This document shows positions 1 through 64,000 of a stretch of DNA of 64,000 nt, one piece after another. The notes below the pieces were generated by a model. It ran no database searches. It was not told where the DNA came from and saw only the letters and a list, made by a program, of their open reading frames with translations. A program made the translations under genes and the position numbers. Source of the stretch: an uncultured Atopobiaceae bacterium. GTDB lineage: Bacteria > Actinomycetota > Coriobacteriia > Coriobacteriales > Atopobiaceae. The stretch lies in NCBI GenBank assembly GCA_944322145.1, contig CALUNW010000003.1, forward strand, positions 62,001 to 126,000, given 5' to 3'. Every line of letters starts with the position of its first letter. Position 1 is the first letter of the stretch.

Positions 1-2
1 TC

Positions 3-1991
3 CACAGGGCGAGCGGTCCGCTCGTCGCGAAGGGCAACCGTCCCATCGTCGTGGTGGCCCACTACGACACCCCGCGGGAGAACTTCCTCTACTCGACCGC
101 CCTCGCGCCGTACCTCCCCCTCGTCGTGAAGGCGTCGACGCTGTGCCGCTACGTCGTTGCCGTCTGCGCCTTCGTGCAGATCATGGGCTTCATTCCCGCG
201 CCCGCGCGCCTGGCGCTGTGGATCGTCGGCATCGTCGCCGCCCTTCCCGGCGTCCTTCTCGCCGCGGGCAGCATCTACGAGCGCATCTCTCCCTGCACGC
301 TCGGCGCCAACGATAACAAGTCCGCCGTCGCGTCCCTGCTTGGCGTGATGGAGAACGTTCGTCCGAGCGGCCTCGTCCCGACCCCCCGCGTGCCCGAGAC
401 GCCTCAGGAGGTCGAGGAGCCTGACGGCCTTGAGGAGAACGATGGCGGGGAAGATGCAGGCGAGACCGTCGTAGTGTCTGAGGGCGTGCCCGTCGTGCAG
501 GCCGCGCCCGTCAAGCCCCTTGGCATCCGTCGCGGAGCGGATGTCCTCCGCTCCCTCGAGATTCTGCCCGATACCTGCGACATCGAGTACGTGGAGTCTG
601 CGGACGAGGTCGAGGACGCCCCTGCCCGCGCGCCGCGCGACGCGTCCGTCTCCCTCTTCGACATCGATCCTCTGCCCGAGCCCGAGCCCGATTTTGAGCC
701 CGACTTTGCCGACGATATTGACGAGATCGATGACGGTGTCGTCGCGGAGGACGTTTCCGATGAGCCTGCGCCCGAGGAGCCCGTGGCCGAGGAGGCCCAC
801 CAGGACGCCGCCGAGGACGTCTCTGACCCCGTGGGCGACACGGCGTCGCTCTCCCCCGTTCCTGACGATGCGGGGACCACGCGCGAGAACCTGCTGTCGA
901 ACGGCCGCTTCTCCCTCGTCATGGACGAGGGCGACCGAGGCGTGGGCCCCAAGGACTCCTCCGGCTTGACGATGGTCGATGAGGGCTCCTTCGACTCCGA
1001 GACGCCGCAGGCCGCCGCTTCCCGTCCCGCCGCGCCTGACGACCCAGAGTGGGGCAAGTCCTCGTACCGCCCGCAGGTCTCCAACGTTGCCCGTCGGGCC
1101 TCCCTCTTCGACCTCCCCGATCCGTCCCTCGGCGAGTCCGACCCACTCGGAGATCCCGACGCCACACGCGTCTCCCCCTCCAAGTCGCGCTTCGGCCGCT
1201 CCAGCGCTCCTGCAGCCACGCCCGAGAAGCAGGGCTCTCCCGATGCGTCTGCCTCCTCCGAGGTCTCCGCGCCGGAGCCCATCGAGACGCTCGCCTCGAC
1301 CGCCTCGCGCGGCAAGGGCGCCCTCTCCGGCCTGCTTTCTCGCATCAAGGGCGCCTTTGCCAGCAAGGGCGCGGACTCCGATGAGGACAGCTCCGGTGAC
1401 TGGCTGGGCTCCTCCGACGGCTCCGACGACCCCGTCTGGCGCGGAGGCGCCGCAGTGAGGGGCGGCCTGCGCTTTGTCGAGGAGGGCGAGGTCGCTCCGA
1501 GCGAGGACGAGATGGTCGAGGAGGTACTCTCCGTCGGAGACGACGCCCTCATCTGCCACGACATCTGGTTCGTCGCCCTGGGAGGCTCCTCCCTCGACCA
1601 CGCCGGCATGCGCGCCTTCCTGAAGCAGCACCGCCAGGAGATTCGCGGCTCCTTCATCGTCAACCTCGACTGCGTGGGCGCCGGGGAGCTGAGCGTCCTC
1701 ACCCACGAGGGCGTCGAGGGCACTCGCCGCGCCGACCGGCGCCTCGGTCGCATCCTTACCAACGTCGCGCACGACCTCCACACCGAGCTGGCGCAGAAGA
1801 GCTTCGACTGGACGACGACCGACGCCTTCCCCGCCATGAAGGCCTCCATGCGCTCCGTCACGATCATGGGCGTCAACGAGCTCGGCCTGCCGGCCCTCTC
1901 CCACACCGCAGAGGACGTGCCCGAGAACGTGAGCGGCGACCAGGCCGCCCTCGTCACCGAGCTCGTCACGGAGGCCATCCGCCGCGCGTAG
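3..1991 (+). CDS. M28-like membrane peptidase with long acidic insertion (5' end outside the window)
   Basis: The frame is open from the first bases, so the true start lies upstream. Pieces of the M28 (aminopeptidase Y) fold appear in order: a His-Asp zinc motif in VVVAHYDTPRENF, two hydrophobic membrane segments (about 130-290), GANDNKSAVASLL (bridging-Asp motif), and near the C terminus FIVNLDCVG and LSHTAEDV, which fit the late Asp and His ligands. Between GANDN and WFVALGGSS lie about 400 acidic, Ser/Pro-rich, probably disordered residues. The usual catalytic Glu-Glu pair is replaced by GGSS, so peptidase activity is doubtful. The fold assignment is fairly safe; the function is not. Confidence 0.7.
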   Translation, partial: HRASGPLVAKGNRPIVVVAHYDTPRENFLYSTALAPYLPLVVKASTLCRYVVAVCAFVQIMGFIPAPARLALWIVGIVAALPGVLLAAGSIYERISPCTLGANDNKSAVASLLGVMENVRPSGLVPTPRVPETPQEVEEPDGLEENDGGEDAGETVVVSEGVPVVQAAPVKPLGIRRGADVLRSLEILPDTCDIEYVESADEVEDAPARAPRDASVSLFDIDPLPEPEPDFEPDFADDIDEIDDGVVAEDVSDEPAPEEPVAEEAHQDAAEDVSDPVGDTASLSPVPDDAGTTRENLLSNGRFSLVMDEGDRGVGPKDSSGLTMVDEGSFDSETPQAAASRPAAPDDPEWGKSSYRPQVSNVARRASLFDLPDPSLGESDPLGDPDATRVSPSKSRFGRSSAPAATPEKQGSPDASASSEVSAPEPIETLASTASRGKGALSGLLSRIKGAFASKGADSDEDSSGDWLGSSDGSDDPVWRGGAAVRGGLRFVEEGEVAPSEDEMVEEVLSVGDDALICHDIWFVALGGSSLDHAGMRAFLKQHRQEIRGSFIVNLDCVGAGELSVLTHEGVEGTRRADRRLGRILTNVAHDLHTELAQKSFDWTTTDAFPAMKASMRSVTIMGVNELGLPALSHTAEDVPENVSGDQAALVTELVTEAIRRA

Positions 1992-2035
1992 CGGTCCTTC
2001 TCTGCATCTCACGGAGCACATAGCAGCCTCTCTAT

Positions 2036-2072
2036 CCGCCCGCGACCGGCATGTCCGATCGCGGGCGGTTTT
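2036..2072 (+). terminator. Rho-independent terminator of the M28-like gene
   Basis: Ten-base arms CCGCCCGCGA and TCGCGGGCGG enclose a 13-nt loop and are followed by TTTT, 45 bp after the stop codon. Confidence 0.85.
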
Positions 2073-2382
2073 CCGCCGCGCGGGGAGTCCCCTCCCACGA
2101 GCCGCGCCCGGGGCCGTCTTCTGCGTCCGGTCATCGATCCACCTGCGATGCTGCGCCTTCGCGTTGCCTCTGTCATGTGCCATCCCCCTTTGCGTCGATG
2201 GGGGAAGGCTAGCGCCAGCTGGTTTCTCCGGACTGTGCCTCAGCTGCGCGGGAGATGCGGCGTCTCTTTGCTGCCTGTGTGATGGCAGCGCCGCCGCTCT
2301 CCCGACCACGGGCCGCGGCGGGCGCATCCGGATGACGCCTGAGGGGGCCTGGGAAAACCTCCACAGAAGCTGCACAGATTGC
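2073..2382. other. Intergenic stretch with no recognisable gene
   Basis: This lies between the terminator of the upstream gene and the 3' end of bioY. A Cys-rich reading frame starting at 2164 runs antisense into bioY and has no convincing ribosome binding site or family resemblance. I see no RNA gene or long repeat here. Confidence 0.5.
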
Positions 2383-2919
2383 CTAGAGGCCGCCTTCTGG
2401 GACCTGTCCGAGGGCGCGTCTCACCGCTTGCCCGACGCTCACCCCGACCGCAAGCTTGAGCACGTCAGGGCCTATGAAGGGCAGCACCGCCAGGGTGGCG
2501 GCGGCCGGCGCCGACACGCCTAGGACGAGGGCGAGCTGGGCAGTCCCCGCGGCATACGAGGTCAGCAGCATCGTGAGCGCCCCGAGCGCATCGCCGAGCC
2601 TCGTCGACGCGGACGCGCGGCTGATGAGACCGCCGAGCGCCGTCCCGACCAGAAAGCCCCAGAGAAAGCCCCCGGTAGGGCCGACCAAGTGAGCGACCCC
2701 GCCGGCGAGTCCCGAGAAGACGGGAAGACCCACCGCTCCAAGCAGCAGGTAGAGAGCCACGGAGCGAACGGCGACCCGGGTGCCGAGAGCAATGGGGAGC
2801 AGCGCAAGAACCATGGTCTGCAGCGTGAAGGGAACGGGCCCCAGTGGAACGGTCACGAGGGCAGAGGCGGCGAGAAGCGTGACGGAGATTCCGATTCGGC
2901 AGGTCTGGCGGGCGCTCAT
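2383..2919 (-). CDS. bioY: BioY biotin transporter substrate-binding (S) component
   Basis: This is the membrane S-component of an ECF-type biotin importer. The 178-residue length is normal for BioY, with about six hydrophobic segments and the family signatures PLGPVPFTLQTMVLALLP and LGAVGLPVFSGLAGG followed by GPTGGFLWGF. The start at 2919 is preceded by GAGGAGGGG four bases upstream; an in-frame ATG at 2970 lacks such a site. No ecfA/ecfT genes are nearby, so it either uses the shared energising module or works alone. No BirA operator was recognised upstream. Confidence 0.93.
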   Translation of the reverse strand: MSARQTCRIGISVTLLAASALVTVPLGPVPFTLQTMVLALLPIALGTRVAVRSVALYLLLGAVGLPVFSGLAGGVAHLVGPTGGFLWGFLVGTALGGLISRASASTRLGDALGALTMLLTSYAAGTAQLALVLGVSAPAAATLAVLPFIGPDVLKLAVGVSVGQAVRRALGQVPEGGL

Positions 2920-3028
2920 GGCCCCTCCTCGTGATGCATGCGGATAACGGGGCAAGTCTACCTCACGCACCGCTCGTGCGCATAGCGTGCACGCTTACGG
3001 AGCCACTGTCCTTCTCGGCGGGCTGTGG

Positions 3029-3034
3029 TAGAAT
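3029..3034 (+). promoter_or_regulatory. -10 box TAGAAT of the tRNA-Gly promoter
   Basis: GGTAGAATCA lies about 13 bases before the tRNA. The identical GGTAGAATCA precedes tRNA-Lys at 4497-4506, which supports a real extended -10 element. No good -35 box is visible. Confidence 0.6.
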
Positions 3035-3046
3035 CAACACTCGCAC

Positions 3047-3121
3047 GCGGGCATCGCCAAGTGGTAAGGCATCAGCTTCCCAAGCTGACATTCGCGGGTT
3101 CGAGTCCCGTTGCCCGCTCCA
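3047..3121 (+). tRNA. tRNA-Gly (anticodon CCC)
   Basis: Acceptor GCGGGCA pairs with TGCCCGC. The anticodon stem TCAGC/GCTGA encloses TTCCCAA, giving anticodon CCC. The T loop GGTTCGAGTCC is standard and the CCA end is encoded. Confidence 0.96.
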
Positions 3122-3204
3122 GAACTTTCAGGGCCCCGAAAGGGGCCCTTCGTATGTGGGTAGAACTATGGCGTCAGGCGCCGTCTCCCCAGAAAGGAAG
3201 CACT

Positions 3205-4485
3205 GTGGCTCCCCTCCCCATGACCAACGAGGAGTGCCGCCTCGCGACCGAGGCCCTCTCCGACCAGATCGACCTCTACGCAGAGCTGCTCGTCAAGAAG
3301 GGCGTCGCGCTTCAGCCCGATCAGGAGCTCGTCGTGCAGGCGCCCGTGGAGGCGGCAGACTTCGCGCGGCGCGTCGTTCGCTCCGCCTATCGTGCGGGCG
3401 CGGGCCACGTGACCGTCATCTGGCACGATGACGCCGTCACTCGTCTCACCTATGAGAACTGTCCCGTCAGCTACTTCGAGGTGACGCCCTCCTGGCAGGT
3501 CGAGCAGCTCAACTCTCTCGCCGAGGCAGGCGCTGCGTTTCTCTTCCTCGAGGGCTCCGACCCCTCGGCCCTCAAGGGCATCGACCCCGCAAAGCCCGTC
3601 GCTGCGGCAAAGGCGCGCAACACAGAGTGCCGCTCCTTCCGCGACGGCATGGACTTTGGTCACAACGCCTGGTGCATCGCGGGCGTTCCCGTGTCCGCGT
3701 GGGCGTGCGAGGTCTTTCCCGAAGTGTCCCCCGCGGAGGCGCTCTATCGCCTCTGGGTGCTGATACTCGAGGTCTCCCGCGCCGACGGTGACGACCCCGA
3801 GAGCGCTTGGGAGACGCACAACGCCTCGTTCGAGAAGACCAAGCGCTTCCTCAACTCCCATCACTTCGACGCTCTGCGCTACGAGTCATCCAACGGAACC
3901 TGCCTTACCGTTGGGCTTCCCGCCGCGCACGTCTGGGACGGAGGCGCCGGACGTACGCGCTCGGGCGTGACCTTCTTCCCCAACATCCCCACCGAGGAGG
4001 TCTTCACCTCGCCCGACCGCCTGCGCGCGGACGGCGTGGTGCACTCCGCCCTCCCGCTCGTTCGCTCCGGTCAGGTCGTGCGTGACTTCTGGTTGCGCTT
4101 CGAGGGCGGTCGCGTGGTCGATTTCGACGCGGCACAGGGCAAGGAGGTGCTGCGCCACATCATCGAGACCGACGAGGGCTCGTGTCGTCTGGGGGAGGTG
4201 GCGCTCGTCTCCAAGAACACGCCGATTCGCCAGAGCGAGACGCTCTTCTTCGACACGCTGTACGACGAGAATGCGAGCTGCCACCTCGCCCTGGGCATGG
4301 GCTTCCCCGAGTGCCTCGAGGGCGGTACCAGCCTCAGCAAGGACGACCTGCTCGCCCGTGGCGTCAACCAGAGCAGCACCCATGTGGACTTCATGGTCGG
4401 CGCTGATGACCTCAACATCTATGGCGTGTCAGCCGACGGCTCCGAGGTTCCCGTCTTCGTGAACGGTCAGTGGGCGTGGGAGTAG
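3205..4485 (+). CDS. M29-family (thermophilic metalloprotease, AmpS-like) aminopeptidase
   Basis: This is a cytoplasmic dinuclear-metal aminopeptidase of the M29 (AmpS/PepS/aminopeptidase T) type. The 426-residue length is close to the usual 400-415. Family hallmarks include YAELLVKKGVALQPDQELVV at the N terminus, NIPTEEVFTSPDRLRADGVV in the middle, and DENASCHLALGMGFPECLEGG with the metal-binding C-terminal SSTHVDFMVGADDLNIYG. The GTG at 3205 is chosen because AAAGGAAG ends four bases before it; MTNEEC at 3220 is an alternative. It stands between two tRNA genes, so it is probably monocistronic. Confidence 0.92.
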   Translation: MAPLPMTNEECRLATEALSDQIDLYAELLVKKGVALQPDQELVVQAPVEAADFARRVVRSAYRAGAGHVTVIWHDDAVTRLTYENCPVSYFEVTPSWQVEQLNSLAEAGAAFLFLEGSDPSALKGIDPAKPVAAAKARNTECRSFRDGMDFGHNAWCIAGVPVSAWACEVFPEVSPAEALYRLWVLILEVSRADGDDPESAWETHNASFEKTKRFLNSHHFDALRYESSNGTCLTVGLPAAHVWDGGAGRTRSGVTFFPNIPTEEVFTSPDRLRADGVVHSALPLVRSGQVVRDFWLRFEGGRVVDFDAAQGKEVLRHIIETDEGSCRLGEVALVSKNTPIRQSETLFFDTLYDENASCHLALGMGFPECLEGGTSLSKDDLLARGVNQSSTHVDFMVGADDLNIYGVSADGSEVPVFVNGQWAWE

Positions 4486-4498
4486 CTGCCGGGCGTGG

Positions 4499-4504
4499 TA
4501 GAAT
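4499..4504 (+). promoter_or_regulatory. -10 box TAGAAT of the tRNA-Lys promoter
   Basis: GGTAGAATCA is repeated exactly from the tRNA-Gly promoter and lies about 10 bases before the tRNA. Confidence 0.6.
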
Positions 4505-4513
4505 CATTGACGC

Positions 4514-4589
4514 GCGCCCTTAGCTCAGCTGGCAGAGCAGGGGACTTTTAATCCCAAGGCCCAGGGTTCGAACCCCTGAGGGCGCACCA
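4514..4589 (+). tRNA. tRNA-Lys (anticodon TTT)
   Basis: Acceptor GCGCCCT pairs with AGGGCGC. The anticodon loop CTTTTAA gives TTT, the T loop is GGTTCGAACC, and CCA is encoded at 4587-4589. Confidence 0.97.
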
Positions 4590-4600
4590 TTGCAGGAGAG

Positions 4601-4642
4601 AGAGGGCCCGGACGCAAGGTTGGCGTCCGGGCCCTCTTTTTT
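4601..4642 (+). terminator. Strong terminator downstream of tRNA-Lys
   Basis: Fifteen-base perfect arms (4601-4615 and 4623-4637) enclose a 7-nt loop and run into a block of eight or nine T. Confidence 0.93.
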
Positions 4643-4658
4643 GCGTTATTCACGGTTG

Positions 4659-4733
4659 TTCGACCGACTAAACCGCACATGTTCGCACACGTATTCGACC
4701 AAACTGGCAAATGGTTGGTTTGGTTGACCAAAC
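4659..4733. promoter_or_regulatory. Candidate operator/promoter region of the pentose operon
   Basis: GTTTGGT-TG-ACCAAAC (4718-4733) is a perfect 7-bp inverted repeat with a 2-nt spacer. Related half-sites are TTCGACCAAAC (4694-4704) and TTCGACCGACTAAAC (4659-4673). The stretch is AT-richer than its surroundings and lies just ahead of the sugar-phosphate genes, as expected for a repressor-controlled promoter. The regulator is not in the window. Confidence 0.5.
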
Positions 4734-5349
4734 AGCTCGTTGCAGCGGGGCGCACGTCGAGCGCGACGGCGTGGTCGTGCGCGACGTGGCGATGCCGGCG
4801 GAGCTCGTGCGACGCGCCCTCGAGGAGATGGAGCGCCTGGACATCTCGATGATCATCGAGAGCGCGGAGCTCAACGTCTCGCTCGACCGCGGGGAGAACT
4901 GGTTTCCGCACGTCACGACGGTCACGACCGCGCGCGAGGTCGAGGGGCTCCGTCCCGACCTGCGCTTCTCGAAGATCGTCTTCCACGACCACGAGCTCGA
5001 GAAGTACCTCTCGAGCGACTTTCTCCGGGAGACCTTCGTCCTCTACCGCCTGGGGGACGGCATGAACGAGGTCACCGTCGAGGGCATCAACAAGGGGGCT
5101 GGGCTTCTCGCCTACGTCGAGGCGCTCCCCGAGCGCCCCACACGTACCTTCGCCTTTGGCGACTCGGAGAACGACCTGCCGATGCTCGAGGCGGCAGACG
5201 TCGGCGTGGTCATGGCCAACGCGCGGCCGCACGTGATCGAGCGCGTTCGCGAGCTCGGCGGCCACGTGACGGCGGGCGTGCTCGACGACGGCGTCGCCCG
5301 CGCCCTCGAACACTTCGGACTGATTCAATTGGGGACAGACCCCTTTTGA
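4711..5349 (+). pseudogene. Broken Cof-type HAD phosphatase (N-terminal third missing)
   Basis: Recognisable Cof/HAD-IIB sequence begins at CSGAHVERDGVVVRD, which in intact relatives lies some 60-85 residues in. The conserved late motifs are present (lysine in VEGINKGAG, acidic FAFGDSENDLPMLEAADVGV), but the N-terminal DxDGT nucleophile motif is absent, so no phosphatase activity is expected. The first residues are read from the operator region. The last ones (IQLGTDPF and the stop) are read from the palindrome at 5321. Both ends are therefore rearranged. It sits next to tRNA-Lys, a common recombination site. Confidence 0.75.
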
Positions 5350-5399
5350 ATCACTTTCTTTGAAATGATTCAAAAGGGGTCTGTCCCCAATTGAATCAC
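5321..5399. repeat. Family A palindrome (GGGACAG core)
   Basis: Two 33-nt arms (5321-5353 and 5366-5398) are exact reverse complements around a 12-nt loop. Each arm holds GGGGACAGACCCC flanked by TGATTCAA-type ends. It supplies the last codons and the stop of the HAD fragment and ends 20 bp before the next gene. Confidence 0.9.
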
Positions 5400-5418
5400 G
5401 CTGAAAGGAGAGAAGCAC

Positions 5419-6129
5419 ATGATGCTCAAGGAGCTGCGCGAGAAGGTCTACGAGGCCAACATGGACCTCCCCAAGCACGGCCTGGTTGTCTTCACCTGGG
5501 GCAACGCCTCCGAGCTCGACCGCGAGAGCGGCCTCTTCGTGATCAAGCCCTCCGGCGTGGACTACGACGACCTCTCCCCGGAGAACATGGTCGTCTGCGA
5601 CCTGGACGGCAAGGTCGTCGAGGGTGACCTCAACCCGTCCTCCGACACCGCCACCCACGCCGCGCTCTACCGAGCGTGGGGCAACGAGGTCGGCGGCGTC
5701 GTCCACACCCACTCCCGCTCCGCCTGCTCGTGGGCGCAGGCCGGCCGCGACATCCCGGCCTACGGCACCACGCACGCGGACTACTTCTACGGCCCCGTGC
5801 CCTGCATGCGCGGCCTGACAGAGGAAGAGATCGAGCGTGCCTACGAGCTCGAGACCGGAAACGTCATCGTCGAGGGCTTCGCCGCCCGCGGCATCGACCC
5901 GGTGGCCGTGCCGGCGACGCTCGTGCGCAACCACGGCCCCTTCACGTGGGGCAAGGACGCGGCCGCGGCAGTCTACCACGCCGTCGTGGTCGAGGAGGTC
6001 GCGCGCATGGCAATCGACACTGAGGCGCTCGCACCACATTGCGGCCCCGCGCCCCAGTATCTCTTGGACAAGCATTACATGCGCAAGCACGGCCCGAACG
6101 CTTACTATGGACAGGGAGGGGCGCACTAG
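5419..6129 (+). CDS. araD: L-ribulose-5-phosphate 4-epimerase (class II aldolase family)
   Basis: It interconverts L-ribulose-5-P and D-xylulose-5-P with a zinc ion, feeding pentoses into the pentose-phosphate pathway. The 236 residues match AraD/UlaF/SgbE. Visible motifs are TWGNAS, IKPSGVDYDDL, the zinc-binding VVHTHSRSACSWAQAGRDIP, GTTHADYFYG and VRNHGPFTWGKDAAAAVYHA, with C-terminal HYMRKHGPNAYYGQ. AAAGGAGAG lies eight or nine bases ahead of the start; the second ATG at 5422 is equally possible. It leads an operon with transaldolase, transketolase and rpiB. UlaF (ascorbate) specificity cannot be excluded. Confidence 0.92.
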   Translation: MMLKELREKVYEANMDLPKHGLVVFTWGNASELDRESGLFVIKPSGVDYDDLSPENMVVCDLDGKVVEGDLNPSSDTATHAALYRAWGNEVGGVVHTHSRSACSWAQAGRDIPAYGTTHADYFYGPVPCMRGLTEEEIERAYELETGNVIVEGFAARGIDPVAVPATLVRNHGPFTWGKDAAAAVYHAVVVEEVARMAIDTEALAPHCGPAPQYLLDKHYMRKHGPNAYYGQGGAH

Positions 6130-6199
6130 CGCGTTCTTCTCGGCTTTATTTGGATTGAGGGCGCAGATGCGCCAAGACATGAAAGAGAGGGGTTTTGCC

Positions 6200-6883
6200 A
6201 TGAAGTTCTTCATCGACACCGCCGACCTTGACGAGATCAAGGAAGCTCTCTCCTGGGGCTGCCTCGCCGGCGTCACCACCAACCCGAGCCTGTATGCCCG
6301 CACCGGCGGCAAGCTCGCTGACTTCGAGGACCACATGGTCAAGATCGCCGAGCTCTGCGCCGGGCTTCCCGTCTCCGCCGAGTCCCAGGCCAAGACCACC
6401 GAGGGCATGATCGAGGACGGTCGTCGCCTCTCCGCGCTCGCGCCCAACATCGTGGTCAAGCTCCCGATCTGCGCCGAGGCCCTGGCCGCCACGCATCAGC
6501 TCGCCTCCGAGGGCGTCCGCATCAACATGACGCTGGTCTTCTCTGCCACGCAGGCCCTGCTCGCCGCCAACGCCGGCGCCCGCTACATCTCCCCGTTCGT
6601 CGGCCGCTTCGATGACATCGCCGAGGATGGCATCTCCCAGCTCGCCGACGTCGTCGCCTGCATCGGCAACTACGACTGGACCGGCAAGAACGTCGACGAC
6701 CAGGTGGAGATCATCACCGCCTCCGTCCGCACGCCCAACCACGTGACCCAGGCCGCCCTGCTCGGCGCCGACATCGCCACCGTGCCCTTCGGCGCGCTCA
6801 AGAAGTGCCTCAAGCACCCGCTGACCGACCAGGGCATGGCTGCCTTCGACGCCGACTGGGCGAAGGTCGTCGCGGCTCAGTAG
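6200..6883 (+). CDS. Small-type transaldolase / fructose-6-phosphate aldolase
   Basis: This 227-residue single-domain TIM-barrel enzyme of the MipB/TalC/FsaA type has FFIDTADLDEIKEAL, GVTTNPSL, the Schiff-base lysine in NIVVKLPIC, NMTLVFSATQALLAANAGA, FVGRFDDI and RTPNHVTQAALLGADIATVP. The start at 6200 follows GAGAGG. Its position beside transketolase and RpiB favours transaldolase activity, but this family also contains fructose-6-phosphate aldolases and sequence alone does not settle it. Confidence 0.9.
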   Translation: MKFFIDTADLDEIKEALSWGCLAGVTTNPSLYARTGGKLADFEDHMVKIAELCAGLPVSAESQAKTTEGMIEDGRRLSALAPNIVVKLPICAEALAATHQLASEGVRINMTLVFSATQALLAANAGARYISPFVGRFDDIAEDGISQLADVVACIGNYDWTGKNVDDQVEIITASVRTPNHVTQAALLGADIATVPFGALKKCLKHPLTDQGMAAFDADWAKVVAAQ

Positions 6884-6896
6884 CCGACGCTGCACC

Positions 6897-6988
6897 GCCG
6901 CCGGGCACCCCATCTCGCCGCTCATTCGTCGCTCGCGTACCGAGTACGCGTCGCTCCTCTTTCGCGACGACCTGGGGCGCCGGGCGGC
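6897..6988. repeat. Palindromic element, probable relative of family D
   Basis: Arms at 6897-6912 and 6973-6988 pair at 14 of 16 positions. The centre is rich in CGTCGCTCGCG-type sequence; its reverse complement (GAGCGAC, GCGAGCGACGA) resembles the centres of the two elements inside dnaX. It fills most of the 176-bp gap between the transaldolase and transketolase genes. Confidence 0.5.
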
Positions 6989-7059
6989 AGCTCGCTGACA
7001 CCGCCCGACCTGCGATTATTCGCGGACCACTTGAATCTGAGAAACAAGAAGGAGGCAGA

Positions 7060-7890
7060 ATGACTGACATCGAGCTCAGGCGCGTTGCCAACGAGATCCG
7101 CAAGGGGATCCTCGTGGGCACGCACGCCGCAAAGTCGGGTCACCCCGGCGGGTCGCTGTCCGCCGCGGACCTCTTTGCGTACCTGTACTTCGAGGAGATG
7201 AACGTGGACCCGGCCGACCCGCGCAAGGCCGACCGCGACCGCCTCGTCCTCTCCAAGGGCCACACGGCCCCCGGCCTCTACGCGGCGCTCGCCGAGCGCG
7301 GGTTCTTCCCCAAGGAGGACCTCGAGACGCTGCGCCACATCGGCAGCCACCTGCAGGGCCACCCCAACATGAACGACACCCCGGGCGTCGACATGTCCAC
7401 CGGCTCGCTCGGCCAGGGCATCTCCGCCGCCGTGGGAATGGCGCTCGCCGCCCAGCACTGGGGCGACAGCTATCGCGTCTACACGCTGCTCGGCGACGGC
7501 GAGATCGAGGAGGGCCAGGTCTGGGAGGCGGCCATGTTCGCCGGCAACCACGGCCTCGACAACCTCGTCGTGATCGTGGACCACAACGGCCTGCAGATCG
7601 ACGGCACCATCGAGGAGGTCAACTCCGCGATGCCCATCGCCGACAAGTTCCGCGCCTTCAAGTTCCACGTGATCGAGCTCGCCGACGGCAACGACATGGC
7701 GCAGATCCGCGCCGCCTTCGCCGAGGCGCGCGAGGTCAAGGGGCGGCCCGTGTGCATCGTCGCCGAGACGGTGAAGGGCAAGGGCGTCTCGTTCATGGAG
7801 AACCAGGTGGGCTGGCACGGCAAGGCCCCCGACGACGAGCAGTTCGAGCAGGGCATGGCCGAGCTCGAGGCCGCTGGGAAGGAGCTCTAA
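7060..7890 (+). CDS. Transketolase, N-terminal (thiamine diphosphate-binding) subunit
   Basis: This is the first half of a split transketolase: 276 residues against about 650 for one-piece enzymes. It carries AAKSGHPGGSLSAADLFAYL, LSKGHTAPGLYAAL, the TPP/Mg motif GDGEIEEGQVWEAAMFAGNH...NGLQIDG, and TVKGKGVSFME. GAAGGAGG lies six bases ahead of the start. Its stop overlaps the start of the C-terminal subunit by one base (TAATG), which implies coupled translation and a two-subunit enzyme. It transfers two-carbon ketol units between sugar phosphates. Confidence 0.95.
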   Translation: MTDIELRRVANEIRKGILVGTHAAKSGHPGGSLSAADLFAYLYFEEMNVDPADPRKADRDRLVLSKGHTAPGLYAALAERGFFPKEDLETLRHIGSHLQGHPNMNDTPGVDMSTGSLGQGISAAVGMALAAQHWGDSYRVYTLLGDGEIEEGQVWEAAMFAGNHGLDNLVVIVDHNGLQIDGTIEEVNSAMPIADKFRAFKFHVIELADGNDMAQIRAAFAEAREVKGRPVCIVAETVKGKGVSFMENQVGWHGKAPDDEQFEQGMAELEAAGKEL

Positions 7891-8831
7891 TGGCTGACGT
7901 CAAGAAGGTCGCCACGCGCCAGAGCTACGGCGAGGCCCTCGTGGAGCTCGGCGCCGAGCACGACGACTTCGTCGTCTTTGACGCGGATCTCGCGGCCGCC
8001 ACGCAGACCGGCAAGTTCAAGGCCGCCTACCCCGACCGCTTCTTCGACGCGGGCATCGCCGAGTCCAACATGATGGGCCTGGCCGCCGGCGTCGCCACCA
8101 CGGGTCGCGTGGCCTTTGCGAGCACCTTCGCGATGTTCGCCGCCGGCCGCGCCTTCGAACAGGTCCGCAACTCCATCGGCTACCCGCACCTCAACGTGAA
8201 GATCGGCGCCACGCACGCCGGCATCTCCGTGGGCGAGGACGGCGCCACGCACCAGTGCAACGAGGACATCGCCCTCATGCGCACCATCCCGGGCATGACC
8301 GTCATCGTGCCCGCCGACGACGTGGAGGCCAAGGCCGCCGTGCGCGCCGCCTACGAGACCGACGGCCCTGTCTACATGCGCTTCGGCCGTCTGGCCGTGC
8401 CGGTGTTCAACGACCTGGAGACCTACGAGTTCCAGCTGGGCAAGGGCGTCGTCCTGCGCGAGGGCACCGACGTGACCATCGTCGCCACGGGCCTCATGGT
8501 CGCCGAGGCGCTCGCCGCCGCCGACGAGCTCGTCGAGAAGGGCGTCTCCGCCGAGGTCATCAACATCCACACGATCAAGCCGCTCGACGAGGAGCTCGTC
8601 CGCGCGAGCGCCGCGAAGACCGGCCACGTGGTCACCGCCGAGGAGCACTCGGTGATCGGCGGCCTGGGCGACGCCGTGCTGTCGGCCCTGGCCGAGAACC
8701 CCGTTCCCGCGCGCAAGCTCGGCGTGAACGACGTCTTCGGCGAGTCCGGACCCGCCGTGGACCTGCTCCACAAGTACAACCTCGATGCGGCCGGCGTCGT
8801 GGCCGCGGTCGAGGGTCTTCTCGCCAAGTAG
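7890..8831 (+). CDS. Transketolase, C-terminal subunit
   Basis: This 313-residue partner of the preceding gene holds the pyrimidine-binding and C-terminal domains. Seen are RQSYGEALVELGAEHDDFVV, FDAGIAESNMMGLAAGVATTGR with the catalytic Glu that activates thiamine diphosphate, ATHAGISVGEDGATHQCNEDIA, MTVIVPADDVE and AEEHSVIGGLGDAV. The start is set by the one-base overlap with the upstream stop. The two genes make sense only together. Confidence 0.95.
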   Translation: MADVKKVATRQSYGEALVELGAEHDDFVVFDADLAAATQTGKFKAAYPDRFFDAGIAESNMMGLAAGVATTGRVAFASTFAMFAAGRAFEQVRNSIGYPHLNVKIGATHAGISVGEDGATHQCNEDIALMRTIPGMTVIVPADDVEAKAAVRAAYETDGPVYMRFGRLAVPVFNDLETYEFQLGKGVVLREGTDVTIVATGLMVAEALAAADELVEKGVSAEVINIHTIKPLDEELVRASAAKTGHVVTAEEHSVIGGLGDAVLSALAENPVPARKLGVNDVFGESGPAVDLLHKYNLDAAGVVAAVEGLLAK

Positions 8832-8842
8832 CGTCATCGTTC

Positions 8843-8877
8843 GGCGCGCCCGGGAGGCATGCTCTTCCGGGCGCGCC
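8843..8877 (+). terminator. Hairpin between transketolase and rpiB
   Basis: The 11-bp arms GGCGCGCCCGG and CCGGGCGCGCC enclose 13 nt and are followed by CTCTTT. The weak T tract suggests partial termination or mRNA stabilisation inside the operon. Confidence 0.6.
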
Positions 8878-8896
8878 CTCTTTCAGGGGGAAAGAA

Positions 8897-9361
8897 ATGC
8901 GTCTTGCCATCGGGAACGACCACTCCGCGCTCGCCATCAAGGCCGAGGTCGTCGAGCACCTGCGCGCCCGCGGCGTCGAGCTCGTGGACGTGGGCACCAA
9001 CAGCGAGGAGAGCTTCGACTACGCCATCAGCGGCTACCGCGTGGGGCGCCTCGTGGCTGACGGCGAGGTCGACGGCGGCGTGCTCATCTGCGGCACGGGC
9101 GTGGGCATCAGCCTCGCCGCCAACAAGGTCGACGGCGTGCGCGCCTGCGTGTGCTCCGAGCCCTACTCCGCAGAGCTCTCCAAGCGTCACAACGACAGCA
9201 ACGTCATCTGCTTCGGCGCGCGCGTCATTGGGCCCGAGATGGCCAAGTGCATCGTGGACGCCTGGATGGACGCCGAGTTCGAGGGCGGCCGCCACGCCCG
9301 CCGCGTGGGCCAGATCATGGAGATCCAGGACACGCAGCGCCTGGCCGCCGCGGAGCAGTAG
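8897..9361 (+). CDS. rpiB: Ribose-5-phosphate isomerase B
   Basis: It interconverts ribose-5-P and ribulose-5-P. At 154 residues it has the normal RpiB/LacAB length. The proton-transfer residues are in place: Asp8-His9 in GNDHSALAIK, Cys65 in ICGTGVGISLAANK, and the phosphate-binding region RHNDSNVICFGARVIG. GGGGGAAAG lies just ahead of the ATG. It closes the pentose operon. The single RpiB-like chain and the neighbours argue against LacA/LacB (galactose-6-P isomerase). Confidence 0.93.
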   Translation: MRLAIGNDHSALAIKAEVVEHLRARGVELVDVGTNSEESFDYAISGYRVGRLVADGEVDGGVLICGTGVGISLAANKVDGVRACVCSEPYSAELSKRHNDSNVICFGARVIGPEMAKCIVDAWMDAEFEGGRHARRVGQIMEIQDTQRLAAAEQ

Positions 9362-9392
9362 GACGCCTGAGTTCTTCTCGCCGCGTTTTCGC

Positions 9393-9482
9393 AGGTGCCG
9401 GAATCCCGTCATATGCGTGCCGTCCGTACGCAGATGACCGGATTCCGGCACCTTTTGTACGCATATGCCGGGAATTTGGCAC
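9393..9482. repeat. Family C palindrome
   Basis: The hairpin 9393-9453 has arms beginning AGGTGCCGGAATCC and ending GGATTCCGGCACCT, then TTTT. A downstream extension carries ACGCATAT and GGCACC again. GGCACCTTTT, ACGCATAT, GGGAAT and GGCACC occur in the same order in the large palindrome at 57198-57364. Confidence 0.75.
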
Positions 9483-9630
9483 CGAGGCGCGCAGAACGCT
9501 GAAATCTGGCACCTGGGGTTTTGCGCCGGGGCCGCTCTTCTCGCCCGCTGCCCGATACGTGTGCAACGAAGGGCCTCCCTATGGGTAAGGTGAGTCACAT
9601 CGTGCACACACCCCGTTCAAGGGAGGCATC

Positions 9631-11706
9631 ATGGCTGCAAAGGGAACCGAGAAGGTCAAGAACGTGGTCCTTGTGGGCCAAGGCGGCGTGGGCAAGACCA
9701 TGCTGGCCGAGGCCATGCTCCACCTGACGGGGCGTACCACTCGTCTGGGCGGCCACGCCGGCACCAAGCCCACGCTTGACTATGACGGCGAGGAGGGCGA
9801 GCGCGGCTTCTCCATCTCCACCGCCATCGCTCCGATCTCCTGGGAGGGTACGCGCCTGAACGTGCTCGACGCCCCCTGCTACCCCGACTTCGTCGGCGAC
9901 GCCTACGCGGCCATGAGCGCCTGCGAGACCGCCGTCTTCGTCGTCGACGCTGCCTCGGGTCCGGGCACCATCACCACCCGCCTGTGGTATGCGGCCGAGG
10001 AGCTCAGCCTCTCCCGTGCCCTGTTCATCAACCGCCTGGACCGCCCGGATGCCGACTTTGACGTCGCCTTCGCCGCGCTCCAGGAGCGCTTTGGCACCAA
10101 CCTCGGTGCCGTGACCATCCCGATGGGCTCCGGCGACGCCTTCAGGGGCATCATCGACGTCGTCCACATGAAGGCCCGCCACCTCGAGAACGGCAAGCCG
10201 GTCGTCGAGGACGTCCCTGCCGAGTTCGCCGACGCCGCCGACGCAGCCCGCGCCCAGCTCACCGAGCTCGTCGTGGAGGCCGACGACGAGATCATGATGA
10301 AGTACCTCGAGGGCGAGGAGGTCACGCAGGACGAGCTCGAGGGCCTGCTGGCCAAGGCCATCCGCGAGCGCGTCTTCGTGCCCGTCTTCTCCGGCAGCTG
10401 CGTCCGCGAGGAGGGCGTCATCTCCTTCATGGACGCCGCCGTGGCGTGGTTCCCCACGATGGCGGACTTCGGCCGCATCCCGCTGGTCAACGGCGAGCAG
10501 CTCGACATCTCCGAGGACGACGAGCGCCCCGTGGTCTTTGCCTTCAAGTCCCTCAACGACCCGCAGAACGGCCGCCTCTCCTTCCTCAAGGTCCTCGCCG
10601 GCACCATCACGCCGGGCATCGAGCTCACCAACGCCCGCACCCGCAAGACCGAGCGCCTGGGCCACCTCTACCAGATGTGCGGCAAGGAGACCACCGACGT
10701 CCAGTCCGCAGCCGCTGGCGACATCGTGGTCGTCCCCAAGCTCGAGGCCATGACCGGCGACACGCTCTCCGTGACCGGCAAGGTCGAGGCCGCCGAGTTC
10801 CGCTTCCCCAACTCGCTCTACCGCATCGCCATCGAGCCCGACGCCCGCGGCACCGAGGGCAAGCTCTACGCCTTCCTCGAGAAGAGCGCCGACGCCGATC
10901 CCACCCTCAAGGTCGAGCGCGACGAGGACACCGGTCAGACCGTCATCTCCGCCATCGGCGAGGCCCAGGTCAGCGTCCTTCTCGACCGTCTTGAGGACCG
11001 AGCGGGCATCACCGCCCACACCGTGGCGCTCAAGATCCCGTATCGCGAGACCATCCGTCGCGTCGCCTCCGCCCAGGGCCGCCACAAGAAGCAGACCGGC
11101 GGCGCCGGCCAGTACGGCGACTGCTGGCTGCGCATCGAGCCCAACCCGGGTGCGGGCTACGAGTTTGCCGACGAGGTCGTGGGCGGCCACATCCCGCGCG
11201 GCTTCATCCCCGCCATCGACAAGGGCGTTCAGGAGACCATGCGCGAGGGCGTGCTCGCCGGCTACCCGATGATCGACGTCAAGGTCGCCGTCTACGAGGG
11301 CTCCTACCACCCCGTCGACTCCAACGAGATGGCGTTCAAGACCGCCGCGCGCATCGGCTTCCAGAAGGCCGTCGACCAGGCCGAGCCCGTCCTGCTTGAG
11401 CCCATGGCGCACCTGCGCATCACCGTGCCCGAGAGCTACGCCGGCTCCGTCATGGGCGACGTCTCCGCCTCCCGCGGCCGCGTCGAGGGCATGGAGGCTG
11501 GCACCGGCGCGACCGCCGGCGAGACCACCGTCGTGGCCACCATCCCGTACGCCGAGGTCACCGACTACGCTACCCGCCTGCGCTCGCTCTCCCGCGGCAC
11601 CGGCGAGTTCGAGCTCGAGGTCTCCGGCTACGAGCAGGTCCCGCACGACATCCAGCAGAAGCTCGCGGCCGAGTATGCCGCCCGTCGCGCCGCCGGCGAG
11701 AAGTAG
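9631..11706 (+). CDS. EF-G-like translation GTPase paralogue
   Basis: At 691 residues it has the full elongation factor G domain plan: G domain with P-loop GQGGVGKT (residues 16-23), domain II, then domains III-V with GGAGQYGDCWLRIEP, GGHIPRGFIPAIDKGVQE and SRGRVEGMEAG. It is not canonical EF-G: switch II, normally DTPGHVDF with the catalytic His, reads DAPCYPDF, and the G4 motif NKxD reads NRLD. Actinobacteria carry such divergent EF-G paralogues (FusA2 type), whose role is unsettled. GGGAGG lies five bases ahead of the ATG. No ribosomal genes are nearby. Confidence 0.85.
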   Translation: MAAKGTEKVKNVVLVGQGGVGKTMLAEAMLHLTGRTTRLGGHAGTKPTLDYDGEEGERGFSISTAIAPISWEGTRLNVLDAPCYPDFVGDAYAAMSACETAVFVVDAASGPGTITTRLWYAAEELSLSRALFINRLDRPDADFDVAFAALQERFGTNLGAVTIPMGSGDAFRGIIDVVHMKARHLENGKPVVEDVPAEFADAADAARAQLTELVVEADDEIMMKYLEGEEVTQDELEGLLAKAIRERVFVPVFSGSCVREEGVISFMDAAVAWFPTMADFGRIPLVNGEQLDISEDDERPVVFAFKSLNDPQNGRLSFLKVLAGTITPGIELTNARTRKTERLGHLYQMCGKETTDVQSAAAGDIVVVPKLEAMTGDTLSVTGKVEAAEFRFPNSLYRIAIEPDARGTEGKLYAFLEKSADADPTLKVERDEDTGQTVISAIGEAQVSVLLDRLEDRAGITAHTVALKIPYRETIRRVASAQGRHKKQTGGAGQYGDCWLRIEPNPGAGYEFADEVVGGHIPRGFIPAIDKGVQETMREGVLAGYPMIDVKVAVYEGSYHPVDSNEMAFKTAARIGFQKAVDQAEPVLLEPMAHLRITVPESYAGSVMGDVSASRGRVEGMEAGTGATAGETTVVATIPYAEVTDYATRLRSLSRGTGEFELEVSGYEQVPHDIQQKLAAEYAARRAAGEK

Positions 11707-11717
11707 CCTGTAAATGC

Positions 11718-11748
11718 CTGTAAATTGGGGACAGTCCCCAATTAACAG
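11718..11748. repeat. Family A palindrome, short form
   Basis: CTGTAAATT and AATTAACAG flank the palindromic core GGGGACAGTCCCC, starting 12 bp after the EF-G-like stop codon. Confidence 0.8.
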
Positions 11749-11757
11749 AACCCCCAC

Positions 11758-11790
11758 GCGGGCGGTCGGTCCCAGTGTCCGATCGCCCGC
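11758..11790 (+). terminator. Hairpin after the EF-G-like gene
   Basis: Arms GCGGGCGGTCGG and CCGATCGCCCGC pair over 12 positions with one mismatch. There is no T tract, so termination strength is uncertain. Confidence 0.5.
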
Positions 11791-11797
11791 AGTTGGG

Positions 11798-11803
11798 TAA
11801 AAT
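11798..11803 (+). promoter_or_regulatory. -10 box TAAAAT upstream of fprA
   Basis: TAAAAT lies 48 bp before the fprA start in a short AT-richer patch, in the style of the GGTAgAAT boxes of the tRNA genes. No clear -35 is visible. Confidence 0.4.
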
Positions 11804-11851
11804 GCTACTCGTTTGCTAACACATACGGTCGTTGTACGACAGGAGGACAGC

Positions 11852-13039
11852 ATGCTTTCCGCAGTTCAGATCAAGTCCGACGTCTATTGGGTCGGCGCGC
11901 TCGACTGGAACGCGCGCGAGTTCCACGGCTATACCACCGAGGCGGGCATCACCTACAACGCCTACCTCATCCTGGACGAGAAGGTCACTCTCATCGACAC
12001 CGCAAAGGTGACCTTCAAAGACGAGCTCATCGAGCGCATCTCCTCGGTGATCGACCCTTCCAAGATCGACGTGCTCATCGCCAACCACGTGGAGATGGAC
12101 CACTCGGGGTCCACGCCCCTCATCCATGAGCTTGCCCCGGGCGCGCAGATCTACTGCTCAGCGCCCCAGGGCGTCAAGAACATGACCGCCCACTACGGCG
12201 ATCTTGGCTACAACGGCGTCAAGACCGGCGACACCCTCTGCATCGGCAAGCGCACGCTGGCCTTTGTCCAGACGCCCATGGTCCACTGGCCGGACAACAT
12301 GGTCACCTATGACGCCTACGACAAGATCCTCTTCTCCAACGACGCCTTCGGCCAGCACTTTGCCAGCTCGGCGCGCTTTGACGACGAGAACGACCTCTGC
12401 GAGATCATGCACCAGGCACGCAAGTACTATGCCAACATCGTGCAGCCGTATCGTACCCAGGCCGCCGCGGCGGTGAAGGCCGTGCGCTCGCTCGGCCCCG
12501 ACGCGCTCGACATGATCTGCCCGGCGCACGGCGTCATCTGGCGCAGCCACGTCGAGGACATCCTGCGCGCCTATGAGGAGGACTTCGTCTCCGGCGTGGT
12601 GCGCGAGCGCGCCCTGGTGGTCTATGACTCCATGTGGCACTCCACCGAGAAGATCGCCCGTGCGCTGGTGGACGGCTTCCTTGCCGCCGGGATTCCCGCC
12701 CAGCTCATGGACCTCAAGGAGAACCACATCTCCAACGTCATGGACGTCTTCCTGGACTGCAAGTACGTGTGCGTGGGCTCGCCGACCCTCAACAGCCAGA
12801 TGCTGCCCACCGTGGCGAGCTTCCTCACGTACATGAAGGGCCTCTCGCCCAAGAACGACAACCGCGTGGGTCTGGCGTTTGGCTCCTATGGCTGGGCCCC
12901 GCTCGGTCCCAACAACGTGGGCAAGGAGCTCGAGGCCGCCGGCTTCCAGCTTCCCGAGAAGACCTTCGCCGCGAACTGGATTCCGGGGGATGATCAGCTC
13001 ACCGCGGCTCGTGACCTCGTTGCCAGGCTCGTGGGCTAG
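11852..13039 (+). CDS. fprA: FprA-family diiron flavoprotein (A-type flavoprotein)
   Basis: The N-terminal metallo-beta-lactamase-like domain carries the diiron ligands in NHVEMDHSG and VHWPDNMVTYD and a further ligand in CPAHG. The C-terminal flavodoxin domain (from about residue 255, ALVVYDSMWHSTEKIA) binds FMN. At 395 residues it matches the rubredoxin:oxygen oxidoreductase/FprA group, which reduces O2 to water or NO to N2O in anaerobes. AGGAGGACAG directly precedes the start. Together with the rubrerythrin at 59.6 kb it forms an oxygen-defence set; which gas is the main substrate cannot be told. Confidence 0.95.
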   Translation: MLSAVQIKSDVYWVGALDWNAREFHGYTTEAGITYNAYLILDEKVTLIDTAKVTFKDELIERISSVIDPSKIDVLIANHVEMDHSGSTPLIHELAPGAQIYCSAPQGVKNMTAHYGDLGYNGVKTGDTLCIGKRTLAFVQTPMVHWPDNMVTYDAYDKILFSNDAFGQHFASSARFDDENDLCEIMHQARKYYANIVQPYRTQAAAAVKAVRSLGPDALDMICPAHGVIWRSHVEDILRAYEEDFVSGVVRERALVVYDSMWHSTEKIARALVDGFLAAGIPAQLMDLKENHISNVMDVFLDCKYVCVGSPTLNSQMLPTVASFLTYMKGLSPKNDNRVGLAFGSYGWAPLGPNNVGKELEAAGFQLPEKTFAANWIPGDDQLTAARDLVARLVG

Positions 13040-13060
13040 CGGAAATCGATATTCCTGGAG

Positions 13061-13093
13061 AGGCCGCCCGGGCTTTGCCCGGGCGGCCTTTTT
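13061..13093 (+). terminator. Terminator of fprA
   Basis: The 13-bp perfect arms 13061-13073 and 13077-13089 enclose TTT and run into a five-T tract. Confidence 0.95.
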
Positions 13094-13226
13094 CGCGGCT
13101 GTGCCAGAGCTGGCTCGAAGCTATCTCATAGCTGACAGATAACTTCATACTAAAATTGTATAGTTTAAAGTACTAGACAGTGACAATTTCATATGCCACG
13201 ATGTTGACGTGTCGAGAGGAGGCAAG

Positions 13227-14243
13227 GTGAGAGAAGATCGCCTTATCGTGGGATATGAGTCGGCATTGAGCTTCTGGCGGGCGACGCGCGCGGCTGCTTC
13301 CGTGCAACACGTGCTCGAGCCGTCCGGTAGAACATACGGAGCGCTTCGGCCGCCTCTCTCCGAACGCGCTCGCCGCGTGCTCGCCCTCTGTGGCGGAGAG
13401 GCCCCGCTCGACGTTGTCGTCTCTCGAAAAGAGGAGCGTCACAACTGTGACTTGATCGCAGATCACGTGTGGCGCGGGCCGCTCACGCGGGAGCATCTGG
13501 TCGACCTTGGCCAGGGTGTGTATGTCTGCGTCATGCCGGCGGTGTTTTCCCAGCTCGCCCACTCTCTTGACGAAATCAGCCTTGCGGAGATCGCCTATGA
13601 GATGACCGGGACCTACGGCATTGCGCCGTGGGAGGATGATGGCGCGCACGCTCGACTTGAGCCCCTTGTTGATATTGCGGGGCTTTGTGGATATGCCACC
13701 TCGGCCCGTCTGTTGGGTGTCCGCGGCGCCCGCCGTGCCTGTGCCGCTCTCGATATTGTTGTGGCTGGCTCGAATTCTCCCAGAGAGACAGACACGGCGA
13801 TCTTTCTGTCGCTCGGAAGGGGGAGAGGCGGTCTGGGAGCTGCAGGGTTCAAGATGAACGCCCCCGTCGCTCTTACCGACCGCCTAGCAAGCATGGTGGG
13901 ACAGAAAACGATCGTCCCTGACTTCTCTTGGCCAAATGGCACGGTGATGGAATATGACAGCGACCAAGAGCATCAATCACCCGCTGCCCGTGCACGTGAC
14001 GAGAGGAAGCGTCGTGCGTACCGAGCGGAGGGTATGGACTGTCTTACGCTGACTAACGGCATCTTGAGGAGCAACCACGAACTCAACCTCTTTTGTGAGG
14101 AGCTGGAGAAAAGCCTCGGCCTGCGTCGGGCGCCTGCGAGCGAGCGCATGCTCGCGAGGCGCCGTGAGCTGAGGCAGAGGCTGTTTGGGCTGGAGACCGA
14201 GTCGGCGGCGCTTCTGGAGCTTTCGCGTGAGGGTGGAGCTTGA
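13227..14243 (+). CDS. Unknown protein with a possible C-terminal PD-(D/E)XK nuclease-like domain
   Basis: I cannot assign this 338-residue protein. The N-terminal part (GYESALSFWRATRAAA; HVWRGPLTREHLVDLGQGVY) looks like the helical lead-in of AbiEi/DUF559-type proteins. The C-terminal part shows an acidic pattern, SPRETDTAI, VPDFSWP, VMEYDSDQEH and ERKRRAYRAEGMDCLTLT, spaced as in DUF559/Vsr-like endonucleases. The GTG at 13227 is chosen for GAGGAGG five bases upstream. Third-position GC is lower than in the neighbours and the gene lies between an AT-rich leader and a large palindrome, which suggests transfer. The nuclease assignment is a hypothesis. Confidence 0.6.
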   Translation: MREDRLIVGYESALSFWRATRAAASVQHVLEPSGRTYGALRPPLSERARRVLALCGGEAPLDVVVSRKEERHNCDLIADHVWRGPLTREHLVDLGQGVYVCVMPAVFSQLAHSLDEISLAEIAYEMTGTYGIAPWEDDGAHARLEPLVDIAGLCGYATSARLLGVRGARRACAALDIVVAGSNSPRETDTAIFLSLGRGRGGLGAAGFKMNAPVALTDRLASMVGQKTIVPDFSWPNGTVMEYDSDQEHQSPAARARDERKRRAYRAEGMDCLTLTNGILRSNHELNLFCEELEKSLGLRRAPASERMLARRRELRQRLFGLETESAALLELSREGGA

Positions 14244-14463
14244 TTTGCCCCTTGGTGCGACGCCGCGGGCGCGGCGTGCACGATTTGCCCCTAGGTGCGA
14301 CGAGAATAATAGGCGTCCGCGCTAAGGGGCCGAGGTCGATGGAGTGTTTTCCCAGTTGTATTCAAAAGGGTCTCACATGGGGTCGTCTCGGTCTTCAGAC
14401 GAACGTCGCACCAAGATGCAAATCGTGCAAGAAAGAACGTAAACGTCGCACCAAAGGGCAAAC
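14242..14463. repeat. Family E compound inverted repeat (GTCGCACCAA units)
   Basis: The left arm 14242-14302 holds two direct copies of GATTTGCCCCT-GGTGCGACG. The right arm 14403-14463 holds two copies of the complement, starting CGTCGCACCAA. About 100 bp of unrelated sequence lies between. It fills most of the 360-bp gap between the unknown protein and the CNNM/CBS gene. Confidence 0.75.
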
Positions 14464-14604
14464 CATTCAAAACCGGGGCAAGGTGCGTCGCGTCGTGGTT
14501 AATCTTGTGGCGACCTGCTAAAATCAATCCATTGTGTCGAGGTCCCATCGTCCCGACCTCCGGCATGCATCTGATCCCCGACCGAGGAGGTTGCGCACAG
14601 GCGC

Positions 14605-15948
14605 ATGGACGTAGCGATAAGTATTGTGGTCACTTTCCTGCTCACCCTGGCAAACGGCTATTTCTCGATGTCCGAGCTGGCCGTGGTGAGCGCCAAGAGA
14701 GCGGTTCTCGAGCCTGAGGCGGAGGAGGGTGACCGAAGAGCGCGCAGCGCCTTGGACCTCGCCTCAAACTCCGAGCAGTTCCTCGCCACCATTCAGGTGG
14801 CCATCACCTTGGTGGGCTTTGCGTCGTCCGCCTTTGCGAGCACGAGCCTCTCAGACCCGCTCGGGTCCTGGTTCATGAGCCTCGGCATGCCCGAGGGCAT
14901 CGCCCAGCCGCTCGCCCCCGTCCTCATCACCCTCGCGGTTTCCTATCTCTCCATCGTTGCTGGCGAGCTTGTGCCCAAGCGCATGGCTCTCTCCAACGCG
15001 GAGGCCGTCGCCAAGTCCGTCTCGGGCCCGATTCGCGGCTTCATGCATATCGCGCGCCCGCTCGTGTGGCTCACCGCCAAGTCCGCCAATGGCCTCTCCG
15101 CCCTGCTGGGCGTCAAGTCCGCCGACGAGCGCGATAGCGTCTCGGAGGAAGAGATCAAGTACATGGTCACTGACGCCGACGAGCTCACCGACCAGGAGAA
15201 GTCGATGATTCACGAGGTCATCGACATGGGCGACACCATCGCCCGCGAGGTCATGGTCCCGCGCGTCGACATGACCGCCATGGAGGACACCTCGTCGCTT
15301 ACCGAGGTCCTCGCCGTCATGCGTCGCACCGGCTACTCGCGCATACCCATCTACCACGATTCCGTGGACCGCATCGTGGGTATCGCGCACATCAAGGACA
15401 TTATCAGTCCGATTCTTGACGAGGGCCGCGCGTCCGATCCCGTCGCCGGCCACGTGCGCTCCGCCGACTTCGTTCCGGACACCAAGGACATCATCCCGCT
15501 GCTCTCCGAGATGCAGTCGAGCCACGACCAGATGGTCATCGTCGTCGACGAGTACGGCGGCACCGCCGGCATCATTACGGTCGAGGACATCGTCGAGGAG
15601 GTCGTGGGCGAGATCGAGGACGAGTTCGACCCCGACAACAAGTACCTCACCAAGCTCTCCGACCGCGAGTGGCTCGTCGACGGCCGCTTCTCGATAGATG
15701 ACGCCATCGAGCTCGGTTGGCCCATCGAGGACAGCGAGGAGTATGAGACTGTCGCCGGCTTCGTGCTCGAGCTTGCCGACAAGGTTCCGCACCCAGGCGA
15801 CATCATCGAGAAGGACGGGTACCAGTTCCGCGTGCAGTCCATGCGGGGCCGCCGCCTCTCGATGCTGCGCGTCGTCGCGCCCGAGCCCGTCATCGAGGAG
15901 ACGGATGACGCTGACGGCGATAAGAGCGCTGACTCAGAGAAGGAGTAA
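14605..15948 (+). CDS. CNNM/CorC-family membrane protein with CBS domains (HlyC/CorC type)
   Basis: Domains in order: CNNM transmembrane domain (residues about 1-180, with LTLANGYFSMSELAVVSAKR), acidic linker EEEIKYMVTDADE, a CBS pair (about 205-330; VMVPRVDMTAM, GYSRIPIYHDSVDRIVGIAH, DEYGGTAGIITVEDIVEEVV) and a C-terminal CorC_HlyC domain (from about 345). At 447 residues it is a full-length member. The family is linked to Mg2+ and other divalent-cation transport. The start is the only good ATG; GAGGAGG lies about 15 bases upstream, a long spacing. Confidence 0.93.
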   Translation: MDVAISIVVTFLLTLANGYFSMSELAVVSAKRAVLEPEAEEGDRRARSALDLASNSEQFLATIQVAITLVGFASSAFASTSLSDPLGSWFMSLGMPEGIAQPLAPVLITLAVSYLSIVAGELVPKRMALSNAEAVAKSVSGPIRGFMHIARPLVWLTAKSANGLSALLGVKSADERDSVSEEEIKYMVTDADELTDQEKSMIHEVIDMGDTIAREVMVPRVDMTAMEDTSSLTEVLAVMRRTGYSRIPIYHDSVDRIVGIAHIKDIISPILDEGRASDPVAGHVRSADFVPDTKDIIPLLSEMQSSHDQMVIVVDEYGGTAGIITVEDIVEEVVGEIEDEFDPDNKYLTKLSDREWLVDGRFSIDDAIELGWPIEDSEEYETVAGFVLELADKVPHPGDIIEKDGYQFRVQSMRGRRLSMLRVVAPEPVIEETDDADGDKSADSEKE

Positions 15949-16031
15949 GGCCCGCGGCGGCAAATTCATTACAATGTTCTGAGATACGCCGCCCGCCTCC
16001 CCGGCGGGCCCGAGCGAAGGGGAGCCGGGCA

Positions 16032-16790
16032 ATGGCTCAGCTGTTCGACATCAAGAAGGTCACGATCGGCCCGAGGAATCTCGATGCCGAGGTTGAGGTG
16101 GCGCCGAGCGCGCCGCTCATGACCAGCGACGATCCCGAGGGGACCGAGCGCGTCCTCGAGCTCATTCCCGAGCTCAGCGACCATCTCTGCCTGGGGGATT
16201 CTTCCTCGAGCTTTGGTGACGTCATCGGCGACACGGAGCTGGCGCACCTGCTTGAGCACGTGACGGTCGAGCTGCTGGCTCGTACCGACCTCGCGGGCGA
16301 CGTCTCCTCGGGGCAGACCACGGGCCTCGCCGACCGTCTGTATAAGATCTCCCTCTCGTGCCCTGACGACGTGCTCGTCGCGGGCGCGCTCTCCAGCGCC
16401 GCCTGGATTCTGCAGTGGGCGTACGCCGGAGGCGGGGATCCGCGCCCGGATGTCGACGCCATCGCGAGCGGCCTCGTCTCCCTCGTCGAGAGCCTCTCCG
16501 TCGAGGGGGAACCCGAGTCGACGAGCGCCGAGCAGGTCGCGACCGAGCCTGATTCTGTCGAGGAGGTCGCCGGCCCCGTTGAGGAGACGCCGTCCGAGCC
16601 CGCCGAGGAACCCGAGGAAGTCGACGCTACGGAGCAGCCGGCATCCGATGACCAGGGTGTCGAGCAGGCTGTGGAGCCCGCTGCCGAGACCGCGGAGGAA
16701 CCCGAGGCTGCTCCCGCGGAGGAACCCGAGCCGCCCGCTCGCGACGCCTGGGACCTCGGCGACGTTCCTCGCCCCCATCTCGTACGTTAG
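16032..16790 (+). CDS. Stand-alone cyanophycin-synthetase N-domain-like protein with acidic tail
   Basis: Residues about 35-110 (RVLELIPELSDHLCLG, GDTELAHLLEHVTVELLAR) resemble the N-terminal domain of cyanophycin synthetase CphA (LPGLxxHxC, GTxLAHVxEHVALELQ), but no ATP-grasp or Mur-ligase domains follow. Residues about 155-250 are Glu/Pro/Ala-rich and probably disordered. GAAGGGGAG lies ahead of the start. It sits upstream of YtxH and PRC-barrel genes, 83 bp after the CNNM/CBS gene. The similarity is judged by eye. Confidence 0.55.
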   Translation: MAQLFDIKKVTIGPRNLDAEVEVAPSAPLMTSDDPEGTERVLELIPELSDHLCLGDSSSSFGDVIGDTELAHLLEHVTVELLARTDLAGDVSSGQTTGLADRLYKISLSCPDDVLVAGALSSAAWILQWAYAGGGDPRPDVDAIASGLVSLVESLSVEGEPESTSAEQVATEPDSVEEVAGPVEETPSEPAEEPEEVDATEQPASDDQGVEQAVEPAAETAEEPEAAPAEEPEPPARDAWDLGDVPRPHLVR

Positions 16791-16840
16791 CCTGGCGCAC
16801 TCCCGCGCCGCATCGTAGCCAGCACTGACAGGAGGATCTC

Positions 16841-17290
16841 ATGAACAAGAAGACCGTCGGCTTCATCTTTGGCAGCATCGTCGGCGCAGCGGCTGGCGTC
16901 GTCGCGGGCGTCATGCTCGCTCCGCGCTCGGGCGCCGAGAGCCGCGCCATGGCCGCCGATGCCATGAACGACGCGTGGGACAGCGCCGTCGACACCTACG
17001 AGCGCGGCGCGGGCGTCGTCAACGACAAGTTCAGCGGTGTCCGCCCCGTCGTCGATGCCAAGACCGATGAGCTTCGCGCCAAGGTCGACCTCGCCCGCGA
17101 GCGCATGGACCAGCTGCGCGAGTCCCTCTCCGACGCCGTCGCCGGTGCGTCCGCCCAGGTTCAGGATGCCGTGACCTCCGTCGCCGACCGCGTCTCCGCG
17201 ATGACTGACGCGCCCGTCGCCGGCGAGAAGCCTGCCGACGCCGTTCACGTCGAGGTCGTCGACGCCGACGACGAGATTCCCGCGGTCTAG
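16841..17290 (+). CDS. YtxH-domain protein
   Basis: The N-terminal glycine-rich membrane segment GFIFGSIVGAAAGVVAGVML followed by APRSG is the hallmark of YtxH-like proteins. The rest (149 residues in all) is an alpha-helical, amphipathic repeat region. Family members are membrane-anchored, often stress-related, and of unknown biochemical role. CAGGAGG lies seven bases ahead of the ATG. Ten base pairs separate it from the PRC-barrel gene, so the two are probably co-transcribed. Confidence 0.85.
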   Translation: MNKKTVGFIFGSIVGAAAGVVAGVMLAPRSGAESRAMAADAMNDAWDSAVDTYERGAGVVNDKFSGVRPVVDAKTDELRAKVDLARERMDQLRESLSDAVAGASAQVQDAVTSVADRVSAMTDAPVAGEKPADAVHVEVVDADDEIPAV

Positions 17291-17299
17291 GCGCCGCCC

Positions 17300-18286
17300 G
17301 TGCTCAGAGTCAGCGAGCTCACCGGCCTGCGCGTTCTCGTACACAAGAAGACGAAGACCGCCAAGGACGGCACTGTCACCGACAAGTACCAGAAGCTCGG
17401 CAAGATTCACAACGCGGTCTTCTCCCCCGACGGCAAGCGGGTGGTCGGCCTTATGGTCAAGCGCCCGGATGCCGTCGGCATGATTAAGCGCGAGGATGCC
17501 TTCCTTGCGCTTGACGCGTATCGCCGAATGGACGAGAAGACGATTCTCGTGACGCGCCCCGAGGATGGCCTGGATGCCGATGCGCGCAGACGCCTCGCCC
17601 TCGACTGGGACAGCTGCATCATCTGGTCGGGCATGGATGCCAAGACGGTTTCCGGCAAGTCGCTCGGCTATGTCTCCGACGCGGAGTTTGACGAGAAGAC
17701 CGGCGCGGTGACGCGCTTCCTTACGACCGACGGGGGCGTCGCCCACGCGCTCATCGGGTCCTTCGTCATCACGCCGGATATGGTGCGCGGCTACAGCGGC
17801 GGGTTTATGGTCGTCGATCCGGGCGACACGCCCGTCGAGCTTGACGGTGGCCTCGCCGGCGCTGCGGGTGAGGGCTATGCGCGCGCAAAGGCGAAGGGCG
17901 TCGAAGTCGGCAAGAAGGTCGGTGCCGCTGCGGGAGAGGCCGTGGACAAGGGGTCGTTCGCACTCGGCCGCGCGCTCGGCAAGGCAAAGCGCGCGATCTC
18001 GGAGGCGGCGGCGCCGGAGGACGAGCCGCCGGCGGTGCCCGAGGTCCCCGCCGCAGACGTTCGCGTGGAGAAGCCCGCGGCGCGAATTGCCGAGAAGAGC
18101 GCCGGTTCCGCGCCAGCACCGAAGGCGCGGCCCAAGACCTATGCGCCTGCCGCCAAGAAGCCGGCTCCCAAGAGGAAGCCTGCGACCACCGGCGACAAGG
18201 TCGCCCGTGCTGCCGGGAAGCAGCTCAGCTCCTTTGGCAAGATGTTCGGCTCATTCAAGGACGAGTTCGACAAGGCCAGCAAGTGA
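17300..18286 (+). CDS. PRC-barrel protein with Ala/Lys/Pro-rich tail
   Basis: This 328-residue protein has two PRC-barrel-like units: residues about 1-85 (LTGLRVLVHKK...LGKIHNAVFSPDGKRVVGLMV) and about 110-175 (GKSLGYVSDAEFDEKTGAVT). A helical Gly/Ala/Lys stretch and an Ala-Pro-Lys-rich, presumably disordered tail follow. PRC-barrels usually mediate protein or RNA contacts. It starts 9 bp after the YtxH gene. Its stop TGA is part of the family A palindrome that begins at 18283. Confidence 0.8.
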   Translation: MLRVSELTGLRVLVHKKTKTAKDGTVTDKYQKLGKIHNAVFSPDGKRVVGLMVKRPDAVGMIKREDAFLALDAYRRMDEKTILVTRPEDGLDADARRRLALDWDSCIIWSGMDAKTVSGKSLGYVSDAEFDEKTGAVTRFLTTDGGVAHALIGSFVITPDMVRGYSGGFMVVDPGDTPVELDGGLAGAAGEGYARAKAKGVEVGKKVGAAAGEAVDKGSFALGRALGKAKRAISEAAAPEDEPPAVPEVPAADVRVEKPAARIAEKSAGSAPAPKARPKTYAPAAKKPAPKRKPATTGDKVARAAGKQLSSFGKMFGSFKDEFDKASK

Positions 18287-18358
18287 CCCAAATGGGGACA
18301 GGATGAAATTGGGACATCGAGAGATGTCCCAATTTCATCCTGTCCCCATTTGGGTCAC
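18283..18358. repeat. Perfect family A palindrome containing both convergent stop codons
   Basis: Two 36-nt arms (18283-18318 and 18323-18358) are exact reverse complements around GAGA. Each contains GGGGACAG. The stop codons of the plus-strand PRC-barrel gene (18284-18286) and the minus-strand FUSC gene (18355-18357) both lie in the arm tips. It may act as a bidirectional terminator, though it lacks T tracts. Confidence 0.92.
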
Positions 18359-20379
18359 TTGCGCACCTCGTCGAGGTAGCGCGGCTTCTCCACGAGCGCG
18401 CCCTCGGCATCATCGATAGCGCGGCGCAGCTCTCCTGCTCGTTCTATGTACTGCCCCAGCACGTAGCGCAGGTCAGGCTCCGAGAGCCGCGCCACAAGCC
18501 CGCGTGCATCCGCGACTCCGGTGCCAAACCGCCGCGGGTCGCAGTTGGACTGCGCGAGCTCGATGATTCGCTCGAAGGTCCGCTGCTCCTCCGGGCGCAC
18601 CTCCCGCAGGCGCACCATGAGTTCCAGCTGCTCCAGCTCGCACATGATCTCCCACAGGAAGAACGTCGCGCGCTCCGCGGCGTTGCGGTAGCGAGCGAGC
18701 TCGGCGACCTCGGGGTCCTTCTCGCCGTCGTTGCTGAGCCCCTCGACGAAGCGGGCCGCCTGCGAGTGGACCATCTGAAAGTGCAGCAGGGTCTCGGACG
18801 AGACCACGGTGTCCACGCGACCCACGAGCGTCTCGCGCACGAGGCTCCAGTAGTGCTCGATCATGTCGAACATCTGTCGCACGTTGGCCACGAAGAGGCG
18901 TCGGTCCGAGGTGGGGCACACGAGGTGGTTGACCAGGGAGACGGTGGCAATCGCAAGCACCAGGCTCGCGAGGCGCATGCCGGTGGCATAGGAGTCGTCG
19001 ATGGAGACGCTCGCCATGGTCACGGCGTATGCCGTGGCAAAGAACGCCGAGGTGACAGACCCCGGCGTCGAGGCATAGAGCGGAGCCACGAGCACCATGC
19101 CCAGGATGGTGATGCCCACGTAGTCGAGGTTCAGCAGCGCGACGGCGTGAACGAACAGGCATCCCACCGCGGTCCCCACCATGCGCGTGCGCATGCGCCG
19201 AACGGACTCGCCCGGGAAGGGCTGTAGCAGCAGGAACGCGTGGAGCGCAAACCAATAGAGCTTCTCGACGGGGAAGAGCAGGTTGGTGGTGCAGCTCACG
19301 GCCAGGACTGCCCCGCAGCGCACCGCGAAGCGCATCTCAAAGGAGTCGAGGCTCGGCCGCTTGCGGAAGACGGCGACGCGCGCGAGGCCGCGTGGCGTGA
19401 GGCGCCAGGGCCGCTGATGCGGGTCGGCGGCGGTGCGCAGGATGAGGATGACCAGGTTGAGGTACCCCTGGAAGAAGATGCGAAAGCGGTCCTCGCGAAT
19501 CTGCGTCCGGGCGAGAAGGTCGTGGGCCTTGGGCAGGAGCGACTCGCATGCCTCGGCGGACTCGAGCCTCAGGGCGACGTTGAGCTCGTCGGTGAGGTCG
19601 GCCAGCGCGGCGAGCGCGCTGCCGTGCTCCTCGACGTGATCCTCGGTCCAGTCGGAGCTGCCCGTGAGATAGGCCGTGCGCTGTGCGAGGGTGGCGAACA
19701 TGTCCAGGAGGTCGGACACGCGCGGCGGCGCGCAGGAGTCCTCGCGCGCCGTGTAGGCCAGCTTGGCGAAGTCGCTTCGCAGCCGAAGGAGCTCGCCGCG
19801 CAGGGCTCCGTCCGTTCCCGTCCGCGCCGCCGAGCGCAGGTCGTCGGCGAGGCGTCGGACGTAGTCATGGAGCTGCTCGCGCGGCTCGTCGGCACGATGC
19901 CGCGCGATGCCGGCGACCAGCAGGCTCAGGGAGAGCAGGCTGCAGGAGGCCACGAGGACCCCGGCCTGCATCCAGAACGTCTCCACGATGGCGTATGGCC
20001 GCAGCTCAAGCCAGCAGAAGAGCATCGTGTAGGGGAAGTAGCGCCGGGGGTTGAGCTGCGATGAGCGCATGAAGACCAGGAAGAACGGCACGCAGAGGTT
20101 CACCAGCACGCTCAGGACAACGTTTGAGACGGCCACGCGCGCCGCCAGCAGCGCGAACGCGCTCACGAGGAAGAAGCGCGCGTACTGCGTGGGCGGGTTG
20201 TACTTGTGCAGCCGCGTCTCGAAGAGCGTGGTGTAGGGGGAGACGACCAGCAGGTAGTCGGAGCCAAACCCCAGCGTGACGATCCAGAGCAGCGCGATGA
20301 AGAAGAGGATCGTGGGCAGCGTGTCCACGAGCTTGTCGCGCTTGGTGTCAAGCCATATCAGCGCCTTGTCGACGTTCAT
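18355..20379 (-). CDS. FUSC-family membrane protein (YccS/aromatic-acid-exporter-like)
   Basis: This 674-residue protein has two clusters of transmembrane helices (about 20-160 and 355-490) separated and followed by long helical cytoplasmic parts, the layout of FUSC/YccS proteins. FPVEKLYWFALHAFLLLQPF and RRMRTRMVGTAVGCLFVHAV fit the conserved FUSC core. Relatives are proposed to export aromatic or other small acids; substrate unknown. GAGGAG precedes the ATG. It follows the NRAMP-like gene by 30 bp on the same strand, so it may be the last gene of that operon. Confidence 0.85.
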   Translation of the reverse strand: MNVDKALIWLDTKRDKLVDTLPTILFFIALLWIVTLGFGSDYLLVVSPYTTLFETRLHKYNPPTQYARFFLVSAFALLAARVAVSNVVLSVLVNLCVPFFLVFMRSSQLNPRRYFPYTMLFCWLELRPYAIVETFWMQAGVLVASCSLLSLSLLVAGIARHRADEPREQLHDYVRRLADDLRSAARTGTDGALRGELLRLRSDFAKLAYTAREDSCAPPRVSDLLDMFATLAQRTAYLTGSSDWTEDHVEEHGSALAALADLTDELNVALRLESAEACESLLPKAHDLLARTQIREDRFRIFFQGYLNLVILILRTAADPHQRPWRLTPRGLARVAVFRKRPSLDSFEMRFAVRCGAVLAVSCTTNLLFPVEKLYWFALHAFLLLQPFPGESVRRMRTRMVGTAVGCLFVHAVALLNLDYVGITILGMVLVAPLYASTPGSVTSAFFATAYAVTMASVSIDDSYATGMRLASLVLAIATVSLVNHLVCPTSDRRLFVANVRQMFDMIEHYWSLVRETLVGRVDTVVSSETLLHFQMVHSQAARFVEGLSNDGEKDPEVAELARYRNAAERATFFLWEIMCELEQLELMVRLREVRPEEQRTFERIIELAQSNCDPRRFGTGVADARGLVARLSEPDLRYVLGQYIERAGELRRAIDDAEGALVEKPRYLDEVRK

Positions 20380-20409
20380 TGCCGCTCCTCGGCGGTGCAG
20401 GGGCCTCGG

Positions 20410-21669
20410 TCACACTCCCATGACAAACATGATAACGGTGAGCACCACCACGGCAACGATGGTGAGCCAAGTGAGCGCGTTCCAGGCGCGACCGTTGACG
20501 TAGCGGCCCATCACGTGTTTGTCGCTTGCGATGAGGACCATGAAGACCAGGAGCACCGGCAGCAGAACGCCGTTGATGACCTGGGCGACCATCATGATGC
20601 CAAAGAGGTTGACGTTGGGGAGAAGAACCACGACGGCGGAGACGGTAATGACGGCGGTGATGATGCCGCGGTATGCCGGGGCCTCGGCCCAGCTGCGGTC
20701 CGCGCCGCGCTCCCAGCCAAAGGCCTCGCACACGGCGCTGGAGGTGATGCCGGGGAGCACGCACGCGGCGAGAAAGGACGCCCCGGTGAGGCCGGCGCCG
20801 AAGAGCGCCTCGGCGTAGTCGCCCACGAGCGGGGCCAGCGCGGCGGCCGCGGCCTCGGCGCTGCTCACTTGGATGCCTGCGGGGTTGAGCACGGCGCCGG
20901 TGGTGAGGATGATGAACCAGGAGATGACGCTTGCGGCGACGGCGCCGGTGACGGTGTCGATGCGCTGGTAGGGCAGGTCCTCCGCCCGCGCGTTCTTCTC
21001 GACCACGTTGCTCTGCGCAAGGAAGAGCATCCAGGGGGCGATGGCGGTGCCCACGCTCGCCACGAGCAGCGACAGGTACTGGGGCGTGGCGTGGACGTGG
21101 GGCACGACGGTGTCAAATAGGGCCTCGCCCCAGTCCGGGCCCACCATTACGCCGGCGATGATGTAGGTCACGAAGACGCAGGCGATGGCCAGCAGGACCT
21201 TCTCGATGCGGCGGTACGAGCCGCTCATCGTGAGTAGCCAGATCGCTAGTGCCGCCACGGGGACCGAGACGACGGGGGGCACGTCGAAGAGGGCGAGCGC
21301 CGAGGCGATGCCCGCGAACTCGGAGAGCGTGACCGTGGTGTTGGAGATCAGCAGCGCGAGCATGGCGAGCGCGGAGAGGCGCACGCCGAACTGCTCGCGT
21401 ATCAGCGATGCCAGGCCCTTGCCGGTGACGCAGCCCATGCGCGCCGCGGTCTCCTGAGCCACGATGAGCAGGAAGCACATGACCGGCACGGTCCAGAGCT
21501 GATGGAAGCCAAAGAGCGCGCCGGCGTTGGAGTAGGTTGCCACGCCGCCCGCGTCCGCGCCGGCGAGGGCCGCCACCATGCCCGGCCCCATGGCAGCGAG
21601 GATGAGGCGCGGCTGCAGGCGCCTGCGCGGAGCCTCGGCGTTCTTCTCGCCTTTCCTGAGTGTCGGCAC
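20410..21669 (-). CDS. NRAMP-related divalent metal (probably Mg2+) transporter, NRMT type
   Basis: This 419-residue, roughly 11-helix protein is of the SLC11 family. Classical NRAMPs have DPGN in helix 1 and MPH in helix 6. Here they read DAGG (Asp39-Gly42) and APW (SVGTAIAPWMLFLAQSN). Loss of the Asn and the Met is the feature described for NRAMP-related Mg2+ transporters such as the one from Eggerthella lenta. The GTG at 21669 lies two bases after the stop of the MgtE-like gene, suggesting coupled translation. The MgtE-like partner strengthens the Mg2+ reading; Mn2+ remains possible. Confidence 0.85.
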   Translation of the reverse strand: MPTLRKGEKNAEAPRRRLQPRLILAAMGPGMVAALAGADAGGVATYSNAGALFGFHQLWTVPVMCFLLIVAQETAARMGCVTGKGLASLIREQFGVRLSALAMLALLISNTTVTLSEFAGIASALALFDVPPVVSVPVAALAIWLLTMSGSYRRIEKVLLAIACVFVTYIIAGVMVGPDWGEALFDTVVPHVHATPQYLSLLVASVGTAIAPWMLFLAQSNVVEKNARAEDLPYQRIDTVTGAVAASVISWFIILTTGAVLNPAGIQVSSAEAAAAALAPLVGDYAEALFGAGLTGASFLAACVLPGITSSAVCEAFGWERGADRSWAEAPAYRGIITAVITVSAVVVLLPNVNLFGIMMVAQVINGVLLPVLLVFMVLIASDKHVMGRYVNGRAWNALTWLTIVAVVVLTVIMFVMGV

Positions 21670-21671
21670 GA

Positions 21672-23537
21672 CTACCCCACCAGCCCCATGGGCGCGGCGA
21701 GTGCGGCCACGGCCGTCAGGAACACCGCAACCGCCACGAGCATGGAGACGAGGGAGAGCGTAAATCCCGAGGTCTCCTTGTTGTGCTCGTCGCGGCTGCG
21801 CAGCAGGCCCAGGTAGAGCGGGGACGTGGCAAACGAGACGAACGTGGAGATCGCCGCCGCGACGCCGCCCGTGGAGAGGGCGCTGCCGAGCCCGCCGAGC
21901 GTGGACGGGACGGAGGGCACGGCGGGCGAGGCGATGACGCTCTCGAGCGCGATGACGATCAGCGCGACGAGGGCGCCGAGCGAGACGCCCAGGCCAAGCC
22001 CCTTGAAGGTGAAGCCGATCATCGAGGGGGAGTCCTCGTCGTCGGGGTCGTTCTCCAGGAAGAAGTTGGTGACGTAGCTCACGGAGTCGTCCGCGAGCAC
22101 GAGGGCCACGGCGAGCGGGATGGCGGCGGCGAGCGTCTCGCCGAGGCCGAGCCTGCCGCCCACCACAAACGCCAGCGCGAGCACGCCGAGCGCCCAGAGG
22201 GCCACCCACGCGTTGCGGCGCACGAGCCAGATGAGGGTGCTCGCGTGCCCGGAGTCCTCGCCGTCCGCCGAGCCGCCTGCGACGCGCAGGTCCTCGGCGT
22301 GCTCCTCCTCCAGGACGTCGAGCGCGTCGTCGACGGTGACGATGCCCAGCAGACGGCCCTCATCGTTGACGACGGGCATGGCGAGCAGGTTGTACTTGGC
22401 GATGTTCTCGGCCACGTCCTCCTGGTCGTCCTCGGGGCTGGCGGTCACGAGGTCCTCGGTGGCGAGCTCGGCCAGGCGCGTCTCGCCGCCGGCGACGATG
22501 AGCGCGTTGAGCGTCACGACGCCGGAGAGGCGGCCCTCCTCGTCGGTGAGGTAGACGTAGCGGACGGACTCGAAGTCCTCGTCCAGGCCGCGCAGCAGCT
22601 CCACGGCGTTCGCGACGGTGGCGCCCTCGTCGATGGAGGCGACCTCGGAGGTCATGATGCGGCCGGCGGTGTTCTCGCGGTAGCCCAGAAGCTGGCGGAT
22701 GGCGCGCTGCTCCTGGACGCCCATCAGGCGCAGGAGCTTCTCCGCCTTGTCGTAGTCGAGCTCGGAGACCAGCTCGGCGGCGTCGTCCGGGTCCATCTCG
22801 GAGAGCATGCGCGAGGCGTCGGTCTCGGTGAGGTTGCCCATGAGCTCGGCGGCCATCGCGTCGTCGTCGAACTCGGCCATGGCGCCGGCGCGCTGCTCGT
22901 CGTCGAGCTGGGCGAAGACCTGGCCGCGCAGGCGCGGGTCCAGCCGCTCGATGATGTCGGCGATGTCGGCGGGGTGCATGTCGTCGAGCGTCTTGTGGGA
23001 GACGGAGAGCTTGACGTTGGAGAGGTCGCGCTCCACGAGGTCCATGTAGCTCCACGCGATGATCTTCTCGGGCATGGGATGGCCGAAGGTGCGGGCCAGC
23101 CTCAGCGCCACGCGCTCGAGGGCGGGGTGCAGGCTGCGCAGGAGTCCGCGCGCGCCCACCTCGGCGCCCAGCAGGCGCAGCTGGGTGGAGCTGGTGTCCG
23201 AGAGCTTGAGGTCGTTCACGCGCACGACGCGCATGCCGTGGGTGTCCACGATCTGCTTGTTCAAGATGTCGCGGGCGAGAAGGACCTCGTCCGGCTGCAG
23301 GTACGAGAAGCGCAGGTCGGTGGCTATGACCTTGAGGTGGACCTCGTGCTCGTCGTAGGTGTCGACGAACTTGCGCCACGAGATCATGATGGGGGTGCGT
23401 CCGGGGCCCATGAAGGCCAGGCTCGTGATGCGGGGAAAGACCTCGCCGGTTGCGATGCCGAGGTCAGAGACCGTGCCGACCTTCTCGCCGTCGGCGTCCA
23501 GAACGGGGTTGCCCAAGAGCTGGGACAGGTAGATCAT
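21672..23537 (-). CDS. MgtE-like protein with PRC-barrel, MgtE-N and CBS domains
   Basis: Domains in 621 residues: PRC-barrel-like N terminus (about 1-90; LGNPVLDADGEKVGTVSDLG), MgtE N-domain superhelix (about 170-285; LHPADIADIIERL-like DMHPADIADIIERLDP, MDPDDAAELVSEL), two CBS domains (about 290-415; YVYLTDEEGRLSGVVTL, MPVVNDEGRLLGIVTVDD), then five or so hydrophobic segments. The transmembrane part does not look like the standard MgtE pore, so it may be a Mg2+ sensor/regulator of its NRMT partner rather than a channel. AAGGAGCG precedes the start. First gene of the minus-strand operon. Confidence 0.82.
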   Translation of the reverse strand: MIYLSQLLGNPVLDADGEKVGTVSDLGIATGEVFPRITSLAFMGPGRTPIMISWRKFVDTYDEHEVHLKVIATDLRFSYLQPDEVLLARDILNKQIVDTHGMRVVRVNDLKLSDTSSTQLRLLGAEVGARGLLRSLHPALERVALRLARTFGHPMPEKIIAWSYMDLVERDLSNVKLSVSHKTLDDMHPADIADIIERLDPRLRGQVFAQLDDEQRAGAMAEFDDDAMAAELMGNLTETDASRMLSEMDPDDAAELVSELDYDKAEKLLRLMGVQEQRAIRQLLGYRENTAGRIMTSEVASIDEGATVANAVELLRGLDEDFESVRYVYLTDEEGRLSGVVTLNALIVAGGETRLAELATEDLVTASPEDDQEDVAENIAKYNLLAMPVVNDEGRLLGIVTVDDALDVLEEEHAEDLRVAGGSADGEDSGHASTLIWLVRRNAWVALWALGVLALAFVVGGRLGLGETLAAAIPLAVALVLADDSVSYVTNFFLENDPDDEDSPSMIGFTFKGLGLGVSLGALVALIVIALESVIASPAVPSVPSTLGGLGSALSTGGVAAAISTFVSFATSPLYLGLLRSRDEHNKETSGFTLSLVSMLVAVAVFLTAVAALAAPMGLVG

Positions 23538-23832
23538 GCGCGCTCCTTAGTTGCGTCTTGCGTCGGGCGACGCGCACGCGGGGCGCGCGCCGCAGGTCAT
23601 CGACTGTGAGGTCGAGGTTTCATGCGGACCCTTCTCTTCGGCGGATTATCCACTGGCCATTGTAGCCCATGCGAGCCGCATGGCGGCGACGCGCAACATC
23701 TCCGTTTTTGTCCGGCGGGCCGCGTCGGCGGCGCGGGCCTTGCGCCTCGTCTGGGGGATGCCGGACAGGCCGCATATCCCAAGCTGCGCCGCGGACGCTC
23801 CGCGTCGTATGATGGAGCGGAGAGGAGGCCTC

Positions 23833-26800
23833 ATGCCCCAGACCGAGAAGACCCGTCATATCCTGCGCCGCATTGGCCGCGTCGCCGCCGGCGTCGCGGT
23901 TGTCGGGACCGTTGCCGCGCTCGCGGCGGGCACGGTGGCCCTGGCGCTTCTCGGCGACACGGTGAAGTCGTTTCTGGGCACCGACATCGTGGACGTGACG
24001 GCGGAGGAGCGCGATGCCGCGATGGCGACCGGTCGCGCGCTCGCCGAGCGCATCGAGGCCGAGGGCGTCGTCCTCGTGCGCAACGAGGACGACGCGCTGC
24101 CGCTGCCCGCGTCTACCGACTGCGTGAACGTCTTTGGGTGGGCCTCCACCCAGTGGGTGGGCTCCGGATCCGGGTCGGGTCAGGTCGCCGGCTCTGTCAT
24201 GAGCCTGCTCGACGCGCTGGACGAGCGCGGCGTCGCCTACAACCACGAGCTCTCAGACATGTACCGGGGATTCCACGGCGAGCGGGACTACAAGGGCGCC
24301 GGTGCCCTCAACAGCCACGATGACGAGTTCTGCCGTCTCTATGAGCCGAGCGTCAACGACAGGACCTGCTACGCCGAGGACCTTCTCGAACGCGCGCGGG
24401 AGTTCTCCGAAACGGCGATCGTCGTCATCGGCCGCGTCTCGGGGGAGTCGATCGACTGCCCGACCTGGCAGCATAAGGTGCGTGACCGCGACGGCGAGGT
24501 CACGGTCGACGCCACCCGCACCTACCTCGAGCTATCCTCGGAGGAAGAGGCGCTGCTACGCTATGTGGGCGCCACCTACGAACGCGTCGTCGTGGTCGTC
24601 AACTCCACCAACACGATGGAGCTCGGCCAGCTCGAGACCATCCCGGGCATCGACGCCGCGCTGATCGCGGGCCCCACCGGCGAGGTCGGAGCCCGCGCGG
24701 TGGCAGCGGTGCTCTGGGGCGACGTCAATCCCTCCGGCCGCACGGCGGACACCTACGCCTATGACTTCTCGACGGCCGCGAGCTGGGCAAACGCGGGCGA
24801 GAAGGGCGAGGGCTCGTACCTTGGGTCCCAGGGGCTCTATCCTGCCGACGGAACCGCCAACGTCAACGTGGGCACCTACGAGACGTACGACGCGGTGCGC
24901 TTCGTGGACTACGCAGAAGGTATCTATGTGGGATACCGCTGGTACGAGACGGCCGATGCCGAAGGCTTCTGGGATGACGTGGCAAACGAGCACGGCGAGG
25001 GCTACGACGGCGTAGTCCAGTATCCCTTTGGGTACGGCCTGAGCTACACGGAGTTCTCGTGGGAGGTGGTGGGTCGGTCTCCCTCGCAGGGCACGAGGGT
25101 CGGCCGCGAGACGTCCTTCTCGCTGCGGGTGCGCGTCACCAACACCGGCGACGTCGCCGGTCGCGACGTCCTTCAGCTCTACTGCACCACGCCCTACGAG
25201 CCGGGAGGGATTGAGAAGGCGTCGACCGTGCTCGTGGCCTACGAGAAGACGAGCCTCCTGCGGCCTGGGGAGAGCCAGGAGGTCAGACTTTCCTTCTCCC
25301 TCGACGACGTCGCTTCCTATGACGGCCTGGATTCCAACGGCAACGGCTTCGCGGGCTACGAGCTCGAGCGCGGAGAGTACATTGTCGAGCTCAAGCGCAA
25401 CGCGCACGAGGTCGCGGACTGTCCCGCCGCCCGCACGACGCTCTGGCTGCCGGAGGACGTCCTGTGCGAGACGAGCCTCGAGACGGGCGCCGTGGTGAGC
25501 AATCGCTTTACGGGGGATGATGCCGCCGACGGCGTGTCCGTGGACGGGTCGGACTCCGAGGCGGACATCGTCTACCTCACGCGGCCGGACTTTGCCGAAA
25601 CCTTCCCCCGGACGCGCAGCGCCGATCGAGCCATGATGGAGAACGTGGCGGCACTCAACCTCTACGATGAGGATCAGGCGGAGCAGGACGCCCTTCTGGC
25701 CGCGCAAGATGCCGAGCCGAGGACCTATCAGCCCGCGACCTCCACATGGAGCGCGGCCTGGCAGCTCTTCGAAGACGGCGAGCTCACTGACCTTGGCCGC
25801 GACCTAGGGGAGGACTACGACAGCCCCTTCTGGGAGATCGTGCTCGACCGCATCTCCGTGAGCGACATGGAGCGCCTCACGCTGCACGGCTATCTTGCGA
25901 CCGGGGCGATAGACGCGATAGGCAAGCCGCTCACCAAGGAGGTGGACGGGCCGGCACAGGTGGGCTCGTTCAACCAGCTCTCATACGGCGTGGGCTACCC
26001 GAGCCCCTGCGTCCTCGCGCAGACGTGGAGCAAAGACCTCGCGCGCTCGTATGGCAGCCAGCTGGGGCAGGAGGCGGCGGCGCTCGGCGTCGACGGGCTC
26101 TACGCCCCGTGCGCCAACCTCCATCGCACGCCGCTTGGCGGGCGCAACTACGAATACTACGCGGAGGACCCGCTCGTGTGCGGTACTACCGCCGCCGAGG
26201 TGGTGGCGGGCGCGCGCGAGGCGGGCACGTACTGCTTCCTCAAGCACTTCGCGGTCAACAACCAGGATTCCTATCGGGACTCGCTCTACACGTGGCTCAC
26301 CGAGCAGGCGCTGCGCGAGCTCTACCTGCGGCCGTTCCAGATTGCCGTCGAGGGCGGCGCCACGGGCCTTATGACCTCGTACAACCGCATCGGGGCCACA
26401 TGGGCGGGCGGCAGCCGCGCACTGCTCACGGACGTGCTGCGCGAGGAGTGGGGGTTTGCGGGCGCCGTGATCACCGACTATGCCGACCATCAGCAGTACA
26501 TGAGCGCCGACCAGGCACTTCTCGCCGGTGGGGACCTCTACATGGACGGCGTGTTCCGCAACGGCGCGTATGCCCTCGAGCCTTCCGACGCGGCGACGAG
26601 CAGGGGCTACGTGGCGAGCCTGCGCCGTGCTACCAAGGACGTGCTCTACGCTCTTGTCGAGGCGCGAGCGACCAACCTCGCCTACAACGAGGTGGCGGTT
26701 GCCGAGGGCGACCCGGTCATCGAACGGCCCGTGAAGACCGGCGGCCCCAACTACCTGGGGACCGCGCTGGCGCTGGCGGATGCGGTCGCGTTCACGGGCG

Positions 26801-26880
26801 CCGCCGTGTGGGCACATTACGCGCTCGAGCGGCGACGCAAGAAGCCCCCGGTCGGACGGTCCGACCAGGGGCTCGTGTGA
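23833..26880 (+). CDS. Membrane-anchored GH3 glycoside hydrolase with permuted domain order
   Basis: The GH3 C-terminal sandwich domain comes first (AEGVVLVRNEDDALPLP, PTGEVGARAVAAVLWGDVNPSGR), then a fibronectin-III-like domain (residues about 410-530; LRPGESQEVRLSFSLDD), and the catalytic TIM-barrel domain comes last, with KHFAVNNQDSYR and the nucleophile Asp about residue 882 in AGAVITDYADHQQ. This order is known from some Ruminococcus and Butyrivibrio beta-glucosidases. Hydrophobic segments at residues about 15-40 and 975-1000 suggest anchoring at both ends. 1015 residues; AGAGGAGG precedes the ATG. Substrate (beta-glucoside or other) is unknown. Confidence 0.88.
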   Translation: MPQTEKTRHILRRIGRVAAGVAVVGTVAALAAGTVALALLGDTVKSFLGTDIVDVTAEERDAAMATGRALAERIEAEGVVLVRNEDDALPLPASTDCVNVFGWASTQWVGSGSGSGQVAGSVMSLLDALDERGVAYNHELSDMYRGFHGERDYKGAGALNSHDDEFCRLYEPSVNDRTCYAEDLLERAREFSETAIVVIGRVSGESIDCPTWQHKVRDRDGEVTVDATRTYLELSSEEEALLRYVGATYERVVVVVNSTNTMELGQLETIPGIDAALIAGPTGEVGARAVAAVLWGDVNPSGRTADTYAYDFSTAASWANAGEKGEGSYLGSQGLYPADGTANVNVGTYETYDAVRFVDYAEGIYVGYRWYETADAEGFWDDVANEHGEGYDGVVQYPFGYGLSYTEFSWEVVGRSPSQGTRVGRETSFSLRVRVTNTGDVAGRDVLQLYCTTPYEPGGIEKASTVLVAYEKTSLLRPGESQEVRLSFSLDDVASYDGLDSNGNGFAGYELERGEYIVELKRNAHEVADCPAARTTLWLPEDVLCETSLETGAVVSNRFTGDDAADGVSVDGSDSEADIVYLTRPDFAETFPRTRSADRAMMENVAALNLYDEDQAEQDALLAAQDAEPRTYQPATSTWSAAWQLFEDGELTDLGRDLGEDYDSPFWEIVLDRISVSDMERLTLHGYLATGAIDAIGKPLTKEVDGPAQVGSFNQLSYGVGYPSPCVLAQTWSKDLARSYGSQLGQEAAALGVDGLYAPCANLHRTPLGGRNYEYYAEDPLVCGTTAAEVVAGAREAGTYCFLKHFAVNNQDSYRDSLYTWLTEQALRELYLRPFQIAVEGGATGLMTSYNRIGATWAGGSRALLTDVLREEWGFAGAVITDYADHQQYMSADQALLAGGDLYMDGVFRNGAYALEPSDAATSRGYVASLRRATKDVLYALVEARATNLAYNEVAVAEGDPVIERPVKTGGPNYLGTALALADAVAFTGAAVWAHYALERRRKKPPVGRSDQGLV

Positions 26881-26889
26881 GGCGACGGG

Positions 26890-26979
26890 CGGAGGAGGAG
26901 GGATTCGAACCCTCGGAACGGGGGTTGCCCGCTCGACGGTTTTCAAGACCGCTGCAATCAACCACTCTGCCACTCCTCC
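26890..26979 (-). tRNA. tRNA-Ser (anticodon TGA)
   Basis: On the minus strand, acceptor GGAGGAG pairs with CTCCTCC. The anticodon loop CTTGAAA between GCGGT and ACCGT gives TGA. A long variable arm typical of class II tRNAs is present, and the T loop is GGTTCGAATCC. CCA is not encoded. A -10-like TAGGAT lies at 26993-26998 on the minus strand. Confidence 0.95.
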
Positions 26980-27030
26980 GTGTGCACGAACTATCCTACC
27001 CTATATGTGGGCATTCGGTCTCGAGGAGGC

Positions 27031-27510
27031 ATGGTGGGGGCAGGCGAGAACAACGGCGCGCTCGACGAGCGCTACATGGGCCTGGCGCTCGAGGAGGCGC
27101 GGCTGGCGGCGGAGGAGGGCGAGGTGCCCATCGGCGCCGTCGTGGTGTGCGACGGCCAGGTCGTGGCGCGTGCCCACAACCGCCGAGAGACCGACGCCGA
27201 CCCCTCGGCGCATGCCGAGTTCTCCGCCATGGTGGCCGCGTCGCGCGCGCTCGGCCGCTGGCGGCTCACCGGCTGCACGGTCTACGTGACGCTGGAGCCC
27301 TGCCTCATGTGCGCCGGGCTCATGGTGAACGCGCGCGTGGACCGCTGCGTGTACGGGGCGGCCGACCCCAAGGGCGGCGCGCTCGGCACCCTTTTCGACG
27401 TGAGCCACGACCCGCGGCTCAACCATGCGTTCGAGGTGACGCCCGGCGTGCTCGGTGACGAGGCCGCCGAGCTGCTGCGCGCGTTCTTCCGCGCCCGTCG
27501 CCGCAAGTGA
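27031..27510 (+). CDS. tadA: tRNA-specific adenosine deaminase
   Basis: It converts adenosine 34 of tRNA-Arg(ACG) to inosine, using zinc. The CDA fold motifs are complete: His61-Ala-Glu63 in SAHAEFSAM, and Cys91/Cys94 in TLEPCLMCAG. It also has HNRRETDADP and the C-terminal helix found in TadA. At 159 residues it is of normal length. The start at 27031 is preceded by GAGGAGGC. It stands alone between tRNA-Ser and a convergent lactate permease gene. Confidence 0.95.
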   Translation: MVGAGENNGALDERYMGLALEEARLAAEEGEVPIGAVVVCDGQVVARAHNRRETDADPSAHAEFSAMVAASRALGRWRLTGCTVYVTLEPCLMCAGLMVNARVDRCVYGAADPKGGALGTLFDVSHDPRLNHAFEVTPGVLGDEAAELLRAFFRARRRK

Positions 27511-27572
27511 GGGGGCGAGGTCCTTCTCGCCCGCCGCACGGTTTTTAGGGTGTACCCTCTCAGGCGGCGCCG

Positions 27573-29123
27573 CTACAGCACGAGCGACCCCGCGTACACG
27601 AGCGCGGCCATCACGGCGGCGAAACCGAACGCGTACGCGGCGATCTTGCCGAGGATCTCGCCGTCCTTGCCGACCAGGCCGCACGCGGCGCACCCGATGG
27701 CGATGTTCTGCGGGCTGAGCATCTTGCCGGCGGAGACGCCGAGCGAGTTGGCGGCCACGAGCCAGGTCTCGTTGACGCCGATGGACCGCGCGGCCTGCAG
27801 CTGGACGTTGCCGAACAAGACCTCGCTGGAGGTGCCGGACCCGGTGACGAAGGTTCCCAGCGCGCCGAGGATGGGCGCCACGAGCGGGTAGAGGCCGCCG
27901 AGGGTCCCAACGAAGAAGGCCGCGATGCTCGCGATCATGCCGGAGTAGCCCATGATCTTGGCGCAGGCCAGCACACCGAGCATGGTGAGGATGGTCTTGC
28001 CCATCTGCTTGCAGGTGCCGAGAAGAACCTCGATGAGCTCGTGGATGCTGCAGCCCTGGATGAGGCCGCCGATGATGCCGCAGATGATGATGATCACGCC
28101 GGGCGTGTCGATCCACGTGAACGTGAGCGTGGCGGAGGGGTCGCCGGCATAGATGTTGACGGTCGTGGCGATGGCGGAGAGCGGCTCGTAGATCGCCGGG
28201 ACGAGCTGGCTGGTGAGCAGCAGCGCGAGCAGGATGAGGATGAAGGGAGACCAGGCGAGGACGATCTGCAGGGCGGGCCCGCCGAATCCCTGGTAGTGAT
28301 GGATGTTCGTGAGCCGGTAGTCCGCCGGCACCTCCCTGCCGCGCAGGGTGAGCGCGAAGAGGAAGGTGGCGACGAGCGCGCACGTCGCCGCGACCACGTC
28401 GGCGAGCGTCGGGCCCACGAACTGCGCGGCGACGATCATGGGCAGGCCGAAGGAGAGGCCGGAGACGAGCGCCGCGGGCAGGGCCCCGCGCAGCGCCTTG
28501 GGACCGCCGCCCACGAGCATGACCATGAGGATCGGGCAGGCGATCACGAACGGGAGCACCTGCACGGCCTGGACGGCGGCGAGCTCGAAGGCGTCGATGC
28601 CGGTGATCGAGGCGAGGGTGGTGGTGGGGATGCCGATGGAGCCGAACATGGTGGGCACGCCGTTGGCGATGAGGCAGGCGAGGATGGAGGTCACCGGAGA
28701 GACGCCGAGCGCCACGAGCATGCTCGCGGGGATGGCGACGGCGGTGCCGAAACCGGCCATGCCCTCGAGAAAGCCGCCGAAGCACCAGGCGATGAGCAGG
28801 GTGAGGACGCGCTTGTCGTCGGAGACCGAGCAGAGCATGGCCTTGATGGTCTCCATGCCGCTGGTGTGGACGGTGACGTTGTAGGTGAAGACGGCTGCGA
28901 TGATGACGATCACGATGGGCCACAGCGCCATGGCAAAGCCCTCGAGAGCGGCGGTGCCGATGTTGATCGGGGTCATGCCCCAGCCCAGTGCCGCGCAGAC
29001 GGCGGCGACCACGAGCGCGCCGGCGCTGGCGACGTGGGCCTGCATGTGCAGTCCGCACAGGGCTATGACGAGCCAGATGATGGGTGCGAGGGCGAGGACG
29101 AACATGCCAAAGAGCTCGAGCAT
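27573..29123 (-). CDS. L-lactate permease (LctP/LldP family)
   Basis: This 516-residue protein has about 12-13 transmembrane segments. Family hallmarks are WCFGGFLEGMAGFGTAVAIP, ANGVPTMFGSIGIPTTTLAS, GTGTSSEVLFGNVQLQAA (read here as GSGTSSEVLFGNVQ) and ANSLGVSAGKMLSPQNIAI. It probably exchanges or symports lactate or glycolate. GGGAG lies ahead of the ATG. No lactate dehydrogenase or lut genes are adjacent, so the direction of transport in this anaerobe is open. Confidence 0.93.
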   Translation of the reverse strand: MLELFGMFVLALAPIIWLVIALCGLHMQAHVASAGALVVAAVCAALGWGMTPINIGTAALEGFAMALWPIVIVIIAAVFTYNVTVHTSGMETIKAMLCSVSDDKRVLTLLIAWCFGGFLEGMAGFGTAVAIPASMLVALGVSPVTSILACLIANGVPTMFGSIGIPTTTLASITGIDAFELAAVQAVQVLPFVIACPILMVMLVGGGPKALRGALPAALVSGLSFGLPMIVAAQFVGPTLADVVAATCALVATFLFALTLRGREVPADYRLTNIHHYQGFGGPALQIVLAWSPFILILLALLLTSQLVPAIYEPLSAIATTVNIYAGDPSATLTFTWIDTPGVIIIICGIIGGLIQGCSIHELIEVLLGTCKQMGKTILTMLGVLACAKIMGYSGMIASIAAFFVGTLGGLYPLVAPILGALGTFVTGSGTSSEVLFGNVQLQAARSIGVNETWLVAANSLGVSAGKMLSPQNIAIGCAACGLVGKDGEILGKIAAYAFGFAAVMAALVYAGSLVL

Positions 29124-29189
29124 AGCTACTCCCGGAGACGCGCGTGACTTTCAGCCCCCTAATGTAGCACCGCGCACCATCGCGATGGG

Positions 29190-29330
29190 CATTCAAAAAG
29201 GGACAGGTGCAGAACCGCAGGTAAAACCTGTCAAAAGTCAGCCACTTTTGACAGGTTTTACCTGAGGTTCTGCACCTGTCCCCTCTTGCGAGGTTTTACC
29301 TGCGGTTCTGCACCTGTCCCTTTTTGAATG
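29190..29330. repeat. Nested family A palindrome with two alternative pairings
   Basis: Arm 29190-29229 is the exact reverse complement of 29291-29330 (40 nt). In addition, 29200-29238 pairs with 29244-29282 with a single mismatch around a 5-nt loop. The same left arm therefore has two right-hand partners and can form only one hairpin at a time. GGGACAG is present in the arms. Confidence 0.9.
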
Positions 29331-29339
29331 CTCTTCTCG

Positions 29340-29416
29340 ATTAACGCGCACCATTTGTTTTGATTTCATATATCCGCAGGTCGGTATTTCGCAAAAGACA
29401 AACGGTGCGCGTTAAT
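29340..29416. repeat. Inverted repeat with GCGCACC arms
   Basis: Arms 29340-29358 and 29398-29416 (ATTAACGCGCACC... and its complement) pair at 18 of 19 positions around a 39-nt AT-rich loop, directly after the nested palindrome. Confidence 0.75.
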
Positions 29417-29430
29417 TTGATTTGCACGGC

Positions 29431-30693
29431 CTAGACCACCTGGAAGATGAAGAAGTCCAGGTAGTGGCTCTCGGGAAAGCCCCAGAGAATGGGGTGGTCG
29501 GGGGCCTGCTGGCGCTCCTCGACCTGCTTGAGCTGCACGTTCGCCTGGTGCGCGGCCTCCGCGATCGCCTTGGCGAGAAGATCGCGGGTCATGAAGTGCG
29601 AGCAGCTGCACGTGGCGAGGTAGCCGCCGCGCGGGAGGAGGCGCAGGGCCTCGTAGTTGATCTCACGGTAGCCGCGCGCGGCATGGGAGACGGTCCCGCG
29701 ACTCTTGGTGAAGGCGGGCGGGTCTAGCACGATGAGGTCGAAGGGGCCGCCCTCCTCGCGCAGCCGTCCGCGGTCCGCGCGGAGCTCCGGCAGGTAGTCG
29801 AGGACGTTTGCGCAGGTGAAGCCCATGCGCCCATCGAGCCCGTTGAGGCGCGCATTCTCGCGGGCGAGGTCGATGGCCGTCTGGCTCACGTCCACGCAGC
29901 GCACGAGCTCGGCGCCGCCGGCGGCCGCGTTGAGGCCGAAGGGGCCCACGTGGCAGAAGCAGTCGAGTACGCGGCGCCCGGACGCGATCTCCCGTACGGC
30001 GCGGCGGTTGTACTTCTGGTCGAGGAAGAACCCGGTTTTCTGGCTGTTCTCGATGTCGAGGTCAAAGGCGAGGCCGTTCTCGCGCACCATGATGCGCGGG
30101 GTCTCGGGTGCGGGCAGGCCGTCCCACCAGCCCTTGTATTGGGGCAGGCCCTCCTTGGCGCGGGAGGGGCCGTCGTTTCTCTCGTAGATCGCGTCGATCT
30201 TCTCGCCATCCGCCGCGAGCGCATCGAGGAGCGCCGCGTACACGACGGGCCGCAGGCGCTCCATGCCCACGGTCCCCACCTGCGTGACCAGCACGTTCTC
30301 GTAGCGGTCCGCAACGAGGCCGGGCATGCCGTCTGCCTCCGAGAAGACCACGCGACAGCAGTTAGTGTCGGGCTCCGAGCCCGGCAGGGCGCGACCGCCC
30401 ATCGCGACGCGACGGTGCTGCCACGCCCAGGCTGCGCGCCGGCGCCAGAAGGCCTCGTCGACGCGGTCGTTGGCGTTGCGCGTGACGATGCGCACGCGGA
30501 TCTTGGACTCCTGCGAGAGCAGACCCGCCCCTTGCCACGTGCCGTTCTCCTCGAAGATGTCGACGACGTCGCCGTTGTCCGCCGACTCGGCATCGAGGAC
30601 CTCGCCCTCAAAGACCCACGGGTGGCCGCCGGCCAGCGAGCGCGCCGCCTTGCGGGTGACGGTGACGCGCGGGTATGGACGCGCCTGCTTCAT
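29431..30693 (-). CDS. RlmI-like class I rRNA (cytosine-C5) methyltransferase
   Basis: The N-terminal PUA domain (about 1-85; LAGGHPWVFEGEV) is followed by a SAM-dependent methyltransferase domain: GFFLDQKYNRRAV, motif I RVLDCFCHVGPFGLNAA, CVDVSQTAIDLARENARLNG, motif IV VLDPPAFTKSRG and SCSHFMTRD. The 420-residue length and domain order match RlmI (23S rRNA m5C1962) and YccW-like proteins. The start at 30693 has GGAGGGCGT directly upstream. Exact target unproven. Confidence 0.88.
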   Translation of the reverse strand: MKQARPYPRVTVTRKAARSLAGGHPWVFEGEVLDAESADNGDVVDIFEENGTWQGAGLLSQESKIRVRIVTRNANDRVDEAFWRRRAAWAWQHRRVAMGGRALPGSEPDTNCCRVVFSEADGMPGLVADRYENVLVTQVGTVGMERLRPVVYAALLDALAADGEKIDAIYERNDGPSRAKEGLPQYKGWWDGLPAPETPRIMVRENGLAFDLDIENSQKTGFFLDQKYNRRAVREIASGRRVLDCFCHVGPFGLNAAAGGAELVRCVDVSQTAIDLARENARLNGLDGRMGFTCANVLDYLPELRADRGRLREEGGPFDLIVLDPPAFTKSRGTVSHAARGYREINYEALRLLPRGGYLATCSCSHFMTRDLLAKAIAEAAHQANVQLKQVEERQQAPDHPILWGFPESHYLDFFIFQVV

Positions 30694-30701
30694 ACGCCCT
30701 C

Positions 30702-30772
30702 CTGTGAATTGGGGACAGTCCCCAATTAGCACAAATGTTTTATGCGAATCGGGGACTGTCCCCAATTCACAG
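30702..30772. repeat. Family A double-hairpin palindrome
   Basis: The outer 22-nt ends (CTGTGAATTGGGGACAG... and complement) match exactly. Each end also forms its own small hairpin on GGGGACAGTCCCC or GGGGACTGTCCCC. The spacer contains ACAAATGTTTTATG, resembling the spacers at 37051 and 40637. It lies between the helicase stop and the methyltransferase start. Confidence 0.88.
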
Positions 30773-30773
30773 A

Positions 30774-32036
30774 CTAGTAGTGGCGGCCGTAGCGTCCGCC
30801 GCCGAAGCCGCGGCCCCGCTGGCGCGACCCGGCGAACATCGTGCGCGTGGAGCGCTTGGTGGAGCGCCCCTCCTGCGGGATGATGCGACCGGAGTCGTAG
30901 GTAAAGCCGGGCAGGTCCCACACGGGCACGAGCTTCTTGGTGAAGTACTCGATCTCGCGCAGGGGGCTGACCTCGTCGGGCGCCACGAAGGTGTAGGCGT
31001 GGCCGGTCGCCCCGGCGCGGCCCGTGCGGCCGATGCGGTGGACGTAGTCCTCCGGGTCCATGGGGACGTCGAAGTTCACGACCGCGTCGATGCCGGAGAC
31101 GTCGATGCCTCGGCTCATGACGTCGGTTGCCACGAGCACCTGGACCTTGCCCTCGCGGAAGCGCTCGAGCGCGCGGGCGCGCGCCTGCTGGGGACGGTCG
31201 GCATGCATGACGTCGACCTTCACGCCGGCGTTCTTGAGCGTCTTTGAGACGTCGTCGACGCGGTGCTTGGTGCGACAGAACACGAGCACGCGCTCGGGCT
31301 TCTCGCCCGCCGCGCCGCCGGTCTCGAGCAGGGCGCGCAGCAGCTCGGTCTTCTGTCCCTGGGTGATGGGGCAGAGGTGCTCCTCAACGGTGTCGGCCGT
31401 CTCGCCCACGCGGGAGATCTCCACGGTGACGGGGTCGGTGAGCAGCGCGTCGATCGTGGACTTGATCGACGGGGGGATGGTTGCCGAGAAGAGCAGCGTC
31501 TGGTGGCGCTCGGGCAGCGCGTGCATGATGCGGCGAACGGAGGGCCAGAAGCCCATGTCGAGCATGCGGTCCGCCTCGTCGAGCACGAGCACCTTGACCT
31601 GCGCAAGGCTCACGTGCTTGTGCTCCATGAGGTCGATGAGGCGCCCCGGCGTGGCCACGAGCAGGTCACAGCCGCGCTCGAGCTCCTTGATCTGGCGGTC
31701 GAACTTGGCGCCGCCCATGACGATGACCGCACGCTGGCCGGTCTTCTCGCATACGACGCTCACGACCTTCTCGATCTGCGCCGCGAGCTCGCGCGTGGGG
31801 GTGACCACGAGCGCATGCGGGCCCTTGCCCTCGGCGCCGGCGACGAGCTGCAGCGTCGGGAGCCCGAATGCGGCCGTCTTGCCCGTTCCCGTCTGTGCGG
31901 AGGCCACGATGTCGTGCCCCTCGAGCACGACGGGGATGGCCTGCGCCTGAACGGGGGTCGGTTCGGTGAAGCCGAGGGAATCCACCCCGGCGAGGATCTG
32001 CTCGTTTAGCCCGAGCTCGGCAAATGAAGTAGTCAT
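30774..32036 (-). CDS. DEAD-box RNA helicase (RhlE-like)
   Basis: All core motifs are seen in 420 residues: Q motif (FTEPTPVQAQAIP), I ASAQTGTGKT, Ia PTRELA, II DEAD in VLDEADRMLDMGF, III SAT, V ATDVMSRGIDV and VI HRIGRTGRAG. A short Arg/Gly-rich tail (RQRGRGFGGGRYG) probably binds RNA. The RhlE-like label rests on overall layout. The methyltransferase gene follows on the same strand after the family A element, so both may serve ribosome maturation. Confidence 0.93.
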   Translation of the reverse strand: MTTSFAELGLNEQILAGVDSLGFTEPTPVQAQAIPVVLEGHDIVASAQTGTGKTAAFGLPTLQLVAGAEGKGPHALVVTPTRELAAQIEKVVSVVCEKTGQRAVIVMGGAKFDRQIKELERGCDLLVATPGRLIDLMEHKHVSLAQVKVLVLDEADRMLDMGFWPSVRRIMHALPERHQTLLFSATIPPSIKSTIDALLTDPVTVEISRVGETADTVEEHLCPITQGQKTELLRALLETGGAAGEKPERVLVFCRTKHRVDDVSKTLKNAGVKVDVMHADRPQQARARALERFREGKVQVLVATDVMSRGIDVSGIDAVVNFDVPMDPEDYVHRIGRTGRAGATGHAYTFVAPDEVSPLREIEYFTKKLVPVWDLPGFTYDSGRIIPQEGRSTKRSTRTMFAGSRQRGRGFGGGRYGRHY

Positions 32037-32070
32037 GGGGACAAGTATAGAGCATGGGCGCTGACGTGGT

Positions 32071-32076
32071 TATACT
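32071..32076 (+). promoter_or_regulatory. -10 box TATACT upstream of metA
   Basis: TATACT lies 32 bp before the metA start in the divergent gap with the helicase gene. The same hexamer precedes dnaX at 52745. No convincing -35 or SAM riboswitch is visible. Confidence 0.4.
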
Positions 32077-32107
32077 GGACAGGTTAAGACGCAGAAATGG
32101 AGTCCGC

Positions 32108-33073
32108 ATGCCCATCAACATCCCTGACGGCCTGCCCGCCAAGAAGATCCTGCAGCAGGAGCGCATCTTCGCTCTCGAGGAGGAGGTGGCCAGCCACCAG
32201 GAGATTCGCCCCCTGCGCGTGGCGATCTTGAACCTCATGCCCACCAAGATCGAGACCGAGACCCAGATCCTGCGCCTCATCTCCAAGTCCCCGCTGCAGG
32301 TGAGCTGCGACTTCATGCGCGTCTCCACCCATGAGTCCACGCACGTCTCGCAGGACCACCTCGTCAAGTTCTACGACACGTTCGACGCCTTCCGCGACAA
32401 GAACTACGACGGCCTCATCATCACGGGCGCGCCGGTGGAGCACCTCGACTACGATGACGTGGACTACTGGGACGAGTTCTGCGAGATCGTGGACTGGAGC
32501 CAGGAGCACGTCTTCTCGACGATGTATCTGTGCTGGGCGGCGCTCGGCGGCCTCTGGCACCTCTACGGCATCCCCAAGCGCCAGCTCGGTGCCAAGCTCT
32601 TCGGCGTCTTCAAGCAGCGCCTCTGCGACGAGTACAGCTTCCTCACCAACGGCTTCGACGAGGCGCACTACATGCCGCACTCCCGCCATGCCGCGATTGA
32701 TACGAGCGCGCTCGCGGAGCATCCCGAGCTCTGCGTGCTCTCCGAGGGCTTCACGAGCGGCCCGTCGCTTCTCGCCACGCGCGACTTCCATGAGGTCTAC
32801 GTGACCGGCCACTTTGAGTACGGCCGCGACACGCTGGCCGACGAGTTCTGGCGCGACTTCCACAAGGGCCTGCCCATCCGCGTGCCCGAGAACTACTTCC
32901 CGGACGACGACCCCGAGAAGCAGCCGCTGTTCACCTGGCGAGCGCATGCCAACCTGCTCTATCGCAACTGGCTCAACTGGGTCTACCAGATGACGCCGTA
33001 CGACCTAGACGAGATCCCGGCCGCGATCGCCGACCTGCGCAGCCGCGCCACCGGTCACGTCGACAAGTTCTAG
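32108..33073 (+). CDS. metA: Homoserine O-acetyltransferase, MetA type
   Basis: MetA acylates L-homoserine in methionine synthesis. The 321 residues align with the known enzymes without gaps up to the active site: Cys142 in MYLCWAALGG, His235 and Glu237 in GHFEYGRDT. Residue 111 is Glu (GAPVEHLDYDDVDYW). In characterised MetA proteins Glu111 selects acetyl-CoA, whereas Gly111 (as in E. coli) selects succinyl-CoA, so O-acetylhomoserine is the predicted product despite the common succinyltransferase label. GGAG lies eight bases ahead of the ATG at 32108. Confidence 0.93.
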   Translation: MPINIPDGLPAKKILQQERIFALEEEVASHQEIRPLRVAILNLMPTKIETETQILRLISKSPLQVSCDFMRVSTHESTHVSQDHLVKFYDTFDAFRDKNYDGLIITGAPVEHLDYDDVDYWDEFCEIVDWSQEHVFSTMYLCWAALGGLWHLYGIPKRQLGAKLFGVFKQRLCDEYSFLTNGFDEAHYMPHSRHAAIDTSALAEHPELCVLSEGFTSGPSLLATRDFHEVYVTGHFEYGRDTLADEFWRDFHKGLPIRVPENYFPDDDPEKQPLFTWRAHANLLYRNWLNWVYQMTPYDLDEIPAAIADLRSRATGHVDKF

Positions 33074-33115
33074 GCGAGAAGGGCTGTGACCCCCACGCGT
33101 TATTCCCTGTTACCG

Positions 33116-33163
33116 ACAATCCCCGTTTGCGCATGCCGAGAAGGGCGCGCAAACGGGGATTGT
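33116..33163. repeat. Long hairpin after metA
   Basis: The 17-nt arms ACAATCCCCGTTTGCGC (33116-33132) and its exact complement (33147-33163) enclose 14 nt that contain CGAGAAG. There is no real T tract (TGTTG). It may terminate metA. Confidence 0.75.
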
Positions 33164-33172
33164 TGTCCAAAC

Positions 33173-33207
33173 GTGATTCAATAGGGGACAGTCCCCCTTT
33201 GAATCAC
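33173..33207. repeat. Family A palindrome after metA
   Basis: GTGATTCAA-type ends with the core GGGGACAGTCCCC and one asymmetric position. It abuts the stop codon (33207-33209) of the minus-strand redox fusion gene. Confidence 0.85.
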
Positions 33208-35786
33208 TAGCAGGTGGCGCCGCCGATGACGGTCTTGCCGAGGATGGCCTCCTTGTCGATGGGCGCGGTCAGCAGCTTCTCCTGCACGTAGTCAAAGCCG
33301 AGGCGTGCCACGGTGTCGGCGAAGCGCTCGCCGCTCTGCCCCTCGTCGCGGAAGAAGAGGATCGCGCGCTCCACGAGGTCCATGACCTCATCCTCGCTGG
33401 TGAAGATCTTGTCCAGCGCCTGACCGTGCGTGACCTTCTTGCCCCAACGGCCGCCGATGTAAACCTTGTAGCCGGCGAGCCCCTCGGTCACGGCGCCAAA
33501 CGGGCACGCGCCGACGCAGCGCCCGCAGTGGTTGCACGCAGCGTCGTCGATGGTGATCTTGCCGTCGGCCCCGATCTGCGCATCTCCCATCGGGCATGCC
33601 TTCACGACCTGGCAGGCCTTGCACGCGCGACACTTCTCGAGATCGATCTGCGGCACGCGCTGGCCGACGATGCCCAGGTCGTTGAGGTCGGGCTTGACGC
33701 ACATGTTGGGGCAGCCGCCCACGGCGATCTTGAACTTGTGCGGCAGGTCGACGCCGTGATAGCCCACGTAGAAGCGCTCGTGCAGTTTCTCGGAGAGGTC
33801 GAAGGTGTCGATGAGGCCGTACTGGCAGGTGGTGCCCTTGCAGCTCACGACCGGGCGCACCTTGGAGCCCGTGCCGCCGGCGTCCAGGCCGTGGTCCTGC
33901 AAAAAGCCGATGCACGCGTCGATGTTGTCGTACTTCACGCCTTGGATCTCCAGCGTGAGACGCGTGGTCATGGTGACCTCGCCGGAGCCATAGCGCTCTG
34001 CGGCCTCGGCCACGGTGCGCTGCTCGTCCACCGTGATCTTGCCGTTGCGCGTGATCACGCGGACGTTGAAGACGTCGTCGTAGCGCTTGTCCTGCAGACA
34101 TCCCAGGCCTTTGAGGCGCTTGACCTCGGCGGCGGGCAGCTTCTTGCCGGCCGGGCGCGGCACGCGGACCTCATTGAAGGTCACGCCGCCCTCGAGCACG
34201 CGCGTCGCGGTGTAGCCCGCGGCCTTGAGGCGGTTCTGAGCGAAGTAGCCGCGCTTGCCCTTGGCGCAGACGAGCAGGAGCTTCTCGTCCTTCTCGTGAC
34301 CGGACAGCCCGTCCGGACCGATCTTGGTGAGGTCGACCCACTCTGCGCCGGGGATGGTGGGCGCGGGCAGCACGTCGATGACGTGGTAGTCTGCGGCGGC
34401 GCCGGCGGCGTACTCTGCCGGCGTGAAGCTCTCGAGCTCGCCCGCGAGCTTGTTCTCCAGGATGTAGGCGGTCGTGACCAGCGGGTGGATGGCGGTCGAG
34501 AAGGGCGGCGCGTAGGAGAGGTCCATCAGGTCGAGGTCCTCCACGCGCGCCTTCTGGTAGAGCGCGGTCACCACGACGTCCGTGACCTTGTCGACGGCGC
34601 CCGCCCCCAGCGCCTGCACGCCGAGCAGGAGGTGCGACGCGCGGTCCGCGATGAGCTTGATGAAGAAGCTCGAGGAGCCGGGGTAGTAGTGGGCCTTGTC
34701 GTCCACGACCGAGGTGACGCTCACCGGGTCGAAGCCCGCCTCGCGCGCAGCCGCCTCGGTGAGGCCGGTGCGCCCACCGTTGAGCGAGGGCAGCAGGCGC
34801 ACCACGCCGGTGCCGAGCGCGCCGGGATAGGCGGTCGGCGTGCCCGTGAGCGTGCGGGCGAGCGCTCGGCCGGCGATGTTGGCCGTCGAGCCCATGGCGC
34901 TCCAGAACGGGCGCCCGGTGATGGCGTTTGTGACCTCGGCGCAGTCGCCGGCGGCGTAGACGTCCGCCAGGTTGGTGGCGCCGAACTCGTTTACGACCAC
35001 GCAGCCGCGGTCGAGCTCGACGCCGGAGCCCTCGAGCCATGCGGTGTTGGGTCGGATGCCGATGGAGAGGATCACCAGGTCGGCCGGCAGCGTCCCCGCG
35101 CCGGTCTCCACGCCCTCGACCTTCTCGGCGCCCTTGATGGCGACCAGCGGGCACGACGTCATCACGCGCACGCCTGCCGCCTTGAGCTGGCGCTGGGCAA
35201 AGCCGGCCATCTCGGGGTCAAAGACATTGGGCAGGATCTGCGGCATCGCGTCGATGACGGTGACGGAGAGGCCGCGCGCGAGCAGGTTCTCGGCAACCTC
35301 CAGGCCGATGAAGCCAGCGCCCACCACCACAGCGCGGCGCGCCCCGGCCTCGGCGTAGCCGCGGATGGCCTCGGCGTCGTCTGGGGTGCGCACGGTGAAG
35401 ACGCCCGGCAGGTCCGCGCCGGGGATGCTGGCGGGCACAATCGGCGAGGCGCCGGTGGCGATGACCAGCTTGTCGTACTTCTCGACGCGCTCGGAGCCGT
35501 CCTTCTCGCGCGCCGTCACCTCGTGGGCCGTCGCGTCGAGCGCCACGGCCTCCACGCCCGTGCGCACTTCGACGCCGGTGAGGCCGGCGTAGGCAGCCGG
35601 CGTGTTGACGATGAGCTCGCCTCGGGTCTGGATGTCGCCGCCGATGTAGTACGGCAGCCCGCAGCCGGCGTAGCTGATGTCCTCGCTCTTGGTGATCACG
35701 GTGACCTCGGCCGAACGGTCGCAGCGCTTGAGCTTTGCCGCGACCTTGGTTCCGGCGGCCACGCCGCCGACGATCAGGTACCTCAT
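33207..35786 (-). CDS. Fusion: CoA-disulfide reductase - rhodanese - sulfite-reductase-like - ferredoxin
   Basis: 859 residues. About 1-445: FAD/NAD(P)H disulfide reductase of the CoA-disulfide/persulfide reductase type with Cys42 in YAGCGLPYYIGG. About 460-550: rhodanese domain with LLVCAKGKRGYFAQNRL (Cys about 506). About 600-855: nitrite/sulfite-reductase-like domain with SCKGTTCQYGLIDT and GGCPNMCVKPDLNDLGI, interrupted by a 2x[4Fe-4S] ferredoxin (CRACKACQVVKACP, CNHCGRCVGACP). The first cysteine pair is spaced C-x4-C, not the usual siroheme C-x5-C. It probably moves electrons from NAD(P)H to sulfane sulfur or sulfite. AAGGAGAGGAA precedes the ATG. Confidence 0.88.
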   Translation of the reverse strand: MRYLIVGGVAAGTKVAAKLKRCDRSAEVTVITKSEDISYAGCGLPYYIGGDIQTRGELIVNTPAAYAGLTGVEVRTGVEAVALDATAHEVTAREKDGSERVEKYDKLVIATGASPIVPASIPGADLPGVFTVRTPDDAEAIRGYAEAGARRAVVVGAGFIGLEVAENLLARGLSVTVIDAMPQILPNVFDPEMAGFAQRQLKAAGVRVMTSCPLVAIKGAEKVEGVETGAGTLPADLVILSIGIRPNTAWLEGSGVELDRGCVVVNEFGATNLADVYAAGDCAEVTNAITGRPFWSAMGSTANIAGRALARTLTGTPTAYPGALGTGVVRLLPSLNGGRTGLTEAAAREAGFDPVSVTSVVDDKAHYYPGSSSFFIKLIADRASHLLLGVQALGAGAVDKVTDVVVTALYQKARVEDLDLMDLSYAPPFSTAIHPLVTTAYILENKLAGELESFTPAEYAAGAAADYHVIDVLPAPTIPGAEWVDLTKIGPDGLSGHEKDEKLLLVCAKGKRGYFAQNRLKAAGYTATRVLEGGVTFNEVRVPRPAGKKLPAAEVKRLKGLGCLQDKRYDDVFNVRVITRNGKITVDEQRTVAEAAERYGSGEVTMTTRLTLEIQGVKYDNIDACIGFLQDHGLDAGGTGSKVRPVVSCKGTTCQYGLIDTFDLSEKLHERFYVGYHGVDLPHKFKIAVGGCPNMCVKPDLNDLGIVGQRVPQIDLEKCRACKACQVVKACPMGDAQIGADGKITIDDAACNHCGRCVGACPFGAVTEGLAGYKVYIGGRWGKKVTHGQALDKIFTSEDEVMDLVERAILFFRDEGQSGERFADTVARLGFDYVQEKLLTAPIDKEAILGKTVIGGATC

Positions 35787-35957
35787 GGCGTTCCTCTCCT
35801 TTTGCGTCGCCTCGCGGGACGTGCCCCTTCTATGGTAGGCCGAGAAGGGCGACCTCGTTTTGGGTTTTGCGACAGCGGCGCCGGAAACGCCTTGTCCGGT
35901 GGGCTAGAATGACCACGTCAAACACTGCGGGCGCGCCCGCAACGAGAGGAGAGTCCC

Positions 35958-36320
35958 ATGAAGGTTGCCATTCCCACCCTCGGCAAGGGCGGTCTGGACT
36001 GCGAGCGCTCGGGCCACTTCGGCCACTGCGACTGCTTCACCGTGGTCGATGTCGAGGACGGCCAGATCGGCGCCGTGAGCATCATCGACAACCCGCCCCA
36101 TGAGGAGGGCGGCTGCATGCGCCCCGTCGCGCTGCTCGCCGAGAACGGCATCGACGCCATCGTCGCCGCCGGCATGGGCATGCGCCCGATGATGGGCTTC
36201 GCGCAGGCGGGCATCACCGTCTTCTTTGAGAACCAGACCCCGGGCGTGGGCGACGTCGCGCAGATGGCCGCCGCCGGCACCCTCCCCGTCATGGGCGAGG
36301 AGCACGCCTGCCACCACTGA
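35958..36320 (+). CDS. NifX/NafY-family (dinitrogenase iron-molybdenum cofactor-like) protein
   Basis: This 120-residue single domain of the NifX/NafY fold has KVAIPTLGKGGLDCERSGHFGHCDCFTVVD (in two parts: KVAIPTLG and SGHFGHCDCFTVVD), PHEEGGCMRPVALLAENGID and a C-terminal EEHACHH. Small family members occur widely outside nitrogen fixers and bind metal clusters or act as cluster chaperones. GAGAGGAGAG precedes the ATG. It is divergent from the redox fusion across a 171-bp gap, which suggests a role with its Fe-S or siroheme centres. Confidence 0.87.
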   Translation: MKVAIPTLGKGGLDCERSGHFGHCDCFTVVDVEDGQIGAVSIIDNPPHEEGGCMRPVALLAENGIDAIVAAGMGMRPMMGFAQAGITVFFENQTPGVGDVAQMAAAGTLPVMGEEHACHH

Positions 36321-36350
36321 TGATACGAAGGGACAGTCCCTTCGTATCAT
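36320..36350. repeat. Perfect family A palindrome
   Basis: ATGATACGAAGGGAC and its exact complement flank a single A. The element begins on the last base of the NifX-like stop codon and ends 12 bp before the next start. Confidence 0.9.
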
Positions 36351-36361
36351 TTGGAGAGCAG

Positions 36362-37078
36362 ATGGTGGACGCGCTGGTCATAGCCGGCTGCCTCTCGGGC
36401 GAGAAGAACGACGCGGGCATTGCGGCTCTCGTCGAAGAGCTCGCCGAGGCGGTCGATGCCGACGTAACGCTGCGCGCCCGCACGGGTGGCCGGCCTGTGG
36501 GGCAGTCGCTGCCTGAGGTGCTCGCCGGCCTGCGGAGTCGGGGCGTTCGGCGGGTGCTGGTGACAACGACGCACGTTGCGGACGGACGCCTCCAGCGCGG
36601 GGCGGCGTCGGCGGTGCGCGCGGCGGCGCCCGGCTTTGAGTCGCTGCGCCTTGCGCCGCCCCTGCTTGCAACCGAGAAGGACCTGGAGCTCGTCGCCCGC
36701 GCCCTGGATGCGGCGCTGCCCGCCCGCCCTGGTCGCGTCACGGGCCTTGCCGGGCACCGCGGCGCGGAGTGCGGGAAGGCGTTCGCCGGGCTCGAGCTCG
36801 CCCTGCGCCGTCGCGGGCGTGACGACCTGCTCGTCGACGCGCCGGACCGTCTCCCCGCTCGTCTGCGGGAGCATTCCGAGCACGCCGTCCTTCTCGGCCC
36901 GTTTCTCATGGCGCTCGGTCATCATGCCCGTCACGACGTGCTGGGCAACCTGCGCGACGAGCTCGCGCGGGGCGGCGTTCGCGTTACGACCTGGCCGCAC
37001 TCCCTCACCGAGTTGCCCGAGGTCCGTCACCTCGTCGTCTCCCACGCGCTCTGTCAGTTGGGGACAGTCCCCAACTGA
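36362..37078 (+). CDS. CbiK-like anaerobic sirohydrochlorin chelatase
   Basis: The 238 residues fit the chelatase II/CbiK family: VTTTHVADGRLQRGA near residue 75, a candidate metal His in TGLAGHRGAECG, and a second in GPFLMALGHHARHDVLGN followed by VTTWPHSLTELPEVRHLVVSH. These enzymes insert Co or Fe into sirohydrochlorin. Next to a sulfite-reductase-like protein, an iron chelatase for siroheme is a sensible inference. The start at 36362 has GGAGAG upstream. The final residues QLGTVPN and the stop are read from the family A element at 37051. Confidence 0.7.
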   Translation: MVDALVIAGCLSGEKNDAGIAALVEELAEAVDADVTLRARTGGRPVGQSLPEVLAGLRSRGVRRVLVTTTHVADGRLQRGAASAVRAAAPGFESLRLAPPLLATEKDLELVARALDAALPARPGRVTGLAGHRGAECGKAFAGLELALRRRGRDDLLVDAPDRLPARLREHSEHAVLLGPFLMALGHHARHDVLGNLRDELARGGVRVTTWPHSLTELPEVRHLVVSHALCQLGTVPN

Positions 37079-37121
37079 CAGAAAAGTTTTATGTAAATTG
37101 GGGACTGTCCCCAAATAACAG
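37051..37121. repeat. Family A double-hairpin palindrome overlapping a gene end
   Basis: Two hairpins with GGGGACAGTCCCC and GGGGACTGTCCCC cores are joined by AAAAGTTTTATG. The first encodes the last seven residues and the stop of the CbiK-like gene. The ends CTGTcAgTT and AAATAACAG are less well matched than in the copy at 30702. Confidence 0.88.
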
Positions 37122-37146
37122 ACCCGCCTGACAGAGAGGAACGCCC

Positions 37147-37695
37147 ATGAAGCTCGTCATCGCCTCCGACATCCACGGCGCCGCCGACGCCTGCGCCCGC
37201 CTCATGTCCGCCATCGAGACGGAGAGCCCTGACCGCGTGGTTCTTCTCGGCGACCTGCTCTATCACGGGCCGCGCAACGACCTGCCGGCCGACTACGCGC
37301 CCAAGCGCGTGATCGAGATGCTCAACTCCATCGCCGACCGCGTGATCGCCGTGCGCGGCAACTGCGAGGCCGAGGTCGACCAGATGGTCCTCGCGTTCCC
37401 CTGCATGGCCGACCACAACGTCCTCGTCGACCCCACCGCAGACGGCGGCCCGTACACGCTCTTCCTCACGCACGGGCACGTCTACGGCCCCGGCTATCAC
37501 AACAGCGTCGACGCGTGGCCTGCGCTGCCCGAGCGCTCCGCCCTCGTCTATGGACATACGCACATCAAGGTGAACGAGAAGAACGAGGCGCACGGGGCGT
37601 GGGTCTTCAACCCCGGCTCGGCGGGCATCCCCAAGGACGGGACCGCCAGCTTTGGCATCTACGAGAACGGGCGCTTTGAGCATCGCCTGCTGTAG
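37147..37695 (+). CDS. YfcE-like metallophosphoesterase
   Basis: This 182-residue calcineurin-like phosphodiesterase has ASDIHG, LLGDLLYHGPRN, VRGNCEAEVD, LTHGH and VYGHTHIK motifs that build the dinuclear metal site, followed by NPGSAGIPKDG. Length and motifs match E. coli YfcE, which hydrolyses phosphodiesters in vitro; physiological substrate unknown. GAGAGG lies six or seven bases ahead of the ATG. Confidence 0.92.
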   Translation: MKLVIASDIHGAADACARLMSAIETESPDRVVLLGDLLYHGPRNDLPADYAPKRVIEMLNSIADRVIAVRGNCEAEVDQMVLAFPCMADHNVLVDPTADGGPYTLFLTHGHVYGPGYHNSVDAWPALPERSALVYGHTHIKVNEKNEAHGAWVFNPGSAGIPKDGTASFGIYENGRFEHRLL

Positions 37696-37723
37696 GCGCG
37701 ACCCCACCTCAACTCCACACGTC

Positions 37724-37764
37724 AAAAAATCTCATATGTGGAGACTTAGATAATGTATAGAATC
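37724..37764 (+). promoter_or_regulatory. dnaK promoter with candidate HspR operator
   Basis: ATCTCATATGTGGAGACTT then AGAT (37730-37752) matches the segment upstream of clpB (42381-42403) at 18 of 23 positions, and a TATAGA -10-like box follows in both. HspR is encoded at the end of this operon, and in actinobacteria HspR controls both dnaK and clpB. The classical HAIR sequence CTTGAGT-N7-ACTCAAG and CIRCE are absent. Confidence 0.6.
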
Positions 37765-37855
37765 GAAGCGCATGGGGGATAAACTCCACCGTACAGAAAA
37801 GGAATCACGCGAGAGGGGCGCATACGCGGCCCCGCGCAGGAAAAGGAGAGTAACC

Positions 37856-39754
<1,899 letters not shown>

Positions 39755-39782
39755 TCCGCGCCCGCACGCAACGGATTGAACC

Positions 39783-39811
39783 GGGGGCGGTCACAGCTAG
39801 CGGCCGCCCCC
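39783..39811 (+). terminator. Hairpin after dnaK
   Basis: GGGGGCGG and CCGCCCCC enclose 13 nt. No T tract follows; the family A palindrome starts at once. It may reduce read-through, giving more DnaK than GrpE. Confidence 0.5.
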
Positions 39812-39846
39812 ATGATTCAAAAGGGGACAGTCACCTTTTGAATCAT
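39812..39846. repeat. Family A palindrome between dnaK and grpE
   Basis: ATGATTCAAAAGGGGAC and TCACCTTTTGAATCAT flank the core, with one mismatch (GTCACC for GTCCCC). Confidence 0.88.
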
Positions 39847-39868
39847 CGAGAAGTTCGAGGAGGGTGAC

Positions 39869-40603
39869 GTGAAAGTGCCCATCGAGGTAGAGGACGAGAA
39901 GAACGAGGCCGTCGAGTCCGACGGGGTCGTCGAGGACGAGACCGCCGAGGTCGACGAGGACGCCGAGGAGCGCGCCCGCGTGGAGGCCGCCATCCGTGCC
40001 GGCGAGGAGGCCGCCGAGCGCGAGCTCGCAGCCGATGCCAGCAAGATTCGCGAGGAGCGCGACGAGCTGCAGAAGAAGCTCGCCGACGTCGAGGACCAGA
40101 TCGAGGCGGCCAAGAAGGAGGCCTCCGAGGCCACGGAGCGCATGCTGCGTCTCCAGGCCGACTGGGAGAACTATCGTCGCCGCACGGCGGCCGAGCGCCT
40201 CGCCGAGAAGGAGCGTGCCGCCGAGGGCCTGGTCACGAGCCTTCTGCCCGTGATCGACGACATCGAGCGCGCCATCGAGCACGCTGGCGTCGCCGACGGG
40301 GACACGCAGTTCCAGCAGTTCGTGGACGGCGTGTCCGCCGTGCATGCCAAGATGCTCGGCGTGCTCGCCAAGGAGGGCGTCGAGCCGGTCGACCCGGCGG
40401 GCGAGGCCTTTGACCCGCTCGCGCACCAGGCGGTCGGCCGCGTCGAGGACAAGGACGCCTACGACGAGACCGTGGCCCAGGTTTACCAGAAGGGCTATCG
40501 CATGGGCGACAAGGTCATCCGCAGCGCCATGGTGACGGTGACCTACGGCGGCCCCAAGCGGCCCGCGGAGCCTGAGCCTGTGGCGGCGCCGGAGGAAGAG
40601 TAG
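39869..40603 (+). CDS. grpE: Nucleotide exchange factor GrpE
   Basis: GrpE drives ADP release from DnaK. Its 244 residues comprise an acidic disordered N terminus (1-50), a long coiled coil (about 55-110; RLQADWENYRRRTAAE), the helical bundle with LLPVIDDIERAIEHAG, and the beta-wing with HQAVGRVEDKDAYDETVAQV and GYRMGDKVIRSAMVTVTYG. GTG start with GAGGAGGG four bases upstream. Second gene of the heat-shock operon. Confidence 0.96.
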   Translation: MKVPIEVEDEKNEAVESDGVVEDETAEVDEDAEERARVEAAIRAGEEAAERELAADASKIREERDELQKKLADVEDQIEAAKKEASEATERMLRLQADWENYRRRTAAERLAEKERAAEGLVTSLLPVIDDIERAIEHAGVADGDTQFQQFVDGVSAVHAKMLGVLAKEGVEPVDPAGEAFDPLAHQAVGRVEDKDAYDETVAQVYQKGYRMGDKVIRSAMVTVTYGGPKRPAEPEPVAAPEEE

Positions 40604-40609
40604 GCAATC

Positions 40610-40634
40610 GCGCCCGGGCTCCGCACCCGGGCGC
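40610..40634 (+). terminator. Hairpin between grpE and dnaJ
   Basis: Nine-base arms GCGCCCGGG and CCCGGGCGC enclose 7 nt; no T tract. Probably a processing or attenuation site within the operon. Confidence 0.5.
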
Positions 40635-40636
40635 GC

Positions 40637-40706
40637 CTGTGAATTGGGGACAGTCCCCAACTCACATAAAAGATTTCTGCAAATTGGGGACTGTCCCCAA
40701 TTCACA
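40637..40706. repeat. Family A double-hairpin palindrome between grpE and dnaJ
   Basis: The two cores GGGGACAGTCCCC and GGGGACTGTCCCC lie between CTGTGAATT and AATTCACA ends, joined by a spacer ACATAAAAGATTTCTG that aligns with those at 30702 and 37051. Confidence 0.88.
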
Positions 40707-40729
40707 CACCGAGAGGGGGCTCGTGCAGA

Positions 40730-41698
40730 ATGGCAACCAAGAGGAGCTACTACGATGTGCTGGGCGTCAAGCGCGACGCCACCGACGATGAGATAAAGAA
40801 GGCGTTTCGCAAGCTCGCCGCAAAGTACCACCCCGACGCGGGCGGCGACGAGCAGAAGTTCAAGGAGGTCAGCGAGGCCTACACCACCCTCTCCGACCCC
40901 CAGAAGCGCCGCGAGTACGACCAGCTGCTCATGTTTGGCGGCATTCCCGGCGCCGACTTTGGCGGCTCGGGCGGCCGCGGGCGCTACGCCTACACCACCA
41001 ACGTGGGCGGCGACTGGTCCGACATCTTCAACAACATGCGTGGCGGCGATGGCTTCGGCGGGTTCGACTTCTCGTCGATCTTCGGCGGCGCAGCGGGCGC
41101 GCGGGCTGCGTCCAACCGCCCGACCAGGGGCAGCGACCTCACGATGTCCGTGGACGTTTCCGCCGACGAGGCCTTCCGCGGCGCCACGCGCAAGGCGACG
41201 TATCGCGTGCCCTCGACTGGCGAGGAGCAGACGCTCACCATCAAGATCCCGGCCGGCGCCGTGGACGGAGGCAAGCTCCGCTACCGCGGGCGCGGCGAGT
41301 ACGGCACCAACGGCGGCGACCGCGGCGACCTCGTGATCACCACGCACGTCGCCGAGCATCCGCTCTTCAAGCGCGACGGGGCGGATGTTCGCATGGACCT
41401 GCCCATCAGCGTCTATGAGGCCGCGCTCGGCGCCACCGTCGACGTTCCCACGCCCGACGGCACCGAGGTGCGCCTCAAGGTTCCCGCGGGCACGCAGGAC
41501 GGCAAGACCTTCCGCTTCCGCGACCTGGGCGCGCCCAACGTCAAGCGCAAGGGCTCGCGCGGCGCCCTCTACGTGACCGTGCGCTTGAAGGTCCCCACGA
41601 TGCTTACCAAGAAGGAGCGCGACGCGCTCGAGACGCTGCGCGACGCCGACACGCGCGACTATCGCGAGGAGGTCAACCGCTATGGCACGAGGTCGTGA
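40730..41698 (+). CDS. dnaJ: DnaJ-family co-chaperone without zinc finger
   Basis: J domain at residues 6-70 with the HPD motif (KYHPDAGG), then a Gly/Phe-rich region (about 75-125; [15 protein letters not shown]), then the two C-terminal beta-sandwich domains ([48 protein letters not shown]). At 322 residues it lacks the four CxxCxGxG repeats of canonical DnaJ, so it is a CbpA-like (class B) protein. It overlaps hspR by 17 bp and lies after grpE, so it is the operon's DnaK partner. Confidence 0.95.
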
Positions 41699-42137
41699 CG
41701 AGGCCGGCGAGGGCACGGGCCGCAACAAGCCCCTCTACATGATCAGCGTGGCCGCCGAGCTCACCGGCATGCACCCGCAGACCCTGCGCGTCTACGAGCA
41801 GAAGGGTCTCGTCACGCCCGGGCGCTCGCGCGGCAACACGCGTCTGTACTCCCAGTCCGACATCGACCGGCTGAACCTCATCTCCAAGCTCACGGACGAG
41901 GGCATCAACCTCGCCGGGGTGGTGCGCATCCTCGACATGCGCGAGCGCATGCTCGAGCGCGAGGACGAGCTCGAGGAGCTGCGTCGCCGCGTGCGCGAGC
42001 TCGAGGAGGAGGTCCACGAGTACCGCATGCAGGAGAAGATCACCGCGCTCGCCCGCTACGACGAGCAGGGGAGCCCCGAGCAGGTCATGCGCCGCCTGCT
42101 CCTCGGGGGCGCGCCTGCCGAGAAGAGCGACGAGTAG
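41682..42137 (+). CDS. hspR: Heat-shock repressor HspR (MerR family)
   Basis: The 151-residue protein has a MerR-type winged helix-turn-helix at residues about 18-85 ([41 protein letters not shown]) and a coiled coil ([20 protein letters not shown]). As in Streptomyces and Mycobacterium it is the last gene of the dnaK operon, where HspR represses the operon together with DnaK. The overlap with dnaJ implies translational coupling. Likely target sites are described at 37724 and 42376. Confidence 0.94.
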
Positions 42138-42178
42138 TGCGTCCTTCTCGCCAGATTAGGCGTTCCCTGCCTCACGGA

Positions 42179-42306
42179 AAACTCGCGTACGTCTGTACTT
42201 TAATCGTGATGCAGTTGGTTAAAAGCTAAATATATACAGGTAGAAGGCGCGATGCTTTTCTCGCCAATGGCGTGGGCGCGATTAATGTACAGATGTATGC
42301 AAGTTT
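42179..42306. repeat. Family B inverted repeat (TACGTCTGTACTTTA)
   Basis: Arms 42179-42208 and 42277-42306 are complementary at about 25 of 30 positions. The left arm contains TACGTCTGTACTTTA, shared with the element at 52541. A 68-nt AT-rich centre holds TTAAAAGCTAAATATATACA. It occupies the gap between hspR and clpB. Confidence 0.8.
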
Positions 42307-42375
42307 GTTGCCGGCGAGGCGATGGGGGCGGAGACGCGGCTACGCCGCCGTGCAGGGCCCTTCTCGCCAACGCGC

Positions 42376-42416
42376 AGAAAATCTACTATGTAGACGCTTA
42401 GATTTACGTATAAGCC
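42376..42416 (+). promoter_or_regulatory. clpB promoter with candidate HspR operator
   Basis: ATCTACTATGTAGACGCTT then AGAT (42381-42403) parallels the dnaK leader (18 of 23 matches). GTATAAG follows as a -10-like box, about 60 bp before clpB. CTAC-TATGTAG forms a small dyad. Confidence 0.6.
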
Positions 42417-42473
42417 CCAGCTCCCAGGGAACAATAGACCTTGATAAACAACAGACCCAAGAAGGGGGCAACT

Positions 42474-45140
<2,667 letters not shown>

Positions 45141-45201
45141 TCCCGGCGTGGCCCTGTGGGGCGGGGAGCGCATCCCCGCCCCTTTCTCGTGCCGGTCGGG
45201 T

Positions 45202-45207
45202 AGGATA
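45202..45207 (+). promoter_or_regulatory. Possible -10 box upstream of the PASTA gene
   Basis: GGTAGGATAG lies about 38 bp before the start and is the same string as the -10-like box of tRNA-Ser on the other strand at 26993. Confidence 0.35.
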
Positions 45208-45238
45208 GAGGCACGTTCAACGAGCGGTTGGGGGAGGC

Positions 45239-46882
45239 ATGGCAGCTTCGGGCGAGAAGGACAAGAGGGCCGAGAAGGACCTGCGGGACGAGACCGTCGC
45301 GCTGCCGCCCGAGGGGCTCCCGGACCCCGACGCGACCGTGGCCGCGCCGGCGGACGAGCTGCCGGGCGCGGCCGATGGCGCCACGCGCCGCATCGACGCC
45401 GCCCCGACGCATGTGCTCGCCGACGACCTTCCCACGATCGTCGTGCCCCAGGACGAGACGGCGACGGTGACGGCGCCCGACGGCCTCGACGCGATGGACG
45501 ACCCCTACTATGCGCCCGTCGCGGCCGAGGACCTCACCGTCGCAAACGTCCCCGTGTCCATTCCCTCGCCGGTGCAGAGCCTTCCCGAGCGTCGGCGCCG
45601 CCTGCCGCGCTGGGCGATCGCCCTCATAGTCGCCGTTCTTCTCGCCGTGGGCTGCGGGGTCGCGTACTACACCTACGAGCAGGAGCTCTGGGGTGGCAAG
45701 ACCGTCCCCGTCGTCGTGGGCATGACGCAGGAGGACGCCACGAGCGCCCTCGAGGAGCTGGGCTTTGTCGTCAGCGTGGAGGGGGTCGTGACCGACGAGG
45801 CCCCCGGCACGGTCCTTGCCAGCGACCCGGTGTCGGGCGTGCGGGCCGACCCCGCCGCCGGCATCGTGCTGAGCGTCGCCACCGAGCGCGTGATTCCCGA
45901 GGTGGTGGGTCTCACCGAGGAGGAGGCGCGCCAGGCGCTCATCGACGTCGGCGCCCAGAGCATCCAGACCGTCTCCGAGGGGTCGAGCGCCCCGGCGGGA
46001 ACCGTCATCTCGGTGACGCCGGGCGAGGGCGAGCCCTTCGTGGCGAGCGACCAGGTGACGCTCGTCGTGGCACGCTCCTTCACGGTGCCGGACGTCCTGG
46101 GCATGGAGCTCGTCGACGCCCAGGCGCTTCTCGCAGAAAGCGGGCTCTCCGGGACCGTGGCGTACGTGGACTCGGCCCACGATGCCGGAACCGTCGTGGA
46201 GACGAGCCCGTCGGTGGGCTCCGAAGTCGCAGAGGGCGCCACGGTCGAGCTGCGCGTCGCCGCGACCTACCCGGACGACCCCTACGACCTGATGCCCTAT
46301 CTCGACCTCGTTCCCGAGGCACTGGTGACCTACCTCGAGCAGGAGGGCTTTGAGCTCGAATACGGCGAGATCTTCGCAGCGACGGGCAACGCGCACTCCG
46401 CCTACTCCGGGGCGCGCGGGGACCTGCTGCAGATCTCCGACTATCCCGAGATCGGCTTCTACGCCGGCGGGTCTCAGACCGACGTCATCTCCCAGGGCGC
46501 CGGCGTGGGAGGCGTGCGCTACGCCTTCTCGGCGGACACGCTGCCCGAGGGTGGGTCGAGCGTCTCGGAGGAGGGCCTGCGCGCCGTCATGCGGGCATGT
46601 GGGTTCGACGGGCTTCTCGACTCCTGCACTCAGGAGGACGTCGTTGTCCCGGCGCAGGAGGGACCCTCCGAGGAGGTCGAGGCCGACCAGGGGCTGAGCT
46701 TCATCTGCGGCTACGGTCGCGAGGGGGATAAGGTCTGGGCGGTCATCATCGGCGGGTCCGGTGACGGCACGCGCGTCATCGCCCTTGCCGCGCCCGCGAG
46801 CCACTTTGATGGCATCGACCTGTCTCCCTACGGTGACAGCATCTGCGACTACATTGCCTACACGGACCTCTACGCAAAGTGA
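45239..46882 (+). CDS. Membrane-anchored PASTA-domain protein without kinase domain
   Basis: 547 residues. A hydrophilic, probably cytoplasmic acidic N terminus (1-120) is followed by RRRRLPRW and one transmembrane helix (about 124-145). Then come three PASTA-like repeats, VPVVVGMTQEDATSALEELG, IPEVVGLTEEEARQALIDVG and VPDVLGMELVDAQALLAESG, and a 190-residue C-terminal domain I do not recognise. PASTA domains of StkP/PknB-type kinases bind muropeptides, but no kinase is present, so this is a surface or envelope protein. GGGGGAGGC directly precedes the ATG. Confidence 0.85.
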   Translation: MAASGEKDKRAEKDLRDETVALPPEGLPDPDATVAAPADELPGAADGATRRIDAAPTHVLADDLPTIVVPQDETATVTAPDGLDAMDDPYYAPVAAEDLTVANVPVSIPSPVQSLPERRRRLPRWAIALIVAVLLAVGCGVAYYTYEQELWGGKTVPVVVGMTQEDATSALEELGFVVSVEGVVTDEAPGTVLASDPVSGVRADPAAGIVLSVATERVIPEVVGLTEEEARQALIDVGAQSIQTVSEGSSAPAGTVISVTPGEGEPFVASDQVTLVVARSFTVPDVLGMELVDAQALLAESGLSGTVAYVDSAHDAGTVVETSPSVGSEVAEGATVELRVAATYPDDPYDLMPYLDLVPEALVTYLEQEGFELEYGEIFAATGNAHSAYSGARGDLLQISDYPEIGFYAGGSQTDVISQGAGVGGVRYAFSADTLPEGGSSVSEEGLRAVMRACGFDGLLDSCTQEDVVVPAQEGPSEEVEADQGLSFICGYGREGDKVWAVIIGGSGDGTRVIALAAPASHFDGIDLSPYGDSICDYIAYTDLYAK

Positions 46883-46888
46883 GCAGCC

Positions 46889-47038
46889 ATGGAGAAGAAA
46901 GACGAGAGGCGCCTGGAGAAGGACGTGCGCGACAAGGAGTTCATCAGGGCGGAGAACGAGGACGACGACGGCTACGACCCCTACTCCGACCGCCGTCCGG
47001 CCCCCGAGCCGCTCTTCGAGCGCGACCCCTGGGCGTAG
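46889..47038 (+). CDS. Small charged protein, 49 residues, unknown
   Basis: MEKKDERRLEKDVRDKEFIR begins a very hydrophilic protein rich in Glu, Asp, Arg and Pro, ending in FERDPWA. It starts 6 bp after the PASTA gene stop, has TGAGCAGCC as a weak leader, and shows codon use like its neighbours (G/C third positions). No family is recognised. Translational coupling to the PASTA gene is plausible. Confidence 0.5.
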   Translation: MEKKDERRLEKDVRDKEFIRAENEDDDGYDPYSDRRPAPEPLFERDPWA

Positions 47039-47040
47039 GC

Positions 47041-47069
47041 GTGACAATTTAGCCTGTCCTAATTGTCAC
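47041..47069. repeat. Family A-like palindrome (variant)
   Basis: GTGACAATT and AATTGTCAC arms enclose a centre with CCTGTCC, the complement of GGACAGG. It lies between the small ORF and the end of the adenine deaminase gene. Confidence 0.7.
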
Positions 47070-47085
47070 GCCCCACCTGCCGCGC

Positions 47086-48900
47086 CTACTCCACGATCAG
47101 GTCCTCCATCTCAAAGGTGAGGCAGTTCACGTAGCCGCGGTTGGTGAGGCGCAGCTCGGGCACGCAGGCGAGCGACATGACGCCCATGGTCATGAACGGT
47201 GAGGGCATCGTGCAGCCCATCTGTTCCCAGGCCCTTCTCGCCCCCGCGACCTTCTCGGCCACGACCTCCACGCGCTCGGTGCTCATGAGGCCGCACACGG
47301 GCAGCTCCACGAGGGCCAGCACCTTGCCGTCCGCGACGGCCACCTCGCCGCCGCCGCACGACACGAGCGTGCGCGCCGCGAGGGCCATGTCCTCGTCGTT
47401 GTCGCCCATGACCAGCAGGTTGTGGGCGTCGTGGGAGACGGTCTGCGCGAGCGCCCCGTGGATGCCGAACCCGATGACAAAGCCCTGGGAGTGCGTGCCC
47501 TCCGCGCCGTGGTGGCGGTCGAAGACGCATACCTTGAGGATGTCGTGCTCGGGGTCGGCCAGAAGGGCGCCGTCACGAACGGGCACCTCCACCACGATGT
47601 CGCGGGTGAGGGTGTCGCCGGGCTCGATGCCCATCGCGCGGACACGCGCGGTGCCGTCCGGGCGGCCGGGCGCCGCGAAGCGGAAGGTCTCGGCCGTGGG
47701 CTCGAGGCCCAGGTTCATCGTGTGGGTCATCCAGTCGGGCCAGGCGTAGGGCTCGGGCGAGAAGAGCGCGCGACCGTCCTCCGCAACCAGCTCGCCGTCG
47801 ACGAACACCTTGCGCGCGTAGAAGCCCTCGAGGTCGTCGAGCAGCACGATGTCGGCGCACTTGCCCGGCGCGATCGAGCCCAGGTCGTGCGCGAGCCCGA
47901 AGTACTCGGCGCAGTTGATGGTCGCCATCTGGATGGCCGTCACCGGGTCGAGCCCCAGCTCCACGGCCGTGCGCAGGATGCGGTCCATGTGGCCCTCGTC
48001 GACGAGGGTGTGCGGGTGGTTGTCATCCGAGCAGAGCAGGCAGTGGCGCGTGTCCACGCCGCTCTCCACGAGCTGCGGCAGGTAGCCGGGTAGGTTGAGC
48101 CAGGCCGAGCCCTGGCGCAGCTGAACCCACATGCCCAGGCGCAGCTTGGCGAGCACCTCATCGAAGCTGCCGGACTCGTGGCACGACGAGACGCCCGACG
48201 CCACGTAGGCGTTGAGGCCGCGGTCTCGGTCGGGCGAGGGGAAGTGGCCCGTGACCACGCGGTCGGCGGCGAGCGTCTCACGAACCTCGTCGATCGCGTT
48301 GGACTCGCACGACAGGATGCCGGGGAAGTTCATCATCTCGCCGAGCGCGACGACGTTGTCCCATCCCATGGAGTCCCTGATATCGGCGGCCGTGATGGCG
48401 GCGCCGGTGTCCTCCACGCCCGTTACGGCCGGCACACACGACGGCGGCGTCATCATGGCCTTGAGGGGCACGCGCCGCGCGTCCTCGAACATGGCGCGCA
48501 CGCCCTCCATGCCGGCGACGTTGCCGACCTCGTGCGGATCGCAGAAGATGCCGGTGGTCCCGTGGGGCACGACGGCGCGCGCGTACTCCGCCACGCCGAT
48601 CATGGCGCTCTCCACGTGGATGTGGCTGTCCATGAAGCCGGGAGCGGCAAAGAGGCCGGTCGCGTCCATGACCTGCGTGCCCGCCCCGATGCAGTGCTCG
48701 GCGGTGTGCCCGCCCAGGCCGAGGTAGGCCACGCGCCCGCAGACCACGGCGATGTCCACGTCGGGGAGGATCTCATGCGTCGCCACGTTCACGAGATTGG
48801 CATGGCGAATCACGAGCTCCGCGGGCTTCTCGCCTTGCGCTACGCGGACGAGCTCGTCGTTGCACTCCCAGAGCGGCGTCTTGCAGAAGTTGTTGCGCAT
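47086..48900 (-). CDS. ade: Adenine deaminase
   Basis: This amidohydrolase converts adenine to hypoxanthine. Its 604 residues match AdeC-type enzymes: metal-binding APGFMDSHIHVESAM, GTTGIFCDPHEVGNVAG, GEMMNFPGIL, VTGHFPSPDRDRG, LCSDDNHPHTLVDEGHMDRI, ATINCAEYFGLAHDLGSIAP and the C-terminal SHDAHNLLVMGDNDEDM. GGAGGACCCC lies directly ahead of the ATG at 48900. It is a single-gene unit for purine salvage. Confidence 0.95.
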   Translation of the reverse strand: MRNNFCKTPLWECNDELVRVAQGEKPAELVIRHANLVNVATHEILPDVDIAVVCGRVAYLGLGGHTAEHCIGAGTQVMDATGLFAAPGFMDSHIHVESAMIGVAEYARAVVPHGTTGIFCDPHEVGNVAGMEGVRAMFEDARRVPLKAMMTPPSCVPAVTGVEDTGAAITAADIRDSMGWDNVVALGEMMNFPGILSCESNAIDEVRETLAADRVVTGHFPSPDRDRGLNAYVASGVSSCHESGSFDEVLAKLRLGMWVQLRQGSAWLNLPGYLPQLVESGVDTRHCLLCSDDNHPHTLVDEGHMDRILRTAVELGLDPVTAIQMATINCAEYFGLAHDLGSIAPGKCADIVLLDDLEGFYARKVFVDGELVAEDGRALFSPEPYAWPDWMTHTMNLGLEPTAETFRFAAPGRPDGTARVRAMGIEPGDTLTRDIVVEVPVRDGALLADPEHDILKVCVFDRHHGAEGTHSQGFVIGFGIHGALAQTVSHDAHNLLVMGDNDEDMALAARTLVSCGGGEVAVADGKVLALVELPVCGLMSTERVEVVAEKVAGARRAWEQMGCTMPSPFMTMGVMSLACVPELRLTNRGYVNCLTFEMEDLIVE

Positions 48901-48975
48901 GGGGTCCTCCTCGGTCGGCGTTTTGACAAGGGTAGCGCGTGAGTGGCACGGCGCGAGGCGCGGTCGGCAGGCGGT

Positions 48976-49061
48976 GTACTTTTGCCCACCGCGCATACCT
49001 CCCGTTTTTGAAGAGAATTACCCTCCAAAATGGGAGGTATGCGCAGTGAGCCAATGTACGC
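48976..49061. repeat. Inverted repeat with GCGCATACCTCCC arms
   Basis: The inner arms GCGCATACCTCCC-GTTTT (48991-49008) and complement (49027-49044) pair with one mismatch. GTAC/GTGGGC-like sequence continues the pairing outward more weakly. It lies just upstream of the SRP RNA promoter. Confidence 0.7.
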
Positions 49062-49083
49062 TGCCACTCCGGCGGCTTCTGCT

Positions 49084-49089
49084 ACACTC
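49084..49089 (+). promoter_or_regulatory. -10 box TACACT of the SRP RNA gene
   Basis: TACACT ends six bases before the predicted 5' end of the RNA. Confidence 0.5.
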
Positions 49090-49095
49090 TTGCCG

Positions 49096-49207
49096 AGCGC
49101 GTTCGATGGGCTCGGGTGACGCAACACCTCGAACCTGGTCAGGGCCGGGAGGCAGCAGCCATAAGGGGCCTCTGGCGGGCACCCGATCCCATCGAGCGCG
49201 CTTTTTT
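49096..49207 (+). ncRNA. ffs: Signal recognition particle RNA (small, 4.5S-like)
   Basis: The conserved Ffh-binding region reads GGTCAGGGCCGGGAGGCAGC followed by AGCCATAAGGGG. The ends GCGCGTTCGATGGG and CCCATCGAGCGCGC close the long hairpin, and a T7 tract ends it. One change from the common CCGGAAGGAAGCA is CCGGGAGGCAGCA. The length of about 105 nt fits the small bacterial class without an Alu domain. Confidence 0.93.
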
Positions 49208-49225
49208 CATGCCGAAAGGAGTCCC

Positions 49226-49705
49226 GTGACCCAGTTGCCCACGCACCGCCTTGACCCGCGCATGCTGCGCGTGTGGCGCATCTCGGATGTCGTCGGGATC
49301 GTCGTTGTGGCCGCGCTGGCCGTGGTTGCCTGGCTCATCGTGCGTCATCTCGGCGGCGACCTCTTCTGGGTCTATCTTGTCGCCGGCGTCATCGAGCTCG
49401 TCTGCGTGGGCGACCTGCTGATCTCCCCGCCCATCGAGTACGCCACCTGGCGCTATGACGTCACCCCCACCGACGTCGACCTCTACCACGGCGTCTTTGT
49501 CAAGAAGCGCGTGCTCGTGCCCCTCGTGCGCGTCCAGCACGTGCAGACCAAGCAGGGCCCCATCCTGCGTGCGCACGGTCTTGCCACGGTGACCGTCTCC
49601 ACGGCGGGCGAGAGCTTCGAGATCCCCGGGCTCGCCGAGGCCGACGCCGAGGCGCTGCGCGACCGCGTGGCCGAGCTCGCGCGCCTCGCCAAGGAGGACG
49701 TGTGA
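49226..49705 (+). CDS. bPH2-domain membrane protein (YdbS-like)
   Basis: 159 residues: two transmembrane helices (about 22-40 and 47-66), then a bacterial PH-like (bPH2, DUF304) domain with YATWRYDVTPTDVDLYHGVF, KRVLVPLVRVQHVQTKQGPI and THGLATVTVSTAG-type ARAHGLATVTVSTAG region. GTG start with AAAGGAG five bases upstream. It overlaps the next gene by four bases (GTGA), the usual ydbS-ydbT pair layout. Function unknown. Confidence 0.88.
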   Translation: MTQLPTHRLDPRMLRVWRISDVVGIVVVAALAVVAWLIVRHLGGDLFWVYLVAGVIELVCVGDLLISPPIEYATWRYDVTPTDVDLYHGVFVKKRVLVPLVRVQHVQTKQGPILRAHGLATVTVSTAGESFEIPGLAEADAEALRDRVAELARLAKEDV

Positions 49706-51300
49706 GCTCGGGCGAGAAGGACCACGCTGCCCAGGACCTCTCCGGCGTGCGCCGCGCCAACCCGCTCTCGGTGCCCGTCGAGGCGCTCAAGATGTCGTCG
49801 GGCCTGGTGACGCTCGCCGCGTTCATGCTCGCGCCCGACTTCTTCGGCGGCGACCTCGGCGCGCTCGCCAGGCTTGCCCTCGCTGCCGTGGCCATCTTCG
49901 CGGCCTGTCTGCTCCTGAGCCTTGCCATCTGGCGCTCCCGCACCTGGGAGCTTGTCGCCGACGGGGTCCACGTGTGCTGGGGCCTGGGCTGGGGGCCGTT
50001 CAGCCGGCGCAGCATCACCATCCCCTATGACCACATCCACACGGTCTCGATGAGCTCCACGCTGTTCGAGCGCGTCGCCGGCCTCGTGACGCTGGACCTC
50101 GACACGGGCGCCGCGGCCTCGGAGGGCGACGCGTCCAAGATCTGCGGCCTGCGCGAGGCTGAGGCGGAGGCGCTGCGGGCGGAGCTCTTCCGTCGCAGGG
50201 GAGGCGCGCCGGCGCCGGGCGAGAAGGACGCGTGCCCTGCGCCCGTCCCCGCTGAGGACCGGCCGCTCGCTGTCTTCACGCTCTCCGGCCGCGACCTGCT
50301 CCTGGCGGCTGCGTCGCAGGTGAGCGCGGGCGGCCAGGCCGTGGCGCTCGTGATACTTCTGGGCAACTGGCTCAGCAACCTCATCGAGTGGGGTGCGCTC
50401 GACCTCGAGGGCGCAGGCGACGAGCTCGTCGCCGCGGCGACCCCGGCGCTCATCCCGCTGGTGGCGGGGTTTGTGGTCGCGGCGCTCGTACTGGGCGCGA
50501 TCGTCTCGTTTGTCGTGAACCTCGTGCGCTACGGCGGCTATCGCGTGGAGCGCTACGAAGATCGTGTGGTCGTGGAGCACGGCTTGCTCGCGCGCTCCTC
50601 GCGCACGCTTGTGGAGGGTCGGGTCCAGTTCGTCGCCGTGCGCCAGGGCTTGCTCCGCCAGATCATCGGCTATGCCGAGGTCAGCGCATGGGTCGTTGCG
50701 GCGCCCGGAGAGGCGGGCGGCGAGCCCTCGGGCAGCGTGCTCCTGCACCCGTTCATCCGCACGGGCGACCTCGACGCGTTCCTCTCCGAGGTCCTGCCTG
50801 ACTACGCGGGCGTCCTGGGGCGCGCGAATCTCCGGCGCCTGGGGCCGGTCGCGCGGCGCCGCGCCGTGGTGCGCGCGGCGATCTGGTGGCCGTTCGCCGC
50901 CGCGCTCAATGTGGGCGCGCTCTGGCTCTTTGGCCTCTCGGGGCTTCTCGACAGCGCCGCGTGGTTGCTGCGGCCCCTGCTCGTGGCCGCCGCCGTACTG
51001 AGTGCGGCGCTGCTCGTCGGCCTCGTCGTCAACGCGCTGCGTGCCTGCCGTTACGCTCGCTTTGGCCACACCCGCCGCGAGCTGGTGCTGGTCACCGGCG
51101 GCCTCACGCGCCTGACCACGGTCGTGCCGCGCGCCCGCCTGCAGCGCATGGAGCTCGCCGCCAACCCCTTCCAGCGCCGAGCAGCCGTTGCGAGCCTCTC
51201 CGTGCGCACCGCCGCCGGGACCTCCGACGGCCTCGAGCTGCGCGACCTGCCCGCCGACGCCGCGGGCGAGCTCCTCGCGTGGTTCAGCCCCGCCGCGTGA
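49702..51300 (+). CDS. Multi-bPH2-domain membrane protein (YdbT-like)
   Basis: 532 residues with three bPH2 (DUF304) units, recognisable at SITIPYDHIHTVSMSSTLFE, TLVEGRVQFVAVRQGLLRQI and TTVVPRARLQRMELAANPFQ, alternating with about six transmembrane helices. It partners the preceding gene through a four-base GTGA overlap. Bacillus YdbS/YdbT are linked to bacteriocin resistance and envelope stress; here the role is unproven. Its stop TGA is part of the family A palindrome at 51297. Confidence 0.88.
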   Translation: MSSGEKDHAAQDLSGVRRANPLSVPVEALKMSSGLVTLAAFMLAPDFFGGDLGALARLALAAVAIFAACLLLSLAIWRSRTWELVADGVHVCWGLGWGPFSRRSITIPYDHIHTVSMSSTLFERVAGLVTLDLDTGAAASEGDASKICGLREAEAEALRAELFRRRGGAPAPGEKDACPAPVPAEDRPLAVFTLSGRDLLLAAASQVSAGGQAVALVILLGNWLSNLIEWGALDLEGAGDELVAAATPALIPLVAGFVVAALVLGAIVSFVVNLVRYGGYRVERYEDRVVVEHGLLARSSRTLVEGRVQFVAVRQGLLRQIIGYAEVSAWVVAAPGEAGGEPSGSVLLHPFIRTGDLDAFLSEVLPDYAGVLGRANLRRLGPVARRRAVVRAAIWWPFAAALNVGALWLFGLSGLLDSAAWLLRPLLVAAAVLSAALLVGLVVNALRACRYARFGHTRRELVLVTGGLTRLTTVVPRARLQRMELAANPFQRRAAVASLSVRTAAGTSDGLELRDLPADAAGELLAWFSPAA

Positions 51301-51331
51301 TTCAAAAGGGGACAGACCCCTTTTGAATCAC
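51297..51331. repeat. Perfect family A palindrome at the end of the bPH2 operon
   Basis: GTGATTCAAAAGGGG and its exact complement flank ACAGA. The gene's stop TGA lies within the arm. Confidence 0.92.
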
Positions 51332-51364
51332 GCGCTGGACCAGGCGAGAAGAACCTCGGCCCGA

Positions 51365-51440
51365 TATCTCCGCCAAATATGTTAGATTTGGCGGAGATAC
51401 TCACAGAGTGGCGGAGATACTCACAGAGTGGCGGAGATAC
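51365..51440. promoter_or_regulatory. Inverted repeat plus 20-bp tandem repeats upstream of fic
   Basis: TATCTCCGCCAAAT (51365-51378) and its exact complement (51386-51399) enclose 7 nt. The right arm's GCGGAGATAC then recurs at 51411 and 51431 as part of a 20-bp direct repeat (GCGGAGATACTCACAGAGTG, 2.5 copies). The layout, one dyad followed by half-sites just ahead of a gene whose product ends in a helix-turn-helix-like domain, suggests an operator for autoregulation. Confidence 0.6.
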
Positions 51441-51456
51441 TTCGAGGGGGCGGGAC

Positions 51457-52500
51457 GTGCGCGCATTTGACTACGAGCGGGAGCTCTCAAGGCTGATGAC
51501 CCCCGAGGTCGTCAACGCCCTCTCGTCCATCCACGCGCTTCGAGCGCGACAGGAGCTCAGGAGGGAGCTCCGCCCCGTGAAGCTCGAGGGCCTGCGCGAG
51601 ATTGCGCGCATCCAGAGCACCGGCGCCTCCAACAGCCTCGAGAACATCCGCACCTCCGACGCCCGGCTGCGCGAGCTCGTGCAGATGCGCGTGCAGCCCA
51701 AAAACCGCGACGAGCGTGAGATCGCGGGCTACCGCGCCGTGCTCGATCTCATCCACGAGAGCTACGAGCACATCGACGTCACGCCCAACGTGATCCTGCA
51801 GCTCCACCGCGACCTCTATCGCTACGTGGGCGTCTCCTTTGGCGGGCGCTGGAAGGATGCCGATAACGTCATTGCCGAGACGGGGGCGGACGGCGCGCTC
51901 GTCACGCGCTTCGTCCCGACGAGTGTGCTCGAGACGCCGGATGCGGTGGAGTCGCTCTGCGCTGCCTACGTGCGCGCCGTGAGCGATGGGCGCTACGACG
52001 CCCTTCTCGCCTGTGCGCTCTTCACGTTCGACTTCGTAAGCATCCATCCGTTCAACGACGGCAACGGGCGCATGAGCAGGCTTCTCATGCTGCTGACGCT
52101 CTATCGGGCAGGATATGACGTGGGGCGCTACGTCTCCCTGGAGCACGAGATCGAGCGAACCAAGGAGACCTACTACGAGGCTCTCGCCGCGAGCTCATGT
52201 GGCTGGCACGAGGGCAAGAACGACTGCCTGCCGTACGTGACGTACTTCCTGGGCGTAGTTCTCGCCTGCTACCGGGATCTGGACGAGCGCGTGGCGATGC
52301 TGTCCCAGGGTACTCCCGAGGAGTGCGTGCGCTCCTTCCTCTCGTCGCGCCTTGAGCCTGTGAGCAGGCGGGAGATCGCCGAGGCGCTGCCCGCCATCAG
52401 CTCGCGCACGCTCGACCGCGTGCTCGCGCGGCTCCAGGTGACGGGCAGGCTGGAGAAGGTCGGCGCGGCGCGGGCCACGCGCTATCGCTGGGTGCGGTGA
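51457..52500 (+). CDS. Fic-domain protein (AMP transferase-like) with C-terminal winged-helix region
   Basis: 347 residues. The active-site loop HPFNDGNGRMSR (about residue 194) is complete, so nucleotidyl transfer to a target hydroxyl is expected. The inhibitory-helix motif [S/T]xxxE[G/N] is met by SNSLEN near residue 55, placing it in the class with intramolecular inhibition. Residues about 285-347 (SRREIAEALPAISSRTLDRV, VTGRLEKVGAARATRYRW) look like a winged helix. The GTG at 51457 follows GAGGGGGCGGG; an upstream ATG at 51379 would read through the tandem repeats. No antitoxin gene is adjacent. Confidence 0.9.
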   Translation: MRAFDYERELSRLMTPEVVNALSSIHALRARQELRRELRPVKLEGLREIARIQSTGASNSLENIRTSDARLRELVQMRVQPKNRDEREIAGYRAVLDLIHESYEHIDVTPNVILQLHRDLYRYVGVSFGGRWKDADNVIAETGADGALVTRFVPTSVLETPDAVESLCAAYVRAVSDGRYDALLACALFTFDFVSIHPFNDGNGRMSRLLMLLTLYRAGYDVGRYVSLEHEIERTKETYYEALAASSCGWHEGKNDCLPYVTYFLGVVLACYRDLDERVAMLSQGTPEECVRSFLSSRLEPVSRREIAEALPAISSRTLDRVLARLQVTGRLEKVGAARATRYRWVR

Positions 52501-52540
52501 TTGCCGCGGGTCCTTCTCGCCTGGCTCGCCCCGACGCCAC

Positions 52541-52667
52541 AAACTCCCATACGTCTGTACTTTATAGGTGCGCTTAACGGGGCGAGAAGAACGGCCGATC
52601 TGTCTACCTGCGCAAACGCGAAGTCCCATTTTCATGTGCGCTCCCAAAGTACAGACGTATGGGAGTT
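52541..52667. repeat. Family B inverted repeat (TACGTCTGTACTTTA)
   Basis: The left arm starts AAACTCCCATACGTCTGTAC; the right arm 52636-52667 is close to its complement. The shared string TACGTCTGTACTTTA links it to 42179. GGCGAGAAGAAC lies in the centre. It occupies the gap between fic and dnaX. Confidence 0.82.
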
Positions 52668-52744
52668 CCGGGCGGCGGGGCCGCCGCAGGAGCGGCCGGC
52701 CGAGAAGAACCTGTGGGCGTTGGCCGCCGCGCATGCGTCGCGGG

Positions 52745-52750
52745 TATACT
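52745..52750 (+). promoter_or_regulatory. -10 box TATACT upstream of dnaX
   Basis: TATACT lies 33 bp before the ATG, in the same arrangement as upstream of metA. Confidence 0.45.
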
Positions 52751-52783
52751 GGAAGGCCGTAGGTGCCGTCGTCGGGAGGCCGC

Positions 52784-55126
52784 ATGGAATCGCTCTACAC
52801 CAAGTACCGCCCGCAGACCTTTGAGCAGGTCGTGGGGCAGGCCCATGTGGTCGAGACCCTCAAGCGCGCCGTGCTCGAGGGACGTACGAGCCACGCCTAC
52901 CTCTTCTGCGGCCCGCGCGGCACGGGCAAGACCACGATGGCGCGCATCCTCGCCAAGGCCCTCATGTGCGAGAGGGGCCCGGCCGCCCTTCCTGACGGCA
53001 GCTGCGAGCAGTGCCGTCTCATCGCTGCCGGCGAGCACCCCGACGTGATCGAGCTCGACGCCGCGTCGCGTACCGGCGTGGACAACGTCCGCGAGGAGAT
53101 CATCAGCCGCGTGAGCTACGCGCCTGCCATGGGCCGCTGCAAGGTCTACATCATCGACGAGGTCCACATGCTCACCACGGCGGCGTTCAACGCGCTGCTC
53201 AAGACGCTCGAGGAGCCCCCCGAGCACGTGGTCTTCATCATGTGCACGACCGACCCGCAGAAGATTCTGGCCACGATCCTCTCGCGCGTGCAGCGCTTCG
53301 ACTTCCACGCCATCGGCAACGACGAGATGCAGGCGCACCTCGCCTATGTGTGCAAGCAGGAGGGATTCTCCTACGACGAGGCGGCGCTCGAGCTCATCGT
53401 GCGCCACGCCCGCGGCGGCATGCGCGACGCGCTGACCTCGCTCGAGCAGCTCTCGGTCTTTGGCGCTGGTTCCATCGACGTTGCCGCGGCCGCGGACTTC
53501 CTCGGCGAGGTCTCCGGCTCCATCCTGGGCAAGGTGTCCCGCGCGATGGCGCACCGCGACGTCGGCGCCCTCTTCGCCGAGGTCGCCGAGCTGGCAGACG
53601 CTGGTCGCGACCTGCTGCAGTTCACCCGCGAGCTCGCGGCCCGCGTGCGCGACGTCTACGTGGTCGCCGCCGTCCCGAGCGCCGAGGACGTGGTGGCCGC
53701 GCGCGGGGACGAGCTCGACGCCCTGCGCGCCGAGGCCGCCGCGTACGGCTCTGCCGACCGTCTCTCCCGCGTGCTCACCGTCCTGGGCGACGCCTCGAGC
53801 GAGATGCGCACCGCCACCAACCAGCGACTCGTTCTCGAGATCGCCCTCACGCGCATCGCCCGCCCCGGCTCAGACCTTACGCTCGACTCCCTCGCGGAGC
53901 GCGTCGCCGACCTCGAGCGCCAGGTTGCCATCCTCGCCATCCCCGGCGCCCTCGCAAGCGCCGCCCCCATTATCGAGAAGACCCTCGAGCAGATGCCCTC
54001 ATCTCCGGTAACGCCCCAACCCGAGTCACCCTCCCACCCCCAACCCTCCCCGGAGGAGCACGTCACGGAGCCGACCGCCGAGAGGGCCGCAACCCCGTCG
54101 CCGGCCCCCGCGCCCGAGCGGCCGACGACCCCCGCACCCGAGGAGCCTCCGGTGCCGAGTGCCCCCGCCGCCGCGCCGGGCTCTCCCATCGCGAGTCGCG
54201 AAGCGAGCGACGAGCGCAGCGAGGAGCGCCGAGCGGATGGGGGAGCCCGGGGCGGCGGCGGGGGCGTCACAAACGGCAACCTCCAGCGCCTCTGGAAGCA
54301 GGTCGTCGACCGGCTCGTGGCGCAGGTGCCGGCGAAGGGGTCGCTGCTCCTCTCGTCCACGGCGGTCTCCGATGACGGCGAGAAGCTTATGGTGTCGCTG
54401 CCCAAGGGCTCGCACTTCGCCGCGCGCATGCTCGAGCGCTCCGACGTCCGAGCGAGCGTGGACCCGGTGATCGCCGCCGCCTTCGGCCCGCGTCAGGTGG
54501 TCTACGTGGAGTCGAGCCTCGCGGGCGCCAACATCGCCCGCGCCGAGCGAACGCCAGCTCCCGCTCCGGCCCCGAAGCCGGTGCCGGCGCCTGCCCCGGA
54601 GCCCCAGCCCGCGGCACCCGCGGAGCCCGAGAAGCCCGCCTACCCGATGCCCTGGGACGAGCCCGCCGCCCAGGCGGCCCCGACTCCGGTATCCGCGCCC
54701 GCCCCGGACGACGACGTCGTCCCCTACACCGACGCCGACGTAACGGTCTACGAAGAAGTCTTCGAGCCCAACCTCCCCGCCGACCCCATGCCGGCGGATG
54801 CGGGCGCGACGGCCGCCCCCTCCGGCACCGACGCTGGCGTCTTGCCCGGCGCGAGTCACGAAGTGAGCGAGGAGCGTAGCGACGAGCGCCGAGCGGCTGG
54901 GCAAGACGCCAGCGTCGGGGCCGGAGGGGGCTCCCCGGAGCTCACCCCCGAGTTCGCGAGCATCGCCTCCATGTTGGCGGAGGCGTTCGGGCAGCCGCTG
55001 TCGGTGAGCGTGGAGAGCGCGGCGACGACCTCGGACGAGGATGCGGCGGAGGAGCTCGCGATGGATGACGACGCCTCCGAGATGGGCTTTACCGACGAGC
55101 CCGTCGACGACGAGGACGACGAATAG
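52784..55126 (+). CDS. dnaX: DNA polymerase III subunit gamma/tau
   Basis: This is the clamp-loader ATPase. 780 residues: AAA+ module with GPRGTGKTTMARILAKAL (Walker A), zinc-binding Cys pattern (CERGPAALPDGSCEQCRLI), IIDEVHMLTTAAFNALLKTL (Walker B), SRVQRFDF sensor region, then domain III and a long Pro/Ala/Glu-rich tail. Two palindromic elements sit in frame in the tail (54161-54265 and 54815-54931), encoding SREASDERSEERRADG and SHEVSEERSDERRAAG. GGGAGG precedes the ATG. It is followed by ybaB and recR, a conserved order in bacteria. Confidence 0.96.
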   Translation: MESLYTKYRPQTFEQVVGQAHVVETLKRAVLEGRTSHAYLFCGPRGTGKTTMARILAKALMCERGPAALPDGSCEQCRLIAAGEHPDVIELDAASRTGVDNVREEIISRVSYAPAMGRCKVYIIDEVHMLTTAAFNALLKTLEEPPEHVVFIMCTTDPQKILATILSRVQRFDFHAIGNDEMQAHLAYVCKQEGFSYDEAALELIVRHARGGMRDALTSLEQLSVFGAGSIDVAAAADFLGEVSGSILGKVSRAMAHRDVGALFAEVAELADAGRDLLQFTRELAARVRDVYVVAAVPSAEDVVAARGDELDALRAEAAAYGSADRLSRVLTVLGDASSEMRTATNQRLVLEIALTRIARPGSDLTLDSLAERVADLERQVAILAIPGALASAAPIIEKTLEQMPSSPVTPQPESPSHPQPSPEEHVTEPTAERAATPSPAPAPERPTTPAPEEPPVPSAPAAAPGSPIASREASDERSEERRADGGARGGGGGVTNGNLQRLWKQVVDRLVAQVPAKGSLLLSSTAVSDDGEKLMVSLPKGSHFAARMLERSDVRASVDPVIAAAFGPRQVVYVESSLAGANIARAERTPAPAPAPKPVPAPAPEPQPAAPAEPEKPAYPMPWDEPAAQAAPTPVSAPAPDDDVVPYTDADVTVYEEVFEPNLPADPMPADAGATAAPSGTDAGVLPGASHEVSEERSDERRAAGQDASVGAGGGSPELTPEFASIASMLAEAFGQPLSVSVESAATTSDEDAAEELAMDDDASEMGFTDEPVDDEDDE
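54161..54265. repeat. Family D palindromic element inside dnaX, copy 1
   Basis: The 30-nt arms (54161-54190 and 54236-54265) are complementary at 28 positions. The 45-nt centre, GCGAGTCGCGAAGCGAGCGA onward, matches copy 2 at about 41 of 46 positions. The total of 105 nt keeps the reading frame. Confidence 0.9.
54815..54931. repeat. Family D palindromic element inside dnaX, copy 2
   Basis: The 33-nt arms (54815-54847 and 54899-54931) are complementary at 32 positions but share no sequence with the arms of copy 1. The centre starts GCGAGTCACGAAGTGAGCGA. The total of 117 nt keeps the frame. Confidence 0.92.
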
Positions 55127-55148
55127 GAAACGAACGAAAGGAACCGCA

Positions 55149-55484
55149 ATGGCCAGGGGATACAACATGGGCGGAATGAACCGCAACCAGATGATCGCAC
55201 AGGCGCGCAAGATGCAGGAGCAGCTCATCGCCGTGCAGCAGAAGGTCGCCTCGACCGAGGTGTCGGCGAGCGCGGGCGGCGGCGCCGTGAAGGTCACCGC
55301 CACGGGCGGCATGCGCCTGACCTCGCTCACCATCGACCCCGAGACCCTCGATCCCGAGGACGTGGAGATGCTGCAGGACATGATCCTCGCCGCCGTCAAC
55401 GACGCGCTCGAGTCCGCCGAGCAGATGGCGAGCCAGCAGATGGGCTCCGTTACCGGTGGCCTCAACATCCCGGGACTCTTCTAG
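55149..55484 (+). CDS. YbaB/EbfC nucleoid-associated protein
   Basis: 111 residues with the family core: MIAQARKMQEQLIAVQQKVA helix, GGGAVKVTATGGMRLTSLTI sheet region, and ESAEQMASQQMGSVTGGLNI at the C terminus. It is a dimeric DNA-binding protein encoded between dnaX and recR in most bacteria. AAAGGAACC lies five or so bases ahead of the ATG. Confidence 0.93.
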   Translation: MARGYNMGGMNRNQMIAQARKMQEQLIAVQQKVASTEVSASAGGGAVKVTATGGMRLTSLTIDPETLDPEDVEMLQDMILAAVNDALESAEQMASQQMGSVTGGLNIPGLF

Positions 55485-55494
55485 GCGAGGACGG

Positions 55495-56103
55495 ATGGAT
55501 TTCACCGTCAACGACGGGCGCGCCCTGCAGCGGCTCCTCGACGAGCTCGGCAGGCTGCCCGGAATCGGGCCAAAGTCCGCGCAGCGCATCGCATACTACC
55601 TGCTCGAGGCCGACGTCGAGGAGGCGCGCCGCCTTGCGCAGGCGATTCTCGAGGTCAAGCAGCAGGTGCACTTCTGCCCGGTGTGCTTTAGCTACGCGAC
55701 GCGCGACACCTGCGACGTCTGCGCGGACGCGTCCCGGGACCGCGCCTCGATCTGCGTGGTCTCTGAGCCGCGCGACGTCACCGCCATCGAGCGGACCGGG
55801 GCCTATCATGGGCTCTACCATGTTCTCGGCGGCGTCATCAGCCCGATGGACAAGATCGGCCCCGAGCAGCTGCATGTGCGAGAACTGCTCGCCCGCCTGG
55901 CGGACGGCGAGGTGCGCGAGGTCATTCTCGCCACCAACCCCGACGTGGAGGGCGAGACCACGGCAACGTATCTCGCCCGCATCATCCGTCCGCTCGACGT
56001 GAGGACCTCCCGGCTCGCGAGCGGGCTGCCCGTGGGCGGGGACCTGGAATATGCCGACGAGGTCACCCTCGGCCGCGCGATCGAGGAGCGGCGAGAGGTC
56101 TAG
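55495..56103 (+). CDS. recR: Recombination mediator RecR
   Basis: The 202 residues have a helix-hairpin-helix (LGRLPGIGPKSAQRIAYYLL), a zinc finger (CPVCFSYATRDTCDVC), a Toprim domain (ICVVSEPRDVTAIERTGAYH, GVISPMDKIGPEQL, ATNPDVEGETTATYLA) and a C-terminal Walker-B-like stretch (ASGLPVGGDLEYADEVTLGR). It starts 10 bp after ybaB. It acts with RecO/RecF in loading RecA on gapped DNA. Confidence 0.96.
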   Translation: MDFTVNDGRALQRLLDELGRLPGIGPKSAQRIAYYLLEADVEEARRLAQAILEVKQQVHFCPVCFSYATRDTCDVCADASRDRASICVVSEPRDVTAIERTGAYHGLYHVLGGVISPMDKIGPEQLHVRELLARLADGEVREVILATNPDVEGETTATYLARIIRPLDVRTSRLASGLPVGGDLEYADEVTLGRAIEERREV

Positions 56104-56124
56104 CGGGGGCAAGGAGGAACAAGC

Positions 56125-56943
56125 ATGGCAAACGAGAAGAACAGGCAGGCGGCACGGCCGTCCCACGCCGCTCCGCGCACGCGCGGCAGGTTCCGCGCGC
56201 AGGCGGGCGCTGCCGTCGGCGACGGCGAGGGCATCTCGACCATCCGCTCGGGGCAGGGCGCGCGCGTGACCACGCGCAAGAACGCCGCGGAGGTCGCCGA
56301 CAAGGCCCGCAAGAACGCCGAGAAGCGCTACTTCGAGCGCCACCCCGAGGCCAAGGCGCCCGCCACGGGCCCCGAGCGCAGCGGCAAGAACGTCGTTCTT
56401 CTCGTCGTGGCGGCGATTCTCATCCTCGCCATCGTCTTTGTCATCGGCAGCTGCGTGACGGGCCTCGTGAGCGGCTTTGGGCGCGAGGAATCCGAGCAGC
56501 CCACTCAGACCCTGCAGCTCACCGAGCAGGAGCAGCAGCTCCAGGAGCAGCAGATGGCCAATGACGCCGGCAAGGAGCAGGTAGAGGTGGGCGGGTCCCT
56601 CTCGTTTGGCGGGGACTCGTTTGCGCTGACGCAGCAGGAGGACGGTGCCTGGGCGCTCGTCCGCACGAGCTCGACCGGCACGAGCACCACGCTGTTCCTC
56701 CTCGAGGGCACGCCCGTGGCCCTCGCGCGCATCAGCGACACGATTCTCATCCCGGAAAACCGCAACGGGGGTTGGGACGTCGTGTGCTACGTCATCGACG
56801 GGCACAGCTCCGCGAGCTACGTCTCGAGCCCGGACGGCACCGTCGTGGGCGGCGAGGGCGATGCGGCGAGCGCCGAGCTGGGGGACAACGCCATCGTGGT
56901 GACGGACTCCTCCGGGGCAGCTCACGAGGTCTCGCTCGTCTAG
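56125..56943 (+). CDS. Single-pass membrane protein of unknown function
   Basis: 272 residues: a basic, low-complexity cytoplasmic part (1-85; KNAAEVADKARKNAEKRYFE), one transmembrane helix (about 89-113; VVLLVVAAILILAIVFVIGS), a Gln/Glu-rich stalk (about 130-155) and an extracellular beta-rich domain of about 115 residues. I recognise no family. AAGGAGG lies ahead of the ATG and it follows recR by 21 bp, so it may be the last gene of the dnaX operon. Confidence 0.75.
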   Translation: MANEKNRQAARPSHAAPRTRGRFRAQAGAAVGDGEGISTIRSGQGARVTTRKNAAEVADKARKNAEKRYFERHPEAKAPATGPERSGKNVVLLVVAAILILAIVFVIGSCVTGLVSGFGREESEQPTQTLQLTEQEQQLQEQQMANDAGKEQVEVGGSLSFGGDSFALTQQEDGAWALVRTSSTGTSTTLFLLEGTPVALARISDTILIPENRNGGWDVVCYVIDGHSSASYVSSPDGTVVGGEGDAASAELGDNAIVVTDSSGAAHEVSLV

Positions 56944-56990
56944 GCTCGGGGGCCGCAAGGAGCGGCTCGAAACTTTTTTGAAATTCCCTC

Positions 56991-57020
56991 TTGCGCGACT
57001 GCTGGGGTATGTGTCAGAAT
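56991..57020 (+). promoter_or_regulatory. tRNA-Asp promoter
   Basis: TTGCGC (-35, 56991-56996) and CAGAAT (-10, 57015-57020) are separated by 18 bp, with the tRNA 21 bp further on. Confidence 0.6.
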
Positions 57021-57040
57021 AACCCTCGCGCAAGGCGAAC

Positions 57041-57117
57041 GGGGTGTTAGCTCAGCTGGTTAGAGCGCCGGCCTGTCACGTCGGAGGTCGAGGGTTCGAG
57101 TCCCTTACATCCCGCCA
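57041..57117 (+). tRNA. tRNA-Asp (anticodon GTC)
   Basis: Acceptor GGGGTGT pairs with ACATCCC (one G-U pair). The anticodon loop CTGTCAC between CCGGC and GTCGG gives GTC. The T loop GGTTCGAGTCC is standard and CCA is encoded. Confidence 0.96.
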
Positions 57118-57128
57118 TTGCACTGACT

Positions 57129-57153
57129 GGGGACCCTTCGGGGTCCCTTTTTT
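57129..57153 (+). terminator. Terminator of tRNA-Asp
   Basis: GGGGACCC-TTC-GGGGTCCC is followed by six T; one G-G position is mispaired or shifts by a base. Confidence 0.85.
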
Positions 57154-57197
57154 CATGCCGCGGCACGCCCGCGCGCAAACCCCTAGTACGCGACCCC

Positions 57198-57364
57198 GCC
57201 GCCCGCGCCCGCAAACCCCCTGGTGCCTGATTCCTCTCAAATGCGTGAAATGGTGCCGGATTAGCGAGAAATGCGTGTCTAGAACACGCATATGGCGGAA
57301 ATCAGGCACCTTTTCACGCATATTGTGGGAATCAGGCACCAGGGGGTTTGCGGGCGCGGGCGGC
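57198..57364. repeat. Large family C palindrome
   Basis: The outer 37 nt (57198-57234 and 57328-57364) are exact reverse complements. Pairing continues inward with few mismatches to GTGTCTAGAACAC at the centre. GGCACCTTTT, ACGCATAT, GGGAAT and GGCACC recur from the element at 9393. Confidence 0.92.
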
Positions 57365-57461
57365 GCGCTGCCGCTGTTCGCCCCTTGCCGAGTCCTTACG
57401 ACCCAATTGCGCATATCGAGGTATCATATTCTCGTATGATTCGTGCAACGACGGGGGCCCC

Positions 57462-58175
57462 ATGCAGCCCATCCAAGAGCGCAAGGTACACGGCGTAGCG
57501 GTCTTTGACTTCGATGGCACCTCCATCGACGGTCAGTCGGGGTCGCTCTTCACGCGCTACCTCTTCAGGAGCCGCATCATGTCCCCGCGACGCCTGGCGA
57601 GGCTCACCTGGTGGGGCGTGCGTTACAAGCTTCACCTGCCGTATCGTCAGGACGAGGCGCGCGAGCTGGTCTTCGGGGCGCTGGCGGGAAGAAGCGCCGC
57701 GGAGGTCGACGCCATCATGGCGCGCTTCCATGACGAGGTGCTCGCCCCGCTCTATCGCCCGAGCGCGCTCGAGGAGGTCGCCCGCTGTCACGCGCGCGGC
57801 CTCACCGTCCTTCTCGTGTCCGCGACCTTCGAGCCCATCGCCGAGCTCGCGGCGCGCACGATGGGGGCGGACGGGTTTGCCGCGACGCGGATGGAGCGCG
57901 ACTCCCAGGGCGGCTACACCGGGCGCGTCGACGGGCCGGTCGTGGCGGGCGCCGAGAAGTACCGCGCAGTCGTTCGCTGGTGCGACGAGCGCTTCGGCCC
58001 CGGCAACTGGTCGCTGGATGCCGCCTACGGCGACCATCACACCGACGCCGACCTTCTCGCCCGCGCGAAGAGGCCCTTCGCGGTCTGCCCGGGCAAGACG
58101 CTCGTCGTGGTCGCCCGGAGACGGGGCTGGCCGATTCTGGACTGGGACGCCCCCGCGGCGTTGGGGAGGAGCTGA
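57462..58175 (+). CDS. HAD-IB family phosphatase (SerB-like)
   Basis: 237 residues with DxDGT nucleophile motif VAVFDFDGTSIDGQSG, motif II LLVSATFEP, a Lys in AGAEKYRAV, and motif III YGDHHTDADLLARA. The layout matches the HAD-IB subfamily that includes phosphoserine phosphatase and related phospholipid-head-group enzymes. The leader CGACGGGGGCCCC offers only a weak binding site before the ATG at 57462. Substrate unknown; it is followed at once by an Rrf2 gene. Confidence 0.88.
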   Translation: MQPIQERKVHGVAVFDFDGTSIDGQSGSLFTRYLFRSRIMSPRRLARLTWWGVRYKLHLPYRQDEARELVFGALAGRSAAEVDAIMARFHDEVLAPLYRPSALEEVARCHARGLTVLLVSATFEPIAELAARTMGADGFAATRMERDSQGGYTGRVDGPVVAGAEKYRAVVRWCDERFGPGNWSLDAAYGDHHTDADLLARAKRPFAVCPGKTLVVVARRRGWPILDWDAPAALGRS

Positions 58176-58176
58176 C

Positions 58177-58668
58177 ATGGACATTTCGAGAAAGACGGAC
58201 TATGCGCTGCGCATGCTCGCCGCGCTCGTCGAGGACCCCAGCGGCGTCGTGTCCGTGAGGACCGCGGCGCGCGAGAACAGCGTCCCCTACTCGTTTGCCC
58301 GCTCGATCCAGCATGATCTTGCGGTCGCCGGCATCGTGGAGAACACGCGCGGCGCCAACGGGGGCATGCGCCTTGCCGTCGACCCGCGCGAGACGACGCT
58401 GCTCCAGGTGGTCGAGGCCCTCCAGGGCCCTGTCGTGGTCTCGTGCTGCGCCAACCCGACCGGCGACGGCACGCCGTGCCCCAACCGCCCGAGCTGCCAC
58501 TTCTCCCCGGCATGGTGCAACGCGGAGCTGCTCCTGCGCTCGTTCTTCTCGTCCGTCACGCTCCATCAGCTCGTGGTGGAGAGGCTCTCCCCGGTCTTCG
58601 TCGGCTCCTTCGAGCTCGTCGACGACGAGCGCGCCCGCGAGCTTGCCGCTGGGATGGGCGGCGCATGA
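58177..58668 (+). CDS. Rrf2-family transcriptional regulator (probable Fe-S sensor)
   Basis: The 163 residues start MDISRKTDYALRMLAALVED with an Rrf2 winged helix (TAARENSVPYSFARSIQHDL; TRGANGGMRLAV wing). A cysteine group, CCANPTGDGTPCPNRPSC, lies where IscR/NsrR-type members bind a cluster. GGGGAGGAG precedes the ATG, one base after the HAD gene stop. It overlaps the MutY-like gene by four bases (ATGA). Control of the nearby rubrerythrin is an attractive guess. Confidence 0.9.
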   Translation: MDISRKTDYALRMLAALVEDPSGVVSVRTAARENSVPYSFARSIQHDLAVAGIVENTRGANGGMRLAVDPRETTLLQVVEALQGPVVVSCCANPTGDGTPCPNRPSCHFSPAWCNAELLLRSFFSSVTLHQLVVERLSPVFVGSFELVDDERARELAAGMGGA

Positions 58669-59552
58669 GCGTCGGGTCCGATCGCCCCTCCCGCGACCTC
58701 TCGGGGTTCAGGGCGACGGTGCTCGCCCGCGGGGCCGAGCTCTACCGCGACCTCCCGTGGCGACGCACGCGCGACCCCTACGAGATCTGGATCTCCGAGG
58801 TGATGCTGCAGCAGACCCAGACCACGCGCGTCGACGGGCGCTGGCAGCGCTGGCTCCAGCGCTTTCCCACCGTCTCAGCCCTTGCGGCGGCCGAGCCGGC
58901 GGAGGTGCTCGAGGAGTGGCAGGGGATGGGGTACAACCGCCGCGCCCTCGCGCTGCTCCGGGCGGCGCAGGCGATAGCCGAGGGCGGCGGCGCGCTGCCC
59001 TCGGACGCGCGCGCCCTCGAGGCGCTTCCCGGCATCGGGCCCGCCACGGCGGCGGGCATACGCGCCTTCGCCTTTGACCTCCCGGGCGTCTACCTCGAGA
59101 CCAACGTGCGCGCCGTCTTTCTCCACGAGCTGTTTCCCCGCGAGGAGGGCGTCTCGGACCGCGAGCTCGTGCCGCTCGTGCGCGCCACGTGCCCCGCGGA
59201 TGCGAGCGACCCGGGCGACGACCCGCGGACGTGGTACTACGCCCTGCTGGACTACGGGGCCTACCTCAAGCGCACGGTCCCCAACCCGAGCCGCCGCTCG
59301 AGCGGCCACGCGCGCCAGTCACGCTTCGAGGGCTCGCATCGCCAGAAGCGCGCCGAGCTTGTGCGGATTCTCCTTGCGCATCGCGGGGATGCGCCGGGCG
59401 GCGTCGATTTGGGCACGGTCGCCGCAGAGCTGGCATCGGCCGAGGAGAAAGCGGGTAGAAGAGGGGTCAAGACCGCCGACGTCCGGGCGCTTCTCGAGGA
59501 GCTCGCGCGCGAGGGGTTCTGTCGAGAAGAGACTGGCGGATGGTGTGTCTAA
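58665..59552 (+). CDS. MutY-like adenine glycosylase lacking the Fe-S cluster and C-terminal domain
   Basis: The 295 residues have the HhH-GPD core: LPWRRTRDPYEIWISEVMLQ, QTQTTRV, the helix-hairpin-helix LEALPGIGPATAAGIRAFAF and YLETNVRAVFLHELF. The catalytic Asp of classical MutY is Glu here. The four cluster cysteines after ALLDYGAYL are absent; in their place is NPSRRSSGHARQSRFEGSHR, as in a group of cluster-free MutY relatives. The MutT-like 8-oxoG recognition domain is also missing. It overlaps the Rrf2 gene by four bases. Confidence 0.82.
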   Translation: MSVGSDRPSRDLSGFRATVLARGAELYRDLPWRRTRDPYEIWISEVMLQQTQTTRVDGRWQRWLQRFPTVSALAAAEPAEVLEEWQGMGYNRRALALLRAAQAIAEGGGALPSDARALEALPGIGPATAAGIRAFAFDLPGVYLETNVRAVFLHELFPREEGVSDRELVPLVRATCPADASDPGDDPRTWYYALLDYGAYLKRTVPNPSRRSSGHARQSRFEGSHRQKRAELVRILLAHRGDAPGGVDLGTVAAELASAEEKAGRRGVKTADVRALLEELAREGFCREETGGWCV

Positions 59553-59553
59553 A

Positions 59554-59568
59554 TGATAATATGTATCA
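59554..59568. promoter_or_regulatory. Candidate operator upstream of rubrerythrin
   Basis: TGATA-ATATG-TATCA is a perfect 5-bp dyad in an AT-rich patch starting two bases after the MutY-like stop and about 65 bp before rbr. It could be a PerR/Fur-like or Rrf2 site overlapping a -10 box. Confidence 0.4.
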
Positions 59569-59631
59569 ATAAGGTCGGGCAGAGAGCCCGGCGATAGCTA
59601 CGTCCCCGCGGGGACGGGAGAGGAGCCTCCA

Positions 59632-60177
59632 ATGGCCGTCGACTTTGAGAACTCGCAGACAAAGAAGAACCTCGAGGCAGCCTTTGCCGGCGAGTCCCAG
59701 GCCACCAACAAGTACGCCTACTACGCGAGCAAGGCCAAGAAGGAGGGCTACGTCCAGATCTCCAACATCTTCACCGAGACCTCCGGCAACGAGCGCGAGC
59801 ACGCCAAGCTCTGGTTCAAGTATCTCCACGGCGGCGAGGTGCCCGACACCCTGACCAACATCAAGGACGCGGCCGCCGGCGAGAACTACGAGTGGACCGA
59901 CATGTACAAGGGCTTCGCCGAGACCGCCGACGCCGAGGGCTTCACCGAGATCGCCGCCAAGTTCCGCATGGTCGGCGAGGTCGAGAAGCACCACGAGGAG
60001 CGCTACAACAAGCTCGTCGAGCGCATCGAGAAGGGCGAGGTCTTCGCCCGCGAGGGCGTCAAGGTCTGGAAGTGCCTCAACTGCGGCCACCTGCACGTGG
60101 GCGCCGAGGCCCCCGAGGTCTGCCCCGTCTGCAACCACCCGAGGGCGTACTTCGAGGAGCAGGCGATCAACTACTAG
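59632..60177 (+). CDS. rbr: Rubrerythrin
   Basis: It reduces hydrogen peroxide in the cytoplasm of anaerobes. The 181 residues hold a four-helix diiron domain ([55 protein letters not shown]) and a C-terminal rubredoxin-like domain with two CxxC pairs ([24 protein letters not shown]). GAGAGGAGCC precedes the ATG. The dyad upstream and the Rrf2 gene nearby suggest redox control. Confidence 0.97.
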
Positions 60178-60188
60178 CATCCTCAGCT

Positions 60189-60275
60189 GAACGCGTGGGG
60201 AGGGCCCGCCGGCCTGCACGCAAGAGTGCGCTACGCGAAACTCTTGCTTAGCAGGCCGGCGGGCCCTGCGCGTTC
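60189..60275. repeat. Long stepped hairpin after rubrerythrin
   Basis: Three nested matched blocks: GAACGCG/CGCGTTC at the ends, a 17-nt block (AGGGCCCGCCGGCCTGC and exact complement at 60251-60267), and inner CAAGAGT/ACTCTTG. No T tract follows. It is probably the rbr terminator or an RNA-level stabiliser. Confidence 0.8.
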
Positions 60276-60389
60276 AGGGCCGCTCGTGCCAAAGGGAGTA
60301 AAAAAGATAAGGCCCTGCCGTCCGCGTCGGCCCCCCGGTTCAACCATCGCCTGCTCGCGGGCGCATTGCTCGCACTCGCGGTTTTTTCG

Positions 60390-60419
60390 TGGACAGTGCA
60401 TTGACGTAATTGGCACAAT
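60390..60419 (+). promoter_or_regulatory. Possible promoter of the glycogen operon
   Basis: TGGACA (60390-60395) and CACAAT (60414-60419) are separated by 18 bp, about 80 bp ahead of glgB. The rest of the 220-bp gap after the hairpin shows no gene. Confidence 0.35.
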
Positions 60420-60501
60420 GGGTGTTGTTCTGCGCGCTTCTGCTATCGCGCCGGAATGCCCGCGCACGGGGCGCGGAGCCAAGACCTTCGAGGAGTGAGA
60501 C

Positions 60502-62658
<2,157 letters not shown>

Positions 62659-62677
62659 CCGGAGTAGTAAGCTTAAC

Positions 62678-62701
62678 GGGGCCGCCCAGCCGGGCGGCCC
62701 C
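62678..62701 (+). terminator. Hairpin between glgB and glgP
   Basis: GGGGCCGCCC and GGGCGGCCCC enclose AGCC; no T tract. Probably an mRNA-stabilising or attenuating structure. Confidence 0.55.
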
Positions 62702-62793
62702 ATACCGCTAGGGACCGGTAAGCGACGACGGCCCCCGCGCGGCGTCCCGGCCGCGTGCCCCCATGTCCTTGTCGCCCGATCTGAGGAGATGTT

Positions 62794-64000
62794 TTGGCTA
62801 CCGAGAAGATCTTTGAGAACGAGCAGGACTTCATCGAGCAGTATCGTGAGGCCTGCATGACGAAGTACGGCTCCAAGTTCGAGGAGTGCAGCAGCCAGGA
62901 GCAGTTCTACGTGCTCGCCGAGCTCATCGCGAGCAAGGCCCGCGCCATCCAGACGAGCTCCCACACCAAGGACGAGAAGAAGGTCTACTACTTCTCCCTC
63001 GAGTTCCTGATCGGCCCCCTGCTCGACAACTACCTGATCAACTTCGGCATCCGCGACCTCGTGGCCCAGGGCATCGAGTCCATGGGCGCCAACCTCGAGG
63101 AGATCTGCCGCCAGGAGGTCGACCCGGGCCTGGGCAACGGTGGCCTGGGCCGCCTGGCCGCGTGCTTCCTCGACTCCATGGCCCACGAGGGCATCGCCGG
63201 CTACGGCAACGGCATGCGCTATCGCTACGGCCTCTTTCGCCAGTACATAGAGGGCGGCCGCCAGGTCGAGCGCACGGACAACTGGCTCGCCAACGGCTTC
63301 CCCTGGGAGACCCGCAAGGACGGCAGCTCGGTGCTGGTGCGCTTTGGCGGCCAGGTCGTGCGCCACGAGGAGAACGGCCACTTCTGGTTCACCCAGGAGG
63401 GCGGCGAGATCGTCCGCGCCGTCCCCTATGACGTGCCCATCGTCGGCTTTGGCGGCAAGGTCGTGAACAAGCTGCGCCTGTGGTCGGCCGAGCCCTACAC
63501 CGAGGACTTCGACCTCGACGCCTTCAACGCCGGCGACTACGCCCGCGCCAACAAGTTCCGCTCCGACGTCGAGGCCATCTCCACGATCCTCTATCCCAAC
63601 GACGCCGGCGAGCACGGCCGCATGCTGCGCATGAAGCAGGAGTACCTCTTCGTCTCCGCCGGCCTCCAGACCATCCTGCGCACCTACGAGCGCGAGTTCG
63701 GCCAGGACTGGGAGAACCTCGGCAAGCGCGTCTCCATCCACACCAACGACACGCACCCCGCCATGTGCGGCCCCGAGCTCATGCGCATCCTCGTGGACGA
63801 GAAGGGCGTGGACTTTGACCTCGCCTACAAGATCTGCAGGGAGACCATCTCCTTCACCAACCACACGGTCATGCCCGAGGCGCTGGAGAAGTGGCCGATC
63901 AACACCTTCCGCAACCTCCTGCCGCGCCTCTACATGTTCATCGACGAGATCGACCGCCGCTACCGCGACAACCTCGCCACGCACCTCTCGCCCAACGACG
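62794..64000 (+). CDS. glgP: Glycogen/starch phosphorylase (3' end outside the window)
   Basis: The frame stays open to the window edge (402 codons seen; full enzymes have about 750-840). Seen are YYFSLEFLIGPLLDNYL, the glycine-rich DPGLGNGGLGRLAACFLDSM, GYGNGMRYRYGLFRQYI, ANGFPWE and VSIHTNDTHPAMCGPELMRI, all typical of GT35. The C-terminal pyridoxal-phosphate lysine lies beyond the window. The TTG at 62794 is chosen because GAGGAGAT ends three bases before it and the frame reads MATEKIFENEQDF. It releases glucose-1-P from the glycogen that GlgB branches. Confidence 0.95.
   Translation, partial: MATEKIFENEQDFIEQYREACMTKYGSKFEECSSQEQFYVLAELIASKARAIQTSSHTKDEKKVYYFSLEFLIGPLLDNYLINFGIRDLVAQGIESMGANLEEICRQEVDPGLGNGGLGRLAACFLDSMAHEGIAGYGNGMRYRYGLFRQYIEGGRQVERTDNWLANGFPWETRKDGSSVLVRFGGQVVRHEENGHFWFTQEGGEIVRAVPYDVPIVGFGGKVVNKLRLWSAEPYTEDFDLDAFNAGDYARANKFRSDVEAISTILYPNDAGEHGRMLRMKQEYLFVSAGLQTILRTYEREFGQDWENLGKRVSIHTNDTHPAMCGPELMRILVDEKGVDFDLAYKICRETISFTNHTVMPEALEKWPINTFRNLLPRLYMFIDEIDRRYRDNLATHLSPND

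Follow-up and report, generated by a model that had tools for sequence, protein, structure and literature searches.

Palindromic elements with a conserved centre and variable arms in dnaX and at other loci of Coriobacteriales

The dnaX gene (DNA polymerase III gamma/tau) in the 64-kb window, the whole stretch of DNA analysed here, contains two palindromes that share a centre and differ in their arms. The locus raises the question of how such a centre can stay constant while the sequence on either side of it does not, and of which of the two is the unit that spreads. The gene runs from an ATG to a stop codon in a frame that is open across both palindromes, and it scored above the NCBIfam cut-offs for NF004046 gamma/tau (457.2 bits, cut-off 400) and TIGR02397 (403.8, cut-off 250) with positions 52793-55123 of the frame as input. 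Both elements lie in its C-terminal half (54161-54265 and 54815-54931) and encode, in frame, the near-identical peptides ASREASDERSEERRA and ASHEVSEERSDERRA, as the original prediction had it. That prediction also gave arm lengths of 30 and 33 nt, of which the first was correct, but the second arm measures 36 nt (Table 1).

Table 1. Coordinates of dnaX and of the parts of its two palindromic elements (positions in the window).
Feature	Positions	Strand	Basis
dnaX (DNA polymerase III gamma/tau), host of both elements	52784..55126	+	reading frame and NCBIfam
Copy 1 left arm	54161..54190	+	inverted repeat, 93% complementary to 54236-54265
Copy 1 centre, 45 nt	54191..54235	+	sequence; structure and covariation
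Copy 1 centre, GCGA+N	54191-54195	+	
Copy 1 hairpin H2, TCGC-GAA-GCGA	54196-54206	+	
Copy 1 hairpin H3, GCGACGAGC-GCA-GCGAGGAGC	54207-54227	+	
Copy 1 linker	54228-54229	+	
Copy 1 N'+GAGC; unpaired purine	54230-54234; 54235	+	
Copy 1 right arm, 30 nt	54236..54265	+	inverted-repeat search
Copy 2 left arm	54815..54850	+	inverted repeat, 94% complementary to 54896-54931
Copy 2 centre, 45 nt	54851..54895	+	sequence; structure and covariation
Copy 2 centre, GCGA+N	54851-54855	+	
Copy 2 hairpin H2, TCAC-GAA-GTGA	54856-54866	+	
Copy 2 hairpin H3, GCGAGGAGC-GTA-GCGACGAGC	54867-54887	+	
Copy 2 linker	54888-54889	+	
Copy 2 N'+GAGC; unpaired purine	54890-54894; 54895	+	
Copy 2 right arm, 36 nt	54896..54931	+	inverted-repeat search

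The two palindromes with their shared centre are real features of dnaX, as judged from the inverted repeats and from a 37-nt centre pattern with exactly two matches in the window, against none across 100 dinucleotide shuffles, with up to three mismatches allowed. When treated as single-stranded DNA, the whole elements folded far better than shuffles on both the + strand (z = -7.33 and -10.52) and the - strand (z = -5.65 and -9.48). The centres alone folded no better than shuffles (z = 0.35 and 1.10 on the + strand, -0.20 and 0.70 on the - strand) under standard DNA folding parameters, which give no credit to tandem G.A pairs or GNA loops; the strong folding of the whole elements is therefore due to the arms.

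Palindromes of other kinds were also present in the window. An inverted repeat with 36-nt arms (52528-52563 and 52646-52681, 89%, 82 nt apart) and a different kind of centre lies directly upstream of dnaX, and an 82-nt inverted repeat with a 5-nt loop (57197-57278 and 57284-57365) is 85% complementary. Palindromes with tight loops of 1-6 nt were found at 5314-5405, 18267-18374, 29194-29288, 30702-30772, 37050-37122, 40638-40706, and 51294-51334, several of them based on AATTGGGGACAGTCCCCAATT-like or TGATTCAAAAGGGG-like sequence.

The dnaX elements belong to a dispersed family with the predicted properties: the arms vary around a fixed centre, and there are in-frame copies encoding near-identical peptides. 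A third copy of the pattern, bringing the total for this genome to three, was found in the tail of the gene just before one that we take to be tatC; this gene (tatB below) is TatA/B-like, with every score below the NCBIfam cut-offs. Among 100 relatives, the pattern matched in 25 (24 of the 31 genomes of the genus and one genome of another genus), and a backward-read control pattern matched in none. Olsenella and Thermophilibacter are among the named records that carry the pattern. At E<=0.1 a covariance model, R1, matched in 27 of the 31 genus genomes, with six matches in this genome, and the possibility that no other copy exists anywhere, which had been named at the outset as a ground for refutation, is thus excluded. 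Across the order, model R2 matched in 74 of 297 genomes at E<=0.01, where about 3 were expected by chance; many of its matches outside the family were single and weak, and three genomes of the order had at least 15 matches each, 15 being the maximum scored for any one genome. In a sample of the phylum, 8 of 396 genomes matched R2 at E<=0.001, all of them in this order, the Coriobacteriales. A loose 18-nt half-centre pattern was uninformative in this genome (75 matches against 52 for its backward control), and viral contigs gave no match to two centre patterns. Loci were drawn from search matches and many contigs end near elements; all counts are lower bounds from an uneven sample. Contigs end near an element, or within dnaX between or next to its two sites, in G009:C13, G015:C50, G010:C12, G024:C48, G019:C4, G028:C38, and G014:C30, and short-read assemblies therefore probably undercount copies. 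The tatB centre of G023 is replaced by NN.

Read in the direction of dnaX, the centre begins with GC-GA-N, continues with T-C-R-C (GAA) G-Y-G-A (hairpin H2) and GC-GA-S-GA-GC (GNA) GC-GA-S'-GA-GC (hairpin H3) followed by GY, and ends with N'-GA-GC and a single unpaired purine. Covariation was assessed in 30 collected elements, each comprising the centre and 20 bp of arm on each side. Paired cells amounted to 93.4%, compared with 76.7 +/- 0.8 for shuffled and 34-49% for slid alignments, double-changed cells numbered 155 versus 51 in shuffles, and the structure score was 0.427 versus 0.132, a value reached by 0 of 500 shuffles. The S/S' pair of H3 was complementary in 29 of the 30 elements, N/N' in 26, and R/Y in 25; over 95 elements, the junction pair N/N' was GC in 33, AT in 22, CG in 21, GT in 9, and other in 10. 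The GA/GA junction positions remain non-Watson-Crick (no variation in columns 21-23 and 61-64, and A24 in at least 90%), and inner G.A pairs were changed to G-C pairs in loci L034 and L037. This pattern of change shows that the centre has a conserved, covarying one-strand structure. The putative three-way junction of the centre rests on covariation rather than on computed energy, given that the centres alone show nothing special in computed folding of either strand. The accessible text of PMC6582339 describes GCGAAGC as a DNA hairpin of extraordinary stability that contains a sheared G.A pair.

Genomes with many copies indicate what is shared between loci. In G200, nine elements were recognised in 11 fetched loci, on nine contigs, and eight of them share an identical 38-nt centre, or tip. 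Over the ten stem positions adjoining the tip, identity between copies was 0.64-0.80, compared with 0.32-0.27 past position 20 (random, 0.26); pairing was 0.87 for an element's own arms and 0.53 for crossed arms, and three of the nine elements had short or interrupted matching beside the tip. For the 13 elements of G275, pairing was 0.96 with own arms and 0.40 with the arms of others. Identity at arm positions 21-40 was 0.32-0.27 in G200 and 0.33-0.26 in G275, compared with a random level of 0.26-0.28. The sequence shared between loci is the tip of 38-45 nt, together with about 10 bp of adjoining stem in G200, and the outer arms are locus-specific in both genomes. The dispersing unit thus looks like the tip, not the palindrome, given that eight of nine G200 centres are identical and that their outer arms agree no better than random sequence. 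In G056, the centres of 13 elements were 0.93 alike, some copies share whole arms (crossed pairing up to 1.00), and copies also lie in tandem pairs or arrays, which indicates that whole palindromes duplicate too. Arrays of the form arm-tip-arm'-spacer-tip-arm' were seen in L290, L283, and L282 (G056, G200), with a period of 88 in L290, and are like BIME dimers.

Centres and arms also part company in the gap after leuC (LEU2 667.6, NCBIfam cut-off 610.65). By eye, the gap contains the centre type studied here in G027, G015, G003, G005, G006, G010, and G009, and a GCGAGTT...CTRTNTGAGC-like type in G023, G016, G028, and G001 and, with changes, in G011. This second type (L193-L222) is a single hairpin, a cousin of the studied type, which several species have at the identical palindromic position. 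In G000 and G018 the arms persist around a short loop in place of the centre. On the pcrA tree both fall within a clade that also contains G006 and G010, and their centre-free arms are a derived state there. Relatives with both arms and no centre had been named in advance as evidence against an inserted element; such arms do occur at leuC, but as a derived rather than an ancestral state. Palindromic arms can persist through the loss or exchange of their centre.

We consider it rather likely that these elements form a dispersed, non-autonomous family of palindromic DNA in Coriobacteriales, with arms kept up by template switching at the replication fork and a tip conserved for its fold. The nascent strand at the fork would fold back and copy the other arm, and repeated template switching of this kind would rewrite the arms as a pair and invert the spacer. 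Template switching both homogenises arms and inverts spacers, according to the portion available of PMC8604942, and makes and keeps stems, according to that of PMC8794818. The tip would be conserved because its one-strand fold is recognised, or primes fold-back, during copying to new places; this fold is predicted to be a three-way junction built from mini-hairpins that have GNA tips and tandem G.A pairs. Tentatively, and with distinctly less confidence, we also entertain a 40-nt single-stranded selfish tip that spreads without a stem, a new palindrome being made from the sequence of the target by primed fold-back of the flank; the tip would then be the genetic element, and the stem a by-product continually rewritten by it. 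That a transposon of the REP or MITE type moves the whole palindrome, with arms diverging by template switching and their variability reflecting age, seems unlikely: the shared arms of G056, the pairs and arrays reminiscent of BIMEs and REPINs, and the variation of centre subtypes between genomes would all fit, but the identical G200 centres between random outer arms would require full turnover of the arms before any change in the centre, and the elements have neither a terminal tag nor a constant end.

Further evidence on fork template switching came from a pcrA-like helicase gene (861.6 bits, below the NCBIfam cut-off of 911.2), in whose linker the element lies. As labelled by eye in 30 genus genomes, the centre at this site is sense in 11, antisense in 18, and absent in one (G021); among the sense genomes, G024 looks recombinant and G027 retains one half. 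An automatic search recognised the centre in 27 of the 30. The 29 labelled rows imply at least eight orientation changes, spanning two centre types, on a gene tree of 1170 columns with the insert excluded, which is a quick tree with 8 of 27 inner branches weak. The 21-nt centre of G013 and G008 is identical at 21/21 positions after inversion and at 12/24 in direct comparison, and the flanking arms match directly (22/24 and 20/24). For the 39-nt centre type, identity was 31-32/39 inverted versus 21/42 direct, with 17-20/24 flank matches in four pairs and poorer agreement in G005/G015. The tip was found inverted between similar arms. Both orientations of the centre are open in frame at this gene, and the centre also lies antisense to leuC. 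The orientation changes may in part reflect recombination between species.

The arms also vary at single sites. At the first dnaX site, read by eye in 27 genus genomes, nine genomes contain a clear element (G000, G006, G009, G010, G012, G014, G016, G018, and G022), two a degenerate one (G001 and G020), four a decayed right half (G011, G013, G027, and G028), and 11 none (G002, G003, G004, G005, G019, G021, G023, G024, G025, G026, and G029); the site is disrupted in G008, where locus L151 is low-complexity, AT-rich sequence with in-frame stops, which may reflect an assembly fault or a genuine disruption. The arms differ among G000/G006/G010, G018, G022, G009/G016, G012, and G014, with each copy palindromic, and the arms at tatB likewise vary between species in copies that are each palindromic. 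Arms were poorly paired in L036, L043, L048 (second copy), L051, and L060 and imperfectly paired in L042, L044, L050, and L062; L051 looks recombinant, with a break within the centre. At one locus, then, arms differ between species yet are mostly complementary, with no G.U preference. We assessed this preference in 95 deduplicated elements (112 before collapsing) selected for at least 15/18 inner pairs, a selection that affects the paired fraction while leaving the G.T/A.C ratio unbiased. In 2614 arm cells, mismatches comprised 42 G.T and 40 A.C; the 25 dnaX/tatB elements contributed 8 G.T and 15 A.C, and the other 70, of mixed orientation, 34 G.T and 25 A.C. Arm length was 19-44 bp in 87 of the 95 elements, and the outer arm ends showed no constant sequence, with identity and information at background.

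Selection on RNA should leave more G.U than A.C intermediates on the transcribed strand. Given the lack of G.U preference and the presence of the centre in both orientations, the upkeep of the arms has the symmetry of DNA, which points to template switching at the DNA level and not to RNA selection. We accordingly find it quite improbable, in spite of the strong double changes in the structure and the several copies in the gaps after leuC or before the gene for the product starting MLTKRVIPCLDV, that the elements act as transcript hairpins (a terminator, mRNA stabiliser, or processing site) with arms kept by RNA selection. In addition to the G.T/A.C balance and the antisense copies at the pcrA-like gene (18 of 30 genomes) and leuC, by which this reading is disfavoured, the opposite strand has TC/TC where this one has the G.A pairs, copies occur in mid-ORF, and no Rfam family scored above threshold in positions 53900-55200 (best, 23.5 bits; gathering threshold, 142). 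A purely mutational origin, in which long palindromes arise anywhere by template switching and the GA-rich centre results from convergence or from spread by ordinary gene conversion, with no mobile unit, appears no less doubtful than transcript hairpins. Arm homogenisation and spacer inversion are the known signatures of template switching, and different centre types do occupy the same place at leuC; however, many loci carry near-identical centres of 38-45 nt whose non-Watson-Crick G.A positions coincide, and homogenisation alone cannot explain such a tip, since the G.A mismatches would then be repaired.

In the genus, elements were found at two sites in dnaX, in tatB, in the pcrA-like linker, in the gap after leuC, and in the leader of the MLTKRVIPCLDV gene, presumably hisF. 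The pcrA-like gene and the DNA ahead of the MLTKRVIPCLDV gene hold elements in other genera as well, and the dnaX gene of G045, of another genus, holds two; this recurrence suggests that the sites are either old or hot spots. Frames are open through the copies in dnaX, tatB, and the pcrA-like gene, barring disrupted or truncated cases, and a frame reads through 6 of the 56 elements listed from other genera, three of the six being pcrA-like. Given these few read-through cases and the occurrence of the centre in both orientations, fusion to protein is incidental. The dnaX, tatB, and pcrA-like elements are read as old, in-frame, and probably near-neutral passengers of disordered segments. The motif SxERSyER contains one D and one E in 29 of the 30 collected elements, with D/E swaps that are base-pair-complementary, and the encoded peptides are best explained as following base pairing, not the reverse. 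Selection for the charged peptide SREASDERSEERRA in tau, TatB, and the PcrA-like protein would account for the open frames but is disfavoured and very improbable, with no through-reading frame in 50 of the 56 copies from other genera, the opposite strand (ALASLARQGDSP-type) read by the pcrA-like gene in 18 of 30 genomes, and base-pair-complementary D/E swaps in 29 of 30 elements. In the dnaX tail of G033 (L178), three in-frame PECRPERSAAGAESKDL copies represent a different repeat (GTCCTGAGCGGAGCGCCGCAGGCGCGGAGTCGAAGGAC) with a TGAGC...CGA-type hairpin.

The dnaX copies do not look recent: of the 27 genus genomes, 11 have the first site filled and another four have it half-decayed, and dnaX of G045 likewise carries two. 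The tatB gene is without an element in G013, G007, G019, G021, and G026. Because the sites are filled so widely, element-free tatB and dnaX sites are read as losses rather than pre-insertion states, although they could be either. The vacant alleles at the second dnaX site (G004/G025) and at tatB (G013/G014) were considered as pre-insertion states and dropped, polarity not being assignable. Relative to G013, the tatB element of G014 is flanked by a GCCGC direct repeat, which in this one case, seen by eye, could be a target-site duplication or equally a deletion scar. The predicted ORF stops inside the element in 3 of 63 listed elements, none of which identifies the native arm, and individual examination of L281, L284, L286, and L287 for the native arm was of no help. 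Comparison of G275 with G045 yielded no clean empty site, the intergenic DNA not being alignable by eye. Conserved blocks between L275 and G045 end near elements (query positions 722, 2140, 5656, 8572, and 8981), as if these were favoured breakpoints.

Judged by titles and abstract openings, nothing listed by searches of open-access literature resembled a description of this family. In Rickettsia palindromic elements (RPEs), the sequence of the whole element, including the stem, is conserved between copies; the stem sequence of the elements described here is not, with positions 21-40 near random. The original prediction had likened the dnaX copies to RPEs, which the accessible text of PMC10969869 describes as short palindromes inserted in frame in unrelated ORFs with a conserved encoded peptide. 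That likeness stands for the in-frame position in unrelated genes (dnaX at two sites, tatB, and the pcrA-like gene) and for the conserved peptide, but by the features compared these are not RPEs: beyond the stem, the CGTC at one end given as an RPE feature in the part of PMC3733652 available has no counterpart here, as judged from end constancy in general. The elements also differ in that only 6 of 56 from other genera read through, and they belong to a different phylum.

REP, REPIN, and BIME sequences are presented in the available text of PMC3116915 as short dispersed palindromes in pairs or arrays, with a predicted single-stranded hairpin and compensatory hairpin changes. The present elements are likewise short, dispersed, and found in pairs and arrays, and they share the predicted single-stranded hairpin and the compensatory changes. 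REPINs, however, have constant ends and a variable middle, whereas here the middle is constant and the ends are variable. GTAG/CGTC REP families have stems of 5-13 bp, according to the accessible section of PMC3733652; here 87 of 95 arms are 19-44 bp with locus-specific outer parts and no constant end tag. Unlike MITEs, the elements lack conserved terminal inverted repeats, the outer arms being unrelated in G200 and G275 and shared by some copies in G056. Double-hairpin elements of organelle genomes are mobile hairpins.

By process, as far as their accessible descriptions go, template-switch palindromes and the Nematomorpha coding palindromes come closest among known systems. With the former, the elements share homogenised arms without G.U bias (42 G.T versus 40 A.C) and, as in the cases described in the available text of PMC8604942, inversion of the spacer in place within coding DNA, here in the pcrA-like gene. 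The inverted spacers reported there carried 2-5 substitutions; unlike in those cases, a spacer of 38-45 nt is here common to different, unrelated loci (eight identical centres on eight G200 contigs). Nematomorpha mitochondria contain long near-perfect inverted repeats inside genes, with arms actively kept identical, as stated in the accessible portion of PMC6649704. Those arms encode conserved residues and that portion mentions no shared centre, whereas the present elements lie in segments of low conservation and have one. The elements offer a natural bacterial system, partly within protein genes, where comparison between species makes arm homogenisation and spacer inversion visible. Even strong compensatory covariation does not have to imply a selected RNA, and the comparison of G.U with A.C tells the two cases apart. 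The usual architecture of mobile palindromes is here turned inside out, with a constant middle and variable ends.
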